Shown: positions 1 to 64,000 of the stretch, in pieces
How positions within the stretch are numbered: the stretch's first letter is position 1
Layout: each line of letters starts with the position of its first letter
Source of the DNA: Ferirhizobium litorale
GTDB taxonomy: Bacteria > Pseudomonadota > Alphaproteobacteria > Rhizobiales > Rhizobiaceae
Assembly (NCBI GenBank): GCA_030028905.1
Contig: JALDYZ010000013.1
Span: 62,001 to 126,000 of the forward strand
Direction: 5' to 3'
Length of the DNA stretch: 64,000 nt
Translations under genes and position numbers: made by a program
Notes under the pieces: model-generated
Database searches by the model: none
Told to the model about the DNA's origin: nothing
The model's input: the letters and a program-made list of their open reading frames with translations, nothing else

Positions 1-1
1 C

Positions 2-283
2 CGCGGCGGTCGCGAGACCATCGCCTTTTCCGGCACGGTCGCGGCTAGCCTTGCGCCGCCTGCGATCGGCGAAATCGCCGACGTCACCGGCGCCGGGGAT
101 TCCTTTGCCGCTGGGGTATTGTCTGCCTTGATTGCCGGTCTGCCGCTCGATCAGGCGATGCGCCACGGCGCCGCCGCGGCGGCGATCACCCTGCAATCAC
201 CCTTTGCAACCGCGGAGGAACTGTCGCAGGATCTCCTCAATGAAAGGCTGCCCCTCGTGCCGGATGCCCGCATCCTGCGCTGA
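2..283 (+). CDS. PfkB-family sugar/nucleoside kinase, C-terminal part (probably pseudouridine kinase)
   Basis: Only the last 93 codons are in the window; the 5' part lies upstream of base 1. The reading frame contains the PfkB signature DVTGAGDSFAAG (about residues 27-38 of the visible part), which carries the catalytic Asp and the anion hole, followed by the helical C-terminus. PfkB kinases phosphorylate sugars or nucleosides with ATP. The next gene, 35 bases downstream on the same strand, is pseudouridine-5'-phosphate glycosidase, so the likely substrate is pseudouridine (PsuK-like). That assignment comes from the neighbour, because the substrate-binding N-terminus is missing. Confidence 0.85.
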   Translation, partial: RGGRETIAFSGTVAASLAPPAIGEIADVTGAGDSFAAGVLSALIAGLPLDQAMRHGAAAAAITLQSPFATAEELSQDLLNERLPLVPDARILR

Positions 284-318
284 CTCCAACTCACAGAAAT
301 GAAGTATCGGACCGTACA

Positions 319-1242
319 ATGACCCATTCCCTCTCGCCCCTCCTGCCCATCGTCTATTCCGGCGAGGTCTCTGCCGCCAAGGCGCGCGGTGCGGCAATCG
401 TCGCGCTGGAATCGACCATCATCACCCATGGCATGCCCTATCCGGGCAACATCGAGATGGCCCGCAGCGTCGAAGCCATCATCCGGGAGGAAGGCGCCGT
501 CCCGGCCACGATCGCCGTCATCAACGGCACGCTCCACATCGGCCTGGAAGACAAGGAACTGGAGGCGCTCGCCCAGGCGAAGGACGTGTTGAAGGTCTCG
601 CGCGCCGATCTGGCATTTGCGATCGCCGAGCGACGCACGGGTGCGACGACGGTTGCCGCGACCATGATTGCCGCGGCCGCGGCCGGCATCCGCGTGTTCG
701 CCACCGGTGGCATCGGCGGCGTCCACCGCGGCGCCGAGGAGAGTTTCGATATTTCGGCCGATCTCGAGGAACTGGCCCGCACGCCGGTCATCGTCGTCTG
801 CGCCGGCGCCAAGGCGATCCTCGACGTGCCGAAGACGCTGGAGGTCCTGGAAACCCGCGGCGTTCCGGTGGTCACCTTCGACAGCGCCGAGTTCCCGGCC
901 TTCTGGTCGCGCTCGTCCGGTCTGCCAAGCCCGCTGACGCTCAACAGTCCGGCAGCCATCGCCAACTTCCAGTCGGTGCGCGAGCAGCTCGGCATCGATG
1001 GCGGCATGCTGATCGCCAACCCGGTGCCGGAAGCGGCAGAAATCCCGCGCGGGGAAATGGAGATCTACATCACCCGGGCGCTCGCCAATGCCGAGCGCGA
1101 CGATATCCAGGGCAAGGCGGTGACGCCCTACCTGCTCGACACCATCTTCCATCTCACCGACGGCCGCAGCCTCAAGACCAACATCGCTCTGGTCGAAAAC
1201 AATGCCCATCTCGCGGCCGAGATCGCCGTCGCGCTCTGCTGA
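319..1242 (+). CDS. psuG: Pseudouridine-5'-phosphate glycosidase
   Basis: The 307-residue product has the usual length of PsuG/IndA. The family cleaves the C-C glycosidic bond of pseudouridine 5'-phosphate to give uracil and ribose 5-phosphate in the cytosol. Visible family motifs are ALESTIITHGMPYP (residues 29-42), TGGIGGVHRG (129-138) and CAGAKAILD (161-169). K165 in the last motif matches the Schiff-base lysine of the family. It follows the PfkB kinase gene by 35 bases, so the two probably form a pseudouridine salvage unit (kinase then glycosidase). The ATG at 319 has only a weak ribosome binding site. Confidence 0.95.
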   Translation: MTHSLSPLLPIVYSGEVSAAKARGAAIVALESTIITHGMPYPGNIEMARSVEAIIREEGAVPATIAVINGTLHIGLEDKELEALAQAKDVLKVSRADLAFAIAERRTGATTVAATMIAAAAAGIRVFATGGIGGVHRGAEESFDISADLEELARTPVIVVCAGAKAILDVPKTLEVLETRGVPVVTFDSAEFPAFWSRSSGLPSPLTLNSPAAIANFQSVREQLGIDGGMLIANPVPEAAEIPRGEMEIYITRALANAERDDIQGKAVTPYLLDTIFHLTDGRSLKTNIALVENNAHLAAEIAVALC

Positions 1243-1271
1243 TCGCAAGAAGCCGGTCGCTCGTTTGCAAA

Positions 1272-1306
1272 GAGACTGGTCGTCGTGACGCCAACGGACC
1301 AGTCTC
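1272..1306. terminator. Hairpin between convergent genes
   Basis: A perfect 10-base inverted repeat (GAGACTGGTC at 1272-1281, GACCAGTCTC at 1297-1306) lies between psuG and the convergent transglutaminase-like gene. It lacks a clean T-tract on either strand, so a transcript-end role is likely but not certain. Confidence 0.4.
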
Positions 1307-1350
1307 GTCGGGAAATTTCCTCAGCAAGGCTTTACGCCGCAAAAATGGTA

Positions 1351-2469
1351 CTAATTCGCGCCGGTGCAATCTCTCGGTGGCAAAGATTTAAAGCCGGCGA
1401 GCCGGGATTCTAGGACGAGATCGCCGGGTTGCGCCTGGAGTGCCTCTTCGACAAGTTCGACGGCTGCCGTGAAGTCCCCGGCATAAGCGGCCAGGCATGC
1501 GGCCGTGTCGATCGTGGCGGGAACGCGATGGATCGACAACAGTTTCTTGGAGTACCCGATCGCTTCGGCCAACATTGCGGCTCGTTCGTCGAATTCGGCT
1601 GTCGCCACTGTCCAACAAAAATTGTTGTAGGCGCGCGGATGCCCGGGGAACTTCCTGATAGCCTCCCGATTGTCGGCCAGCGCCTTCAAAATATCACCGG
1701 ACTGCAGGTGTTTTTCGGCCCTTAGAGACAAAAGATAGGACATCGTTTGTTCGCTGGTCATCGCCATCCCTTGAAAGCCGGGGCTGTCCGTTGGTGCTGA
1801 GCACTCGGCACGAGCATTCATGTCCCAGTCCAGAACTCGTCCTCCACCGACCTGCCATCGCACGAAGTTGTGCCCTTCTCCAGTCGGCAAGTTGATCTCG
1901 ACGAGCGATGCCCTCGCACCAAGCGCCTCCGCCACGGTAAGCAGCACCAGCGAGCTGGTGTCGCAATCCGTGACGTATCGCGGTTTTTCTTCGGCTTCGC
2001 TGCGTGGGACAAGCATGTCACCCATCATTTCGGTGGGAACGTAAAGGGCGAAGCCCATCTCAGCCAGGACATCCCCGGTGACCTGACCGATCGCGCGCGC
2101 TCGTTCGCTGATCGACACGTCCGGCGCGGGCTGGATCCTGGCATCCAATCGAACGCGAACGGCGTCAATGATCTCATCCATAGTGCGGTAGGCCGAATCC
2201 GGCACGAAGCAAGCTTCGGACTCGATATCCAGCGCGGTGAACCCGATACCGCTGTTCCTCGGCGAGTAATTCCTTGAGGTGGGAGGCAAGCAAAGACGTA
2301 CCTTCGTGCCATCGGCGCGAGCCGCCCACGGGCGTGCCGAAAGACTTCCGCATGGGATCAGGGGCGGCGAAGCGGCGCCTGACCCCGACTCGTCGGTCGC
2401 AATCGCAGTCCCAGGATTGGCGGCTGCGAACAGGAACAGTGCAAAGGTGCGAGCGATACCTGCCGTCAT
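1351..2469 (-). CDS. Exported transglutaminase-like protein with C-terminal TPR-like region
   Basis: I do not recognise a named gene. The ATG at 2469 follows a GGGGGA ribosome binding site and gives 372 residues starting with a signal peptide (hydrophobic residues 5-18, AIA-type cleavage near 24). A longer frame upstream lacks such support. The middle contains TDCDTSSLVLLTVAEALG (C169), GEGHNFVRW (H200) and LDWDMN (D214/D216). This is the spacing and context of a transglutaminase-like Cys-His-Asp triad, so a periplasmic cysteine peptidase or transferase is plausible. Residues from about 240 onward look like TPR helices (KALADNREAIRKFPGHPRA). Composition seems less GC-rich than its neighbours by eye. 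It is convergent with psuG and lies downstream of cckA on the same strand with about 220 bases between. Confidence 0.7.
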   Translation of the reverse strand: MTAGIARTFALFLFAAANPGTAIATDESGSGAASPPLIPCGSLSARPWAARADGTKVRLCLPPTSRNYSPRNSGIGFTALDIESEACFVPDSAYRTMDEIIDAVRVRLDARIQPAPDVSISERARAIGQVTGDVLAEMGFALYVPTEMMGDMLVPRSEAEEKPRYVTDCDTSSLVLLTVAEALGARASLVEINLPTGEGHNFVRWQVGGGRVLDWDMNARAECSAPTDSPGFQGMAMTSEQTMSYLLSLRAEKHLQSGDILKALADNREAIRKFPGHPRAYNNFCWTVATAEFDERAAMLAEAIGYSKKLLSIHRVPATIDTAACLAAYAGDFTAAVELVEEALQAQPGDLVLESRLAGFKSLPPRDCTGAN

Positions 2470-2688
2470 CGGTCCCCCAAAGCGCAAAGGCGAACTGAAG
2501 GAAGCTTGCGAGTTAATCGCAACACCACAATACAACTCCCGATCAGCATCGGCCATCGGTGATGAAAGAAACAATGCGTACTGATCATTCCGGATGCGCA
2601 AGCAGACTGCTTGCCTTGATCTTCATGCAGGAGCGCCTTTGGCCTCGTCTTCCAGAAGTCCGGATGAACCGCCTTCGCACGCCACTCC

Positions 2689-5313
2689 CTATTCCTTGCT
2701 GTCGAGCATCTCCCACACCGCTTCCGCCAGTTGCTTCAGCGAGAACGGCTTCGGCAGGAAGCCGAACTTGGCATCGGCTGGCAGATTGCGGGCAAAGGCA
2801 TCTTCGGCATAGCCGGACACGAAAATGAACTTCAGGTCCGGATATTTCTTCCTCAGTTCCCTGAGCAGGGTCGGACCGTCCATCTCCGGCATGACCACGT
2901 CGGAGACGACGATATCCACCTGACCGTCGAGTTCGTCCATGATGTCGAGGGCCTCGACGCCGGAGCCGGCCTCGTGAACGGTATAGCCGCGCGTTTCCAG
3001 CATGCGCTTGCCGCCGCGCCGCACCGCTTCCTCGTCCTCGACCAGCAGCACCACCGCCGACTTGCCCGTCAGGTCGACCGGCTCGGACGACGATGCGGCT
3101 TTCGCTTTTTCGTGAGCCGCAGCCGCGGCCTTCGCTTCGCTAGCCTCTGCTCCCGTAACGGGTGCGGGTAGAGCTTCGATGACATGGCGCGGCAGGAAGA
3201 TGCGGAAGGTCGTACCCCTGCCCACCTCGGACTCCGGATAGATATAGCCGCCCGACTGCTTGATGATGCCATAGACCATGGCGAGCCCGAGCCCCGTGCC
3301 TTTGCCGACTTCCTTGGTCGTGAAGAACGGCTCGAAGATCTTGTCCATGATCTCCTGCGGGATGCCGGTGCCGGTATCGGCGACCTCGATCAGCACCAGG
3401 TCCTCCTGCGGCAGGTCGCCATAGCCGTATGAGGCGACCTTTTCGGCTGGAAGGTTGCGGGTTCTGAGGGTGATCGTGCCGCCCTGGGGCATGGCGTCGC
3501 GCGCGTTGACGCACAGGTTGATCAGTACCTGCTCGAACTGCGAGAGGTCGGTCTTGACCGGCCACAGGTCGCGCCCATAGTCGACGTCGAGCTTGACGTT
3601 GGTGCCCGAAATCAGCCGGTCGACCAGCATCCTCAGGTCGCCGACGACATCGGTGAGGTTGAGCACGGCCGGCCGCATGGTCTGCTTGCGCGAGAATGCC
3701 AGCAACTGGCGCACCAGCACCGCCGCCCGGTTGGCGTTGCGCTTGATCTCCATCAGGTCGGCAAAGCTCGCATCGGAGGGCCGCGCCTGCAGCAGCAGAT
3801 GGTCGGAAGACAGCAGGATCGCCGTCAGCACGTTGTTGAAATCGTGGGCGATGCCGCCGGCCAGCGTCCCGACGGCATTCATCTTCTGCGTCTGGGCCAT
3901 CTGGGTTTCCAGCGCCTTCTGCTCGGTCACCTCGACGGCATAGACGATCGCCGCTTCCTCGGGGCTGTCGTCGGCCTGGTCGATCACGGCATTCACGTAG
4001 TAGCGGAAGTGACGCGCCTCGTCTTTCGGGTGACGGGAATCGATCGGCGCGATATCCACCTGGCGGTCCTTTGCCGCCGCAAGCGCGGCGGTCAGAGTCT
4101 CGCGATCGTTCTCGTGCACGACTCCCCGCAGCAGCGCGCCGCGTTCGACGTCATCGCGCGAGACGATACCGGAAAACAACTTCAGGAACGGAGCATTCGT
4201 CCTGAGAATCCGTCCATCGCCATCGACCGATGCGATCGCCATGGGCGTGTTGTTGAAGAAACGGTTGAAGCGCATGGCCGCTGCCGATGCCGACTGCCCG
4301 CCTTCGGGCTCGTTCTGCCTGTCGATGACGATCGTGCGGCTTTCGCCCGGCGCACCGTCGCGCATGGAACTGACCTGGTGGACAAGACGAACCGGCAGGA
4401 TCTGGCCGTTTGCGCGACGAAAGTCGAGGTCGAGCGTCTCGGTCTTCTTCTGGCCGGGATCGGCTTGCACCGATTGAACCTGCGCCAGGCCCTCGCCTGC
4501 CATGATGTCGCGAATGGCGAGCGATCCCGGCACGAACTTGGTCAGGTCGATGCCGAGCCACTCGGCAAGGGTCGCATTGATATAGAAGATCTCGCCCTTC
4601 TTGCCGGCAGAGAAGAAGCCTGCCGGCGCGTGGTCGAGATAGTCGATGGCGTTCTGCAGTTCCTTGAAGAAGCGCTCCTGGTCGTCGCGCTCGGAAGTGA
4701 TGTCGGTGATCTGCCAGACATGCAGCTTGCGGCTGCTGCCTTCCTCTTCCGGTACGAGCCGCGCCTTCAGGCGGTACCAGTGGGCACCGGAGCCCGTCGT
4801 CCCAGTAGAGCCGAGCGGTTTCAGCAGGCGAAACTCCTCGTGGCTGTCCTTGCCTTCACGCAGGCTGTTCATCAGCCGGTAGAGCGCTTCGTTGGATTCG
4901 CGATTGCGCGAGAGCAGCGTCTCGAGGGTCTGCACGTCGACCTCTTTCGCCGCACCCGTCAGGCGGCCATAGGCGGCATTCGCGTAGACGATGCGCGACT
5001 TCTCGTCGGTGATCAGCGTGCCGTCGGGGTGGCTGTCGAGAAGACTGCGGGCAAGCGAGTCCGACTGCGACTGCGGCATCACCTCGATGAAGCCGATCAG
5101 CGCCGATACCAGGAAGAAAATGCCGACCATGGCGAGGATGCCGAGCGCGCCCAGCACCATCTCGTTGTCGAGCGAGTTCTTGAAGACCACGAACGCGATC
5201 GCCGCGGCGACCAGCACCAGGGCCAGCAGGATGATGCGGACGACCACCCCGGTCCGCATTCCCCGGTCCACCAACGGCGCGTTGTTGTCGTCGCCCTGCC
5301 GCATTCTCGTCAT
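2689..5313 (-). CDS. cckA: Hybrid sensor histidine kinase CckA
   Basis: CckA is the membrane kinase/phosphatase that, through the ChpT phosphotransferase, controls the master cell-cycle regulator CtrA in alphaproteobacteria. The 874-residue product begins at the ATG at 5313 behind GAGGGG; a TTG start 33 bases upstream is less likely. Order of parts: two membrane helices (about 22-44 and 54-76), PAS-like regions (about 85-210, 220-335 and 345-465), HisKA with [10 protein letters not shown] (phospho-acceptor H490), an HATPase domain with VADTGTGIP and [12 protein letters not shown], an Ala/Lys-rich linker (720-750), and a receiver domain with D805 in [12 protein letters not shown]. Architecture and H-box match CckA of Caulobacter and rhizobia closely. 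It appears to be monocistronic. Confidence 0.95.
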
Positions 5314-5745
5314 CGACCCCTCGCCTTTCGCAAGCCCGTTCGGCAAGTGGTCCGGAACAGCGCTTCAAGAATCATGTTTACCAATTTGCCGCATAGGCAA
5401 AAAGCGCTACAATTCATTAAAACCGCTCTAAATTCACAGAGAATGGCGAATTGCGGCGAGTGGTGCGCGCACGCCCCACGGGGCTTCGCGCCCTGGCGGT
5501 TGAAGATGCGTCACGCGGATTCGATTGACGGGCAAGAAGCCCAGCGGAATTCTCGGCATGATGCCTCGGATACCAGTTCCGCGTGCGACTGCCGGCAGGC
5601 GACAATTGCGGAAACGCGCCATCAATTTGCTGCTATCTTTCTGGAATGATGTGCTGTTCTCGTCGGAATGGATTTCACTCTCCCGGATAATGCGCTAAGC
5701 GCCAACATGACCGCCCAAGTTGCATGGACCTGAAGGAGTTGCGAA
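5314..5745. other. Divergent intergenic region, no gene seen
   Basis: This stretch separates cckA (leftward) from the FliO-like gene (rightward) and must hold both promoters. I find no convincing RNA gene, coding frame or clear full CtrA box in it. AT-rich tracts near 5395-5445 are the best place for the cckA promoter. Confidence 0.5.
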
Positions 5746-6741
5746 ATGCTCGAAGACCTTATCGGAAACTACGGCACGCGCTTCCTGATCGCAGCCCTTG
5801 GCGTTGGCCTTGCCCTCGTCTGTTTCGCATTCGTGATGATGTACATCCGCAGGCGCGCGCCTTCGCCCTTTGTTCGCGGCGGCAAGAATCGCCAGCCGCG
5901 CCTGCAGGTTCTCGATGCGGCGGCGGTCGATGCCCGCAGACGACTGGTGCTGGTGCGCCGCGACGATGTCGAACACCTCATCATGATCGGCGGACCAACG
6001 GACATCGTCATCGAGAGCGGTATCGGCGAACTGCAGGAGGCGACGCCCATCCAGCCGCAGTTCACCTCCTACGCGCCGGAACCACCCCTCGAACCGAACC
6101 TTGAATCGCGCCCGGAAATCCGTCCGGCCGTCGCACGTGTCGCCGCCGAAAGGCAAGTCCGAGCTCCGGAGTCCCCCCGGGCCGCTCCTCCGGAACCCGC
6201 AGCGGAACGCCGCACCTATGTGGAACCGGGCGCCATGCCCGAGCCGATTGCGCGGCCACACCCGGCGCCGGCTCCTGCCCAACCAGTTCCTGCTCAAGCG
6301 GTCACGTCCGCCCCCGCCCGCCATGCGGCGAGCGCGCCCGAGCAGGTCGCGGCCCCGCCGACCATGCCGATTCAAGTCTCTCCGCCGCGTGTAGCAGTTG
6401 CGGCGCCGGCAACCGAGGACGCAGCGGAGGCACTCGAGGCCGCGCGCCAGCGGGTTCTTCCGCAGCAGGTCGCCCGACCGGTCACGCCCGCCGCTGCTCC
6501 CGTGCCACCCAGGAAGGAACTCGGCAGCGAGTTCGACCGCATTCTGGAAGCCGAAATGGCAAGCAACCTTTCCGCCGAGCGGATCACGACGTCTGGCGAA
6601 ACGGCCGGCCAGCCGAACCCGAAGGCGCCGCCGCGCCAGCCCGGCCAACCCGTAATCACCGGCGGCGGACCGAGCGAGGATCCGGTGCAGAAGGAAATGG
6701 CCCGCATTTTCGGAGAGATGTCGGTCACCCGCGAAAAGTGA
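5746..6741 (+). CDS. FliO-like membrane protein with long Pro/Ala-rich tail
   Basis: The 331-residue product starts at an ATG behind GAAGGAG. It has one membrane helix (about residues 11-35) followed by a basic stretch and a short domain (about 45-95: RLQVLDAAAVDARRRLVLVR, then HLIMIGGPTDIVIE). That domain resembles FliO/MopB, the accessory protein of the flagellar export gate. Residues 100-280 are a low-complexity Pro/Ala/Glu region, and the end is charged (VQKEMARIFGEMSV). No flagellar genes are nearby, so this may be a stand-alone FliO-domain protein rather than the flagellar one. It is convergent with dksA. Confidence 0.7.
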   Translation: MLEDLIGNYGTRFLIAALGVGLALVCFAFVMMYIRRRAPSPFVRGGKNRQPRLQVLDAAAVDARRRLVLVRRDDVEHLIMIGGPTDIVIESGIGELQEATPIQPQFTSYAPEPPLEPNLESRPEIRPAVARVAAERQVRAPESPRAAPPEPAAERRTYVEPGAMPEPIARPHPAPAPAQPVPAQAVTSAPARHAASAPEQVAAPPTMPIQVSPPRVAVAAPATEDAAEALEAARQRVLPQQVARPVTPAAAPVPPRKELGSEFDRILEAEMASNLSAERITTSGETAGQPNPKAPPRQPGQPVITGGGPSEDPVQKEMARIFGEMSVTREK

Positions 6742-6850
6742 AGCCGTGCCCGGGCCTAGCCACGGGCGCAGCAAGGGCGACCGAGCGTCTGCAGACGCGC
6801 ACCCGGGGTGCCGTCTGCGGCATCAGCCATGCGAGTTCCCGGCAGCCGGA

Positions 6851-6889
6851 AAAGCAAAAGGGCACGCAGCCCCTCCAGCCTGCGTGCCC
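6851..6889 (-). terminator. Rho-independent terminator of dksA
   Basis: A 10-base stem (GGGCACGCAG at 6860-6869, CTGCGTGCCC at 6880-6889), read on the minus strand, is followed by TTTTGCTTTT just after the dksA stop codon. Confidence 0.85.
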
Positions 6890-6917
6890 CTAGTCTACTT
6901 GCTTGCGATGCCGGCCC

Positions 6918-7337
6918 TCATTCGTCGCGATAAACCTTTTCGCGGCGTTCGTGGCGTTCCTGCGCTTCGATCGAAAGCGTCGCGATCGGCCGGGCGTCCA
7001 GGCGCTTCAGTCCGATCGGTTCACCCGTCTCTTCGCAGTACCCATAGGTGCCATCCTCGATACGTTGCAACGCTGCATCGATCTTGGAGATCAACTTGCG
7101 CTGCCGATCCCGTGCACGAAGCTCGATCGCGCGGTCGGTCTCTGAGGACGCCCTGTCGGCAAGGTCGGGATGGTTTGCACTCTCTTCAGCCAGATGGTCC
7201 AGGGTCTCCCGCGCTTCCCTCAGTATATCGTTTCTCCAGGCAACAAGCTTTGCCCGGAAATAGGCCCTCTGGTTGGCATTCATGAACTCTTCGTCTTCCG
7301 AGAGCACATAATGGCTAAGATCGATCTTCTCACTCAA
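6918..7337 (-). CDS. dksA: DksA-type RNA polymerase-binding transcription factor
   Basis: DksA binds the RNA polymerase secondary channel and works with ppGpp to reset transcription. I place the start at TTG 7337 behind CAGGAGA, giving 139 residues beginning MSEKIDLSHY; an upstream extension of the frame has no RBS. The coiled-coil tip motif DLADRA (58-63) keeps both acidic residues needed for polymerase action. The zinc finger is degenerate: C101 remains (GYCEETGEPIG), but the other three cysteine positions are T104, S122 and A125 (ATLSIEAQERHE). Such cysteine-poor DksA proteins are common in Rhizobiales. It is transcribed alone and divergently from the SixA-like gene. Confidence 0.93.
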   Translation of the reverse strand: MSEKIDLSHYVLSEDEEFMNANQRAYFRAKLVAWRNDILREARETLDHLAEESANHPDLADRASSETDRAIELRARDRQRKLISKIDAALQRIEDGTYGYCEETGEPIGLKRLDARPIATLSIEAQERHERREKVYRDE

Positions 7338-7616
7338 CGCGATTCTCCTGAAGAACATCTCAATGCCGGGTGTATATCCCAACGCGTATATAACATTCAA
7401 GTCCGCAGAACCCGTTGAAAACAATTTTAAAATTGTCACAAAAATCGGCTAAATGGCTATTTTTTAATCTTTATTTCCGCAAACACTAAGAAGCACTGCA
7501 GCAACCCAAAGCTGAAAAGAGCACGCAGGCGGCCTCTTCGATCGTCTGAGTTGACGGGCCGTACCCTCAGGCGCTACTTCACCAGAAGAACCCAAGAGGG
7601 CGGTGCAAAGTTCCAG

Positions 7617-8156
7617 ATGACCAAAATTTCCCCACCCCCATTCCGGATCTATCTCCTGCGCCATGCCGAAGCGGGCTGGCCGGCTCCGGGACAGCGCGAT
7701 TTCGACAGGCCGCTCAACGACCAAGGCTACGCCGAGGCGGAGACGGTTGCCGATATCGCAGCCGACCTGGGCTACAAGCCGGAGCTTGTGCTTTGTTCGA
7801 CGGCGGTGCGCTGCCGTGAGACGGCCGATGCCTTCAAGCGCGTTGCCAGCGTCGATACCGAGTTCCGCTATGTGGATCAGCTCTACAACGCCAATGCCGA
7901 CACCTACCTCGAAATCCTGTCGGCACAGACGGCAAGCCGCAGCGTCATGATCGTGGGTCACAATCCGACGATGGAGGAAGTACTGGTGCGCCTCGCCGGG
8001 CATGACGCGACCCGCGAAGCCGTGCCGCGCGGCTTCCCCACGGCGGGCCTGGCCGTGCTCGACTGGCCACAGCACCAGACGACCGGCACGACGGTCGAAT
8101 GGATCGTGCAGGACATGCTGGTGATCGACGAGGCCGTGCGCCCGCGGCAGGGATAG
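7617..8156 (+). CDS. SixA-like phosphohistidine phosphatase (histidine phosphatase superfamily)
   Basis: From the ATG at 7617 the product has 179 residues beginning MTKISPPPFRIYLLRHAEAG. The RHAE motif holds the catalytic His, and GHNPTMEEVL (about residues 119-128) holds the second catalytic His. SixA-type enzymes remove phosphate from phosphohistidine on HPt or phosphotransfer proteins. The true target cannot be read from sequence. A TTG at 7551 would add 22 residues with no better RBS. It lies 71 bases before ycjX on the same strand. Confidence 0.8.
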   Translation: MTKISPPPFRIYLLRHAEAGWPAPGQRDFDRPLNDQGYAEAETVADIAADLGYKPELVLCSTAVRCRETADAFKRVASVDTEFRYVDQLYNANADTYLEILSAQTASRSVMIVGHNPTMEEVLVRLAGHDATREAVPRGFPTAGLAVLDWPQHQTTGTTVEWIVQDMLVIDEAVRPRQG

Positions 8157-8227
8157 AGCCGCCGGCGCCTTCCAACGGCCTTCGCCGGCCCCTATATTGA
8201 GCCGGACGCCAATTCGGGAAACCCATC

Positions 8228-9703
8228 TTGCCGCCTTCCTTGACATCCCTCGCCGACGACGCCCTGATCGCACTCGACAATCTCGGCGATCGTGCCGCCA
8301 GCCTCGTCAATCCGGCCATCCGCCTCGGCGTCACGGGCCTGTCGCGCTCCGGCAAGACGGTGTTCATTTCCTCCCTTGTCCACAACCTGCTGCATGGCGG
8401 ACGGTTGCCGTTGTTCGAGCCGATGCAATCCGGCCGCATCGCCAAGGTTCGGCTCGAGGAACAGCCCGACGATGCGGTGCCCCGCTTCCAGTACGAGGAT
8501 CACATACGCTCTTTGGTCAGCGACCGGTTGTGGCCGGATTCGACCCGCGCCATATCCGAATTGCGCATCACGCTGCAGTACCAGAGCGCCAGTGGTTGGA
8601 ACCGGATGTTCTCCGCCGGGCGTCTGTCGATCGACATCGTCGACTATCCGGGCGAATGGCTGCTCGACCTGCCTCTTCTCGCCCAGGACTACCGCAGCTT
8701 CAGCGAGGCGACGGTGGCGCTTGCGTCGAGCGGCATCCGAGCAGAGCTGTCGCGGGACTGGCTGGCGCTGTCGTCGCTGGTCGACACGGATGCGCCCGCC
8801 GACGAGATGCAGGCCCGCAGGCTCGCTACGGCCTTCGCCGACTACCTGAAGGCCTGCAAGGCCGACGAGCGCTCGCTCTCGACCCTGCCGCCCGGCCGCT
8901 TCCTGATGCCCGGCGACCTCGATGGTTCACCGGCGCTGACATTTGCGCCGCTGCCGAACCTGCCCGTCACCAAGGCGCCAAAGGGGTCGCTTCGCGCCAT
9001 GATGGAGCGGCGCTACGAGGCCTACAAGTCCGTCGTGGTCAAGCCGTTCTTCCGCGAGCACTTTGCACGCCTCGATCGGCAGATCGTGCTGGTGGACGCC
9101 CTGCAGGCGATCAACCGCGGCCCGGAAGCCGTGACGGACCTGGAGCGTGCGCTATCCGACGTGCTCGCCTGCTTTCGCCCCGGCCAGAACAGCATCCTGT
9201 CCTCGATCCTCGGACGCCGCATCGACCGCGTGCTGGTCGCCGCCACCAAGGCCGACCATCTGCACCACGAAAGCCACGACCGCCTCGAGGCATTAACGCG
9301 GCGGCTGGTGGATCGCGCCATCGAGCGCATCGGCATGGCCGGCGCCGGCATAGACGTCATGGCACTGGCCTCGGTGCGCGCCACCCGCGAGGCCACTGTC
9401 CGCCGAGACGGCTACACCCTTCCCGTCATCGTGGGCACGCCGATGGCGGGCGAGACGATCAATGGCGAGCGTTTCGACGGAAACCGGAAAACCGCCATTT
9501 TTCCCGGAGATTTACCGGAAGATCCGGAAGTGATCTTTCAATCTCTCGACCGGCCCGCGAAGGAACACCCGCTGCCGGATGTGAACGTGGTACGCTTCCG
9601 TCCCCCCGAGCTCGATGAGACCGGCGGCGGCATTACCCTGTCCGTTCCGCATATACGCCTCGATCGGGCCATGCAGTTCCTGTTCGGAGACCGCCTCGCA
9701 TGA
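8228..9703 (+). CDS. ycjX: YcjX-family P-loop GTPase/ATPase-like protein
   Basis: The 491-residue product has the Walker A motif GLSRSGKT (37-44) and a DIVDYPGEWLLDLPLL segment typical of YcjX (DUF463). In enterobacteria ycjX and ycjF belong to the phage-shock stress regulon, but no pspA is visible here. The start appears to be TTG at 8228 with a weak RBS (CGGGAAACC upstream). Its stop overlaps the start of the next gene (ATGA at 9700-9703), so the two are translationally coupled. Confidence 0.88.
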   Translation: MPPSLTSLADDALIALDNLGDRAASLVNPAIRLGVTGLSRSGKTVFISSLVHNLLHGGRLPLFEPMQSGRIAKVRLEEQPDDAVPRFQYEDHIRSLVSDRLWPDSTRAISELRITLQYQSASGWNRMFSAGRLSIDIVDYPGEWLLDLPLLAQDYRSFSEATVALASSGIRAELSRDWLALSSLVDTDAPADEMQARRLATAFADYLKACKADERSLSTLPPGRFLMPGDLDGSPALTFAPLPNLPVTKAPKGSLRAMMERRYEAYKSVVVKPFFREHFARLDRQIVLVDALQAINRGPEAVTDLERALSDVLACFRPGQNSILSSILGRRIDRVLVAATKADHLHHESHDRLEALTRRLVDRAIERIGMAGAGIDVMALASVRATREATVRRDGYTLPVIVGTPMAGETINGERFDGNRKTAIFPGDLPEDPEVIFQSLDRPAKEHPLPDVNVVRFRPPELDETGGGITLSVPHIRLDRAMQFLFGDRLA

Positions 9704-10803
9704 CCACGTCCGGCCCCACCGACGACAGCAAGCGCCCGCGGCGTCCGGCAGCCTTCGCGATCGACGACGGCCCGGGCCCGAAAGCGCCCTCACCGCCCGC
9801 GCCAGCCGCGGCCGGCAAGCCACGCCAGCCGCAGAGTTTCGAGGATAGCGCGGTGGTGCTGACCCCGGAGACAGAAGATCCGTTCCTGACCCCCGGAGAT
9901 GCGACGCTGGCCGACGTACCCGTCGCCAGTCCGCGCCCGAGGCGTTTCTCCTTCGCCGGACTTGCAGCCGGGGCGTTCGGCGTCCTGCTGTCGCTCGCTC
10001 TTGGTCTTTGGACCGACCGGCTGATCCGCGACCTGTTCAACCGCGCCGACTGGCTCGGCTACCTGGCGATCGCAGCCGCTGCCATCGGCCTTCTGGCGCT
10101 GGCCGCCGCCGTTCTGCGCGAATTGGTGGGCATGGCCCGTCTCCACGCCGTGCAGGCACTGAAGGAAGAAGCCGAGAAGGCCGCGGCCGAGACCAAGCCA
10201 GCCGCCGCCCGCGCCGTCGTCGCCAAACTCACCGCCCTGCTCGCCTCGAAAGCGGAAACCGCCCGGGGACGCGCAACCCTTGCGGCAACGGAAGGCGAGA
10301 TCATCGACGGGTCGCATTTGCTGGCGCTCGCAGAGCGCGAGATGCTTGCTCCCCTCGACAGGCAGGCCCGCGCCCTCATCCTTGGTGCGGCCAAGCGGGT
10401 ATCGGTCATTACTGCGGTCAGTCCGCGTGCGATCGTGGATCTCGCCTATGTCATTTATGAGTCCGCCCGACTGGTGCGCAGTATGGCCGATCTTTATGGT
10501 GGCCGACCCGGCACTCTCGGCATGGTCCGCCTGATGCGCGACGTCGTCGCCCATCTCGCGGTAACAGGCTCGATCGCCATCGGCGACGGGATCGTCCAGC
10601 AGGTTCTCGGACACGGCCTGGCCTCGAAGCTGTCCGCCAGGCTTGGCGAGGGCGTTATCAACGGCCTGATGACGGCGCGAATCGGCATCGCCGCCATGGA
10701 TCTTTGCCGCCCTCTGCCCTTCAAGGCGACGAAACGGCCGGGAATCGGCGACTTCATGGGCGACCTGACGCCGAAATTCACCGGCGGCGATGCCGGCCGT
10801 TGA
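9700..10803 (+). CDS. YcjF-like inner-membrane protein (DUF697/TIGR01620 type)
   Basis: The 367-residue product has a Pro/Ala-rich cytoplasmic N-terminus (1-80), two membrane helices (about 87-108 and 118-140) and a DUF697-like C-terminal domain with further hydrophobic helices (about 230-330). It overlaps ycjX by four bases, the conserved ycjX-ycjF arrangement. The molecular function is unknown, with an envelope stress association in enterobacteria. The ATG at 9700 is set by the ATGA overlap. Confidence 0.82.
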   Translation: MTTSGPTDDSKRPRRPAAFAIDDGPGPKAPSPPAPAAAGKPRQPQSFEDSAVVLTPETEDPFLTPGDATLADVPVASPRPRRFSFAGLAAGAFGVLLSLALGLWTDRLIRDLFNRADWLGYLAIAAAAIGLLALAAAVLRELVGMARLHAVQALKEEAEKAAAETKPAAARAVVAKLTALLASKAETARGRATLAATEGEIIDGSHLLALAEREMLAPLDRQARALILGAAKRVSVITAVSPRAIVDLAYVIYESARLVRSMADLYGGRPGTLGMVRLMRDVVAHLAVTGSIAIGDGIVQQVLGHGLASKLSARLGEGVINGLMTARIGIAAMDLCRPLPFKATKRPGIGDFMGDLTPKFTGGDAGR

Positions 10804-11024
10804 TTCCTAGGAAGGGCGCTGCGCGCATATCGCGGCAGCGACCCGTGCGCCGGCATGCAGTCGATGTTGCCGAATAGCTCAAGGGATTGCCTTTGCGACA
10901 CGGCTCCGCTACTGGGCTTGGGTCGTCGTTTCCCTCCGGTTCGTCGTCTACGGAAACCAAGCATTAACCATTGTCGGGCAAAACTGTTTACCAGATTTTG
11001 GACATCGCCCCCCAAGGAAAACTC

Positions 11025-11579
11025 ATGAATACGCGCCAGTTTTCGATCGGCTGCGGCCTGGTCGTCGCATCGCTTGCTGTCACCGTCGGTTTCGCCGCGG
11101 ATGCTACTGCGTCGTCGCGGGACAAAGCTTTCTTCGAAACCGTTTCGGGCAATTGGAAAGGCCCGGGCGAGATCGTCGCCGGCAAATACAAGGGCACCAA
11201 GTTCACCTGCAACCTCTTCGGCGAACCGGCGAGCGGCAAATCGGCCGGCATCAAGCTCGACGGCACCTGCCGGGTCGGCGTCTTCAGCCAGCCGATGTCC
11301 GCCGTGATCTCCCAGGTCGGCAACTCCTACAAGGGCAAGTTCCTTGATGGCGCCGATGGCAAGGGGCTCGACATCGTCTCCGGCACGGTAAACGGCGACA
11401 AGGTCGTCGTCGGCATCAACCGCCAGAAGCTGAACGGCGCGATGATCGCCCGCATCGACGGCGACAATGCCATGAACGTCACGATTTCCGTCAAGGTCGA
11501 GGACCGAATGGTCCCGGTGATCGGCCTGACGCTCAATCGCGACCTCGACGCGATCGCTGTCGGCTCGATCAAACAGTAG
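11025..11579 (+). CDS. Exported protein of unknown function
   Basis: The ATG at 11025 follows AAGGAAA and gives 184 residues with a signal peptide (hydrophobic 10-24, cleavage near ADATAS). The mature part is Gly/Lys/Val-rich with alternating polar and hydrophobic residues (GNWKGPGEIVAGKYKGTKF, then MSAVISQVGNSYKGKF), which suggests a small beta-sheet periplasmic protein. I recognise no family by name. A TTAACCAT sequence at 10964-10971, a CtrA half-site, lies upstream. It is followed after 152 bases by a small membrane protein gene on the same strand. Confidence 0.7.
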   Translation: MNTRQFSIGCGLVVASLAVTVGFAADATASSRDKAFFETVSGNWKGPGEIVAGKYKGTKFTCNLFGEPASGKSAGIKLDGTCRVGVFSQPMSAVISQVGNSYKGKFLDGADGKGLDIVSGTVNGDKVVVGINRQKLNGAMIARIDGDNAMNVTISVKVEDRMVPVIGLTLNRDLDAIAVGSIKQ

Positions 11580-11731
11580 CTTCGATGGCAGCGCCGGACA
11601 CCGCCGCGTGCCCGCTCATTCGTGACGCTATACATTCCATCCCAGCACATCGCCCCTTGGGCGACCGCCGTCGGATTTGCCCCCGCGCCTGCCCCCACGT
11701 ATGATCGTCCTGCGTCGAGCGGGAGGCGTCA

Positions 11732-12127
11732 ATGGATCGATCCTTGTTCCTTTCCAGGCTCATCGGACCGACATTCCTGGCAATCGCGCTGGGCATGCTG
11801 GTCAATCTCGGCATGTACGAAAGCATGATCGCGGAGGCGCTCAGGCCCGGCATCCTGTTTTATCTGGGCGGGCTTCTGTCGCTGCTCGGCGGTCTCGCAA
11901 TCACCAACCTGCACAACAAGTGGCAGATGAACTGGCGGGTCATCATCACCGTCCTGGGATGGCTGATGGTACTGGGCGGCGTTGCCCGCATCGTTGCTCC
12001 GCAGTTCGCCATTGCGATCGGGTCCACCATCTATGGCGACCGCGCATCCACGGTCATGATCGCACTGCTTGTCGGGGCGCTGGGCGCGCTACTGACCTTC
12101 AAGGGCTACGGACGGCCGATCCGGTAA
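11732..12127 (+). CDS. Small four-helix integral membrane protein, unknown function
   Basis: The 131-residue product starts at an ATG behind GGGAGG. About four membrane helices are visible (around 9-27, 39-57, 67-88 and 100-120) with almost no soluble domain. No catalytic motif is evident and I cannot name a family. It is convergent with folK, 19 bases apart. Confidence 0.65.
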   Translation: MDRSLFLSRLIGPTFLAIALGMLVNLGMYESMIAEALRPGILFYLGGLLSLLGGLAITNLHNKWQMNWRVIITVLGWLMVLGGVARIVAPQFAIAIGSTIYGDRASTVMIALLVGALGALLTFKGYGRPIR

Positions 12128-12146
12128 GGTACGTCCCGTCGACGCC

Positions 12147-12674
12147 TCAAGCCCGACGCCACCACTCGGGGTCTTCGTCGGCAACGGCGATCCCCGTCGT
12201 ATCCGCCGATGTCAGCCAGCCGCCTACCGTGCGGCCCGATATCACCAGATCCGGGGCGAAATCCGCAAGCGGCATCAGCACGAAGCCGCGGGTTGTCATC
12301 CGGGGATGCGGCACGTGCAGTTTCTCGGTCGCCAGTTCGAAGTCGCCGTAGGTCAACACGTCGATGTCGATCGTGCGCGGGCCCCAGCGTTCGATGCGCT
12401 CGCGCTTCATTTCCCGCTCGATCCCGAGGCAGACGTCGAGCAAGTCGTCGGGTGAAAGGCTTGTCTCGACCCCGGCGCAGGCATTGTAGAAGTCGGCCTG
12501 GTCGGTCTTGCCCCAGGGCGGAGTGCGGTAGAGCCGCGACACCGCCACGACCCGGCAGTCGGCGCGATTGTCGAGCGCCCTCAGCGCCACGCCCATTGCG
12601 TGCACGGGATCGCCGATATTGCCGCCGAGCCCGAGTGTCGCGAAGCGGAATGCGGGGTCAGGCGAAGTGTTCAA
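12147..12674 (-). CDS. folK: 2-amino-4-hydroxy-6-hydroxymethyldihydropteridine pyrophosphokinase
   Basis: HPPK transfers pyrophosphate from ATP to hydroxymethyl-dihydropterin, making the substrate of FolP. The 175-residue product shows LGLGGNIGD at the N-terminus, SRLYRTPPWG, and the signature RWGPRTIDIDVLTYGD with the magnesium-binding DxD. The only possible start before the core motif is TTG at 12674. It overlaps the end of folB by 17 bases, so translation is probably coupled. It is the last gene of folP-folB-folK. Confidence 0.93.
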   Translation of the reverse strand: MNTSPDPAFRFATLGLGGNIGDPVHAMGVALRALDNRADCRVVAVSRLYRTPPWGKTDQADFYNACAGVETSLSPDDLLDVCLGIEREMKRERIERWGPRTIDIDVLTYGDFELATEKLHVPHPRMTTRGFVLMPLADFAPDLVISGRTVGGWLTSADTTGIAVADEDPEWWRRA

Positions 12675-13026
12675 CGGTCACCTGCACGTAGTCGAGGACG
12701 CCGGGAACCGGGGCGCTTGGCTTCCTGACCGTGATCTTGGCCCTGCGGATCTGCGAGAACCGCTCGCACAGTGCCTTGGCAACCTCGAGCGCCAGGGCCT
12801 CGATCAGGAAGCGCCGGTTGCCGGTGACGATCTTCTCGATGACCACGAAGGCAACGCCGTAGTCCACGGTCGAAGCGATGGAATCGTTTTCCAGCGCCTC
12901 GCCCGGTTCCACATCCAGTTCTGCATCGACGAAGAAGCGCTGCCCCAGCACCTCTTCTTCGTCCATGACGCCGTGCCGCGCGAAGAAGGCGCAGTTCTTC
13001 AGGTTGATGGTGTATCTGGTGCTCAT
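12658..13026 (-). CDS. folB: Dihydroneopterin aldolase
   Basis: FolB cleaves dihydroneopterin to hydroxymethyl-dihydropterin and glycolaldehyde. The 122-residue product has the family length and motifs INLKNCAFFARHGVMDEEE at the N-terminus and FLIEALALEVAKAL in the middle. Its ATG at 13026 overlaps the folP stop (ATGA at 13023-13026) and follows AGGACAG. It overlaps folK downstream. Confidence 0.93.
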   Translation of the reverse strand: MSTRYTINLKNCAFFARHGVMDEEEVLGQRFFVDAELDVEPGEALENDSIASTVDYGVAFVVIEKIVTGNRRFLIEALALEVAKALCERFSQIRRAKITVRKPSAPVPGVLDYVQVTVEHFA

Positions 13027-13889
13027 GGGCGCTGTCCTGGTTCTCTGCGCTGCCGGGACTTCAGCATAGCATCGGTCATGGCCAGCACATCGCGATTGAA
13101 TGCGACATTATGGACGCGGAATATGACGGCGCCTGCCAGCCGCAGAATCACCGACGTCGCCGCCGTTCCCGCGTCGCGTTCAGCCGGCTCTCGCCCGGTC
13201 ACCGCGCCGACGAAACGCTTGCGCGACGTGCCGACGAGGAACGGATGACCGAGAACCTCGAGTTCGGCAAAGCGCGCGATCAGTTCGAGGTTCTCGTCGG
13301 TTTCCTTGGCAAAGCCGAATCCCGGATCGAGCACGATCGCTTCGTGCCGGACGCCGGCGGCCTCGGCGATGCCGAGCGAACGCCGGAGGAAGTGCAACTG
13401 GTCTTCGATCGGATCGGCGAGCTTTACCCGGTCGCGACCGGTATGCATGAGGCAGAGCCCGGCTCCGGTTTCGGCTGCCACCCGCGCGATTTCCGGTTCC
13501 TTCTGGGCGCCGAACACGTCGTTGACGATATGGGCGCCTGCTTCCACCGCCAGGCGCGCCGTCTCGGCCCTGTAGGTGTCGACGGAGATCAGTGCATCGG
13601 TTTCCTTCGCGAGCCTCGCGATCACCGGCAGGACGCGATCCTGCTCCTCGGCGGCACTGACCGGGCCGGCGCCCGGTCGCGTCGATTCACCGCCGATATC
13701 GAGGATGTCGGCTCTCTCCGCCACACAGTCCAGCGCGTGCTTCACGGCAGTTTCGATCGTGTCGTATTGGCCGCCGTCGGAAAAGGAATCCGGAGTAACA
13801 TTGACCACCGCCATGATCCGCGCATCCGTGCCAAGCACGAGCTCGCGTCCATGCGCGACCTTCCAGTTCCACTTTCCTTCGCCTGCCAC
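13023..13889 (-). CDS. folP: Dihydropteroate synthase
   Basis: FolP joins hydroxymethyl-dihydropterin pyrophosphate with p-aminobenzoate; it is the sulfonamide target. The 288-residue product shows both signatures, MAVVNVTPDSFSDGG (about 26-40) and DILDIGGESTRPGA (about 61-74), plus DPGFGFAKE and GTSRKRF. Start is GTG at 13889. It heads the folP-folB-folK operon, transcribed leftward and divergent from the DUF922 gene. Confidence 0.95.
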   Translation of the reverse strand: MAGEGKWNWKVAHGRELVLGTDARIMAVVNVTPDSFSDGGQYDTIETAVKHALDCVAERADILDIGGESTRPGAGPVSAAEEQDRVLPVIARLAKETDALISVDTYRAETARLAVEAGAHIVNDVFGAQKEPEIARVAAETGAGLCLMHTGRDRVKLADPIEDQLHFLRRSLGIAEAAGVRHEAIVLDPGFGFAKETDENLELIARFAELEVLGHPFLVGTSRKRFVGAVTGREPAERDAGTAATSVILRLAGAVIFRVHNVAFNRDVLAMTDAMLKSRQRREPGQRP

Positions 13890-13993
13890 CTAAATTCCGC
13901 CCAGTTCGAAATGAAAAAAGCCGCACCCGATTATTGCGCCCGGGGTGGCTATGCCGCAAGCTAGCGTGAAGTGCAACCTGGCAGGAAACATGA

Positions 13994-14614
13994 ATGGCGT
14001 TCGCGCGTAAAACCCTCCTCGTTCTGGCAGCGACAATCGTCGTAGGAGGGGCGTCGGGCCAGGCTTTTGCCGAAACCGTCATCCGCAAATCGACCTCCTA
14101 TTTCCAGGTCAGGGGCAAGACCGCCGAGCAACTGGACAAGGAGCTGTCCTATCGCGGTCCAATGACCAAGAGCACGGGCTCGCGCCATCCCGGCGCCACC
14201 CGGATCAAGTTCGGCGGCTCGGTGACATATGCCCAGCAGGGGGGCCGCTGCAGGATCGATAGCGCCAAGATCACCTTGTCGACGCAAATCATCCTTCCGG
14301 AGTGGAAGGGTCGCAAAGGTGCGAGCAAGGATCTGCAGTTGGTCTGGGATACGCTCGCGCGCGACATCAAGCGCCACGAGGAGCGCCATGCGGAAATCGC
14401 CCGCAACTACGCAAGAAGCATGGAAAAGGCGATTCTCAAGCTTCCGCCGCAGCGAACCTGCGCGGCTATGAAGGCCAAGGTGGCCAAGGTCTCGCGCGAC
14501 GAAATCGATCGCCACGATCGCGATCAGATGCGCTTCGACCGAATCGAGGCCGCCAATTTCGACAGCCGGATGATTCGCCTCTTGCGCTACCGCCTCAAGG
14601 CCAAATCCGAGTAA
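13994..14614 (+). CDS. DUF922-family exported putative zinc protease
   Basis: The 206-residue product has a signal peptide ending at AFA-E (26/27). The mature part has CRIDSAKITLSTQIILPEW and the zinc-protease-like motif HEERHAEIA (H128, E129, H132), typical of DUF922. A periplasmic metallopeptidase is therefore likely, although the family is experimentally unclear. It is divergent from folP and followed by a long untranslated region holding a candidate small RNA. Confidence 0.78.
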   Translation: MAFARKTLLVLAATIVVGGASGQAFAETVIRKSTSYFQVRGKTAEQLDKELSYRGPMTKSTGSRHPGATRIKFGGSVTYAQQGGRCRIDSAKITLSTQIILPEWKGRKGASKDLQLVWDTLARDIKRHEERHAEIARNYARSMEKAILKLPPQRTCAAMKAKVAKVSRDEIDRHDRDQMRFDRIEAANFDSRMIRLLRYRLKAKSE

Positions 14615-14754
14615 TTCGCGGGCGAATACGCGCCATTTTTCCACAAAATATTGTCATTGGAGCGCGAAGCTTGCGTAAAGCTTGCCTTACCTTGTGAATA
14701 ACCGGTGATTTCTTATCGTATCTCTTGCTAAAAAACTAAAATACAATTGTCATA

Positions 14755-14907
14755 AATGCAGGCAAAGCAGTTCGTCGCAAGCAACGTGTAGTCGCATTGG
14801 CAGTTCTCCTGGCGCGTCCAGAAGCCACAGGTGCTTCCTCCCTCCCCTGTTGGTGATGCGCCCCCCTTGCCTCGCTCATTTCTTCAGATGAGCGAGGCAT
14901 TTTTTTG
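14755..14907 (+). ncRNA. Candidate trans-acting small RNA
   Basis: Between the DUF922 gene and the convergent ferredoxin gene lie about 370 bases with no coding frame. They end in a strong rho-independent terminator on the plus strand. About 35 bases before it is a pyrimidine run (CTTCCTCCCTCCCCTG near 14833-14849) complementary to Shine-Dalgarno sequences, the type of unpaired seed found in several rhizobial Hfq-dependent small RNAs. The 5' end is uncertain; AT-rich sequence at 14710-14755 could hold the promoter. I cannot assign it to a named family. It could instead be a long 3' UTR of the DUF922 mRNA. Confidence 0.5.
14868..14907 (+). terminator. Strong rho-independent terminator
   Basis: A 12-base perfect stem (TGCCTCGCTCAT at 14868-14879, ATGAGCGAGGCA at 14888-14899) is followed by eight T residues on the plus strand. 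The minus strand lacks a T-tract after the hairpin, so the terminator faces rightward. Confidence 0.92.
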
Positions 14908-14988
14908 GAGGCCGCAACCGGCAGGGTTGCGCGAACATGCAGCGTCAAATCTCGGGCATGGATCGCGCAGGCAATGCGCGGTTGGCTA

Positions 14989-15375
<387 letters not shown>

Positions 15376-15480
15376 TCAACACGAGAGCCCGCGGGGCGGG
15401 CCTTTTGTCGCTCGCCCCGGCGCTTGTGTCGCAGGGGCCGCGAGGCGGCACCCGCGCTGGAGCGGATCGCTCTCCAGTCT

Positions 15481-15849
15481 TCACCGGCAAAGCTTGAGGA
15501 TGAAGTTTTCGGCAACCGTGACGGCTGCATGAAGGCGCGCCATGCGCGCGGCGTCGCCGGGCATGGCCTCCAGTTGTTCGGCTGCATCTGATACATCAAG
15601 CGCGCCGACAGCCCCTGCTGCCCCCTTCAGCCTGTGCGCTGTCGCGACGATCGTCGCCCGGTCGCCGCTCGCCATTTCCAGAACGCAGCAGCGTGCCTGC
15701 CGGGCAAACAGCTGAAGAACCTCAGTTTCGAGGGCGGGATCGCCCATTGTCTGCTTTTGAAGGAGATCGAGATCGATGGGACGCTTCGCGCCCTGGGGGC
15801 CACCTGTGCCATTTTCGGGCGCGTCGAACACGATACCGAGCGCTGCCAT
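15481..15849 (-). CDS. Stand-alone HPt phosphotransfer-domain protein
   Basis: The ATG at 15849 behind AAAGGAAT gives 122 residues; an ATG at 15954 would add 35. The core ATAHRLKGAAGAVGA contains the phospho-acceptor histidine (H72), as in HPt domains that shuttle phosphate between hybrid kinases and regulators. No receiver or kinase gene is adjacent, so its partners are unknown. CckA in this window is a hybrid kinase, but its usual partner ChpT has a different fold. A CtrA-like box (15957-15971) lies upstream. Confidence 0.82.
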   Translation of the reverse strand: MAALGIVFDAPENGTGGPQGAKRPIDLDLLQKQTMGDPALETEVLQLFARQARCCVLEMASGDRATIVATAHRLKGAAGAVGALDVSDAAEQLEAMPGDAARMARLHAAVTVAENFILKLCR

Positions 15850-15956
15850 GCCTGTATTCCTTTGAAAGTTGCCATTTGCGCGAGGATGATCCTCGCTCGC
15901 GACGGTCGCTTTCTGCTTAAATGCGGGCATAAACGGGGCAGAAACTTGGATCATGG

Positions 15957-16033
15957 TTAATTTTCGCTAAATCGCCCAACTCTATCGGCTTTTCGGGCTT
16001 CCAAAAGTTTCAAAAGTGTTAACAACCCATTGA
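15957..16033. promoter_or_regulatory. Two near-consensus CtrA-like boxes between HPt and gpr
   Basis: The 474 bases between the HPt gene (leftward) and gpr (rightward) hold no convincing gene. They contain TTAA-N7-TAAA at 15957-15971 and TTAA-N7-TTGA at 16019-16033, each one base from the alphaproteobacterial CtrA consensus TTAA-N7-TTAA. Control of a polar-growth gene by CtrA would make sense, but such motifs also occur by chance. Confidence 0.35.
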
Positions 16034-16323
16034 TGCTCCAAGCCACAAAACGGTGGCTCGATTGTATCGAAAGCCGGGATGTGTCACTAAGGGACTGCTA
16101 AATTGGGACAAGGGTGCATGCCATTGCCCAAAGCGTGGATAGTGGTAATGTTTTGGTACCGTCCGTGTGCGAAAGCAGCTATCGAGCTTTGAAAAGCAAT
16201 GGAAATTCCGAAACGGTGCGGTGCCGTGACGGGGTCCCGGTAAGGCAGCTTGGCAGCGGCTGCTTCGAGGCCGCTGGTCGCGAAGCGGGCTGGTCCGTGT
16301 GAATAGTAACGAGGCGTAACCGA

Positions 16324-19300
16324 ATGGCGAACAACAAAATCAGCGAGTCGATCGACGACAAGGCCTTCAAGGCCCTGGAGGATGCGCTGCAGATCGATTT
16401 CAGCGACGACAAGCCGGCCACCGGTACCCAGCAATCGTCAGAGCCTGGCGAAGCCAGAGCCCCCGACACGCGCAGCAAGGCGCGCGCTGCGCAGCCCGCC
16501 TCCAGGCAGGAGGCACGCAAGACGCTGCGCCAGGCCGAAAACGCTCGATCGCTTGCGCCCGAACCGACACCGAAATCACCTCCCCTTGCCCCGGCAAACG
16601 ACAGCGGGCGGCGAAATCCCGCGGCAATCCTGAAATCGCTCGAAACCGGATCGATGAACACGGCGCTGCGCAATGCGGCGCTGGTTTCCGTTCTGTGGGT
16701 GGTCGGCGGGCTCGGCTTTGCCCAGCTCGTCTTCGGTTCGCAGTTCTGGGAAGCCTCTTCGCTCGCCTCCTTCTTCGCCCTGCCGGGCGCCATCGCTCTG
16801 GCCATGGGCATCGTGCTGCCCGTGCTGTTGTTCTTCGCCTTTGCGATCATGCTCGCCCGCGCCCAGGACATGCGCAACGCTGCCCGCTCCATGGCAGAGG
16901 TGGCCTTGCGCCTCGCCGAGCCGGAAACAGCGGCGTCGGAGCGCATCATGACTGTCGGACAAGCGGTCCGCCGCGAAGTTTCGGCGATGAACGAAGGCAT
17001 CGAGCGCACCATCGCACGCGCCTCGGAGCTCGAGACGCTGGTCCATTCGGAAGTAAACGCGCTCGAACGCAGCTACGCCGACAATGAAATGCGGGTTCGC
17101 GGCCTTGTCCAGGACTTGGGCTCGGAACGCGATGCGATCGTCAATCATGCCGAGCGCATCCGCTCGTCGATCGTCGGTGCCCATGAGCAACTGAAGGAAG
17201 AACTGTCGCTCGCAACCGAGGAAATCGCCGTTCGCCTCGCCACTTCCGGCGAGGCTTTTGCTTCGCTGATCGATACCCGCGCCGCGACGATCATGGAAAA
17301 GTCCGATGCCGCCTCGCAGGCCATCGGCTCGGTGCTGACGTCCAAGACCGAGACGCTGTTGCAGACGCTGACGTCTTCCGGATTCGCCCTTGCCAACGAA
17401 TTCGACACCCGCCTCGATACGCTGACGTCGACGCTCACCGAGCACGGCAACGAACTGCTGTCCCGTTTCGAGACGCGCGCCTCGACGCTCGATGCCAACA
17501 CCGAGAAGCTGAACGCCGCCCTCAACGAACGCGCCCGCCAGTTGAACGAGACCCTCATCGCCCGCACGATGGAGATCAACGACAGCATCACGTCGGGCGA
17601 GACCGTCATCTCCGGCGCTCTCGAACAGGTCATTTCCAAACTCAACTCCACGCTTGACGAAAAGGGTGCAAGCTTCCGCCAGAGCCTGCAGACCAGCGCC
17701 GACGAAGCGATCATGGACCTCGACCTGCGCTCCGGCTTCTTCGAGGATCGCCTGCAGGCGACCGTCGGCCAGATCTCCTCCGTCTTCGACGAGCGGGTCG
17801 CGGAATTCGCCAGCGCCTTCGACAAGCGCGCCGGTACGCTCGACAGCAAGCTCATGGAGAGCCTTGCCCGCATCAACGAAACGCTTGCCGGCGGCAGCGA
17901 GTCGATCGACGGCATCCTGACGTCCAGCATCGAGCGGCTCGGCGCCCAACTGACCGACCAGTCGCTGGCGCTCGCGACGACCCTTGGCACGAACCAGGAG
18001 GTCATCGAAACCGCGCTCGGTGCGACGGTCGAGAAGATCACCGGCGCGCTTGGCGAACGCAGCAAGGAAATCACCTCGACGCTGCAGAACACGACCTCCG
18101 GCTTCATTGCCGCTATCGACGGCAAGTCCAGCGAGATCACCGACGCCTTCGTGTCGCGCGCCGCCGAGTTCACCGAGGCGCTTAACGCCCGTAGCCACGA
18201 AATCACCTCCGCCCTCCACGATTCGACGGCAGGCGTCATCTCGGCGCTTGACGGCAAGTCTGCAGAAGTCACCAATGCCTTCATCGACCGCGCTGCAGAT
18301 TTCACCAGCAAGCTCGACGCCCGCACCACCGAGATCGACCAGACCCTGGGATCGGCGGGCGATCGTATCGAACGGATCATGTCCGACCGCGGCGGCGCCC
18401 TCTTCAATGCCCTGGCCTCCAGCCAGTCGCGGTTCGAAGAAACGCTCGCAAGCCGTTCCGATGCCATCATCAATTCTGTTTCCGGCAGCCATGAACTGCT
18501 TGCCGACGTGCTCGACGAACGCACCGCGGCAATGGCGTTTGCCCTCTCCGACAGCCATGAGCGCCTGGAACAGACGCTCGACAGTCGTACCAACGCCATC
18601 ATCGAGACGGTTGCCGGTGCAGAGACCCGCATCGGCGAGGCATTCGGCGACAAGGCCGACATCATCCGCGGCGCCTACGAGGACAACCATGCCCGCCTCG
18701 AACAGACGCTGGGCGCCCACGCGGAAACGCTGGCCAGCACCATTGCAAGCGGCAGCGATCGCCTCGACCGGGTGGTCGGTGGTTCGGCGTCCCGCATCGA
18801 AAACACACTCCTGGAAGGTCGCCGCAAGATCGAGGATACGCTCGGCGAGCACCTGTCGCAGATGGGTAGCAATCTCGAGACCACCCATGAGCGGATCCGG
18901 GCAACCCTCGACGATCGCACCAACGCCATCGCGCTGACGATGAAGGAAGCGCATGCGCTCATCGACGAGACCATGGCCGACCAGGCCATGTCGATCGGAG
19001 CGTCAATCGCCACCAGCGCCAGCATGCTCGAAATGTCGCTCGAGGGCCACGAAAGCACGCTGCGCCAGGCCATCGACAACAGCGCCGAGGCGCTGGAGCA
19101 GCGCCTGCGCGACAGCGCCGGCCATATCGCCACGCAGATCACCGACGCCGCGTCTGACATCACCCGTGCTGCGGAATTCGTATCGACCCGGATGGAGCAG
19201 TCCGTCGACGGCATGACCGGCCGCTTCTCGGACACCGGCTCCAAGATCGAGGCGAGCCTGACGGCGCTGGAAAACCGCATCCGCGACGATGTCGGCGGCA

Positions 19301-22300
19301 TTACCGAACGTGTCGACCATCTCGGCAGCAACCTGGCCGAAAGCCTCGCAGAGCGCGCCGGCGAACTTGACCGCGTCAGCGGCGAGGCAGCCGAGCGCAT
19401 CACCGGGGCCCTCGACCGTCGCACCGAGCAGCTTGCCAGCGCCATATCGGAGCGGGTCAGCGAAATCGATCGTATCTCCGATGGCGCCGCCACCCGCATC
19501 GCCGAAGTGCTCGATAGCCGGTCTTCGACAATCACAAGCGCCTTGACCGATCGCGTCTCCGACCTGGACCGCATATCCGGCGAGGCAGCAAACCGCATCG
19601 TGGAAACACTCGACAGCCGCGTTTCGGAGCTCGACCGGATATCCGGCGATGCGGCAAACCGCATCACCGAGGTCCTCGACAGCCGCACGGCCAGCATTGC
19701 CGGCGCGTTGACCGACCGCGTCTCCGACCTCGACCGCATCTCGAGCGAAGCGGCGAGCAAGATCGTCGAGACCATGGACAGCGGCACGGCGCATATCGAC
19801 GAACGCCTGTCGACCATGGACCGCGCCCTCAATGTCGGCCTGGAAAACATCAACCGCACCATCGAGGGCAAGGCCGTCGGCCTTGCCGCGACGCTGCGGT
19901 CGGCCGTGACCGAGGCCGCCCAGGGCATGGATGCTGAAGCACTGCGCTCCGCCGAGCTATTTGCCCGTACGTCCTCGGAATTTGCCGACAAGCTCGATGC
20001 CCGCAGCGGCGAGTTCAGCCGTGTGATCGAGGATCGCACCGACCAGATCGTCTCGCGGGTCAGCGAAACGCAGAACCGGCTGGCGAGCCAGGCGGCCGCC
20101 GTTGCCCACACCTTCTCCGAGGCCGGCAATGCCATCGTCAACAAGGTATCCGAGGCCGAAAACATCGTCGGCCAGCAGTTGGGCTCGATCACGCAGGCCT
20201 TCGATGAGGCCGGCCAGTCGCTCGACGCCCGCAGCGCTGCCATCCGCTCCAGCCTCGTCGGCAGCACGGACGAAATCACGTCGACTCTGGCCGAAGTCGA
20301 AAAGGCGCTCGAAGCGCGCAGCGACGCCATCCGCACCAGCATCCACGAGCGGGCCCGCGAAATCGACGCCACGCTCGCCGACGTCGACAAGGCGCTCGAG
20401 GCCCGCGGCGCATCCATCCGCGCGACCCTCGACGATCGCACCCGCGAGCTGAACTCGATGCTCGCCGGCCGTTCCACCGAACTGTCGTGCCTGATCGACG
20501 ACAAGGCCCGCCCGGTCATCGACGAGTATGCCGCCGCCGGCCGCGCCGCCGCCGAGCAGATCGCGTCGGCGACCGCCGAAAGCGCCAATCGCCTTCGCAA
20601 CGAGAATGCCGCCCTGATCAGCGCCATCACCTCGCGTGCCGAGAGCACCGCCAATGCCATCAACCAGATGGAATCGAGCCTTGCGACCAGCGTCACCAGC
20701 CTCATCGCCCGCCTGGCGGAGAGCAATTCCGGCATAGCGTCGGTGATCCGAAGCGCGGCGGCCGAACTGGGCGCTGTCGACGAAAGCCTCAGTTCCACCG
20801 GCAACCGCTTTGCCGAGACCGCGACGCGTGCCGCCGACATGGTTTCCACCTCGTCCCGCCTGCTGGAAGGCAAGGTGGAGCGGCTATCGCAGATTTCGGG
20901 CCAGACCCTGTCGCAGGTCGGCGGCATCGTCGGTCGCTTCGAGGAACACTCCAAGGTACTCGGTCAGGCTTCGGAACTGCTGTCCGCTGCCCAGTCGAAC
21001 CTTGTCAACACGCTCGAGGAACGCGAGGACGCGCTGCGCACGCTGGCCGTCGGGCTGGTACAGCGCTCGGAGGAAATCGAGAACACCATGCGGGCGCTCG
21101 GCAACATGGTCGAGGGCGCCTTCGAGCGCACCGAGGAGCGTTCCGCGCAGGTCACCAACAATCTGCGCCAGGGCGTCCAGGCCTCCTTTGCCGACGTCGA
21201 CAAGTTCCTCTCGGAAGCCGAGAAGCGCGCCCAGACGACTGCCGAATCCATGCGCACGGCCGTACAGGAAGCTGGAGCCGATGCAACGCGCGCCGTCTCC
21301 GCCGCCTTCGAGGACGCAGAACGGCGCTCCGGCGCCCTCGCCCATCGCTTGCGTGGCGGGCTCTCCTCGTCCCTCAGCGACGTCGAGAAGGCCCTTGGCG
21401 AGGCTGCGCAGAAGTCGGATGCAACCGCGGGTCACCTGCGCGAGGCGGTTCGCCAGGCCGTCGAGGAGGCTGTCGGACGCTTCTCGGGTGCTACCGACGA
21501 GATCCGCCGTTCGGCCAACGACATCCGCAAGGAACTCGACCTGACCCGCAGCGAGCTGAAGCGTGGCGCTTTCGACCTGCCGGAAGAAGCGAAGGAAAGC
21601 GCGGCCGCGATGCGTCGGGCCGTGTCGGAGCAGATCAAGGCCCTGCAGGACATCTCGTCTCTCGTCGGCCGTTCCGCACAGCAACTCGAAATCTCCGAGC
21701 CGATGGCGCGCGCGCTTTCGGCAGCGCAGTCGGCACAGCCGGCCCCGCGCCCGCAACCGCCTGTCCAGGCAAGCCAGCCGGCGGCTCCGGCCAGCCAGCC
21801 TCGCAGCGGCGAACCTGTCGGTCTGCGCGGCAGCCTTGCCGATGATCGTCCGGCACAGCCCGCACAGGCACCGGCCCGCGCCGTCGAATCGGCCCCGAGA
21901 CCGGCAGCGACCGAGCAGCCCGGTGGCTGGATCAGCGACCTCCTGCGCGGCGCCTCCCGCGAAGAGGCAAGCCAGCCGGCGCCCCGCCAGCAACAGGCAC
22001 CGCGCCCGGCCGAGCCGGCGCAGGCAGTCCGGCAGGGTGATACCCGCAACCCGCGCCACGTGGTCGAATCCCTCAACTCGCTGTCGGTGGATATCGCCCG
22101 GGCGATCGACCATGACGCCTCGGTCGAGTTGTGGCGCCGCTACCAGCGCGGCGAACGCGATGTCTTCACCCGTCGGCTCTATACGCTGAAGGGTCAGCAG
22201 ACCTTCGACGAGATCAAGCGCAAGTACGACCGCGAGCCGGAATTCCGCACCGCAGTCGATCGCTACATCGCCGATTTCGAAAAGCTGCTCGCCGATGTCG

Positions 22301-22401
22301 CCCGCACCGACCGCGACAAGTCCATCACCCAGTCCTACCTGACCTCGGACACCGGCAAGGTCTACACCATGCTGGCGCATGCCGCAGGCCGGTTCAGCTG
22401 A
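16324..22401 (+). CDS. gpr: Giant polar-growth coiled-coil protein, GPR/RgsE type
   Basis: The 2,025-residue product matches the rhizobial Growth Pole Ring protein (RgsE in Sinorhizobium) in size and layout. In Agrobacterium GPR forms a ring at the growing pole and is needed for unipolar elongation. Parts: acidic and Pro-rich cytoplasmic N-terminus (1-110), two membrane helices (about 116-138 and 148-177), then some 1,600 residues of degenerate helical repeats. These repeats have cores such as LDxRxxxI and SELDRISGEAANRI, and older annotations label them apolipoprotein- or kinesin-like. A Pro/Gln/Ala linker (about 1795-1900) and a conserved C-terminal domain (VESLNSLSVDIARAIDHDAS, RYQRGERDVFTRRLYTLKG) follow. 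The repeats show near-identical units around 19,360-19,780. It is monocistronic with its own terminator. Confidence 0.9.
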   Translation: MANNKISESIDDKAFKALEDALQIDFSDDKPATGTQQSSEPGEARAPDTRSKARAAQPASRQEARKTLRQAENARSLAPEPTPKSPPLAPANDSGRRNPAAILKSLETGSMNTALRNAALVSVLWVVGGLGFAQLVFGSQFWEASSLASFFALPGAIALAMGIVLPVLLFFAFAIMLARAQDMRNAARSMAEVALRLAEPETAASERIMTVGQAVRREVSAMNEGIERTIARASELETLVHSEVNALERSYADNEMRVRGLVQDLGSERDAIVNHAERIRSSIVGAHEQLKEELSLATEEIAVRLATSGEAFASLIDTRAATIMEKSDAASQAIGSVLTSKTETLLQTLTSSGFALANEFDTRLDTLTSTLTEHGNELLSRFETRASTLDANTEKLNAALNERARQLNETLIARTMEINDSITSGETVISGALEQVISKLNSTLDEKGASFRQSLQTSADEAIMDLDLRSGFFEDRLQATVGQISSVFDERVAEFASAFDKRAGTLDSKLMESLARINETLAGGSESIDGILTSSIERLGAQLTDQSLALATTLGTNQEVIETALGATVEKITGALGERSKEITSTLQNTTSGFIAAIDGKSSEITDAFVSRAAEFTEALNARSHEITSALHDSTAGVISALDGKSAEVTNAFIDRAADFTSKLDARTTEIDQTLGSAGDRIERIMSDRGGALFNALASSQSRFEETLASRSDAIINSVSGSHELLADVLDERTAAMAFALSDSHERLEQTLDSRTNAIIETVAGAETRIGEAFGDKADIIRGAYEDNHARLEQTLGAHAETLASTIASGSDRLDRVVGGSASRIENTLLEGRRKIEDTLGEHLSQMGSNLETTHERIRATLDDRTNAIALTMKEAHALIDETMADQAMSIGASIATSASMLEMSLEGHESTLRQAIDNSAEALEQRLRDSAGHIATQITDAASDITRAAEFVSTRMEQSVDGMTGRFSDTGSKIEASLTALENRIRDDVGGITERVDHLGSNLAESLAERAGELDRVSGEAAERITGALDRRTEQLASAISERVSEIDRISDGAATRIAEVLDSRSSTITSALTDRVSDLDRISGEAANRIVETLDSRVSELDRISGDAANRITEVLDSRTASIAGALTDRVSDLDRISSEAASKIVETMDSGTAHIDERLSTMDRALNVGLENINRTIEGKAVGLAATLRSAVTEAAQGMDAEALRSAELFARTSSEFADKLDARSGEFSRVIEDRTDQIVSRVSETQNRLASQAAAVAHTFSEAGNAIVNKVSEAENIVGQQLGSITQAFDEAGQSLDARSAAIRSSLVGSTDEITSTLAEVEKALEARSDAIRTSIHERAREIDATLADVDKALEARGASIRATLDDRTRELNSMLAGRSTELSCLIDDKARPVIDEYAAAGRAAAEQIASATAESANRLRNENAALISAITSRAESTANAINQMESSLATSVTSLIARLAESNSGIASVIRSAAAELGAVDESLSSTGNRFAETATRAADMVSTSSRLLEGKVERLSQISGQTLSQVGGIVGRFEEHSKVLGQASELLSAAQSNLVNTLEEREDALRTLAVGLVQRSEEIENTMRALGNMVEGAFERTEERSAQVTNNLRQGVQASFADVDKFLSEAEKRAQTTAESMRTAVQEAGADATRAVSAAFEDAERRSGALAHRLRGGLSSSLSDVEKALGEAAQKSDATAGHLREAVRQAVEEAVGRFSGATDEIRRSANDIRKELDLTRSELKRGAFDLPEEAKESAAAMRRAVSEQIKALQDISSLVGRSAQQLEISEPMARALSAAQSAQPAPRPQPPVQASQPAAPASQPRSGEPVGLRGSLADDRPAQPAQAPARAVESAPRPAATEQPGGWISDLLRGASREEASQPAPRQQQAPRPAEPAQAVRQGDTRNPRHVVESLNSLSVDIARAIDHDASVELWRRYQRGERDVFTRRLYTLKGQQTFDEIKRKYDREPEFRTAVDRYIADFEKLLADVARTDRDKSITQSYLTSDTGKVYTMLAHAAGRFS

Positions 22402-22430
22402 TCGGCACAAACTTATGATTTGACATCGGA

Positions 22431-22458
22431 AACGGTCGCTTCGGCGGCCGTTTTTTTG
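22431..22458 (+). terminator. Rho-independent terminator of gpr
   Basis: AACGGTCG and CGGCCGTT form an 8-base stem closed by a C(TTCG)G loop, followed by a T-rich tract. It begins 29 bases after the gpr stop codon. Confidence 0.85.
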
Positions 22459-22483
22459 TTTTGGGGTCGAGGAAGGCAGTTCA

Positions 22484-22521
22484 CAAAAAATGCCCCGTAA
22501 ATCACGACGGATTTCCGGGGC
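22484..22521 (-). terminator. Rho-independent terminator of the Mla-like operon
   Basis: On the minus strand a 12-base stem with one mismatch (arms 22510-22521 and 22492-22503) is followed by ATTTTTTG. It lies just after the lipoprotein gene that ends the operon. Confidence 0.85.
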
Positions 22522-22543
22522 TCATGTCTGTCGTGCAAAGGCG

Positions 22544-23158
22544 TCAGACGGACTGCAACGTCCAGTCGACGATATCCTTGGTGACCGCAGCAAAGGCGCT
22601 GTTGAGGCCGTCGACATAGGCGACGTTGCCGGGTCCGCGTACGGGCGCATAGGCCTGGAACACACGCTGCCTGCGCACCGTGCCATCGCGATCGTTGAGG
22701 ATCTTGACCGCAATCTCGATATGGGCCCGCGTGCCGCCGCCGACGACAACCTCGAAGGCGCGAATCTCGCTCACCACCTGGTAGTCGATGGCGAGCCCCT
22801 GTCCCGGCTTGCCGACCCCGCCGAGCTTGCCGGTGCTTTCGAGCGACTCCACCAGCCGTGACTGCACCAGCCGCGGCAGGCTGTCGCTCCACTGCGACCT
22901 GGCGAGATACTGCACCTCCGTCGGGGACACCCGGATGACGATCTGATCGCCGCCGATCATCTTGAGCGCCGATGGCTCCGGAACGAGGATCTGCCGGTTG
23001 CGGGCGCCCGCGCCGTCGGCGACCGAGATCGCCGTGAGATCGAAGGTATCGCTGGTGGCCGCGCGGCTGCCGCAACTGGAAAGTCCCGCCGCCAACGGCA
23101 GCAGAAGCAGGGCGATACCGGCAACGGGCCGGATACGTCCGGCATTCGATACTCTCAT
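22544..23158 (-). CDS. ABC transporter auxiliary lipoprotein (PqiC/MlaE-system associated)
   Basis: The ATG at 23158 behind AGGACAGGGGACA gives 204 residues with a lipoprotein signal: basic start, hydrophobic 12-25, lipobox LSSC with C29. The mature domain matches the auxiliary lipoproteins that accompany MCE-type lipid transporters (PKIIxG-like region KMIGGDQIVIRVSPTEVQYL, then SQWSDSLPRLVQSRLVESLE). It is the fourth and last gene of the mlaE-mlaF-mlaD-lipoprotein operon, 26 bases after mlaD. It probably sits on the periplasmic face of the outer membrane and helps hand lipid across the periplasm. Confidence 0.85.
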   Translation of the reverse strand: MRVSNAGRIRPVAGIALLLLPLAAGLSSCGSRAATSDTFDLTAISVADGAGARNRQILVPEPSALKMIGGDQIVIRVSPTEVQYLARSQWSDSLPRLVQSRLVESLESTGKLGGVGKPGQGLAIDYQVVSEIRAFEVVVGGGTRAHIEIAVKILNDRDGTVRRQRVFQAYAPVRGPGNVAYVDGLNSAFAAVTKDIVDWTLQSV

Positions 23159-23184
23159 TGTCCCCTGTCCTTCCCCGCCCACTT

Positions 23185-24555
23185 CTAGTACCGCGACCGG
23201 CCGTTGTATTCCTTGACCGTTTCTCCGCCGAAGAGCAGCCTCTGTGGATCCCGGTCGAATCCGCTGATCGTGCTGTTCAGGTTGTTCACGGTCCGCCGGG
23301 CGTCCTCGATCAGCGCCTGAGCGTCACGCAGCCCTGTTCCCGTGAAGCGGGAAAGGTTGTCCGCAATCGGTCCTATACGAGCATTAAGTGAGTCGGCAAC
23401 TTTCTTGAAGGACTCAAGCGTCGCCCGCGCTTCGGTAAAGAGGGATTGCGTGTCGCCTGAGCCAAGAAGTCCGTCGACCTTGGCAAGCACGCCATCGACG
23501 CGCTTGGACGCGCCGCTGAGCGTGTTGGCGATCTGCTTGGCATCGGCGATGATCTGGTCGATGTCCTGCTCGTGGTTGTCGATCGTCTTGCCGAGATTGC
23601 GGAAGGACGCCGCGGCTTCGCGCGCATCGGCCGTCGCGGCAGAGATATTGTTGACCGACGTGCTGACCTTTTCGGTGTCGACCGCCGCAACCAGCTTCTC
23701 AACCCGGTCCAGCGTCTTCTCTGCATTCTCGCCGAACTGCCGGAAGGTATCTGCGGTCTGGCGGAAGCTCTCGATGGTGGGCTTTATGTCGCCCGAAGCG
23801 CTCGCGATGTCGTTGCTCACCTTCTCGGCATTGCTGACGACCGCCCTGATCTTGTTGGCGTCCACGGCCTTTACCAAGTTCTCGACGGCAACAAGGGTCG
23901 CGTCCAGGCGGCCGGAAATCCCCGTGATCGTGGTGGACAGGGCGCTCACGCTTTCGAGGAACTTGTCGACCCCGCCTGCATTGTCGCTCAGCGCCTTGGA
24001 GAAGACTTCGGCGTTCTTCACGGTGTTCGTCAACGGCACGCGTGCATCGGTCACGAAAGCCTGGATCTCACCGATGGCGTCGTTGGCGCGGTCAAGGATC
24101 TTGTCGGCGGTCGCCAAGAGGTTGGTTACGCTCGACTGGTCCGCCAGAAGCACGGCGCGCTCGCCGGTATCGATTGCACGCTGTAGGATGTTGACGTCTT
24201 CCTTCCGGCCGCCCGAAAGCTCGATATAGGCTGCGCCCGTCAAGCCCTGAACCTCGAGTATCGCACGGGTCGACGCATATACGGGAGCATCGGCGCGGAC
24301 CTCGGTGAGCGCGATCGAGTACCGTGGATCATTTGCGTCGATAGCAAGGCTGCGAACCGAACCGACCGGAATACCGTTGAACCGGACCGGCGAGCCGATG
24401 CTGAGCCCGTTGGCCGATCCCGGAATACGGATGGTCAGTTCCGCAAGCGGACCCCCGCGGCCGTATTCCGCCATCCAGTAGACGAAACCGAATGCCGCGA
24501 CGATCACCATCACCGTGAAGAATCCGACAATTGCGTAGTTCGCTTTGGTTTCCAT
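23185..24555 (-). CDS. MlaD/MCE-domain lipid-transport protein
   Basis: The 456-residue product has an N-terminal membrane helix (METKANYAIVGFFTVMVIVA region, residues 8-28), an MCE domain (about 40-120; GSANGLSIGSPVRFNGIPVG) and a long helical tail (about 150-430) with heptad-like repeats. Such tails form a periplasmic tunnel or needle in longer MCE proteins. It binds lipid and docks on the MlaE/MlaF transporter. The ATG at 24555 is preferred over GTG at 24567. It lies between mlaF and the lipoprotein gene. Confidence 0.9.
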   Translation of the reverse strand: METKANYAIVGFFTVMVIVAAFGFVYWMAEYGRGGPLAELTIRIPGSANGLSIGSPVRFNGIPVGSVRSLAIDANDPRYSIALTEVRADAPVYASTRAILEVQGLTGAAYIELSGGRKEDVNILQRAIDTGERAVLLADQSSVTNLLATADKILDRANDAIGEIQAFVTDARVPLTNTVKNAEVFSKALSDNAGGVDKFLESVSALSTTITGISGRLDATLVAVENLVKAVDANKIRAVVSNAEKVSNDIASASGDIKPTIESFRQTADTFRQFGENAEKTLDRVEKLVAAVDTEKVSTSVNNISAATADAREAAASFRNLGKTIDNHEQDIDQIIADAKQIANTLSGASKRVDGVLAKVDGLLGSGDTQSLFTEARATLESFKKVADSLNARIGPIADNLSRFTGTGLRDAQALIEDARRTVNNLNSTISGFDRDPQRLLFGGETVKEYNGRSRY

Positions 24556-24594
24556 CGTTCCAGTCACTTCCGTCGAATAATCGTGGTTTCCGGT

Positions 24595-25404
24595 TCACTT
24601 GTCGTCATGTCCGGGGACGACAATCGATCGCGCCCGTTTGCCGCGGAAATAGGATTTCACCCATGGTTCGTCGCATTTCAGCATGTCTTCGATCGTGCCT
24701 TCCACCAATACGCGTTTGCTTCCGAGCACCGCAATACGGTCGCAGACCGAAAACAGGCTGTCGAGGTCGTGGGTCACCATATACACGGTCAGGCCGAGCG
24801 CATCGCGAAGGCTGGCGATCAGCTCGTCGAATTCCGCAGCCCCGATAGGATCGAGGCCGGAGGTCGGCTCGTCGAGGAAGACGAGGTCGGGATCGAGCGC
24901 CAGTGCCCGCGCCAGCGCCGCGCGCTTGATCATGCCGCCGGAAAGTTCCGACGGATACTTGTCGCGCGCGTCGGCGGCGAGCCCCACCAGTTCGATCTTC
25001 AAGGCGGCGAGTTCGTCCATCAGCGCCTGCGGCAAGTCGAGATACTCCCGCATGGGGAGCTGTATATTCTCCTTGACCGTCAACGCCGAGAACAATGCGC
25101 CTTGCTGGAAGAGCACGCCGACCCGCATGTCGAGCGCCATGCGTTCCGCCTCGCTGGCAGCATCATAGTCTGTCCCGAGGATGCGGATCTTGCCCGAACG
25201 ACGTGGCACCAGTCGCAGCACCGTCCTGAGCAGCACCGATTTGCCCGCGCCGGAAGCACCGACGAAGCCGAGGATCTCGCCGCGGTAGACGTCGAGGTTC
25301 AGCTTGTCGAGAACGATCTTCGAGCCGAAGCCGACCGTGACGTCCTGTACCGACAGGACGGCTTCCCGGGTCGTCGCGACATTGGCTGGCCTGAGTGCGT
25401 TCAA
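24595..25404 (-). CDS. MlaF-like ABC transporter ATPase
   Basis: The 269-residue ATPase shows Walker A GASGAGKS (about 49-56), a Q-loop in VGVLFQQGALF, signature LSGGM, Walker B DLVFLDEPTSGLDP and an H-loop in MVTHDLDSL. It energises the MlaE permease for lipid transport across the inner membrane. The start appears to be TTG at 25404, 12 bases after the mlaE stop, consistent with translational coupling. Confidence 0.92.
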   Translation of the reverse strand: MNALRPANVATTREAVLSVQDVTVGFGSKIVLDKLNLDVYRGEILGFVGASGAGKSVLLRTVLRLVPRRSGKIRILGTDYDAASEAERMALDMRVGVLFQQGALFSALTVKENIQLPMREYLDLPQALMDELAALKIELVGLAADARDKYPSELSGGMIKRAALARALALDPDLVFLDEPTSGLDPIGAAEFDELIASLRDALGLTVYMVTHDLDSLFSVCDRIAVLGSKRVLVEGTIEDMLKCDEPWVKSYFRGKRARSIVVPGHDDK

Positions 25405-25416
25405 CGATCCCGTTCC

Positions 25417-26571
25417 CTAAAAATCGATGGCTGCGTAGAACATCGCAAAAAGCCCGTCCACCAGAATGACCACGAATATTGCCTTCACCACCGAGGACGT
25501 CACATGTTGGCCGAGCGATTCCGCGCTGCCGCCGACCTTCATGCCCTCGACCGCCGCAACTATGCCGATGATCAGCGCCATGAACGGCGCCTTGATCATG
25601 CCGGAAACCACTGTGGAAAGGTCCACTGCTTCGTGCAGCCTGGAAAGAAACGTCTGGAAGGTGATGCCGGAGTAGGTCCATGAAACGACCGCGGCACCGA
25701 ACAGCGCGGCGAAGTTGGCAACGACGGTCAGCAGCGGCAGCACCACCGTCAGTGCCACCAACCTCGGAAAAATCAGCACGCCGACGGGATTGAGCCCCAT
25801 GACGGTCAAAGCATCGATCTCCTCGCGCATCTTCATGGAGCCGATTTCGGCCGTGATGGCGCTGCCCGAGCGGCCGGCGATCATGATCGCGGTCAAGAGT
25901 ACGCCGATCTCGCGCAACTGCAGGATCCCGACCAGGTCGACGACGAAGATCTCGGCGCCGAAATAGCGAAGCTGGAATGCGCCTTGCTGCGCGATGATCG
26001 CCCCGATCAAGAACGACATCAGCAGGATGATCGGCACTGCCCGCACGCCCATGTGATCCATCTGGTTCACGATCGATGCCGGTGACACGCCGCTGCCGCG
26101 TCCGAATTTCATCTGCGCGCCGCGCACCGCCGAACCGAGAATGTACATGGAGGCAACGAAATCCTTCCATGTGTCGACAGCCAGAACGCCGACCGGCGTG
26201 AACGCCCTCTCGAACAGCGAAGGCTTCTTTCCCGTATCCGGTTCGGGTTCATCCAGCTTTTCCGGCAGGGTCGCGATGAGTTCGTCAATGCGAGCGTTCG
26301 ATCCGGTAAGCGTAACTTGAGCCCCCTGGCCCTGGACCGTCGTCATCAGGCGGCGGATCAGCCACGCACCCGCAGTATCGATATTGTGCACTTTTGAAAG
26401 GTCGATCTCGACGGCGCCGCCCGGATTTCGCTGCGACAGGTTTGCAAGATCCTTGAGAACCGGCCCGATCCCCATGCTTCGCCAGTTGCCAGCCAGCCGG
26501 TAGCGGCAGCCCTGCCCCTCGGGCAGTTGCTCTACGGCAACAGATGCGGCGTGGATCTCTTCTGGCTTCAA
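25417..26571 (-). CDS. MlaE-like permease with N-terminal STAS domain
   Basis: The 384-residue product combines a STAS-like domain (about 1-110; VEIDLSKVHNIDTAGAWLI) with a full MlaE permease domain (about 125-384; five to six helices, conserved TAIMIAGRSGSAITAEIGSM). In E. coli the STAS domain is a separate subunit, MlaB, so this is a MlaB-MlaE fusion. It heads the operon mlaE-mlaF-mlaD-lipoprotein for phospholipid or hydrophobic-compound transport. The start is TTG at 26571 with a weak RBS. It is divergent from the dipeptide epimerase gene with about 130 bases between. Confidence 0.92.
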   Translation of the reverse strand: MKPEEIHAASVAVEQLPEGQGCRYRLAGNWRSMGIGPVLKDLANLSQRNPGGAVEIDLSKVHNIDTAGAWLIRRLMTTVQGQGAQVTLTGSNARIDELIATLPEKLDEPEPDTGKKPSLFERAFTPVGVLAVDTWKDFVASMYILGSAVRGAQMKFGRGSGVSPASIVNQMDHMGVRAVPIILLMSFLIGAIIAQQGAFQLRYFGAEIFVVDLVGILQLREIGVLLTAIMIAGRSGSAITAEIGSMKMREEIDALTVMGLNPVGVLIFPRLVALTVVLPLLTVVANFAALFGAAVVSWTYSGITFQTFLSRLHEAVDLSTVVSGMIKAPFMALIIGIVAAVEGMKVGGSAESLGQHVTSSVVKAIFVVILVDGLFAMFYAAIDF

Positions 26572-26700
26572 ATCGCTTGCATCTTTCAGGGGTTAGGACA
26601 ACATCACCGACTCACGACGGCGCACGACAGTTGTGCCATCTACCGGGCCTGCAATATAGCCGCGTGGGCCGAATTTCCATGCAGCAGCAAAGTGAAAACC

Positions 26701-27684
26701 ATGTCGCGTTACATCGAAACAACAATGACCGCTTTTCCGATCGCCGGCTCGTTCACCATTTCGCGTGGCAGCAAGACCGAAGCCGAAGTCGTCACCTGTG
26801 TGATCCACGATGGCGTCCATCGTGGTCATGGCGAATGCGTTCCCTACGGGCGTTACGGCGAGACGATCGACAGCGTCATGGCACAGATCGCGGCGGTTGC
26901 CGGGGCGATTGCGGGGGGGCTTGATCGCAATGGCCTGATGGCCGAGATGAAACCGGGCGCGGCACGCAACGCCGTCGATTGCGCCCTGTGGGATCTCGAG
27001 GCGAAGCTGTCGGGCACCTCGGTTGCAAGCAACCTCGGCATTGCTGCGCCGAAACCGCTCACCACGGCCTATACGATCTCGCTCGGCGAACCGGAGGCGA
27101 TGGCCGCGCAGGCAGCCGCCCATGCCCATCGCGACCTCCTGAAGGTGAAGGTCGGGACCCCGGACGACCGCAGCCGCATCCGCGCGGTGCGCGCTGGCGC
27201 CCCGAACAGCACGATCATATTGGATGCCAACGAGGGCTGGAGCGAGGAAACGATCGCCGCGCATATCGCGGTCGCGGCGGAAGAGCGCATAGCCCTCATC
27301 GAACAGCCGCTGCCGGCCGGCCACGATGCCATCCTCGCGGCAATCGACCGCACGGTTACCATCTGCGCCGACGAGAGCGTCCACGACCGAAAGGGCCTCG
27401 CCGACCTGCGTGACCGCTACGACGCGATCAACATCAAGCTCGACAAGACCGGCGGCCTGACGGAGGCGCTGCTTCTGAAAGAGGAGGCCGAACGCCTCGG
27501 ATTTCGCATCATGGTGGGCTGCATGGTCGGCAGTTCGCTGGCCATGGCGCCGGCGGTGTTGCTGGCGCAGGGGGTCGATTTCGTCGATCTTGACGGACCC
27601 TTGCTCCTGGCGCGCGACCGCGAACCGGGGCTTGTCTACCGCGACTCGCTGGTATTCCCGCCCGAAGCGGCCCTCTGGGGCTGA
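26701..27684 (+). CDS. L-Ala-D/L-Glu dipeptide epimerase (enolase superfamily)
   Basis: Dipeptide epimerases convert L-Ala-D-Glu from murein peptides to L-Ala-L-Glu for catabolism. The 327-residue product has the enolase-superfamily set: LKVKVG (K148/K150), metal ligands D175 (ILDANEGW), E201 (LIEQPLP) and D224 (CADES), and NIKLDKTGG near 244-252. I start at ATG 26701, since the frame upstream is not conserved-looking. The last 49 bases overlap the convergent MFS transporter gene. Substrate specificity is inferred from family resemblance; other dipeptides are possible. Confidence 0.85.
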   Translation: MSRYIETTMTAFPIAGSFTISRGSKTEAEVVTCVIHDGVHRGHGECVPYGRYGETIDSVMAQIAAVAGAIAGGLDRNGLMAEMKPGAARNAVDCALWDLEAKLSGTSVASNLGIAAPKPLTTAYTISLGEPEAMAAQAAAHAHRDLLKVKVGTPDDRSRIRAVRAGAPNSTIILDANEGWSEETIAAHIAVAAEERIALIEQPLPAGHDAILAAIDRTVTICADESVHDRKGLADLRDRYDAINIKLDKTGGLTEALLLKEEAERLGFRIMVGCMVGSSLAMAPAVLLAQGVDFVDLDGPLLLARDREPGLVYRDSLVFPPEAALWG

Positions 27685-28862
27685 AGATAGAAGGCGGCGA
27701 TGACGCAGGCGAGGCCGGAAAGCGCCACCACCGACATCGTGTAGTAGCCGGATAGGCCGAGCCGGGTGTGGATGAAACCGGAGGCGACGGTCGAAATCGC
27801 CATGAACAGACCGTTGTAGAAGAAGTAGGCCCCCTGGGCCGAGGCCTCCTGCTCCTCCCGCACCGCCCGCACGATCAACCGCTGGATGCCCATGTGGCAG
27901 AAGGCGAAGGTAAAGGCATGCAGGCATTGCAGCAGCAGGAATCCGAGCATGTCCGTCGCAAGCGGAAACAGGATCCAGCGACAGACCGCCACGGTCGCTC
28001 CGAGCCTAATCAGCGTCCAGGCGGTGAACCTGCGCGCAAGCGGTTGGGAAAAGTAGAAGGCGACGACCTCTGCCAGCACCCCGGCACTCCACAAAATGCC
28101 GACCGCTCCACCGGAAAAGCCGAGCTTCTCCCAATAGATCGAGGAAAAGGCGTATTGCATCGCATGGCTGGCCTGCACCAGCGATGATCCGATCATCACG
28201 ACCTGGAGATCGCGCCGCCTGAGCGCGCTCCTGCGCGTTGACGGGTTTTCGCGTTCGGCATCGAGCGTCGTCACGATGCTTTTCCCGACGCGTGGCGCCA
28301 GAAAGCCCATCGTGACGGTCAGGATGAAGCCGAATACCATCGCGGGCAGCACCACCTTGCCGCCCCAGAGGCCGATGAGGTAGCCGCCGACAAGCGTCGA
28401 CAGAATGAAGGCGAGCGATCCCCACATCCGCATCCTGCCGTAATCGTAGCCCCATCGCCGGACGCCGTTGACGAGGATCGCCTCCGTTACCGGCATGTAG
28501 GGAGCATAGGTCGCCCCCTGCAGCGCGTAGACGATCAGCACCGGCCAGAAGCCGTGGGATACGAACAGGGCAAGTGCCGTCAGCAGCGAAAGTCCGCCCG
28601 ACCAGATCAGCACGGTGGCGCGCTCCTTCAGCCGGTCGGCCAGCATCGCCACCAGCGGTGCCACGATGATGCGCACGAACATCGGCACGGCAAGGATCGT
28701 CCCGATCTCACGGTCGTCGAGATTGAGCGTCGCCAGCCACACCGGGAAGAACGGCAGCGCGATGCCGTTGACGATCATCGGGGCAGAAAAGGCCAGCGCG
28801 CTGCGCTGCGGGAACCAGCGGGGCACGTCGTCGCTCGACGGCGGCATGCTTGCGGGAATCAT
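27636..28862 (-). CDS. MFS transporter, HcaT/3-phenylpropionate-permease-like
   Basis: The 408-residue product has about twelve membrane helices and resembles the MFS_1-like/HcaT branch (PRWFPQRSALAFSAPMIVNG at the start, YDYGRMRMWGSLAFI in loop 4-5). The substrate is unknown; by family, an aromatic acid or nucleoside-like compound. Its 3' end overlaps the 3' end of the dipeptide epimerase gene by 49 bases on the opposite strand, so the two transcripts must be partly complementary. A role in murein peptide uptake is possible from context but unproven. Confidence 0.82.
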   Translation of the reverse strand: MIPASMPPSSDDVPRWFPQRSALAFSAPMIVNGIALPFFPVWLATLNLDDREIGTILAVPMFVRIIVAPLVAMLADRLKERATVLIWSGGLSLLTALALFVSHGFWPVLIVYALQGATYAPYMPVTEAILVNGVRRWGYDYGRMRMWGSLAFILSTLVGGYLIGLWGGKVVLPAMVFGFILTVTMGFLAPRVGKSIVTTLDAERENPSTRRSALRRRDLQVVMIGSSLVQASHAMQYAFSSIYWEKLGFSGGAVGILWSAGVLAEVVAFYFSQPLARRFTAWTLIRLGATVAVCRWILFPLATDMLGFLLLQCLHAFTFAFCHMGIQRLIVRAVREEQEASAQGAYFFYNGLFMAISTVASGFIHTRLGLSGYYTMSVVALSGLACVIAAFYLQPQRAASGGNTSESR

Positions 28863-28968
28863 GATCGGACCTGGAAGGAGGGTACCGGCCTTCCTAGCAC
28901 GACGTCCGCGGGCCGCCTACCATCAATTGTGACGGATGACGGCGCCGAATGTCACAGTCGGTCGCTTC

Positions 28969-29781
28969 TCAGGCCGCCTGCGCGTTGAGCGCCTTTATCG
29001 CGGTCGCCATCGCGGGCACCTTTTCCGGTGTCTGCCCGACGACCTCGCGCCAAGTGATGAGCTCGAACGTTCCGTCGTCGTGCTCGGCGATGGCAGTGCA
29101 GCTTTCCACCCAGTCACCGGTATTGATATAGCGGATGCCGTCGATCTCGGTGATCACCGCATGGTGGATATGGCCACAGATGACGCCGTCGACATGGTTG
29201 CGACGGGCCTCCTCGGCCACGATGCGCTGGAACTCGCCGATGAAATTGACGGCATGCTTCACCTGCAGCTTCGCCCAGGCAGAAAACGACCAGTATGGAA
29301 AGCCCAGGCGCCGGCGTATCGCCGCAAGCCCGATATTGATGACGATCGCCGTGTCGTAGGCCCAGTCGCCGAGATAGGCGAGAATGCGGGCGTTTCGCAC
29401 CACAACGTCGAACTCGTCGCCATGCAGCACCAGATATTTGCGCCCGTCCGCAGCCTCGTGGACGATGCGCTCGGCAACTTCGATACCGCCGAAATGCGTG
29501 CCCGGAAACGCCCGCAGGAACTCGTCGTGGTTTCCGGGAATGTAGATGACCCGGGTGCCCTTTCGGGCCTTGCGCAGCAGCTTCTGCACGACGTCGTTGC
29601 AGTCCTGCGGCCAGAACCAACTGCGCTTGAGCCGCCAGCCGTCGACGATATCGCCGACCAGCACGATCGTGTCGGCGTCGTGATGGCGCAGGAAATCGAG
29701 CAGGAAATCTGCCTTTGCGGCCTTCGATCCCAGGTGAACATCGGAGATGAAAAGGGTCCTGAAGCGCTTTGTATCCGTCAT
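28969..29781 (-). CDS. LpxH-like metallophosphoesterase (UDP-2,3-diacylglucosamine diphosphatase family)
   Basis: From the ATG at 29781 the product has 270 residues and begins with the metallophosphoesterase core: LFISDVHLGSK (D14, H16), LVGDIVDGW (D44), IPGNHDEFL, VLHGDEFD and GHIHHAVI. COG2908 proteins of this type are annotated as LpxH-like lipid A enzymes. Many alphaproteobacteria use LpxI for that step, so this may be a paralogue acting on another nucleotide or lipid pyrophosphate. An in-frame ATG at 29823 is an alternative start. Confidence 0.82.
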   Translation of the reverse strand: MTDTKRFRTLFISDVHLGSKAAKADFLLDFLRHHDADTIVLVGDIVDGWRLKRSWFWPQDCNDVVQKLLRKARKGTRVIYIPGNHDEFLRAFPGTHFGGIEVAERIVHEAADGRKYLVLHGDEFDVVVRNARILAYLGDWAYDTAIVINIGLAAIRRRLGFPYWSFSAWAKLQVKHAVNFIGEFQRIVAEEARRNHVDGVICGHIHHAVITEIDGIRYINTGDWVESCTAIAEHDDGTFELITWREVVGQTPEKVPAMATAIKALNAQAA

Positions 29782-30032
29782 GTCCGCCGCCGGTTCCGTC
29801 AGTTTATCTACTCTGCCGTTCATCCAAAACCAGACTCGTGTATCAGCAGCATGACAGCTGCCAGCGTTGTCCACGACCGGGTTTTCGGAGTCGCAGCCAG
29901 ACATGTACGCATCGCGCGTGGGCGGAAGAATCAAAAATGCGAGTTGCAGGAATTGCCTACTGACCCCCGTGTTCCTCTGCTATATGCAGGGACTCAATTG
30001 CAGATGAAATTTTCGATCGGAGATCCGGGTAT

Positions 30033-32345
30033 ATGACTACTCCTGAGAAGCCGAAGGCTCAAAACACCCCCGCCAGCGGCGAGCTCGACGAACAGGCGCT
30101 TTTCTTCCACCGCTATCCGCGCCCCGGCAAGCTGGAAATCCAGGCGACGAAGCCGCTCGGCAACCAGCGCGACCTCGCGCTCGCCTACTCGCCGGGCGTC
30201 GCCGCACCGTGCCTCGCCATCCGTGACAACCCGGAGACCGCAGCCGACTACACCGCCCGCGCCAATCTCGTCGCCGTGGTCTCCAACGGCACCGCCGTGC
30301 TCGGCCTCGGCAATATCGGGCCGCTCGCCTCGAAGCCGGTCATGGAGGGCAAGGCCGTCCTCTTCAAGAAGTTCGCCGGCATCGACGTCTTCGACATCGA
30401 GATCGACGCCCCGACCGTCGACGAGATGGTCTCCACCGTTTCGGCGCTGGAGCCGACCTTCGGCGGCATCAACCTCGAAGACATCAAGGCGCCGGAATGC
30501 TTCGAGGTCGAACGACGGCTGCGCGAGAAGATGAACATCCCGGTCTTCCACGACGACCAGCACGGCACCGCGATCATTGTCGCCGCCGCCGTCCTGAACG
30601 GCCTCGAACTGGCCGGCAAGAACATTGCCGACGTGAAGATCGTCGCATCCGGTGCGGGCGCTGCCGCACTCGCCTGTCTCAACCTGCTGGTCACGCTCGG
30701 CGCCAAGCGCGAAAACATCTGGGTTCACGACCTCGAGGGCCTCGTCTATGTCGGCCGCGCGGAGCTGATGGACGAGTGGAAATCGGTCTATGCTCAGCCG
30801 AGCGACAAGCGGAAGCTTGAAGAGAGCATTGCCGGCGCCGACGTGTTCCTCGGCCTTTCCGCCGCCGGCGTCCTGAAGCCCGACCTGCTGAAGCAGATGG
30901 CAGACAAGCCGCTGATCATGGCGCTCGCCAATCCGACCCCGGAAATCATGCCGGACCTCGCCCGCGCCGAGCGCCCGGATGCGATGATCTGCACCGGGCG
31001 GTCGGATTTCCCGAACCAGGTGAACAACGTCCTGTGCTTCCCCTACATCTTTCGCGGTGCCCTCGATTGCGGTGCCCGCACGATCAACGAGGAAATGAAG
31101 ATGGCCGCCGTGCGCGCCATCGCCGGCCTTGCCCGCGAGGAGGTTTCGGACGTCGCCGCCCGCGCCTATTCCGGCGAGACGCCGGTTTTCGGTCCGAACT
31201 ACCTCATCCCCTCGCCCTTCGACCCCCGCCTCATCCTGCGCATCGCCCCTGCGGTTGCGAGGGCAGCGGAGGAAACCGGCGTCGCGACCCGGCCGATCAC
31301 CGACTTCGACGCCTATCTCGATATCCTCAACCGCTTCGTGTTCCGGTCCGGCTTCCTGATGAAGCCGATCTTCGCGGCCGCAAAGTCGGCAGAAAAGAAG
31401 CGCGTGATCTTCTCCGAAGGCGAGGACGAGCGCGTGATGCGCGCCGCCCAGGTGCTGATCGAGGAAAACATCGCCAAGCCGATCCTGATCGGCCGCCCGG
31501 ACATCATCGAGACGCGCCTGAAGCGCTACGGTCTGCGCATTCGCCCCACCACGGACTTCGAGGTCGTCAATCCGCAGGACGATCCGCGTTTCCGCGAATA
31601 TGTCGATCTCTACCTGTCGCTGGTGGGCCGCAGCGGCGTCATCCCCGAGGCCGCCCGCACCATCGTGCGTACCAACACCACCGTCATCGGCGCGCTGTCG
31701 ATGCGCCGTGGCGAGGCCGATGCGCTGATCTGCGGCCTCGAAGGCCGCTACGACAAGCATCTGCGCGATGTCCGCCAGATCATCGGCAAGCGGGACGGCA
31801 TCATCGACTTCTCGGCGCTCAGCCTGCTGATCTCCCAGCGCGGCGCGACGTTCTTCACCGATACCTACGTGACCTACAGCCCCTGTGCTGAAGAAATCGC
31901 CGAGACCACCATCATGGCGGCGCAGGAGATCCGGCGCTTCGGTATTACACCGCGGGCGGCACTGGTTTCGCATTCCAATTTCGGCTCGCGCGATTCCGAG
32001 AGCGCGAGGAAGATGCGACAAGCCCTTAATATTCTTCGCGAAATCGCGCCAGATCTTGAGGTCGACGGTGAGATGCACGGGGATTCGGCGATTGCCGAGA
32101 ACCTGCGTCGCCGCGTCATGCCGGACAGCACGCTGACCGGCGAAGCCAACCTGCTCGTTTTCCCGAACCTCGACGCCGCCAACATAACGCTCGGCGTGGT
32201 GAAGACGATGACCGACAGCCTCCATGTCGGGCCGATCCTGCTCGGTGCCGCCCTTCCAGCCCACATCCTGTCGCCGTCGGTGACATCGCGCGGCGTCGTG
32301 AACATGGCGGCCCTTGCGGTCGTCGAGGCCTCCTATCCGGCCTGA
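30033..32345 (+). CDS. dme: Malic enzyme with C-terminal phosphotransacetylase-like domain (DME/TME type)
   Basis: The enzyme decarboxylates malate to pyruvate, feeding acetyl-CoA synthesis during growth on C4-dicarboxylates; in rhizobia DME is important for bacteroid nitrogen fixation. The 770-residue product has the malic domain (about 20-430; [27 protein letters not shown]-binding [17 protein letters not shown]) fused to a phosphotransacetylase-like domain (about 440-765). The latter in this family is regulatory rather than catalytic. Rhizobia carry two such enzymes, NAD-dependent (dme) and NADP-dependent (tme). I choose dme because of the length and because dme lies beside sinR/sinI in Sinorhizobium meliloti; cofactor preference cannot be read directly. 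The ATG follows CGGAGAT. Confidence 0.9.
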
Positions 32346-32362
32346 TCCGGATCGCCCCAAGA

Positions 32363-32390
32363 GATCCGGTGCCACGAGAGGCGCCGGATC
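32363..32390 (+). terminator. Possible terminator hairpin after the malic enzyme
   Basis: An 11-base stem with one G-T pair (32363-32373, 32380-32390) begins 18 bases after the stop codon. No T-tract follows, so it may be an mRNA-stabilising hairpin instead. Confidence 0.4.
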
Positions 32391-32572
32391 CTGAAGGTCC
32401 CATTGCGTCCGCGGAAGGACGGCTCCACAACTTCGGGAACACCGCAAGTTGAACCGGTCAATCCATGAAGAATTTGTGAGAAAGTTCGCGTTTTCATAGA
32501 TGCGTATGGACAACAACGCGTACAGGGCGCAAACTCCCCCTACTATTTATTGAGTTTTTCCGGGCCTCGCGA

Positions 32573-33307
32573 ATGAAAGACCAACAGGGATACTTTGACC
32601 TGCTGGACTGGCTAGAGACTCAAGATGCGGTGGAACCACTGCACTTTTTCAGGTTGATGCAGGAGACTTACGGCATAGACGATCTGATCTATGCGGACGC
32701 CACCGTATTGCCGGGCGGGCTTCGCCTTCACCGGCTGCATCACACACTGACCCCGGCGATGCAGCGGGCCTTTGCCGGGCTTGATCAATCAAAGCTGATG
32801 CCGGTGTTCAGGGCCGCCTTTTCCTCCCTGCGACCGCTGGACTGGTCCTTGCTGCGCGACAGCCCGGCCGCGACCGGTGCGATGGCGACGGCCGCCTTGT
32901 TGGGCTTGTCACTGCATGGCATGGCCTATCCGCTGGTTTCACGCAATGGCCGCTCTGCGGTCCTCTCGGTCAATGTCCACGCCTCGCCTGAGCAATGGCG
33001 GGCTTTCCGCCGCACCTATGGCCGGGACATCCAGGCTCTCGCGGCCCTCTTCCATGCCGCCCTACGGGACCAGGAAATGCGCACAAGAGCGAAGACCATC
33101 ACCGCCGCGCTCACCGCGCGCGAACGCGAAGCCCTCGCCTGGACGGCGGCTGGCAAGAGCTATTGGGAAATCGCCATGATCCTCGGCATTTCCGAGCGGA
33201 CCGTTCGCTTTTTCATGGCGAATGCGCGCCGCAAGCTCGATGTCGTGTCAAACACCCAGGCTGTCGCCGAAGCCCTGTGGCGAGGAGATATCCGGCACCC
33301 CGATTGA
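32573..33307 (+). CDS. sinR: LuxR-family quorum-sensing regulator, SinR-like
   Basis: The 244-residue product has an N-terminal autoinducer-binding-type domain (about 20-165) and a C-terminal LuxR helix-turn-helix (about 178-240; LTAREREALAWTAAGKSYWE, then ERTVRFFMANARRKLDV). It precedes an acyl-homoserine-lactone synthase gene by 147 bases and lies beside the malic enzyme gene, the same neighbourhood as sinR/sinI of S. meliloti. It likely activates sinI from the palindrome at 33375-33396. Whether it binds an acyl-HSL itself or acts constitutively, as reported for SinR, is not visible. Confidence 0.88.
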   Translation: MKDQQGYFDLLDWLETQDAVEPLHFFRLMQETYGIDDLIYADATVLPGGLRLHRLHHTLTPAMQRAFAGLDQSKLMPVFRAAFSSLRPLDWSLLRDSPAATGAMATAALLGLSLHGMAYPLVSRNGRSAVLSVNVHASPEQWRAFRRTYGRDIQALAALFHAALRDQEMRTRAKTITAALTAREREALAWTAAGKSYWEIAMILGISERTVRFFMANARRKLDVVSNTQAVAEALWRGDIRHPD

Positions 33308-33374
33308 GAGAGCCGAAGCGAACATTCAGGCCTCCATATCGGCAAACGCGCATATCACCATGAGCTGTATTGTC

Positions 33375-33396
33375 AAACTGTCTCTACCGACAGTTT
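33375..33396 (+). promoter_or_regulatory. lux-box palindrome upstream of sinI
   Basis: Arms AAACTGTC (33375-33382) and GACAGTTT (33389-33396) form a perfect inverted repeat around six bases. Its length and position are typical of lux boxes. It ends 58 bases before the sinI start codon, so it would overlap or abut the -35 region. Confidence 0.8.
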
Positions 33397-33454
33397 AAAT
33401 TAAATCTCCGGTTCCGCAGTCTTTCCCGGCATCCAACCAAAACGGGAGACTGCC

Positions 33455-34096
33455 ATGATCCGGATATTCAACGGCGCGAGCCGCGATCATCATGCAAGGG
33501 AATTGTCGGAGATGTTTCGCCTGCGCAAGATGGTTTTTCACGACCTCCTGGGATGGGACGTCACCGTCGACGGGGACTGGGAAATCGACGGCTACGACCG
33601 CGCCAATCCGATCTACGTCCTGTCCTATGCGCCGAATGGGCGCTTGCGCGGGGCGTTGCGGTTGCTGCCGACACTCGGCCCCAACATGCTTGACGATACC
33701 TTCCCCGTTCTTCTCGGCGGCAACCCGGAGATCCGTAGCGCTTCAGTGTGGGAGTCGAGCCGCTTCTGCATCGATCCGGAAATCTCGCAGGATCGCGCTT
33801 CCAACCAGGTGACGATCGCCGCGGCCGAGTTGATGTGCGGCGTCGGCGAACTGGGGCTCGCCTCGAACCTGTCCCACATCGTCACCGTGACCGATGTCTT
33901 CCTCGAGCGAATGTTTCGCCGCATGGGCTGCCCGGGCGAGCGCATCGGCGAACCACAGCGGATCGGCTCGGTTCATGCGGTCGCCATTGCCTGGGAGATC
34001 AGCCAGGAACTGCTCGACCGGATGAAGGCGGTTGCGGCCATTGCGGATACGGTTCTGGCCGAACCGATGTCGTTGGAAATGGCGCGCGCCGCCTGA
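33455..34096 (+). CDS. sinI: Acyl-homoserine-lactone synthase, SinI/CinI-like
   Basis: The 213-residue LuxI-family enzyme makes N-acyl-homoserine lactones from acyl-ACP and S-adenosylmethionine. Conserved residues are present: R24, F28 and W34 (FRLRKMVFHDLLGW), the acidic pair D45/D48, R70, E100 and R103 (WESSRFCID). The ATG follows CGGGAG. SinI enzymes of Sinorhizobium make long-chain signals (C12-C18); chain length here is inferred only from that kinship. No cinS-like small gene follows. Confidence 0.93.
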   Translation: MIRIFNGASRDHHARELSEMFRLRKMVFHDLLGWDVTVDGDWEIDGYDRANPIYVLSYAPNGRLRGALRLLPTLGPNMLDDTFPVLLGGNPEIRSASVWESSRFCIDPEISQDRASNQVTIAAAELMCGVGELGLASNLSHIVTVTDVFLERMFRRMGCPGERIGEPQRIGSVHAVAIAWEISQELLDRMKAVAAIADTVLAEPMSLEMARAA

Positions 34097-34113
34097 CTTT
34101 CACCCGCAAGCAC

Positions 34114-34142
34114 GGTCCGGACGGCGGCCGTCGTTCCGGACC
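34114..34142. terminator. Hairpin between sinI and the convergent dioxygenase gene
   Basis: GGTCCGGA (34114-34121) and TCCGGACC (34135-34142) form an 8-base stem in the 62-base gap between two convergent genes. No T-tract is present, so it is only a possible shared terminator. Confidence 0.35.
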
Positions 34143-34158
34143 GCTTCCGCAAGACCGC

Positions 34159-35217
34159 TCAAAGATTGGTGAGGCGCGTGGACCATTCATCCGCCTTGCC
34201 GCGGCCGACGTCCTTCCAGGGCGATCCCTTGATACCCAGCTTCTGGGTAAACGCCAGCGCATTGATGACCCGGCGATTGATGGTGGAACTGATCGCCGGC
34301 AGCGACGCGATGTGCAGTCCGGTGAACGGCAGGAAGGGGTTTCGCCGCAGCGAGCCATAGATCTCCACGCGCGTGGTTTCCTTGTAGCTCGGGGTACGGG
34401 CATGAAACCCGTGCGTGTCGGCAACGATCAGCGTGTTCGCCTTGACCACCATCGGCACCGGTTGCCGGTACCCGAGCGCGCCGAGGTCTTCCGACATGAT
34501 GCGAAGCGATCCGCGCGCCGAATACTTGTTGGCAATGGCATCCGCGTTTTCGCTGATCTTCTTTTCCCACTCCATGCGCTGCGGCGTCACCTTGTGCGAG
34601 CCGGGCACATAGGCAAACGGACCATCGTCCTCGTCGACATCCCGCAGGAAAAGCCAGGCCTTCGCGGTCGGCTGGAAGGTGTCGCTGTGCAGCGCCGTCT
34701 GCGGATCGGCCGCCCCTGCCTTGGTCTTTTCGGAAGGAAGCGCCATCACCACCTGCAGCACCAGCAGCGGCTGGCCATGATGGGAAGAGACATAGCGCAG
34801 CAGGTTGGCGAGCCGCGGATCGTTGCGCGCTGCCTTGAAGCCGGGCAATCCTTCCAGATCGATTTGGTCGATCAACGCCCTTCGCGTCACCGTCGAGCCC
34901 TGCAGCATGTCGTAGCGCTCGAAGTCGGCGTTTGCGAGTTCCTCCTGTACCCTGGCGAAAACATCGGCAGGCAGGAAGTTCTCGATCCGGACGAAGCCGT
35001 TTTCCTCGTACTGTTGGCGGTGGTCGTCGTCGACCAGGTGTTCCAGCCGCTTGCGCCGCCAGGCCGCCATCTTCATCGCCAGCGAGACGCGGCCGACATG
35101 CAGCCCCTTGCGGTTCAACCACTTGCTGCCGATGATCGGATTGTCGGCAAAGGACTTGGCCCCCGAGGCCAATTGCAGCATGTAGATAGGACTGAGCAGA
35201 AAGGAAGAAGCGCGCAT
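34159..35217 (-). CDS. Phytanoyl-CoA dioxygenase (PhyH)-family protein
   Basis: The ATG at 35217 gives 352 residues. From about residue 65 onward it shows a PhyH-type Fe(II)/2-oxoglutarate dioxygenase: QYEENGFVRIENFLP, iron ligands in LHSDTFQPT (HxD), FAYVPGSHKVTP, and a distal histidine in ADTHGFHARTP. Such enzymes hydroxylate small molecules or lipids. The substrate is unknown; location beside sinI raises, but does not prove, a link to acyl-chain metabolism. It is convergent with sinI. Confidence 0.82.
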   Translation of the reverse strand: MRASSFLLSPIYMLQLASGAKSFADNPIIGSKWLNRKGLHVGRVSLAMKMAAWRRKRLEHLVDDDHRQQYEENGFVRIENFLPADVFARVQEELANADFERYDMLQGSTVTRRALIDQIDLEGLPGFKAARNDPRLANLLRYVSSHHGQPLLVLQVVMALPSEKTKAGAADPQTALHSDTFQPTAKAWLFLRDVDEDDGPFAYVPGSHKVTPQRMEWEKKISENADAIANKYSARGSLRIMSEDLGALGYRQPVPMVVKANTLIVADTHGFHARTPSYKETTRVEIYGSLRRNPFLPFTGLHIASLPAISSTINRRVINALAFTQKLGIKGSPWKDVGRGKADEWSTRLTNL

Positions 35218-35594
35218 AGAATTCGGCCCTGTCTGTTGGAACGGGCGGGCAACGCCGCGCCGCAAGTAAAACCAAGCTACAGTTGGCGTGTCATTCTGGT
35301 CCGGGACTCGTACTATAGGCAGAATGCGAGATCAATCTCGGCGCGGGGCAGCCGTTTGCCGCAGTCGATTTGCCTGCTGCAGCGTAAGACCCGGTTTGCC
35401 GAGGAAAGGAACTCGATCACGGCGTTTTTTTCGGATGACGGACCGGCCACGGCGTCCTATGTCCAGGCATCCGGCCTCGGTTGGATGCGGTCTGTGCTCA
35501 ACTCCGCTGGAAGGTTGCGTCCGAACAACTTTCAAAGCAATTTGGATTTGATTGTCGGTGCGATAGTATTGCCGCAAGAGGTCAGGGGGTGCCG

Positions 35595-36713
35595 TTGAAG
35601 CCAGATCCGTTCCGTTTCCTATTCCTGCTCGTTTCCCTGCTGGCGCTCGTGCCGGTCGAAGCCGCCGCATCGGCCGTCTGCGAACAGTTGCGGGCGCGCC
35701 TCACCCGGACGACGCAGACGATCGGCACCAGCGCCGAGGCGCGCAAATATGCCAATGCCATCGCCCAGCAGAATTTCAGGATCCGCAAGGTCCGCAATGA
35801 CCTGCGCCAATATGGCTGCAGTCGCAACAGCGTCGTCGCCTATGGCAGCGAGCAAGCGACGGTCTGCCGCGAGATCGAAAACGTCCTCACAGGCCTCGAA
35901 GCGGAAAAACGCGACCTTGTGTTCAAGCGTGACGAAGCGCGCGCGCTTGGCGGCACGCGTGACGACAACCGCAGGCGCATCCTTGCATCGCTTGAGTACA
36001 ACGGCTGTAACGACCCCCAATCCATGCCGGACAGCGCCGACCTGGACCCCGCTGCCCGCATGGAAGCCGACCGCGAAGCTGCGGCGATGCAGAACGAAGC
36101 GTTCATGTCGGGCCTGGACAGCGAACCTTTCCTGCCCCTTGACCAGGCGGAACCGCTTGTCGGCGGCAACATGCGTGGCGGCAGCCTCAGGACAGTGTGC
36201 GTCAGGAGCTGCGACGGCGGCTTCTTCCCGATTTCCTCGAACGTGACGGCTCTCGACTTCGCCCGCGATGCCAACACCTGCTCTCGCATGTGCCCAGGGA
36301 TCGGAACGGAATTGTTCTACCACTCCATCTATTCCACCGAGGCAGGAGACATGGTTTCGGCGGCCACGGGGCGCCCCTATCGCGAGTTGGAAAATGCCTT
36401 CGGCTATCGCGACCGCAAGGTCGGCGAACCGACGGAATGCGGCTGCAACCTCTCGGCCTACTACGAAGAAATGCAACGTCGCGAACAGGGAGCGACGTCG
36501 CAGGACGGAAAGAACCGTTCCTCGATCACCGAGATCAACACCAGACCGGCCGCTGCCAAGCCGCACATTTCTGCCGTCCAGGAGCAGCCCGAGCGCCCTT
36601 ACGACCCCGCAAGCCAGAAGGTGCGGCAGGTCGGGCCCCAGTTCCTGGCCAATGACGGCGGCAAGATCGACCTGACGAATCCGGCACTCGAGGGTGCCCA
36701 GCCGCAGCAATGA
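35595..36713 (+). CDS. Exported DUF2865-family protein
   Basis: The 372-residue product has a signal peptide (FLFLLVSLLALVPVEAAASA, about residues 6-26). A Gln/Arg-rich helical region (30-170) follows, then the DUF2865 core (about 195-300) with several cysteines: RTVCVRSCDGGFFPIS, NTCSRMCPG, GECGCN-like TECGCNLS. The cysteines probably form disulfides in the periplasm. DUF2865 is typical of Rhizobiales and has no known function. I prefer TTG at 35595, correctly spaced from AGGGGG, over GTG at 35589. Confidence 0.78.
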   Translation: MKPDPFRFLFLLVSLLALVPVEAAASAVCEQLRARLTRTTQTIGTSAEARKYANAIAQQNFRIRKVRNDLRQYGCSRNSVVAYGSEQATVCREIENVLTGLEAEKRDLVFKRDEARALGGTRDDNRRRILASLEYNGCNDPQSMPDSADLDPAARMEADREAAAMQNEAFMSGLDSEPFLPLDQAEPLVGGNMRGGSLRTVCVRSCDGGFFPISSNVTALDFARDANTCSRMCPGIGTELFYHSIYSTEAGDMVSAATGRPYRELENAFGYRDRKVGEPTECGCNLSAYYEEMQRREQGATSQDGKNRSSITEINTRPAAAKPHISAVQEQPERPYDPASQKVRQVGPQFLANDGGKIDLTNPALEGAQPQQ

Positions 36714-36747
36714 GGGTCGGACATCCCGCCCACGCGGACTGCCTCCG

Positions 36748-37685
<938 letters not shown>

Positions 37686-37718
37686 TGTTTATAGCGATGA
37701 AGGCATGCGGATGGCAAG

Positions 37719-37736
37719 GTGCCGAAATCTCGGCAC
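37719..37736 (-). terminator. Short hairpin after the GGDEF gene
   Basis: GTGCCGA and TCGGCAC form a 7-base stem with a four-base loop just past the GGDEF stop codon. No T-run follows on the minus strand, so terminator function is uncertain. Confidence 0.35.
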
Positions 37737-37737
37737 G

Positions 37738-39237
37738 CTACGCCACCTGTGTCGATGCACCGGACACGTCGCCAGCGACAACGGCGCGATTGCGGCCACC
37801 GTTCTTGGCGGCGTATAGCGCCTCGTCGGCCGCATGCACGAGGTCGCGCACATTTCGGCCATGCTCCGGATAGAAGGCGAACCCGGCGCTCCCACCGATC
37901 GCCAGCAGCAGGTCGTCGGCAACCACCGGCACCTGCGCATCGTAGACGAAGCCGTTCGCCAGGGCGGTAATCTCCGCCCGGTCGGTGGCATCGGGGATCA
38001 GCACCATGAATTCGTCGCCACCCTGGCGGGCAACGATGCCGCGGTCGCCGACCCGCGCGGCAAAACGGCTGGCGATCGCCTTCAGCACCGCATCGCCTGC
38101 CCCGTGGCCGTGCTGGTCGTTGACGGCCTTGAACTTGTCGAGGTCGACGGCGATGATCGCAAACGGTTGCGGCGGTTCGCGCTGGACCTCCCGCCGCAGC
38201 GCCTCCTCGAAACCGCCGCGGTTCGCCACGCCGGTCAGCGTGTCGTGCTTGGCCATGAAGCGATTGATCGACTCGCTCTTCTGCAGGGCGCGCACCAGCG
38301 CGCCGAACCGCCAGCCGATGAACGCCATGGCAAAAGCCGCAAGAACGGCGAGCACGGCAACGCTCGGGGAAGCCGAGCGCCAGATATACGGGCCTGGCGA
38401 ATTGGGGGTCCAGACCACCATGTAGGGGCCATCGGTGAAGCCGTTGCCGACCGGCGTGAAAGCGCCAGGCCGTTCGCCCTCCTCTTCCTCGGATGCGACG
38501 TGCAGGTTGCCGATGCCGAGGCGCGCACTCATGACGTCCAGCATCTTTGCCGAAATCGGCTTGACGGTGACCATCAGGACCGGCTGCGCGGAATTGGTCG
38601 GAATGAAGCCAGTCTTGGGCACCACTGCCTGGACGACAACGATGCTGAGCGAACCGTTTATCATCCGCATGTCCGCCGCATGTATATAGGGAATGGGTGC
38701 CGAAAGTGTATCGCGGTCGCTCGGTTGCGCTTGCAGTTCGAATCCCCCGTCCCGGCGCCTCAGCTCCGCCCAGTAGTTCTGGGTTGCTTCGTAGAGCAGA
38801 TCGTCGATCCAGAACAGCAGTTCGTCGGCCGCATCCGCCGCAACCTTCTCACCATTGCGAACGGTGAGCCTGGAGCGGTGGCGATCGTCGGTCAGCACCA
38901 TCCACGAGAATCCGAAGTCGGCCCAGAGCCAATCCAGCAGCCTTTGCTTGACAAAGGCGTCGCTGGTGTCGGGCTTCGTGACTTCCGCAAATGTGTCGTC
39001 GCGGAAGGTCAGTTCGGCCTGGTATTTCACCACCTCGTTGATCTGGTGCTTGAACTCCTGCTGCACGAGCTTGCGCTCGGTCGCCAGTCCCGCCCGGTTG
39101 GCCTGATAGACGGAATAGTCGAGGACGAGAAAGACCGAGGCCGCGAAAAGCACGACGAACACGGCGCAGGCGGCGTGGATGCCGCGGATCATCCAGCTTC
39201 CGGAAAGCCCCGAAATCTGCCCCTCGTCTATGCGCAT
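37738..39237 (-). CDS. Membrane-bound diguanylate cyclase (CHASE4-like sensor plus GGDEF)
   Basis: The ATG at 39237 behind AAGGGG gives 499 residues. Layout: membrane helix (about 18-40), periplasmic CHASE4-like sensor (about 50-285; AELTFRDDTFAEV, then KQRLLDWLWADFGFSWMVL), second membrane helix (about 292-315), GGDEF domain (about 330-490) with DLDKFKAVND and intact GGDEF (406-410). It should make cyclic-di-GMP in response to a periplasmic cue. The RxxD inhibitory site normally nine residues before the motif is not evident. It lies upstream of bluB but is separated by the riboswitch, so they are likely independent. Confidence 0.9.
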   Translation of the reverse strand: MRIDEGQISGLSGSWMIRGIHAACAVFVVLFAASVFLVLDYSVYQANRAGLATERKLVQQEFKHQINEVVKYQAELTFRDDTFAEVTKPDTSDAFVKQRLLDWLWADFGFSWMVLTDDRHRSRLTVRNGEKVAADAADELLFWIDDLLYEATQNYWAELRRRDGGFELQAQPSDRDTLSAPIPYIHAADMRMINGSLSIVVVQAVVPKTGFIPTNSAQPVLMVTVKPISAKMLDVMSARLGIGNLHVASEEEEGERPGAFTPVGNGFTDGPYMVVWTPNSPGPYIWRSASPSVAVLAVLAAFAMAFIGWRFGALVRALQKSESINRFMAKHDTLTGVANRGGFEEALRREVQREPPQPFAIIAVDLDKFKAVNDQHGHGAGDAVLKAIASRFAARVGDRGIVARQGGDEFMVLIPDATDRAEITALANGFVYDAQVPVVADDLLLAIGGSAGFAFYPEHGRNVRDLVHAADEALYAAKNGGRNRAVVAGDVSGASTQVA

Positions 39238-39432
39238 GTCGTCCCCTTGGTCCCCTGCGGACGCCTCCGGCGAACCGGAACCTGCCCCGAACCCCACTAT
39301 ATGTGCGAAGCTGAAAAAAGCGTTTAATCAACAGGGTATCGGAAAGATTAACGGCGAAATGCAAATGCCGGGCGGTCGCCATTGCGGATGCCCATTCGCC
39401 GCCTGGGGGATGGCCGGCGGCCATCCGGTCTT

Positions 39433-41112
39433 TCAGCGATCGCGGAAGCGGTTGGTGATCGGGTAGCGCCGGTCCCGGCCAAAATTCTTCTTGGTGATCT
39501 TCACGCCCGGTGCCGACTGGCGGCGCTTGTATTCGGCAATGTAGAGCAGATGCTCGATGCGGTGCACTGTGGCGATGTCGTGGCCGCGCGCGACGACGTC
39601 GTCGACCGCCATTTCGTGCTCCACCAGGCATTCCAGGATGTCGTCGAGCGCCGGATAGGGCGGCAGCGAATCCTGGTCGGTCTGGTTGGGGCGGAGCTCC
39701 GCCGATGGCGCCTTGTCGATGATGTTTTGCGGAATCACCTGCCCCGTCGGGCCGAGCGCGCCGGGGGGCACGTGGCCGTTGCGCCAGCGCGCCACGGCAT
39801 AGACTTGCATCTTGTAGAGGTCCTTGATCGGATTGAAGCCGCCGTTCATGTCTCCATAGAGCGTCGCGTAGCCGACCGACATTTCCGACTTGTTGCCGGT
39901 GGTGACCACCATCGAGCCGAACTTGTTGGAGATTGCCATCAGGATGGTGCCGCGGGCACGACTCTGTAGGTTTTCCTCGGTGATGCCCTGCTCGGTACCC
40001 TCGAACAGATCAGCGAGCGCCGCTGAAAATCCCTCGACCGGGTCGGCGATCGGGACGATGTCATACCGGCAGCCGAGCGCCTTGGCGCAGTCGGCCGCAT
40101 CCTTGAGCGACTCCTCCGACGTGTAGCGATACGGCAGCATGACGCACCGTACCCGCTCCTCGCCGAGCGCATCGACCGCAATCGCCGCACAGATCGCAGA
40201 ATCGATGCCGCCGGAAAGGCCGAGCACCACATTCTTGAAGCCGTTCTTGTTCACATAGTCGCGGAAGCCGAGCACGCAGGCTCGGTAATCCGCCTCCTCC
40301 CTTTCGGGAATCTGCGACATCGGGCCCGGCTCGCAGTGCCAGCCGTCACTGGTGCGTTTCCAGGTGACCACCGCCAGCGCTTCCTCGAACTGGCTCATCT
40401 GGAAGGCGAGCGTCTTGTCGGCATTGAAGCCGAAGCTTGCGCCATCGAAGACGAGCTCGTCCTGGCCGCCGACCTGGTTGGCATAGATGAGCGGCAGGCC
40501 CGCTTCGATCACCTGACGCAGCACCACCTGGTGGCGGATGTCGACCTTGCCGCGATAGAAGGGCGAGCCGTTCGGCGACAGCAGGATCTCCGCGCCGCTT
40601 TCCGCCAGCGTCTCGCAGACGCCGAGGTCGCCCCAGATGTCCTCGCAGATCGGGATGCCGAGGCGAACGCCGCGGAAGTTGACCGGGCCGGGCATTGCTC
40701 CCTGGTGGAAGACCCGCTTTTCGTCGAACTCGCCGTAGTTCGGAAGATCGACCTTGTCCCGCACCGCGATGACCTTGCCGCCGTCCAGAACCGCGATGGC
40801 ATTGTGGCGCATGGCTCCGTTCAGGCGCGGGAAACCGATGATCACGCCCGGGCCACCATCCGCCGTGTCGGCGGCAAACTCTTCCACCGCCCTTTGGCAG
40901 GCGTTGAGGAAGGCCGGCTTGAGCACCAGGTCCTCCGGCGGATATCCGGAAATGAACAGTTCGGTCAGCAGCAGCAGATCCGCGCCCTGGCTTGCGGCGT
41001 CCGCCCTCGCCTGCCGCGCCTTGGCGAGGTTTCCTGCAATATCGCCGACGGTCGGGTTCAATTGGGCGATCGCTATGCGCAATGTCTGGGGATTTGCGAT
41101 TTGCTGTGTCAT
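39433..41112 (-). CDS. nadE: Glutamine-dependent NAD+ synthetase
   Basis: NadE amidates nicotinate adenine dinucleotide to NAD+ in the last step of NAD synthesis. The 559-residue product fuses an N-terminal nitrilase-type glutaminase domain (1-270; E in LLLTELFISGYPPEDL, K in AVRDKVDLPNYGEFDE, C in PICEDIWGD) to the synthetase domain. The latter has the ATP-pyrophosphatase loop LSGGIDS near residue 300, with KSEMSVGYATLYGDMNGGF further on. It is divergent from the LTA-synthase-like gene. Confidence 0.95.
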   Translation of the reverse strand: MTQQIANPQTLRIAIAQLNPTVGDIAGNLAKARQARADAASQGADLLLLTELFISGYPPEDLVLKPAFLNACQRAVEEFAADTADGGPGVIIGFPRLNGAMRHNAIAVLDGGKVIAVRDKVDLPNYGEFDEKRVFHQGAMPGPVNFRGVRLGIPICEDIWGDLGVCETLAESGAEILLSPNGSPFYRGKVDIRHQVVLRQVIEAGLPLIYANQVGGQDELVFDGASFGFNADKTLAFQMSQFEEALAVVTWKRTSDGWHCEPGPMSQIPEREEADYRACVLGFRDYVNKNGFKNVVLGLSGGIDSAICAAIAVDALGEERVRCVMLPYRYTSEESLKDAADCAKALGCRYDIVPIADPVEGFSAALADLFEGTEQGITEENLQSRARGTILMAISNKFGSMVVTTGNKSEMSVGYATLYGDMNGGFNPIKDLYKMQVYAVARWRNGHVPPGALGPTGQVIPQNIIDKAPSAELRPNQTDQDSLPPYPALDDILECLVEHEMAVDDVVARGHDIATVHRIEHLLYIAEYKRRQSAPGVKITKKNFGRDRRYPITNRFRDR

Positions 41113-41293
41113 TTCTTCCGTTTATCGCGACCGCGCTCGCTCCGCAACGGAGACGTTGCCGGATTCTCTCCAAATGGTCTTGTCGCCGTCCACCTGCCGC
41201 CACATTGGCAGCGCATCCGCTCCCGGTTCATGTGGCATTCATGACAGCCGTGTGACAATAAGACGAAAATTGAATGAAATTCCGGAGATAGCA

Positions 41294-43225
41294 TTGGCAG
41301 AGTTCATTTCCCGGGCTGCAGTAGCCAGCCACACGAACGTTCCTGCGCGGACGGCAGGCCGGTCCGCAGGTCGCGGCACCGCCATCAGGCTGGCGCAGTC
41401 GCTTGCATTTTCCGTACTGTTTTCGACCATACTGGTCTTTCTGGTCGAGTGGATCGCCCGTGGCTCGTTGACCCGCACTGGCGCGTTCCTGACGTCGTTG
41501 TCCCAGCCTGGCCTGACGACGATTGCGGTTCTGGTGCTCGTACTGCTGTCGCTGGATGCGTTGCTCGGGCGCGTCCATCTCGCCGTGCTTGCTGTTGGTC
41601 CTCTCCTTGTCATCCCCGCATTTTTCTCCCGCCAGAAGCAGTTGTTCCTCTCCGATCCGCTCTATCCGACCGACTTTCTCTTCGGCCGCCAGATCATGGA
41701 ACTGATGCCGGTCATGGTTCGCGATCGACCACTGACGGCCGTAGCCCTCGTTGTCGGGATCCTCCTTTCCGTCGTTGCGATGGTCTTTGTCTGGCGCCAC
41801 TCCTGGCGGCGGCTGCCGCGGCTGTCGCGGCGTGCCCGGCTGATCCGTGTCGTCACCTGCGTTCCGATCATCGCCAGCTTCGTCGTGATGATGGACTACT
41901 CGCACTACTCCTGGGTGCGCGATCGCCTGCAGGTCGTCCCGATGATGTGGGACCAGAAGGAAAACTATTCCCACAACGGCTTCCTGATGGCCTTTGCCTT
42001 CAACCTGCCGATGGCCCATGTGACGGCACCGAAGGGCTTTTCCGTAAACGCCATCGATGCGATCCCCTCGCCGTCGATCCCGGTAACTTCCGCGACCGAG
42101 CGCCGACCCGACGTCATCGTGCTGATGAGCGAATCCTTCTGGGATCCGACCCGCCTTGCCGGCATCAAGTTCAGCAAAGACCCGATGCCGACGATCCGCG
42201 CCAACCAATCCGGCCATGTCTTCTCGCCGGAATTCGGCGGCATGACTGCCAATGTCGAGTTCGAGGCGCTGACCGGCTTTTCCAACGCCTTCCTGCCGTA
42301 CGGAAGCATTCCCTACCAGCAGTATGTGCGCAAACCCGTGCCGTCGCTTGCCACCTTCTTTCGTTCGGAGGGCTACGCCGCCCGCTCGATCCATCCCTTC
42401 CAGAGCTGGTTTTGGAACCGCAGCGAAGTCTACAAGAGCTTCGGCTTCGAGGAGTTCCGCTCGGAGGAAAACCTCCCGCCGATGGAAAAACGCGGCATCT
42501 TCGCCTCCGACGACTCCCTTACCAAGGAGATCATGCGCCAGGCCGACGGTATGGACCGCCCGTTCTTCTTCTTTGCCGTCACCCTGCAGGGCCACGGCCC
42601 CTACGAACCCAACCGCTACAAGCGCAACACCATCGGCATCGAGGGCAACCTGCCCGAAGCCGACCGGGCTACGCTTGCCACCTACACGCAAGGCATCAAG
42701 GAAGCCGACGACAGCCTGAAGATGCTGATGGACTGGGCGAAGAAGCGCGACCGCGAAACGATCATCGTGCTGTTCGGCGACCACCTGCCGCCGCTCGGCA
42801 CCGTCTATACGTCCACCGGCTACATGCCCCAGCAGGTCGCCACCCGAAAGGCATCGGTCGAGATCATGAAGCAAGAGCACGAGACGCCGCTCGTCGTATG
42901 GTCCAGCAAGACCGGGCCGAAGAAGGATATCGGCACCATCAGCCCGTCGTTGCTCCCCTACCAGATCGTTTCTCTCGCAGGCTTCAAGGATCCCTACTAC
43001 ACTGGGTTCCTGGGCCGTGTGCAGAAGAAATATGCGATCGTCGATCGCTACCAGCTCGTCAATCGCAAGGACGAGCCGCAGCCGGACTGGTTGCTGAAGG
43101 ACAAGGCGATCGACCCGCTGATCCGCAACTACCAGTACCTGCAGCACGACATGATCTTCGGTGGACAGCACGGCCTGCAGCGCTTCTTCCCTGGCCACGC
43201 CTGGGTGACCGGCGCTGGATTCTGA
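41294..43225 (+). CDS. LTA-synthase-like phosphoglycerol transferase (sulfatase superfamily)
   Basis: I place the start at TTG 41294 behind GGAGA, giving 643 residues. Five or so membrane helices occupy the N-terminal 220 residues, followed by a periplasmic sulfatase/LtaS-type catalytic domain. The domain shows VIVLMSESFWDPT (metal-binding E), FGGMTANVEFEALTG (nucleophile Thr region), FAVTLQGHGPYEPNR and LFGDHLPPLG (D and H ligands). Such enzymes move phosphoglycerol from phosphatidylglycerol to glycans; in rhizobia cyclic beta-glucan is a known acceptor. The acceptor here is inferred, not seen. It is divergent from nadE. Confidence 0.87.
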   Translation: MAEFISRAAVASHTNVPARTAGRSAGRGTAIRLAQSLAFSVLFSTILVFLVEWIARGSLTRTGAFLTSLSQPGLTTIAVLVLVLLSLDALLGRVHLAVLAVGPLLVIPAFFSRQKQLFLSDPLYPTDFLFGRQIMELMPVMVRDRPLTAVALVVGILLSVVAMVFVWRHSWRRLPRLSRRARLIRVVTCVPIIASFVVMMDYSHYSWVRDRLQVVPMMWDQKENYSHNGFLMAFAFNLPMAHVTAPKGFSVNAIDAIPSPSIPVTSATERRPDVIVLMSESFWDPTRLAGIKFSKDPMPTIRANQSGHVFSPEFGGMTANVEFEALTGFSNAFLPYGSIPYQQYVRKPVPSLATFFRSEGYAARSIHPFQSWFWNRSEVYKSFGFEEFRSEENLPPMEKRGIFASDDSLTKEIMRQADGMDRPFFFFAVTLQGHGPYEPNRYKRNTIGIEGNLPEADRATLATYTQGIKEADDSLKMLMDWAKKRDRETIIVLFGDHLPPLGTVYTSTGYMPQQVATRKASVEIMKQEHETPLVVWSSKTGPKKDIGTISPSLLPYQIVSLAGFKDPYYTGFLGRVQKKYAIVDRYQLVNRKDEPQPDWLLKDKAIDPLIRNYQYLQHDMIFGGQHGLQRFFPGHAWVTGAGF

Positions 43226-43350
43226 CGGCGCCGCATACCCACGCTGCCATGCCCTGCGGCTTGTCCGCGGGGCATATCTATGTATGGCTTGGCTCGATCG
43301 GCGATTGGAGACATATTCGCCTGAAATGACGTCGCTCAGGGAGCCAATCC

Positions 43351-43887
43351 ATGTCCATCCTTCACGATCTGGAAAACCTGCATTTCGGCAAGCACCTGGC
43401 CGAACTCGGTGAAATCGAGAAGCGGGTGATCGAGAAGACCCGCGAGCGCAAGATCGTTGCGACGAATGTCAACGAAGCCTTTTCGGCTCAAACCAGCGTG
43501 GGCGAACGCCTTGCCGACGGCATCGCGCGCGTCGGCGGTTCCTGGGGATTCATCATCGGGTTTCTCGTCTTCCTAATCATATGGGCGTCGCTCAACACTT
43601 TTCTCGTCATCTTTCGGCCCTTCGATCCCTATCCCTTCATCTTTCTCAATCTCATTCTCTCCATGGTGGCCGCCATCCAGGCGCCGATCATCATGATGTC
43701 CCAGAACCGTCAGGCCGCGCGTGACCGTTTCGAAGCCGCGAAGGACTACGAGATCAACCTGAAGGCCGAGATCGAGGTGCTCTCGCTACACCAGAAGATC
43801 GACCAGCAGGTGATCGCCGAACTGGAGAGGCTGCGCGCCGACATGGCCCGCCTGTCGAACCTGCTCGACACCAGAACGGCCCCTTGA
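43351..43887 (+). CDS. DUF1003 membrane protein
   Basis: The 178-residue product begins at an ATG behind CAGGGAG. Two membrane helices (about 62-86 and 95-117) are linked by the DUF1003 hallmark WASLNTFLVIFRPFDPYPFI. IIMMSQNRQAARDR and a C-terminal coiled coil (about 125-172) follow. The function is unknown; the family is widespread and often found as a single gene. It follows the LTA-like gene by 125 bases on the same strand. Confidence 0.88.
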   Translation: MSILHDLENLHFGKHLAELGEIEKRVIEKTRERKIVATNVNEAFSAQTSVGERLADGIARVGGSWGFIIGFLVFLIIWASLNTFLVIFRPFDPYPFIFLNLILSMVAAIQAPIIMMSQNRQAARDRFEAAKDYEINLKAEIEVLSLHQKIDQQVIAELERLRADMARLSNLLDTRTAP

Positions 43888-43980
43888 ATATTCACGCGAA
43901 TCCCGTATGAGAAAGCAGCATCGGCCTCGACGCTGCAATAGATGTGCATACCTAATTCCTCAGCGAAGCGTAAAGTCAGC

Positions 43981-44883
43981 ATGGACATGGATCTCAATCC
44001 GGACCGGCTCCGCACGCGTCCGTATTCCCCCGCCGAAATAGCCGGACACGCGCTCTTCCTTCCGATCGAGAGGGAAATCGCATCACATCTGATCGGGATT
44101 CATCTCGAAAACCCGCGTGCGGCACGGTTGGCGGCCTCGCACCAGAAGTGGCTGATGACCCAGTCGCTCTATGCGCTTCACCTCGAGCGCCGGCCGGACG
44201 ACCCTCTCTCCGGCCTGACGCGCTCGCGTCTGCTGGAGATCGTCGCGGAGTATCAGTCCGCCAGCCGCAACACGGCAATCGCGTTCCTGGCCGAACTGCT
44301 GTCCTACAAGTTCCTGGAGGAAGTGCCCGACGTACCCGATCGGCGCGTGCGGGTCCTGCGAACGACGTCGACGAGCGACTGGGCCATGCGATCCTGGTTC
44401 GAAGGTCACATGCGCTGCCTCGACAGGCTGGACGATGGCAACCGCCTGAACGTCTGCAGGCGCGAAGCCCGCATCTTCCCGATAGCCCAGCCACGTGCAG
44501 CAAGGAGCCTGATCGCCGACAGCCGCTGGCGCATGCCCGGCGCGTGCATCGGCCATTTCCTATGGTCGGACGTGGGCGGCCTGCTGCTGCACGAGCTCGT
44601 ATCGCGTCTACCGGACACGGCCGCCATCGATGAGCGCATCATTCTCGAAAACGTCAGCATCGGCGCGCTCGCCGAGAAGTACGCCATCTCGGCCACGAAC
44701 GCGAAACGCATGTTCAAGAAGGCCGAGGCCGACGGCGTGCTCGGCTGGGAAGCGCCGCGGCGCGACATGCGGCTGTGGCTGTCACGCGGCTTTCTCGACA
44801 GCTACTTCGCCTGGCAATCGGTCAAGTTCGCGGCGCTCGACGAAGCGTTCCATTGGGCCTGCGCCCAGTTGCGTTGCGCATGA
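43981..44883 (+). CDS. Uncharacterised helix-turn-helix protein
   Basis: I do not recognise a named family. From the ATG at 43981 there are 300 residues; an ATG at 43942 would add 13. The N-terminal two thirds are mostly helical (SRLLEIVAEYQSASRNTAIA). A likely helix-turn-helix lies near the C-terminus (about residues 225-255: ENVSIGALAEKYAISATNA, then KRMFKKAEADGVLGW), ending in an aromatic-rich helix. It could be a transcription regulator with an unknown sensor domain. It is convergent with the GFA-family gene. Confidence 0.6.
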   Translation: MDMDLNPDRLRTRPYSPAEIAGHALFLPIEREIASHLIGIHLENPRAARLAASHQKWLMTQSLYALHLERRPDDPLSGLTRSRLLEIVAEYQSASRNTAIAFLAELLSYKFLEEVPDVPDRRVRVLRTTSTSDWAMRSWFEGHMRCLDRLDDGNRLNVCRREARIFPIAQPRAARSLIADSRWRMPGACIGHFLWSDVGGLLLHELVSRLPDTAAIDERIILENVSIGALAEKYAISATNAKRMFKKAEADGVLGWEAPRRDMRLWLSRGFLDSYFAWQSVKFAALDEAFHWACAQLRCA

Positions 44884-44896
44884 AACCCCTTGCCGG

Positions 44897-45319
44897 TCAG
44901 TCGTCCGGCGCCACCGCCAGGTTGGGGCTGCCCTTCCCGTATTGCGGAAGGCCGTCGTTGATCTCGTAGAAATCGCCCTTGTCTGCGCAGAAGATATGGT
45001 AGGCCATCTTCAGCCCCGGCTCGCCGTCGAAAGCACCGGCCATGATCGAGACATGGTCGGCATCATCGGCCTGCCAGAACAGGGCCGAGCCGCAGGTGCC
45101 GCAGAAGCCGCGCCGGGCAAAGTCGCTGGCGCGGTACCAGGTCACGCGCTCCTCGCCATCGAGTTCGAAGTTGTCGAGGCCGACATTGGTCGCTGCATAG
45201 TACAGCCCAGTCTGCTTCCGGCACTGCGAGCAGTGGCAGGCAACGACTTCGCGCAACGGTCCTTTCGTCCTGAAACGAACCGCGCCGCACAGGCAACTGC
45301 CCTCATTCACCTGGTTCAT
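44897..45319 (-). CDS. GFA-family (glutathione-dependent formaldehyde-activating-like) zinc protein
   Basis: The ATG at 45319 behind GGGAGGG gives 140 residues. The zinc-binding cysteines of the GFA fold are all visible: GSCLCGAV, ACHCSQCRKQTG and FCGTCGS. Most family members have no proven reaction; some bind glutathione adducts. A longer frame reaching upstream is not supported. It lies between the helix-turn-helix gene and aroG. Confidence 0.85.
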   Translation of the reverse strand: MNQVNEGSCLCGAVRFRTKGPLREVVACHCSQCRKQTGLYYAATNVGLDNFELDGEERVTWYRASDFARRGFCGTCGSALFWQADDADHVSIMAGAFDGEPGLKMAYHIFCADKGDFYEINDGLPQYGKGSPNLAVAPDD

Positions 45320-45432
45320 TCGTGTTTCCCTCCCCTTGGTGTGGCGACTTTCGCCGCCCCTCCGCGCGCGGTCAAATTCGAAAGTCTGAACGCCGCGATC
45401 AACCAAGCTGAACCTGCGGCCCACAAACGCAA

Positions 45433-45456
45433 ACGGGCCGGTTTTGGCCGGCCCGT
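45433..45456 (-). terminator. Terminator hairpin downstream of aroG
   Basis: ACGGGCCGG (45433-45441) and CCGGCCCGT (45448-45456) form a 9-base stem, followed on the minus strand by TTGCGTTTGT. It sits 26 bases beyond the aroG stop codon. Confidence 0.7.
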
Positions 45457-45482
45457 GTGTCTTGTTGCGATTTGCGCCGATA

Positions 45483-46856
45483 TCAGCTGTTGACGGCGAG
45501 CTTCTTCTCGTCGCGGCCACCCTTCATCCGCTCGGCGAGCAGGAATGCGAGCTCCAGCGCCTGGTCGGCGTTGAGGCGCGGGTCGCAATGGGTGTGGTAG
45601 CGGTCCTGCAGGTCGTCCGCCGACACTGCCCGCGCACCACCCGTGCATTCCGTCACGTCCTTGCCGGTCATCTCGATATGGATGCCGCCCGGATGCGAGC
45701 CTTCCGCGCGGTGGATCTGGAAGAAGCTCTCGACTTCCGACAGGATCCGCTCGAACGGACGGGTCTTGTAGTTGTTAAGCGTGATCGTGTTGCCATGCAT
45801 CGGATCGCAGGACCACACCACCTTGCGGCCCTCGCGCTGGACGGCGCGGATAAGGCGTGGCAGGTGGTCGGCGACCTTGTCGTGGCCGAAGCGGCAGATC
45901 AGCGTCAGGCGCCCCGCCTCGTTAGCCGGATTCAGGATGTCGATCAGTTCCAGCAGGCCGTCGGCGGTCATCGACGGGCCGCACTTCAGGCCGATCGGGT
46001 TCTTGATGCCGCGGCAGTATTCGACATGCGCATGGTCCGGCTGGCGGGTACGGTCGCCGATCCAGATCATGTGGCCGGAGGTCGCATACCAGTCGCCCGA
46101 AGTGGAATCGACGCGCGTCAGCGCCTGCTCGTAGCCGAGCAGCAGCGCCTCGTGGCTGGTGAAGAAATCGGTCTCGCGCAGGCTCGGATTGTTGTCCGGC
46201 GTGATCCCGACGGCCTTCATGAAGTCCATCGTTTCGGTGATGCGGGCCGCGAGCTTGCGGTAGCGCTCGCCCTGCGGGCTGTCCTTGACGAAGCCGAGCA
46301 TCCACTGGTGCACGTTGTCGAGGTTGGCATAGCCACCCATCGCGAAGGCGCGCAGCAGGTTAAGCGTCGCCGCCGACTGGCGGTAGGCCATGACCTGGCG
46401 CTCCGGATTGGGGATGCGGGCGTCCTCGGTGAACTCGATGCCGTTGATGATGTCGCCGCGGTAGCTCGGAAGCTCGACGTCGCCCTGCTTCTCGAAATTC
46501 GATGAGCGCGGCTTGGCGAACTGGCCGGCAATGCGGCCGACCTTGACCACCGGCTGCTGGGCGCCGAACGTCAGAACCACGGCCATCTGCAGGAAGGCGC
46601 GGAAGAAGTCGCGGATGTTGTCCGCGCCATGCTCGGCAAAGCTCTCGGCGCAATCGCCGCCCTGCAGCAGGAAGCCGTTGCCTTCGGCGACGTTGGCGAG
46701 CGCCTTGGTCAGGCGGCGGGCTTCACCCGCAAAGACGAGCGGCGGATAGGTCGCGAGCGTCGCTTCCGTCGCAGCAAGAGCTGCCTCATCCGGGTAGGCC
46801 GGCACCTGCTGGATCGGCTTGTCGCGCCAGCTCTGCGGGGTCCAATTCTGCGCCAT
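45483..46856 (-). CDS. aroG: 3-deoxy-7-phosphoheptulonate (DAHP) synthase, class II
   Basis: The enzyme condenses phosphoenolpyruvate and erythrose 4-phosphate, the first step of aromatic amino-acid synthesis. The 457-residue plant/Mycobacterium-type (class II) protein shows [52 protein letters not shown] and [18 protein letters not shown] at 46856 follows AGGTGAG; GTG at 46865 is an alternative. It is monocistronic. Confidence 0.95.
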
Positions 46857-47049
46857 TACACTCACCTGTTCGCTCTGTCTTTGCGTATCCTTCGGACTGT
46901 CCTACCGGATGCGCGCTTATATACATTAAGGAGCGAAAAGCAAAGCTTTCAATGGACACAGTGTTGCGCTTCGCGATCAGTCGATTTGCACCTTGGTGGA
47001 CACTGGACGATTTCGTCCGGCAAACCCGAAGGGAGACAAGAAGATAGAA

Positions 47050-47973
47050 CTACGATGGTGATGACAGCGCGAGCAGTTCGGCGATCAATACCCGTCCCAA
47101 CTCACCCCTGCTTGTGCGATCATGGGCCGCGAACATCGGCCCGCTGTTGACCTCGAGAAAGCAAACTTCGCCCGTCGCGGTCCGTGTTTTCAGGTCGAAT
47201 GCGCAGAAATTCAGACCCAGTTCGTCACTCATCACGCGCAAGCGCGGCAAGACTTCCGCCAAAGGTCCGTGATCATTCGGGCAGACTTCCATTCGGGCGG
47301 TGGGATCGACCCGGTAGTCAAGTTCTGCACTCAGGACGACGAAGGCCATGAACCTGTCGCCCAGCCGGTAGACCCGGTATTCCGGATAGTCGAGCTTCTC
47401 CTGCACGAAGGCGGGTATCGGCAGGCTGCCACCGGGCGCCAGTACCTCGAAGTCGATCCCGGCAAGCGGCTTGCAGTAACCGCCGCCATTGACCGGCTTG
47501 GCTACGAACCTTGCGGAGTCATTTGCAAATCGCCTTATCTCCGCCGCGTCGTTGGAAACAAGGGTTGCCGGTGTAGCGAGTCCCGCTTTGTGCGCCGCAC
47601 GCAGGTCGGCCATCTTGATCCCGGCAAAGCTCGCCATGTTCCTATTGAAGACGCCGATGCCGGGCTGCAGGAGAACAGCGCCCAGCATGAAGGCAAACCA
47701 GCCCGGCGCACGTGGCAACGCGCCTTCCTTCTCGACCTCGCGGTTGAAGACGTTCATCCGCACGAAGGCCGCTCGGGGGAAAAGGGGTCTTTCGCCGAGC
47801 ATCAGGCTGTTGTGGCGGAAATCGAGGCTGGCGGCCACTTTCGCCTTTGTATCGTGATAGATCGTGATGGCCGTCAGCCCGAGCTCGGTGACCCGCACCT
47901 CCAGCAACTGCAGGCACGGATCGTCCCGCCCACCGGCAATCAGCAGATCGGGCCTGAGAACGTCAACGCTCAC
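47050..47973 (-). CDS. RimK/MvdD-like ATP-grasp ligase
   Basis: The frame starts at GTG 47973, overlapping the end of the preceding gene by 11 bases, and encodes 307 residues. A preATP-grasp part (1-110) with MNVFNREVEKEG is followed by GVFNRNMASFAGIKMADLRA and GLATPATLVSND. The ATP-grasp core shows SARFVAKPVNGGGY (ATP-binding Lys), FVQEKLDYPEYRVYRLGDRF, and the metal site FCAFDLKTRT with CFLEVNSGP. The order resembles peptide ligases of the RimK/MvdD/PsnB group that join carboxylates to Ser/Thr/Lys side chains or to amino acids. The substrate is unknown; the coupled upstream gene is the obvious candidate. The long opposite and upstream frame extensions are shadows. Confidence 0.8.
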   Translation of the reverse strand: MSVDVLRPDLLIAGGRDDPCLQLLEVRVTELGLTAITIYHDTKAKVAASLDFRHNSLMLGERPLFPRAAFVRMNVFNREVEKEGALPRAPGWFAFMLGAVLLQPGIGVFNRNMASFAGIKMADLRAAHKAGLATPATLVSNDAAEIRRFANDSARFVAKPVNGGGYCKPLAGIDFEVLAPGGSLPIPAFVQEKLDYPEYRVYRLGDRFMAFVVLSAELDYRVDPTARMEVCPNDHGPLAEVLPRLRVMSDELGLNFCAFDLKTRTATGEVCFLEVNSGPMFAAHDRTSRGELGRVLIAELLALSSPS

Positions 47974-48547
47974 CGAATGGTCCGCGCTGCACAAGCCGTT
48001 CTCGCGGATCGAAATCCTCAAATCCGGGAGACTTGCGGAGGAGTTCGTTGCGGATATCCTTCTCCAGCGCGAACGGCCCGGTTCCTTCGGTAAAGATATC
48101 AGCCAAGGTCGGCCAGCCTTCTTCGCCGAGCGCCAGCGTGGTGAACCGGCCTGGCGGCAGCCTGGGAAAAGCCGGGCCGATGCGTTCCAGGAAATCGGGC
48201 AAAGTCGTGTTGAGCGACACTTGGCCGGCTTCCACGTTGAGAAGCGCCGTGCGGCTGTTGGTCCGCGCATGCACGATGACCCCGGCAATCTTGTCGACAT
48301 TCTCAGCAATGACAAGGTTTGCATGCACCGGGACAACGACCTGCGGCACGATGCCCTCCGGTGGATCGCCCACCAGCTCGAGATCGAAGATGCGATCCGG
48401 AGAGAGGTCGCCTTCCAGAATATTCAGCGCAACGTTGGTGTAGCCGGGTGTCGCGGCCCGGCCGCTCACCATTACAAGGAGCGTCGGCGGATCGCTCTTG
48501 TTGAGGGTGACCTGGACATCGTCGACGGAAAGCAGGCGGACTGACAT
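47963..48547 (-). CDS. Uncharacterised 194-residue partner of the ATP-grasp ligase, with TTxxxxEE motif
   Basis: The ATG at 48547 follows AAGGAGAGGA. I recognise no family. The N-terminal 110 residues alternate hydrophobic and polar (TLLVMVSGR, VVVPVHANLVI, AGVIVHART), suggesting a beta-sandwich. The C-terminal part holds TTLALGEEG (136-144), which fits the TTxxxxEE core of plesiocin-type graspetide precursors, followed by TEGTGPFALEKDIRNE (153-168). The gene is translationally coupled to the ATP-grasp gene. It may be a substrate, a carrier with a modified tail, or simply an accessory protein. It is larger than known graspetide precursors and has one motif, not several. Confidence 0.62.
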   Translation of the reverse strand: MSVRLLSVDDVQVTLNKSDPPTLLVMVSGRAATPGYTNVALNILEGDLSPDRIFDLELVGDPPEGIVPQVVVPVHANLVIAENVDKIAGVIVHARTNSRTALLNVEAGQVSLNTTLPDFLERIGPAFPRLPPGRFTTLALGEEGWPTLADIFTEGTGPFALEKDIRNELLRKSPGFEDFDPRERLVQRGPFGER

Positions 48548-48670
48548 GAAGCGATCCTCTCCTTGGTGCAATTTTGGAGAAACGTAGCACGGCAATCCAT
48601 CATTCGCAACCATGGATTACTTTTTCAACATTGTACTATTTATAATTGCATTGAGTTGAGGACACGGAAA

Positions 48671-48697
48671 TGCCGGGTCGATGGAACCGACCCGGCA
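48671..48697 (-). terminator. Terminator hairpin downstream of gor
   Basis: TGCCGGGTCG (48671-48680) and CGACCCGGCA (48688-48697) form a 10-base stem just after gor, followed on the minus strand by TTTCCGTGT. Confidence 0.65.
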
Positions 48698-48731
48698 CTG
48701 TTCGATACATCGGTTGCAAGGGTGTTGCGCC

Positions 48732-50120
<1,389 letters not shown>

Positions 50121-50179
50121 GGAAGGCTCCTTGATTATATGCGCGGCGCAACGCCGCTCCTGATATAGATGCGCGCAGC

Positions 50180-50209
50180 AAAAATAAAAGCCCGGTCGAA
50201 CCGGGCTTT
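50180..50209 (-). terminator. Rho-independent terminator of rpiA-DUF2059
   Basis: AAAGCCCGG (50187-50195) and CCGGGCTTT (50201-50209) form a 9-base stem. On the minus strand it is followed by TATTTTTG. Confidence 0.88.
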
Positions 50210-50234
50210 CGTTGGCCTTGACGCGTGTTCGCGG

Positions 50235-50786
50235 TTACTGTGCTTCTGGTGCCGCCGGCTGCGCACCCTCGGCCTCGATCTTCGCGCCGATCTGCTTTTC
50301 GAGCGCGGCATCGCTTTCCCGAGCGAGATCGCGCGACATGCCGGCCGCCCAGATATCGGCTGCGCGCAAAAGCTCGCGCGTGGCGATCGGGCCGTCCTTG
50401 AGAAGCTTCTTGCCCGGTTCGGAACCGTAGAAAGCGGCAATGGCCTTCAGTTCCTCGAGGCTGAAGGCCCTGGCGTAGATGGTCGCTGCCTCCTTCTCCA
50501 GGTCGCCGCGGCGTGTGGCAAGCTCCAGCGCCTTTTCGTCCACGGTCGCGGAGATCAGGTCCTGGAAGTTCGGCGAAGCCTGGATCAGCTGCGACTTCAG
50601 CTGCTCCGCAAGGTTCGGAAGGATGCTGTCGAACTGGTTGGTGACGCCGAGGGCAGTGATGGTGGCACGCGCCGCCTGCATCTGCTCCTCGCTGACCTCG
50701 TCGGCCTTCGCCAACGTACCGAAAGCAATGCCCGAAATGAAAATGGCAGCAGCGGCAACACGGCCGACACCCGCGAGTTTGGTCAT
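50235..50786 (-). CDS. DUF2059 periplasmic protein
   Basis: The ATG at 50786, ten bases after AGGAG, gives 183 residues; the ATG at 50795 is too close to that site. A signal peptide (hydrophobic 9-24, cleavage near AKA-DE) precedes a helical DUF2059 domain: FDSILPNLAEQLKSQLIQ, YARAFSLEELKAIAAFYGSE, PGKKLL. The function is unknown. It lies 18 bases after rpiA and is probably co-transcribed with it. Confidence 0.85.
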   Translation of the reverse strand: MTKLAGVGRVAAAAIFISGIAFGTLAKADEVSEEQMQAARATITALGVTNQFDSILPNLAEQLKSQLIQASPNFQDLISATVDEKALELATRRGDLEKEAATIYARAFSLEELKAIAAFYGSEPGKKLLKDGPIATRELLRAADIWAAGMSRDLARESDAALEKQIGAKIEAEGAQPAAPEAQ

Positions 50787-50804
50787 GAGAATCATTGCTC
50801 CTGT

Positions 50805-51503
50805 CTACTTTTTAGCCTGCAGCGTACGCGCACCGGCCGGACCGGCGATGATGGCAAGCGCCGCCATGTTTATGAAAAGCCCGTGTTCGACGACACCGGG
50901 AATCGCGTTCAGCTCGCGCGAAAGCGCTTCTGCGTCCGGAATGCGGCCAAATGATGCGTCGAAGATGTAGTGACCGCCGTCGGTCGTGAATATCCCGTCA
51001 CCCGACTGGCGCAGCTTGAGCTCGCCCGTCAGCCCGAGCCTGGAGGCGGTCTTCTCGATCGCGATCCGGGTCGACGCCTGGCCGAACGGATTGACCTCGA
51101 TCGGCAAGGCGAACGCGCCCAGCGTCTCGACGAGTTTGCTCTCGTCGGCGATCACCAGCATGCGCGCCGATGCGGAAGCGACGATCTTCTCGCGCAGCAG
51201 CGCACCGCCGCCGCCCTTGATGAGGCAGAGTTGCCCATCGACCTCATCGGCTCCGTCGATGGTCAGATCCAGTTCGGGAAGCTCGTCGAGCGACTTCAGC
51301 GGCACACCGAGTTCAACGCACAGCCGCGCAGTCCGCTCCGAAGTCGGCACACCCTCGACGCGCAAACCGCCAGCCACTTTTTCGGCCAGCAGGCGGACAA
51401 ATTCCTCCGCTGTGGAACCTGTTCCGATGCCGAGGCGCATGCCGTCCTCGACGTGTCCGAGCGCTGCCTGGGCGGCATTGATCTTCATCTGGCGGGCGTC
51501 CAT
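50805..51503 (-). CDS. rpiA: Ribose-5-phosphate isomerase A
   Basis: RpiA interconverts ribose 5-phosphate and ribulose 5-phosphate in the pentose phosphate pathway. The 232-residue product has all family motifs: [48 protein letters not shown] and VEVNPFG-like [12 protein letters not shown] at 51503 follows GGGAGC. It is the first gene of an rpiA-DUF2059 unit and divergent from gph. Confidence 0.95.
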
Positions 51504-51697
51504 ACGCCAATAGCTCCCGTCTATTTCGTTGAGTGCTGTTTACACGTCTCGTCGCGCAAACGAAAGTCATATTAAAACGCTACACGGAATTTCGAAGACA
51601 CGGGCGAAAGGTTCCATGCCCTCCCGGGACCGCCCTTTGGCTTGCAATTTCCGGTTAGTTCTCATAACCCAGCGACAGTTGGATATTCACCGAGGCT

Positions 51698-52387
51698 ATG
51701 AACGTGACGTCACCGCTTGTCGTATTCGATCTCGATGGCACGCTGATCGACACCGCCCCCGATCTCGTCGCCAGCCTGAACCACACTATTGCCGCGGCGG
51801 GCCTTGCCCCGGTCGGCTACGAGGACCTCACCTTCCTGGTCGGCAACGGTGCCAAGATGATGATCGAAAAAGCGTTCGTTCTGCGCGAGAAGCCGCTGAA
51901 CGCCGAAGACCTTCCGCACCTGCTCGAACGGTTCATCACCCACTATTCCGCCTCCATGCCGGGCGAAAGCCGCCCCTATCCGGGCCTCGTCGATGCGCTG
52001 GAGCGCCTCAAGACCAGCGGCTTCCGCCTGGCGGTCTGCACCAACAAGATCGAATCGCTTGCCGTCACGCTGATCGAGCGGCTGCAACTGACCCACCATT
52101 TCGCGACGATTACCGGCGGCGACACCTTTCCGGTGCGCAAGCCCGACGCCCGCCACCTTCTCGGCACCGTCGAGCGCGCCGGCGCCGATCCGCGTCGTAC
52201 TGTCATGATCGGCGACAGCATCAACGACATCATGGTCGCGCGCAATGCCGGCGTCCCGTCGATTGCCGTCCCCTTCGGCTATTCCGACGTCGCGGTGGAC
52301 AGCCTCGGCCCGAACCACGTCATCGGGCATTTCGACGAACTCACCCCGGCGCTGGTCGAGGGCCTGCTGCAACGCCAGGCGGCGTAG
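51698..52387 (+). CDS. gph: Phosphoglycolate phosphatase (HAD superfamily)
   Basis: Gph removes phosphate from 2-phosphoglycolate made during DNA repair or photorespiration. The 229-residue HAD hydrolase has VFDLDGTLIDT (nucleophile D11, D13), LAVCTNKIES, the Lys in VRKPDARHLL and GDSINDIMVARNAG. Cap and length fit Gph/CbbZ; other phosphate esters are possible. It is divergent from rpiA with a 194-base shared promoter region. Confidence 0.88.
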   Translation: MNVTSPLVVFDLDGTLIDTAPDLVASLNHTIAAAGLAPVGYEDLTFLVGNGAKMMIEKAFVLREKPLNAEDLPHLLERFITHYSASMPGESRPYPGLVDALERLKTSGFRLAVCTNKIESLAVTLIERLQLTHHFATITGGDTFPVRKPDARHLLGTVERAGADPRRTVMIGDSINDIMVARNAGVPSIAVPFGYSDVAVDSLGPNHVIGHFDELTPALVEGLLQRQAA

Positions 52388-52440
52388 CATCGTCCCCAAA
52401 GGCAACGAGCACTCTTGCGAGAGATCCCGTCGGCGTAGGC

Positions 52441-53034
52441 CTATGGTGTACGGAGCATCAGGCCCGATGCCAGAAACCGGAACGCCTTCACCGCCTTTGG
52501 CAATACGGCCTTAGGGTTTTCGCTAGCCGCGATCCAGAGAGCGGCATTGAGTGCTGCGCCGTTGAGGAGCCTCGCCGCGGCCTCCGGGTCGACCGGCTGC
52601 ACCATCCCTAGCGCGGCCAATCGTTCGACCGCCTCTTTTGTTGCTTGCAGGCAGTTGTTCTGGCTCGGCCAATTCGAGGGATCGCCGAGCACGGCAGGGC
52701 CATCGAGCAGGACAATGCGCTGCACTTCGGGATTGAGTGCCATCTCGATATAGGCCGTCCCCTCGGCCAGCAACGCCTCCCAACCGTCCCCGGCCCTGTC
52801 ACCGATCCCTTTAGCGCGCGATGCCATTTCGGCATCGATCTGGTTGACGACTGCGGCCAGCAAGCCGCGCTTGTCGCCAAAATTGTGGTAAAGCGCCCCT
52901 CTCGTCAGTCCTACTTCGGCAGTCAGATCGTCCATCGAGGCGGCGGCATAGCCCTTTTCTGCAAACGCCTTGCGCGCCGCTGAGATCAGCCTCGCCCGGT
53001 TTTGCTCCATCACCTCGGCACGTTTGCCCGCCAT
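52441..53034 (-). CDS. TetR-family transcriptional repressor
   Basis: The 197-residue product has a TetR helix-turn-helix (about 15-60; LISAARKAFAEKGYAAASMD, then GLTRGALYHNFGDKRGLL) and a helical ligand-binding domain. It is divergent from a Rid-family gene. Three near-identical palindromes lie in the 166-base gap, so it probably represses itself and that gene. The ligand is unknown. Confidence 0.9.
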   Translation of the reverse strand: MAGKRAEVMEQNRARLISAARKAFAEKGYAAASMDDLTAEVGLTRGALYHNFGDKRGLLAAVVNQIDAEMASRAKGIGDRAGDGWEALLAEGTAYIEMALNPEVQRIVLLDGPAVLGDPSNWPSQNNCLQATKEAVERLAALGMVQPVDPEAAARLLNGAALNAALWIAASENPKAVLPKAVKAFRFLASGLMLRTP

Positions 53035-53054
53035 CGGTCACCCCCCAATTTAAC

Positions 53055-53117
53055 ATACGCCACGTATATGAACTTGACATACGACGCGTATTCGAACATT
53101 TTACATACGCGCCGTAT
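53055..53117. promoter_or_regulatory. Three tandem operator palindromes for the TetR repressor
   Basis: ATACG-N3-CGTAT occurs three times: 53055-53067, 53079-53091 and 53105-53117, spaced 24 and 26 bases start to start, each preceded by AC. They fill the region between the divergent tetR and Rid genes, nearer to tetR. Roughly helical-turn spacing suggests cooperative binding. Confidence 0.85.
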
Positions 53118-53200
53118 ATCAACGAAGCGATCGGGCGGGAAGCCCTCCCGGGGCAAATATGCCTAGCGGGGGCACGTAACCACAATTCACAGGAGCCACA

Positions 53201-53599
53201 ATGACCAAAAGAACCCCAATCTTTCCTGCGGAAAGGCATGCCCTTTACGAAGAACACGGCTACTCGGCGGCGATCCGCTCGGGCGACCTGCTGTTCGTGT
53301 CGGGCCAGGTGGGCAGCCGCCCGGACGGCAGTCCGGAACCGGATTTCGAACGCCAGGTTCAACTTGCCTTCGACAACCTCGAGGCAACGCTTCGAGCCGG
53401 AGGCTGCACGTTTGACGACCTCATCGACGTGACCACGTTCCACACCGATCCCGAAAATCAGTTCGGGATGATAATGGCGATCAAGCAGAAGATTTTCCCC
53501 AAGCCGCCCTATCCGAATTGGACCGCGATCGGGGTCAACTGGCTTGCCGGCTTCGATTTCGAGATCAAGGTGATCGCCCGAATTCCGGCGATCGGTTAA
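53201..53599 (+). CDS. Rid-family (YjgF/UK114-like) protein
   Basis: The 132-residue product has the chorismate-mutase-like Rid fold with GDLLFVSGQVGSRPDG, FDNLEATLRAGGCTFDDLID and YPNWTAIGVNWLAGFDFEIK. Archetypal RidA deaminates 2-aminoacrylate using an arginine near GARVEV. At that position this protein reads GVNWLAG, so deaminase activity is doubtful. The ATG follows CAGGAG. It is probably controlled by the divergent TetR regulator. Confidence 0.87.
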   Translation: MTKRTPIFPAERHALYEEHGYSAAIRSGDLLFVSGQVGSRPDGSPEPDFERQVQLAFDNLEATLRAGGCTFDDLIDVTTFHTDPENQFGMIMAIKQKIFPKPPYPNWTAIGVNWLAGFDFEIKVIARIPAIG

Positions 53600-53613
53600 G
53601 CGCACGGCGCGAA

Positions 53614-53642
53614 GATGTCCGCCACTCGTCGCGGCGGACATC
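53614..53642. terminator. Hairpin between convergent genes
   Basis: GATGTCCGCC (53614-53623) and GGCGGACATC (53633-53642) form a perfect 10-base stem between the Rid gene and the convergent L,D-transpeptidase gene. There is no T-tract on either side. Confidence 0.45.
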
Positions 53643-53653
53643 CGTAAGTCTTG

Positions 53654-55543
53654 TCAGATCGGTGTGTTGCGGCTCTCGCTGGTCGCGGCAAACGCCTTTT
53701 CCACATAGGCGTCGCGTCCATAGACGTCGCCGAAATACTCGACCACGCCGTCCTTGTTCGGCCAGGCGGTAAAGTAGGACACGTAGACCGGGATCTTGCG
53801 CGACAACTGGACCGCCCGGTTGCCACCCGCGGCGATCTCCCGCGCTACCTCATCCGTGCTGGTGCCGAGCACCGCCGCCGCCATCCGGCGCGGATCGGCG
53901 AGGCGGACGCAGCCATGGCTGAGCGCCCGCATGTCCTTGTTGAAGAAGCTCTTCGAGGGCGTGTCATGCATGTAGATCGCATGGCTGTTCGGGAACAGGA
54001 TCTTCAACTCGCCAAGCGCGTTGTCGCTGCTCGGCGGTTGGCGAACCGAAACGGACTTGGTCGAGCCATACCAGTTGACGCTGGACGACGATACCTGGCG
54101 CCCGCCGACGACCACCTCGTAGCCCATCTGGTCGAGATAGCCCGGATCGGCCCTCAACTTCGGCAGCATCTCGTTGATGATGATCGACTGCGGCACGCCC
54201 CAGAACGGGTTGAATTCGACCGTCTCGATCTCATCCTGGAAAAAATAGGTCTGGTTGGCGCGCGTTCCGACCACCACCCGCATCGAGAACTGCTCGCCGT
54301 TGTCGTCGTGATAGTAGACCTGGAATGCCGGCTGGTTGATGAAGACGTATCGCGAGCCGAGGTCGGCCGGCAGCCAGCGGGCCTGCTCGAGCGCCACCAC
54401 CAGTTTCTCGATCTTGGCGGCGTTGCTGTCGCCGACCAGGGCACGCACGGTCGCCTGGCCGATGACGCCGTCCGGCTTCAGCCTGTTCTCCGTCTGGAAG
54501 TCCTTCACCAGATCGACCAGTTCCGGCGTGTATTCCGGGGTTTGCTGGTAGGAGGCGAGCACGACCGCGTGCTTGACCTTCAAATCGTCGGATCCGCGCT
54601 TTTCGATCGCCTTGACGACGTTCGCCATCTCCGGGTCGCTTGCCCCCGGCTTCAGCAGGCCGGTGAGCGTCACCTTCACATGATCGTCAGCACCATCCAT
54701 GGCCCGCAGTCTGGCAAGCTCCGCCGTCAGCGCCCGGAACTGCTCGCCGGACGGGCTGCGGCTCTTCAGATAGGCTTCTACATTCGGGCTAAGCCGGACC
54801 ATCTTGAGGACCGGCGCCAGGTTGACGGTCTTGCGCTTGAAATCGTGATAGCCGGAAATCTTGTTCGGATCGATGCGACCGCGATTGGTATCCTGGACGT
54901 AGGCGAGCACCTTGGCGGACAGAGCGAGTTCGAACTGCATCAGCGAGCGGTCGCGCGTGGCCTGATCGCCCTCGACGGGAAGGCTGACGGCATAGTCGCG
55001 AGGATCGAGGCCGACCGCATCCGTTTCCGAAAGCGCCTTCATGGCGGCCCTCGCCCGCTCGTTGACCTCGCTGCCCGTCACCCAGACGAGCGGCTGGCCC
55101 TCGCCGTAATAGGTTTCGAGCACCTTGGCGATCTCGCTCGACGTGCGAACCTTGGCCTCGCTCATTAAATGGCGCTGCTCGGCAAGCGGATCGACTGCGA
55201 CAGGTACCGAACCGGAATCCGCGACGGCACCGGTCACCACCGGGTCGGCGAACTTCGCCGCCGCGACGAGCCGCATCGAATCGGGCTTGTAGGTGTAGTA
55301 GCGCGGGCCGGAAACCTTTGGCAGCGGCTCGGGATCGACGTTCGCCATCGATCCACCCGCCATCGGCGCAGGTGCGCGCGGATAGGCGCGCGGCGATGTC
55401 GCATAGGGTTCATAGACGCGCTGCCCTGCCCGGTTGCCGCGCAGGAAGTCGAGGAATCCCGCTTCGGCGCGCTCCGTTTGGAACATCACCGCAGAAGAGG
55501 TCAGCGCGAGGGTCAGCGCAGCAGCTTTCGTCAAATATTTCAT
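53654..55543 (-). CDS. L,D-transpeptidase, YcbB/LdtD-like, with peptidoglycan-binding domain
   Basis: L,D-transpeptidases make 3-3 cross-links in murein, which dominate in polarly growing Rhizobiales. The ATG at 55543 gives 629 residues with a signal peptide (MKYLTKAAALTLAL to about residue 28). A scaffold domain (about 100-330), a peptidoglycan-binding_1 motif (KDFQTENRLKPDGVIGQATV) and the YkuD catalytic domain follow. The YkuD domain has MHDTPSKSFFN and SHGCVRLADP (catalytic C545). It is divergent from fumC across 408 bases. Confidence 0.92.
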   Translation of the reverse strand: MKYLTKAAALTLALTSSAVMFQTERAEAGFLDFLRGNRAGQRVYEPYATSPRAYPRAPAPMAGGSMANVDPEPLPKVSGPRYYTYKPDSMRLVAAAKFADPVVTGAVADSGSVPVAVDPLAEQRHLMSEAKVRTSSEIAKVLETYYGEGQPLVWVTGSEVNERARAAMKALSETDAVGLDPRDYAVSLPVEGDQATRDRSLMQFELALSAKVLAYVQDTNRGRIDPNKISGYHDFKRKTVNLAPVLKMVRLSPNVEAYLKSRSPSGEQFRALTAELARLRAMDGADDHVKVTLTGLLKPGASDPEMANVVKAIEKRGSDDLKVKHAVVLASYQQTPEYTPELVDLVKDFQTENRLKPDGVIGQATVRALVGDSNAAKIEKLVVALEQARWLPADLGSRYVFINQPAFQVYYHDDNGEQFSMRVVVGTRANQTYFFQDEIETVEFNPFWGVPQSIIINEMLPKLRADPGYLDQMGYEVVVGGRQVSSSSVNWYGSTKSVSVRQPPSSDNALGELKILFPNSHAIYMHDTPSKSFFNKDMRALSHGCVRLADPRRMAAAVLGTSTDEVAREIAAGGNRAVQLSRKIPVYVSYFTAWPNKDGVVEYFGDVYGRDAYVEKAFAATSESRNTPI

Positions 55544-55951
55544 ATAATAACCAGTTCCCGATGTCTTCCAGTAGCGGTCGTGCGGCCTCGGCACCCTACC
55601 CAATCGCCATGGCATACCGGATCGCCGGGCGAATGAAAAGGAAACGACCCGAGGCCGGGCAGTCACGGCGACCGGATTTTCGCGTCACATCGTCGGTCGC
55701 CTATAATCACAAAAATGCGCCACGAATCTGAAATGATTAGTTAATCTTTTGGAAATTTTATCGCCGTCCGTTCGCAGGGGAAAGATTGCTGACTGCGAAG
55801 CACTGGCATAAATCCGCGCACCGTGTCACAAAAACCACGAAACCGACGGCATCCGGGTCCGCGTCGGAAAGCGCCCCGGATCACCTCGAATCCAATCCCC
55901 ATATCCGGTCGCCGCAGCAGCGACCAATTCACGGCAGGAAAGGCACGAGAC
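55544..55951. other. Divergent intergenic region between L,D-transpeptidase and fumC
   Basis: No gene or structured RNA is seen. TATAAT at 55702-55707 on the plus strand could be a -10 element for fumC, but its -35 is poor and it would leave a leader of about 240 bases. An AT-rich tract at 55725-55765 is another promoter candidate. Confidence 0.35.
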
Positions 55952-57340
55952 ATGACAATGCGCACCGAAACCGACACGTTTGGCCCGATCGAAGTGCCGA
56001 GCGACCGATACTGGGGAGCGCAGGCGCAGCGATCGCTCGGCAATTTCAAGATCGGCTGGGAAAAACAACCGGTCTCGATTGTCCGCGCGCTCGGCATCGT
56101 CAAGCAGGCAGCGGCGAACACCAACATGGAACTCGGCCACCTGGACCCGGTCGTTGGCAAGGCGATCGTCGATGCCTCGCGGGAAGTGATCGACGGCAAG
56201 CTCAACGACCACTTCCCGCTCGTCGTCTGGCAGACAGGTTCCGGCACCCAGTCGAACATGAACGCCAACGAGGTGATCTCCAACCGGGCGATCGAAATGC
56301 TCGGCGGCGTGATGGGTTCGAAGAAGCCGGTGCATCCGAACGATCACGTCAACATGAGCCAGTCCTCGAACGACACCTATCCGACGGCCATGCACGTCGC
56401 CTGCGCCGAGCAGATCGTGCATCACCTGCTCCCCGCCTTGCAGCATCTCTACGAGGCGCTCGACACCAAGGCCCATGCCTTCGCCCACATCATCAAGATC
56501 GGCCGCACCCACACGCAGGACGCCACTCCGCTGACGCTCGGGCAGGAGTTTTCCGGTTATGCGGCGCAGGTCTCTTCGGCGATCAAACGCATCGAGATGA
56601 CGCTACCAGGTCTCTACGAGCTGGCGCAGGGCGGAACCGCCGTCGGCACCGGGCTGAACGCGCCGGTCGGCTTTGCGGAAAAGGTCGCCGAGCACATCGC
56701 GCAGATCACCGGCCTGCCCTTCGTCACCGCGCCGAACAAGTTCGAGGCGCTGGCAGCCCATGACGCCATGGTCTTTTCCCATGGCGCGATCAACGCAGCC
56801 GCCGCCGCCCTGTTCAAGATCGCCAACGACATCCGCCTGCTGGGGTCGGGTCCGCGCTCGGGCCTCGGCGAACTGGCGCTGCCGGAAAACGAGCCCGGCT
56901 CGTCGATCATGCCGGGCAAGGTCAACCCCACCCAGTGCGAGGCACTGACCCAGGTCTGCATCCAGGTTTTCGGCAACAACGCCGCGGTCAGCTTTGCCGG
57001 CAGCCAGGGGCATTTCGAGCTCAACGTCTACAATCCGGTGATGGCCTACAATTTCCTGCAGTCGGTGCAGTTGCTGGGCGATGCCGCCGTCTCGTTCACC
57101 GACAATTGCGTGACCGGCATCGAGGCCCGCGAGGACAATATCCGCGCCGGACTCGAGCGCTCGCTGATGCTGGTGACGGCGCTGGCGCCGACGATCGGCT
57201 ATGACAACGCCGCCAAGATCGCCAAGACGGCGCACAAGAACGGTACGACTCTGCGGGAGGAAGCGCTGGCGAGCGGGCTGGTCACGGCGCAGCAGTATGA
57301 CGCGATCGTCCGCCCCGAGACGATGATCGGACCGAAATGA
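55952..57340 (+). CDS. fumC: Fumarate hydratase class II
   Basis: FumC hydrates fumarate to malate in the TCA cycle without an iron-sulfur cluster. The 462-residue product has the fumarase/aspartase signature [33 protein letters not shown] and [23 protein letters not shown] at 55952 follows GGAAAGG; ATG at 55958 is an alternative, and a longer upstream frame is not supported. A separate class I fumarase gene lies about 750 bases downstream. Confidence 0.95.
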
Positions 57341-57421
57341 TCGTCTGATCGACAGGAGAGTACGCCGGAGCCGGAAAAGGGAAGCGCAACCCTTGCCTTT
57401 TCGAGCCCCGGCGCTCAGCCG

Positions 57422-57640
57422 TCAGCGGATTGCAGCAGTCTGGCCGACATCGATACCTCGTATTGCCGTGTCGTTTGCGTCAAGAACCATGTGTTGCCCG
57501 GGCTCGATGCTGAGCAGGATTTCGCGCTGAAACAGGCCATCGAAAAATCCTCCCTGTGCGACCATGAACATCACGCCTCCGATAAGCGCCGAAACCAGCA
57601 GCATCTGGACAGATGCGGTATCGTGTTCCTCACTATCCAT
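57422..57640 (-). CDS. Small membrane protein, 72 residues, unknown
   Basis: ATG at 57640 follows AAGGGG at good spacing. The product has one membrane helix (about residues 11-30: VQMLLVSALIGGVMFMVAQG), an acidic start (MDSEEHD) and a short extracytoplasmic or cytoplasmic tail. No family is recognised. It follows a 47-residue membrane protein gene by 20 bases, so the two are probably co-transcribed, between and opposite to the two fumarase genes. Confidence 0.55.
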   Translation of the reverse strand: MDSEEHDTASVQMLLVSALIGGVMFMVAQGGFFDGLFQREILLSIEPGQHMVLDANDTAIRGIDVGQTAAIR

Positions 57641-57660
57641 TGTCTTCATCCCCTTGTGCC

Positions 57661-57804
57661 CTACCAGCTGCGATGCTGGCTGCGGTGCTGTTGGCTGCCG
57701 GCGCGGCCGGCCTTGATCCTTAAACGTACGGGCGCTGCCGGCACCGCAATCAGAAAGGTTGCGATAATCAAGGCAGCGAATGCGACGGTTGGAAGAAGTG
57801 TCAT
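57661..57804 (-). CDS. Small membrane protein, 47 residues, unknown
   Basis: ATG at 57804 follows a very good AGAGGAG site at seven to eight bases. The product starts MTLLPTVAFAALIIATFLIA, a single membrane helix, and ends in a basic, His/Arg/Gln-rich tail (AGRAGSQQHRSQHRSW). Size and shape recall small regulatory subunits of membrane complexes, but no homologue is recognised. Confidence 0.5.
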   Translation of the reverse strand: MTLLPTVAFAALIIATFLIAVPAAPVRLRIKAGRAGSQQHRSQHRSW

Positions 57805-58088
57805 CTGCTTGCTCCTCTTGCCTGTGGGAACCTTGAAGTTCCTGAGGAGGAATATGCGCTTGCGTACGGCTGTCCAGAAGGCCACAAAAGCGCGACCCAT
57901 CGTTTACATTTTTCGAACGACAAGGCGGGACTGAGGATGCACAGCGACCGATGCGCCTTCGCAGCAGGAAAACGGCGCCCGTATTTTTTTCAACCGTTTT
58001 AGCGACCAAGGCAGCAATTGCATTTGCCGGGCGCGGGCACTAGAGGACTTGGCGAACGCATCCAGTCCCCGGCATGAAAGGTCCCCTG

Positions 58089-59696
<1,608 letters not shown>

Positions 59697-59722
59697 TCTT
59701 GCCGAAAGGCTGGACAAAAAGG

Positions 59723-59755
59723 GCAAAGGGCGTCGAAAGGCGCCTTTTGCTTTTC
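59723..59755 (+). terminator. Rho-independent terminator of the class I fumarase gene
   Basis: GCAAAGGGCG (59723-59732) pairs with CGCCTTTTGC (59741-59750), with one G-T pair, followed by TTTTC. Confidence 0.8.
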
Positions 59756-59887
59756 GCAAGTAAAAAACGGAAGTCAAACCCAAACAATTATGTCTAGGTT
59801 AAAATTCGCAGTCGATATTTTAATAAAAAACCAAGGTTTTCCGGTTAACAAAAAAAGATGAAAAGCATCGGGGCCGGGAGTGGGCTG

Positions 59888-60955
59888 ATGAGTAGCGCAG
59901 TTGCGCCGAAGGCGCCTATACCTGACATCGCCAGCCACATCACCTATGCGATGCGCACCATGGGCGTGGCGCCTATCCCGCGAAACTACGAACTCTTCTA
60001 CGAAGCCTATATCGGATCGAACCCGGCGCTTACGAAGAAACTCGCCAGCTATGGCAACAGCATCAGCCAGGACGAACTCGACGCGGTCGCCGCCCAGTTC
60101 TTCGGCAACCGCCAGCTGCAGGTGGTCGATAACGCCCATATCCGCATCGTCTCCGAACTGGAAGCCATCGTCAGGCTGCTCAAGCAGGAACAGAACTCGC
60201 TCGAAAGCTACAACCGGCTTCTCGGCGAGACCTGCAACCGCATCACCACCAAGAGCAACGCCAGCAGCGATATCCTCCAGAACGCCATCGCCATCCTCGC
60301 CAAGGCCACTGGCGATACGATGGCGCATGGCGAACGCACGGTCGAGAGCGTCAGCCAGAAGTCGCGCGAAATGGAGCAGGTCCGCCAGGAGCTGGACGAG
60401 TACAAGCGCATCGCCAACACCGATTCGCTGACCCGGCTTGCCAATCGCCGCGCCTTCGACGATCGCCTCGCCGCCGTCTATGACGGTCCGCTCAACCGCC
60501 ACCTCAGCGCCCTGATTCTGGCCGATATCGACAATTTCAAGGCGATCAACGACAACTACGGTCATCCCGTCGGTGACAAGATCCTGGCGACCGTGGCGAC
60601 GATCATCCGCACCACCGTGCCGCACGACGTCTTCGTTGCCCGCACCGGCGGCGAGGAATTCGCGATTCTCGTCGACGGCTGCAGCGAGGACGAAGCCCTG
60701 CAGATCGCCGAGCGGGTGCGCACGACGCTTGCCTCCACCCCCTTCCGCAATTCCAAGACCGGCATCGACTATGGGCCGATCACCATATCGCTCGGTGTCT
60801 GCATGGGGGCCGAGGCAGAAGATCCCGGTGATCTCTACGGCAAGTGCGACGCTGCGCTCTATTGCGCCAAGCATGCCGGCCGCAATTGCTCGGTCGCCTA
60901 CGAGAACGGAATGAAGAAGGAATTTTCCAAGAGCTGGCTCATCTACAAGAAGTAG
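59888..60955 (+). CDS. Cytoplasmic diguanylate cyclase (GGEEF)
   Basis: ATG at 59888 behind GGGAG gives 355 residues; ATG at 59858 would add ten. There is no membrane segment. The N-terminal 170 residues are helical with a coiled-coil stretch before the GGDEF domain (about 178-345). The domain contains ADIDNFKAIND, intact GGEEF (254-258) and the C-terminal DAALYCAKHAGRN. The inhibitory RxxD site nine residues before the motif is absent (P245...V248). It should produce cyclic-di-GMP; the input signal is unknown. Confidence 0.9.
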   Translation: MSSAVAPKAPIPDIASHITYAMRTMGVAPIPRNYELFYEAYIGSNPALTKKLASYGNSISQDELDAVAAQFFGNRQLQVVDNAHIRIVSELEAIVRLLKQEQNSLESYNRLLGETCNRITTKSNASSDILQNAIAILAKATGDTMAHGERTVESVSQKSREMEQVRQELDEYKRIANTDSLTRLANRRAFDDRLAAVYDGPLNRHLSALILADIDNFKAINDNYGHPVGDKILATVATIIRTTVPHDVFVARTGGEEFAILVDGCSEDEALQIAERVRTTLASTPFRNSKTGIDYGPITISLGVCMGAEAEDPGDLYGKCDAALYCAKHAGRNCSVAYENGMKKEFSKSWLIYKK

Positions 60956-60985
60956 GCGAGCCGCCGACTGCGGTTGCGGTCCCCT

Positions 60986-61594
60986 TCACCACATCGTTTT
61001 TGCGGCGCGCGCCGGCCACTCGCGGTCGTAGGTTTCCTTGTCGAAATCCGCCTTCGCCGCCTTGAGCAGGTCGCCCGGCGTCGGCAGCGCCGAGGGATCG
61101 ACGAACCGCTCGGCATCCCACAGTTCGGCGCGCATCACCGCCCGGGCACACTGGAAATAGACCTCGTCGATCGCAATCACCACGACGCTGCGCGGATGCT
61201 TGCCGTCCATATCGAAGCTCTCGAGCATCGCAGCGTCCACCGAGATCCGCGCCCGACCGTTAACGCGCATCGTCGTGTTCGATCCGGGGATGAGCATCAT
61301 CAGGGCGACGCGCGGGTCGCGCACGATGTTTTCGAGCGAATCGATGCGGTTGTTGCCGCGCCAGTCGGGCAGGAGCAGCGTGCGCTCGTCGGCGACCCGG
61401 ACGACCCCGCCGAGATCGCCGCGCGGCGAGCAGTCGAGCCCTTCGGGGCCGACGGTTGCCAGCGCCATGAAGGGCGATGCCTCGATCATCCGCCGGTATT
61501 CCGGCGTGAGGCTCGCCGTCACCTTGACGAGCGAAGCCTCGCTGCAGCCGCTATAGATTTCGCGCAAGTGTACGATGTCATCGATGAAGGTCAT
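60986..61594 (-). CDS. Pyridoxamine 5'-phosphate oxidase-like FMN-binding protein
   Basis: ATG at 61594 gives 202 residues with the split-barrel flavin-binding fold of the MSMEG_1061-type PNPOx group: FMALATVGPEGLDCSPRG, TLLLPDWRGNNRIDSLENI, DPRVALMMLIPG and MRVNGRARI. The C-terminus carries YFQCARAVMRAELWD. These proteins are probably flavin- or F420-like-dependent reductases rather than true PdxH. It lies 83 bases downstream of the alpha/beta hydrolase gene on the same strand. Confidence 0.87.
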   Translation of the reverse strand: MTFIDDIVHLREIYSGCSEASLVKVTASLTPEYRRMIEASPFMALATVGPEGLDCSPRGDLGGVVRVADERTLLLPDWRGNNRIDSLENIVRDPRVALMMLIPGSNTTMRVNGRARISVDAAMLESFDMDGKHPRSVVVIAIDEVYFQCARAVMRAELWDAERFVDPSALPTPGDLLKAAKADFDKETYDREWPARAAKTMW

Positions 61595-61677
61595 GTTGGT
61601 TCCCGCTGCCGGCAATATCGGCCCGCCATAGAGTTGGCGCATGACACTACGATGACGGTCGACCCCGCGCCAGCCCG

Positions 61678-62592
61678 CTATTCCGCTGCCTGCGCCCTGC
61701 CGGGTTCGCGGAGGAATTCAACCAGCCGGGCGATGACGTCAGGCGCGCTGACGATCCGCCGGTGGCCATGACCGTTGGCCCAGTGCAGCCTGACATGGGG
61801 ACCGGCGTTGCCGTAGCGGCGGGCGTGCTCGGCGCTCACTTCCTTGTCGTCCTCGGCGTGGATGACCAGCAGCGGCCTGTCGAAGGCCTGGCCAAGCGTC
61901 GCGGCGTCGAAATCCCCAAGTCTCCGCCCGGTGACGTGATGGATTTGCCCTTCCAGCGCCGCCTGCACCCGGGGCGCAAGACCGAGAAGCCTGCCGTAGT
62001 CCTCGAACAGCCAGCCCATCTCGCTCGGCGCGCCGATCAACGCCAGTTTGCCGGCGGCGAGCGGGCGGATGCCCGGCAGCAATCCACTTGCGGCAATCAT
62101 CAGGCTGGCGCCACCGAAGGAATGGCCGATGGCGGCATCAAAGGACCCGAACCTTAGTTCCGCGGCAGCGATCGCTTCCACCGCCAGCCGCATATTGAGA
62201 ACCCGTCCGCTCGAACGGCCATGGCCGGGGAAATCGATGGCGATGACCTCGGCACCGGTCGCGGCGATCCCCGCGGCGAGATCCGCCATGTAGGCGCTGC
62301 CCGAACCCCAGCCATGCACCACGAGATAGCGCTCCTGCGCCGGCTTGCCGCCCGCCGGTGCGAAACGGTAGGCGGCAACCCTGCCGCCCGCGGGAAGGTA
62401 GACATGCAGGCGCTCGGCGGCCGCCAGCCGCTTCATGCCGGCGGCATGCACGCCTTTCGCCTTGGCGCCCTTCGGTTTGCGCGACGGTGTGGTACTGAAT
62501 ATATGGAAGGCCAGCTTTCCGGCATGGCGTGGCGATACGGCTCCAATGGCGCGAAGCCCGAAGCGGGTGACCGAAAGAGCGAAGGATGGCAT
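61678..62592 (-). CDS. Alpha/beta hydrolase
   Basis: The 304-residue product has an alpha/beta-hydrolase core with oxyanion-hole VVHGWGSGSAY (91-101), AIDFPGHGRSSG, nucleophile elbow AIGHSFGG (S158), acid in HAEDDKEVS and catalytic His in NGHGHRRI. The substrate is unknown. It is divergent from a MarR regulator gene with only 46 bases between them and a palindrome in that gap, so it is likely the target of that regulator. Confidence 0.87.
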   Translation of the reverse strand: MPSFALSVTRFGLRAIGAVSPRHAGKLAFHIFSTTPSRKPKGAKAKGVHAAGMKRLAAAERLHVYLPAGGRVAAYRFAPAGGKPAQERYLVVHGWGSGSAYMADLAAGIAATGAEVIAIDFPGHGRSSGRVLNMRLAVEAIAAAELRFGSFDAAIGHSFGGASLMIAASGLLPGIRPLAAGKLALIGAPSEMGWLFEDYGRLLGLAPRVQAALEGQIHHVTGRRLGDFDAATLGQAFDRPLLVIHAEDDKEVSAEHARRYGNAGPHVRLHWANGHGHRRIVSAPDVIARLVEFLREPGRAQAAE

Positions 62593-62609
62593 GATGGACT
62601 TTCATAATA

Positions 62610-62623
62610 GTTCAACTTTGAAC
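62610..62623. promoter_or_regulatory. Probable MarR operator
   Basis: GTTCAA-CT-TTGAAC is a perfect 14-base palindrome in the 46-base gap between the divergent hydrolase and marR genes. It lies close enough to both starts to block both promoters. Confidence 0.75.
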
Positions 62624-62638
62624 AATTAAAGTACAACG

Positions 62639-63106
62639 ATGAACAAAAATCAATCCTTTCCCTGGGATCATCCGCGTTTTCGCAGCTGGGTATCCGTGGC
62701 ACGCGCCTGCCAACTGATGCAGCAGGCGCTGACCAAAGCGCTGGCCCATCTCGACATTAAGCCGCCGCACCTCGACATCCTCATCAATCTCTACCGCTTC
62801 GAAGGGATTTCGCAGCAGGAACTGGCCCGCAAGCTGCTGGTCGGGCGCTCGAACATGAGCATGCTGCTGCCGCAGATGGAAAAGCGCGGCCTGATCGAAC
62901 GTCGCGGCGACGCGCGCGACAAGCGCGTGCTGCGGCTCTACCTCACCGAAGCCGGTCGCAAGACCACCGAGGAGGCGATGGCGATCCAGACGGCGCTGAT
63001 CGAGCGCAGTCTGTCGGCGACTCCACTGGAGCAGTGCATGACGGTCGCCGATTCCATGGGCAACATCATCGCGGCGCTGTCAGCCGACATGAAGGACGCG
63101 GACTGA
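62639..63106 (+). CDS. MarR-family transcriptional regulator
   Basis: The 155-residue winged-helix protein shows the MarR core (about 45-115): ISQQELARKLLVGRSNMSML, then QMEKRGLIERRGDARDKRVL and LTEAGRKT. ATG at 62639 has no clear Shine-Dalgarno sequence, so its transcript may have a short leader. It probably represses itself and the divergent alpha/beta hydrolase from the palindrome at 62610-62623. Confidence 0.92.
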   Translation: MNKNQSFPWDHPRFRSWVSVARACQLMQQALTKALAHLDIKPPHLDILINLYRFEGISQQELARKLLVGRSNMSMLLPQMEKRGLIERRGDARDKRVLRLYLTEAGRKTTEEAMAIQTALIERSLSATPLEQCMTVADSMGNIIAALSADMKDAD

Positions 63107-63125
63107 TCCCGTCTCGACCGCTCGC

Positions 63126-63500
63126 TCAGCGCGGCTTTTCGGAGTGGTCGCGGCTCATGCCCTTTTCGGCAAGCTCCTGCTCGTAGGCCCCGAACAGGTC
63201 GTCGCCCCTTTCCCCAAGCTCCCGAAGATAGGCCCAGGTAAAAATGCCGGTGTCGTGCATGTCGTCGAAGCCGATGCGAACCGCATAGTTGCCGGTCGGC
63301 ACGACCGAAAGGATCTGCACGTTGCGCTTGCCCGGCACGGTGAGCTTCTGTCCCGGTCCATGGCCCTGCACCTCGGCCGAAGGTGACAGCACCCGCAGCA
63401 TCTCTGCCGGCAGATCGAAGCGCATGCCGTCGTCAAAGGCGACCGAGAGGGTTTGCCGGTCCGAAGACACGCGTATCTCGGTCGGCCAGTATTCGCTCAT
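63126..63500 (-). CDS. DUF971 protein
   Basis: The 124-residue product has the DUF971 fold (like the N-terminus of gamma-butyrobetaine hydroxylase): YWPTEIRVSSDRQTLSVAFD, FDLPAEMLRVLSPSAEVQG and the ending IFTWAYLREL, with aromatic and Asp/His residues. The family is linked by context in other bacteria to iron-sulfur or molybdenum cofactor genes. Here it is divergent from moaA. Confidence 0.9.
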   Translation of the reverse strand: MSEYWPTEIRVSSDRQTLSVAFDDGMRFDLPAEMLRVLSPSAEVQGHGPGQKLTVPGKRNVQILSVVPTGNYAVRIGFDDMHDTGIFTWAYLRELGERGDDLFGAYEQELAEKGMSRDHSEKPR

Positions 63501-63648
63501 TCGTCAACGTCCGTCTTGGTTTGATCTGCGAGCAGGAGTAAGCCGCTGCCGGACGGCGCGCAAGCGCTATCTGCCGCCCAACTGTCGCACAACGCCTTGA
63601 CGGCGCGCGCCTGGCGGACCACATTTGTTGTTGAACCGGAGAAGTGCA

Positions 63649-64000
63649 TTGAACAGCATTGCAGGCCAGATATCCGCGACAACCGCGCTCAACGCCGGCG
63701 ACGGCTCGATGATCGACCCATTCGGCCGGGCGGTGACCTATCTGCGTGTCTCGGTGACCGACCGCTGCGATTTTCGCTGCACCTATTGCATGGCGGAAAA
63801 TATGCACTTCCTGCCCAAGCAGGATCTCTTGACCCTCGAGGAACTCGACCGGCTCTGTTCCGCCTTCATCGCCAAGGGCGTGCGCAAGCTCAGACTCACC
63901 GGCGGCGAACCGCTGGTGCGCAAGAACATCATGTTCCTGGTGCGCGCGCTTGGCCGCCACATCGAGGCGGGCCGCCTCGACGAACTGACGCTGACCACCA
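63649..64000 (+). CDS. moaA: GTP 3',8-cyclase MoaA, N-terminal part
   Basis: MoaA is the radical-SAM enzyme that starts molybdopterin synthesis. The first 117 codons are in the window; the rest lies beyond base 64000. The radical-SAM motif CDFRCTYC (C40, C44, C47) and the SAM-binding [11 protein letters not shown] are present. I place the start at TTG 63649 behind GGAGAAG; ATG at 63709 in the same frame would begin [15 protein letters not shown] and is a real alternative. Confidence 0.93.

Follow-up and report, generated by a model that had tools for sequence, protein, structure and literature searches.

TTxxxxEE is the motif of plesiocin, a graspetide made by the synthetase PsnB. Two esters form in each plesiocin repeat (PMC12291112; PMC9484694), and the product carries hairpin rings and inhibits serine proteases (PMC12291112; PMC13097080; PMC9484694). 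Microviridins are likewise serine-protease inhibitors, and the potency of plesiocin rises with the number of its motifs (PMC13097080). Corallotide, a large graspetide with a precursor of about 22 kDa including its tag, is a full-length cyclised product bearing KxxxD macrolactams and an oxygenase-installed hydroxylation; it has no significant activity in a disk assay, which counsels caution in assigning function (PMC13097080). The same paper describes long, repeat-bearing precursors as frequent in graspetide groups 34 and 35, and group 35 as a synthetase and a precursor only (PMC13097080). Graspimiditides such as fuscimiditide (ThfA/ThfB) have a recognition tetrapeptide, RPFG, whose natural place is in an N-terminal leader and which also works from an engineered C-terminal position, as a man-made follower (PMC13003496).

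The window, the whole 64,000-nucleotide stretch of a Ferirhizobium litorale contig that was analysed, contains a two-gene unit related to these systems (Table 1). Its protein shares the TTxxxxEE core with plesiocin. It differs in three ways: the core occurs once, accompanied by a degenerate unit; a folded domain of 102 residues precedes it; and PFG is conserved at the C-terminus. Like group 35, the unit is a synthetase and a precursor only, and the precursor is long, a likeness by description; section 7 of PMC13097080 is silent on a folded domain, C-terminal recognition or a single core in groups 34 and 35. The PFG resembles the RPFG of graspimiditides but stands at a natural C-terminus (PMC13003496); the likeness is one of motif and may be convergent. 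Corallotide also has a large precursor, but no oxygenase of its kind is present in the two-gene unit (PMC13097080). Within the portions of the open-licence literature covered, no mention was found of a graspetide with a folded domain or a C-terminal tag, and such systems may be listed in supplements or in the papers that define the groups. Those papers are reportedly Lee 2020 and Ramesh 2021.

Table 1. Features of the two-gene unit, in positions of the window.
Feature	Position	Strand	Basis or remark
Substrate/precursor gene, 194 aa plus stop	47963..48547	(-)	ORF; ten homologues aligned (alignment A1)
Carrier domain, residues 1-102, seven-strand beta-sandwich (predicted fold)	48242..48547	(-)	
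Variable linker, residues 103-135	48143..48241	(-)	33% identity and dN/dS 0.65 versus L004; low pLDDT
Graspetide-type core TTLALGEEG (TTxxxxEE), residues 136-144	48116..48142	(-)	Position confirmed in own genome
Degenerate second unit T147...E154, residues 147-154	48086..48109	(-)	Outer-pair spacing of TTxxxxEE; putative role
C-terminal tail PFGER, residues 190-194, candidate follower	47966..47980	(-)	P190, F191 and G192 invariant in 11/11 (A1)
ATP-grasp ligase, PsnB-like graspetide synthetase, 307 aa plus stop, GTG start at 47973	47050..47973	(-)	
11-base overlap of partner and ligase genes	47963..47973	(-)	Sequence; translational coupling probable

The sequence-only reading had reported the gene overlap and the place of TTLALGEEG in the partner protein, and both are confirmed from the open reading frames. 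The window's own genome holds one copy each of ligase and partner. No Pfam or NCBIfam family matches the partner above cut-off; an NAD-binding protein was considered and ruled out, the match to PF13454 (E 0.17) falling below the Pfam cut-off. A scan for promoters and terminators gave one promoter-like site against a mean of 0.5 in shuffles and two terminator-like sites against 2.4.

On balance, the PsnB-like synthetase probably forms one or two ester bridges in TTLALGEE, and the 194-residue protein would keep the stapled hairpin permanently at its C-terminus, where it would serve as a protease-inhibitor module. In the proposed mechanism ATP activates E142 (and E143) by phosphorylation, and attack by T137 (and T136) then closes a plesiocin-type hairpin. 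To reach its substrate the ligase probably uses the C-terminal PFG tail as a natural follower, so that neither an N-terminal leader nor a leader protease would be needed; the hairpin would stay on the folded N-terminal domain and no peptide would be released. The computed basis of this explanation is the ligase profile, the co-occurrence of ligase and TTxxxxEE, the domain's occurrence apart from core and ligase, the constant C-terminal PFG, and the low dN/dS of domain, core and tail.

In profile searches the ligase matches PsnB at E 2.3e-35, the next solved synthetase at 3e-16 and RimK at 0.076. PsnB is its closest solved relative, at about 23% identity; scores lie below the NCBIfam cut-offs, and it is therefore placed among graspetide synthetases by best match rather than by a trusted cut-off. 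The sole Pfam match, GSH-S_ATP at E 0.024, is also below cut-off, and the best profile and PDB match falls outside the RimK/glutathione synthetase family. K159, R221, D260, E274 and N276 are invariant in 43/43 aligned proteins, and glutathione synthase is matched by one of the 43. The folds of the ligase and of the N-terminal domain are model predictions. The earlier reading would have been undermined had the ligase grouped with glutathione or glutamate ligases; it lies nearest to PsnB and away from them. On these profile matches, identity with RimK or with a small-molecule glutamate/glutathione ligase is rejected, and an account in which a RimK-like ligase adds residues to the partner's C-terminus, or a glutamate ligase acts on a small molecule, is highly improbable. 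Such an account also gives no reason for the motif that recurs beside the ligase.

That recurrence was counted in 69 loci, collected by a ligase-profile scan with the ligase sequence alone as query and one genome per species, and spanning Rhizobiales, Rhodobacteraceae, Sphingomonas, cyanobacteria, Acidobacteria, Halomonas and others. TTxxxxEE is present in a ligase-adjacent ORF at 64 of the 69 (63 upstream; L035 downstream). The background ORFs, all remaining stop-to-stop ORFs of these loci with a length of at least 60 aa, number 7,179; two have the motif, and both lie on the opposite strand. These counts rule out chance as the source of the motif. The five loci without it are L004 (TTLALGEQ), L005 (KTMAIGED), L027, L054 and L045, the last on a contig that starts 91 bases before the ligase match. 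Across 442 cores in 75 precursor ORFs from 66 loci, the commonest residues are TT[LM]A[VLI]GEE, with G at position 6 in 433. In the window genome, DNA encoding TTxxxGEE occurs three times and a reversed control pattern four times, so the motif alone is unremarkable there and its place beside the ligase is what is special. The locus thus has the adjacent substrate of a graspetide, with a core motif of Thr/Ser/Lys plus Glu/Asp, and the original proposal of a graspetide-type side-chain-ligation pair is strongly supported by a PsnB-nearest ligase together with a TTxxxxEE common to ligase-adjacent proteins. Three to four TTxxxxEE ORFs lie upstream of a single ligase in L037 and L038 (Neomegalonema) and in L015.

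Conservation of the core is uneven. In alignment A1, which comprises the window protein and ten homologues (11 proteins), G141 is invariant and T137 and E142 are at least 90% invariant. The expectation that the whole segment would be conserved holds for these three residues, kept almost throughout, and fails for T136 and E143, which vary in the closest relatives: P0003 has TTLALGEQ, P0006-P0008 have KTMA[LI]GED, and P0010 retains remnants only. The outer pair is thus softened (GEQ, or KT..GED) while the inner pair T137/E142 is kept. Similarly, the description of a single core stands for the one full TTxxxxEE, at residues 136-143, and needs amending for what follows it, a degenerate second unit whose E154 is invariant in 11/11 (A1). 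Strict TTxxxxEE is not kept in L004 and L005, and the several tandem cores of the plesiocin type are absent from the window protein, in which a degenerate unit follows a single full core; relatives with several cores include L006, L008 and L029.

On the ligase tree the window and L004 group with L005, and then with the multi-core L006 and L008 (support 98/85, 100/97 and 100/95). The single core is likely derived, because single-core forms nest within multi-core ones. The same nesting, with the loss of strict TTxxxxEE in L004 and L005, would suit a degenerating multi-core system in which the window form survives as a barely functional remnant, its same-locus relatives L006 and L008 being multi-core. 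That explanation is quite improbable: neither reading frame is interrupted in the window, L004 or L005, and dN/dS against L004 is lower for the core plus second unit (about 0.07) and for the tail (0.07) than for the ligase (0.17), and much lower than for the linker (0.65). The domain stands at 0.10. These ratios are rough because dS is 1.1-2.1, near saturation.

The C-terminal tail is the other recurrent element. PFG followed by one to four residues ends 35 of 66 adjacent precursors versus 4 of 7,179 background ORFs, and is found in 24/27 precursors with the domain and 11/39 without it. All 17 members of one ligase clade (support 100/100) lack it, and 13 of them have an LDAxxH-like motif at the end; outside that clade 35 of 49 carry it. 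Short precursors (L017, L019, L023, L028, L059, L071) have only 19-28 residues ahead of the first core, and PFG is therefore the commonest shared non-core element found. On such sequence patterns, the PFG tail is a better candidate than the N-terminal domain for ligase recognition, and its role would be that of a natural follower. Two domain-type precursors beside a ligase (L109, 1197-2162; L110, 1162-2586) keep PFG and have repeats of the PTLGED/TFEEGEE type in place of TTxxxxEE; these divergent repeats may follow another ring pattern.

The sequence-only reading had taken the N-terminal domain for a large folded leader, a view that the distribution of the domain does not support. Among the genomes searched, 14 others have the beta-sandwich without ligase, also without core, which speaks against a dedicated-leader role, and precursors such as L023 and L028, whose ligases belong to the same tree, lack it. 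Comparison of nine loci shows stronger conservation of the domain than of the ligase in eight, L011 having no domain match at the cut-off used. Each of these observations also weighs against a conventional graspetide, in which the domain would be a large ligase-recruiting leader and a protease encoded elsewhere would free the core as a small peptide. Graspetide loci do often lack a protease of their own (PMC8939145), and a sister clade looks conventional: its members (L039, L046-L049, L055, L057, L058, L060-L062, L064, L065) have short precursors with a GG-like leader (by eye) and an LDAxxH-like C-terminus, and 7 of the 13 loci have a C39 exporter. Matches to C39 and HlyD coincide in 7 of the 69 loci, every one belonging to this clade, and are absent from the other 56, of which 39 include 5 kb or more on each side. 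The two queries, a C39 and an HlyD sequence taken from L062, match nothing in the 64-kb window, and no other export or biosynthesis family was recognised by eye beside domain-type pairs among the 25 largest neighbour clusters. With both sides weighed, release of a conventional peptide is unlikely. The first observation of no visible exporter is borne out for C39 and HlyD, so the protein-modification role it was said to fit does fit.

The relatives of the domain bear on function. A PFG ending is absent from all 120 database relatives, 36 of which close with a segment like the I78 peptidase inhibitor (33 by pattern, 3 by eye); 22 of the 36 match Peptidase inhibitor I78 (PF11720) in Pfam. Examples of the beta-sandwich followed by an I78-like segment are L112, L115, L116, L131 and L132 (the last two by eye). 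The window protein shares the domain type and differs in having a graspetide core in place of that segment, and Pfam gives it no I78 match. Protease inhibition is our best guess for the function of the stapled module, because plesiocin inhibits proteases and an I78-like segment stands in the core's place on the same domain. No proteases were noticed beside ligase-less domain proteins, where ORF starts were read by eye. Structural searches gave little: a partner-profile sequence search of the PDB reached a best E of only 1.8, Foldseek with the N-terminal domain returned nothing at E 0.001, and a search through the multi-core relative P0011 found no PsnA2 peptide chain. Among the folds compared, a match of the domain to a NigD-like beta-sandwich did not stand clearly above those to unrelated folds.

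Other proteins also carry a C-terminal TTxxxxEE, including an RTX-repeat protein (L056, 6812-7945), a Calx-beta protein (L051, 886-1536) and a DUF6174 protein (L041, 7109-8017); among these three, only L051 ends in PFG. A wider proposal, more tentative than the stapled-module reading of the window pair, is that graspetide chemistry serves as protein tailoring: a PsnB-like ligase would read a C-terminal PFG tag and staple TTxxxxEE into permanent inhibitor hairpins on folded proteins (beta-sandwich, Calx-beta), a natural follower-directed stapling that replaces an I78-type inhibitor domain. The RTX-repeat and DUF6174 proteins, unlike the beta-sandwich and Calx-beta carriers, have cores without the tag. 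If the proposal holds, the products of graspetide synthetases would include folded proteins that bear a staple and are addressed by a short C-terminal tag. This would widen the class beyond released peptides and explain long precursors with neither exporter nor protease. The core plus PFG would then be a small natural tag system for stapling recombinant proteins. The proposal would also suggest protease inhibition as a common role, directly testable because the same carrier domain ends in either a graspetide core or an I78-like segment.

The pair lies directly after gor in the window, L005, L006 and L008, with DAHP synthase next on the far side, 185 bases from the ligase in the window and 1.2-3.7 kb in the other three. 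In L004 DAHP synthase is about 0.5 kb off, on a short contig that does not reach gor. Relatives without the pair have gor and DAHP synthase about 75-240 bases apart (L077, L085, L090, L091, L092) or about 750-775 bases apart with no match to the pair (L080, L082); in other relatives without it, the 1.5 kb fetched contains no DAHP synthase. Such a pattern suggests a pair inherited vertically from long ago and lost many times. Of 61 genomes, three have the ligase: the window's own, G007 and, as a weak match, G040. Beside domain-type pairs, a few housekeeping genes recur in related genomes. In Crocosphaera, a precursor without the domain (L021, 7076-7974) lies immediately downstream of an ORF that by eye resembles a transposase, and an insertion may have cut off its domain. 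Elsewhere in the window, Rfam identifies a Cobalamin riboswitch at 37484-37694 (-) (90.1 bits) and the Rhizobiales sRNA Atu_C7 at 14759-14903 (+) (65.2 bits).
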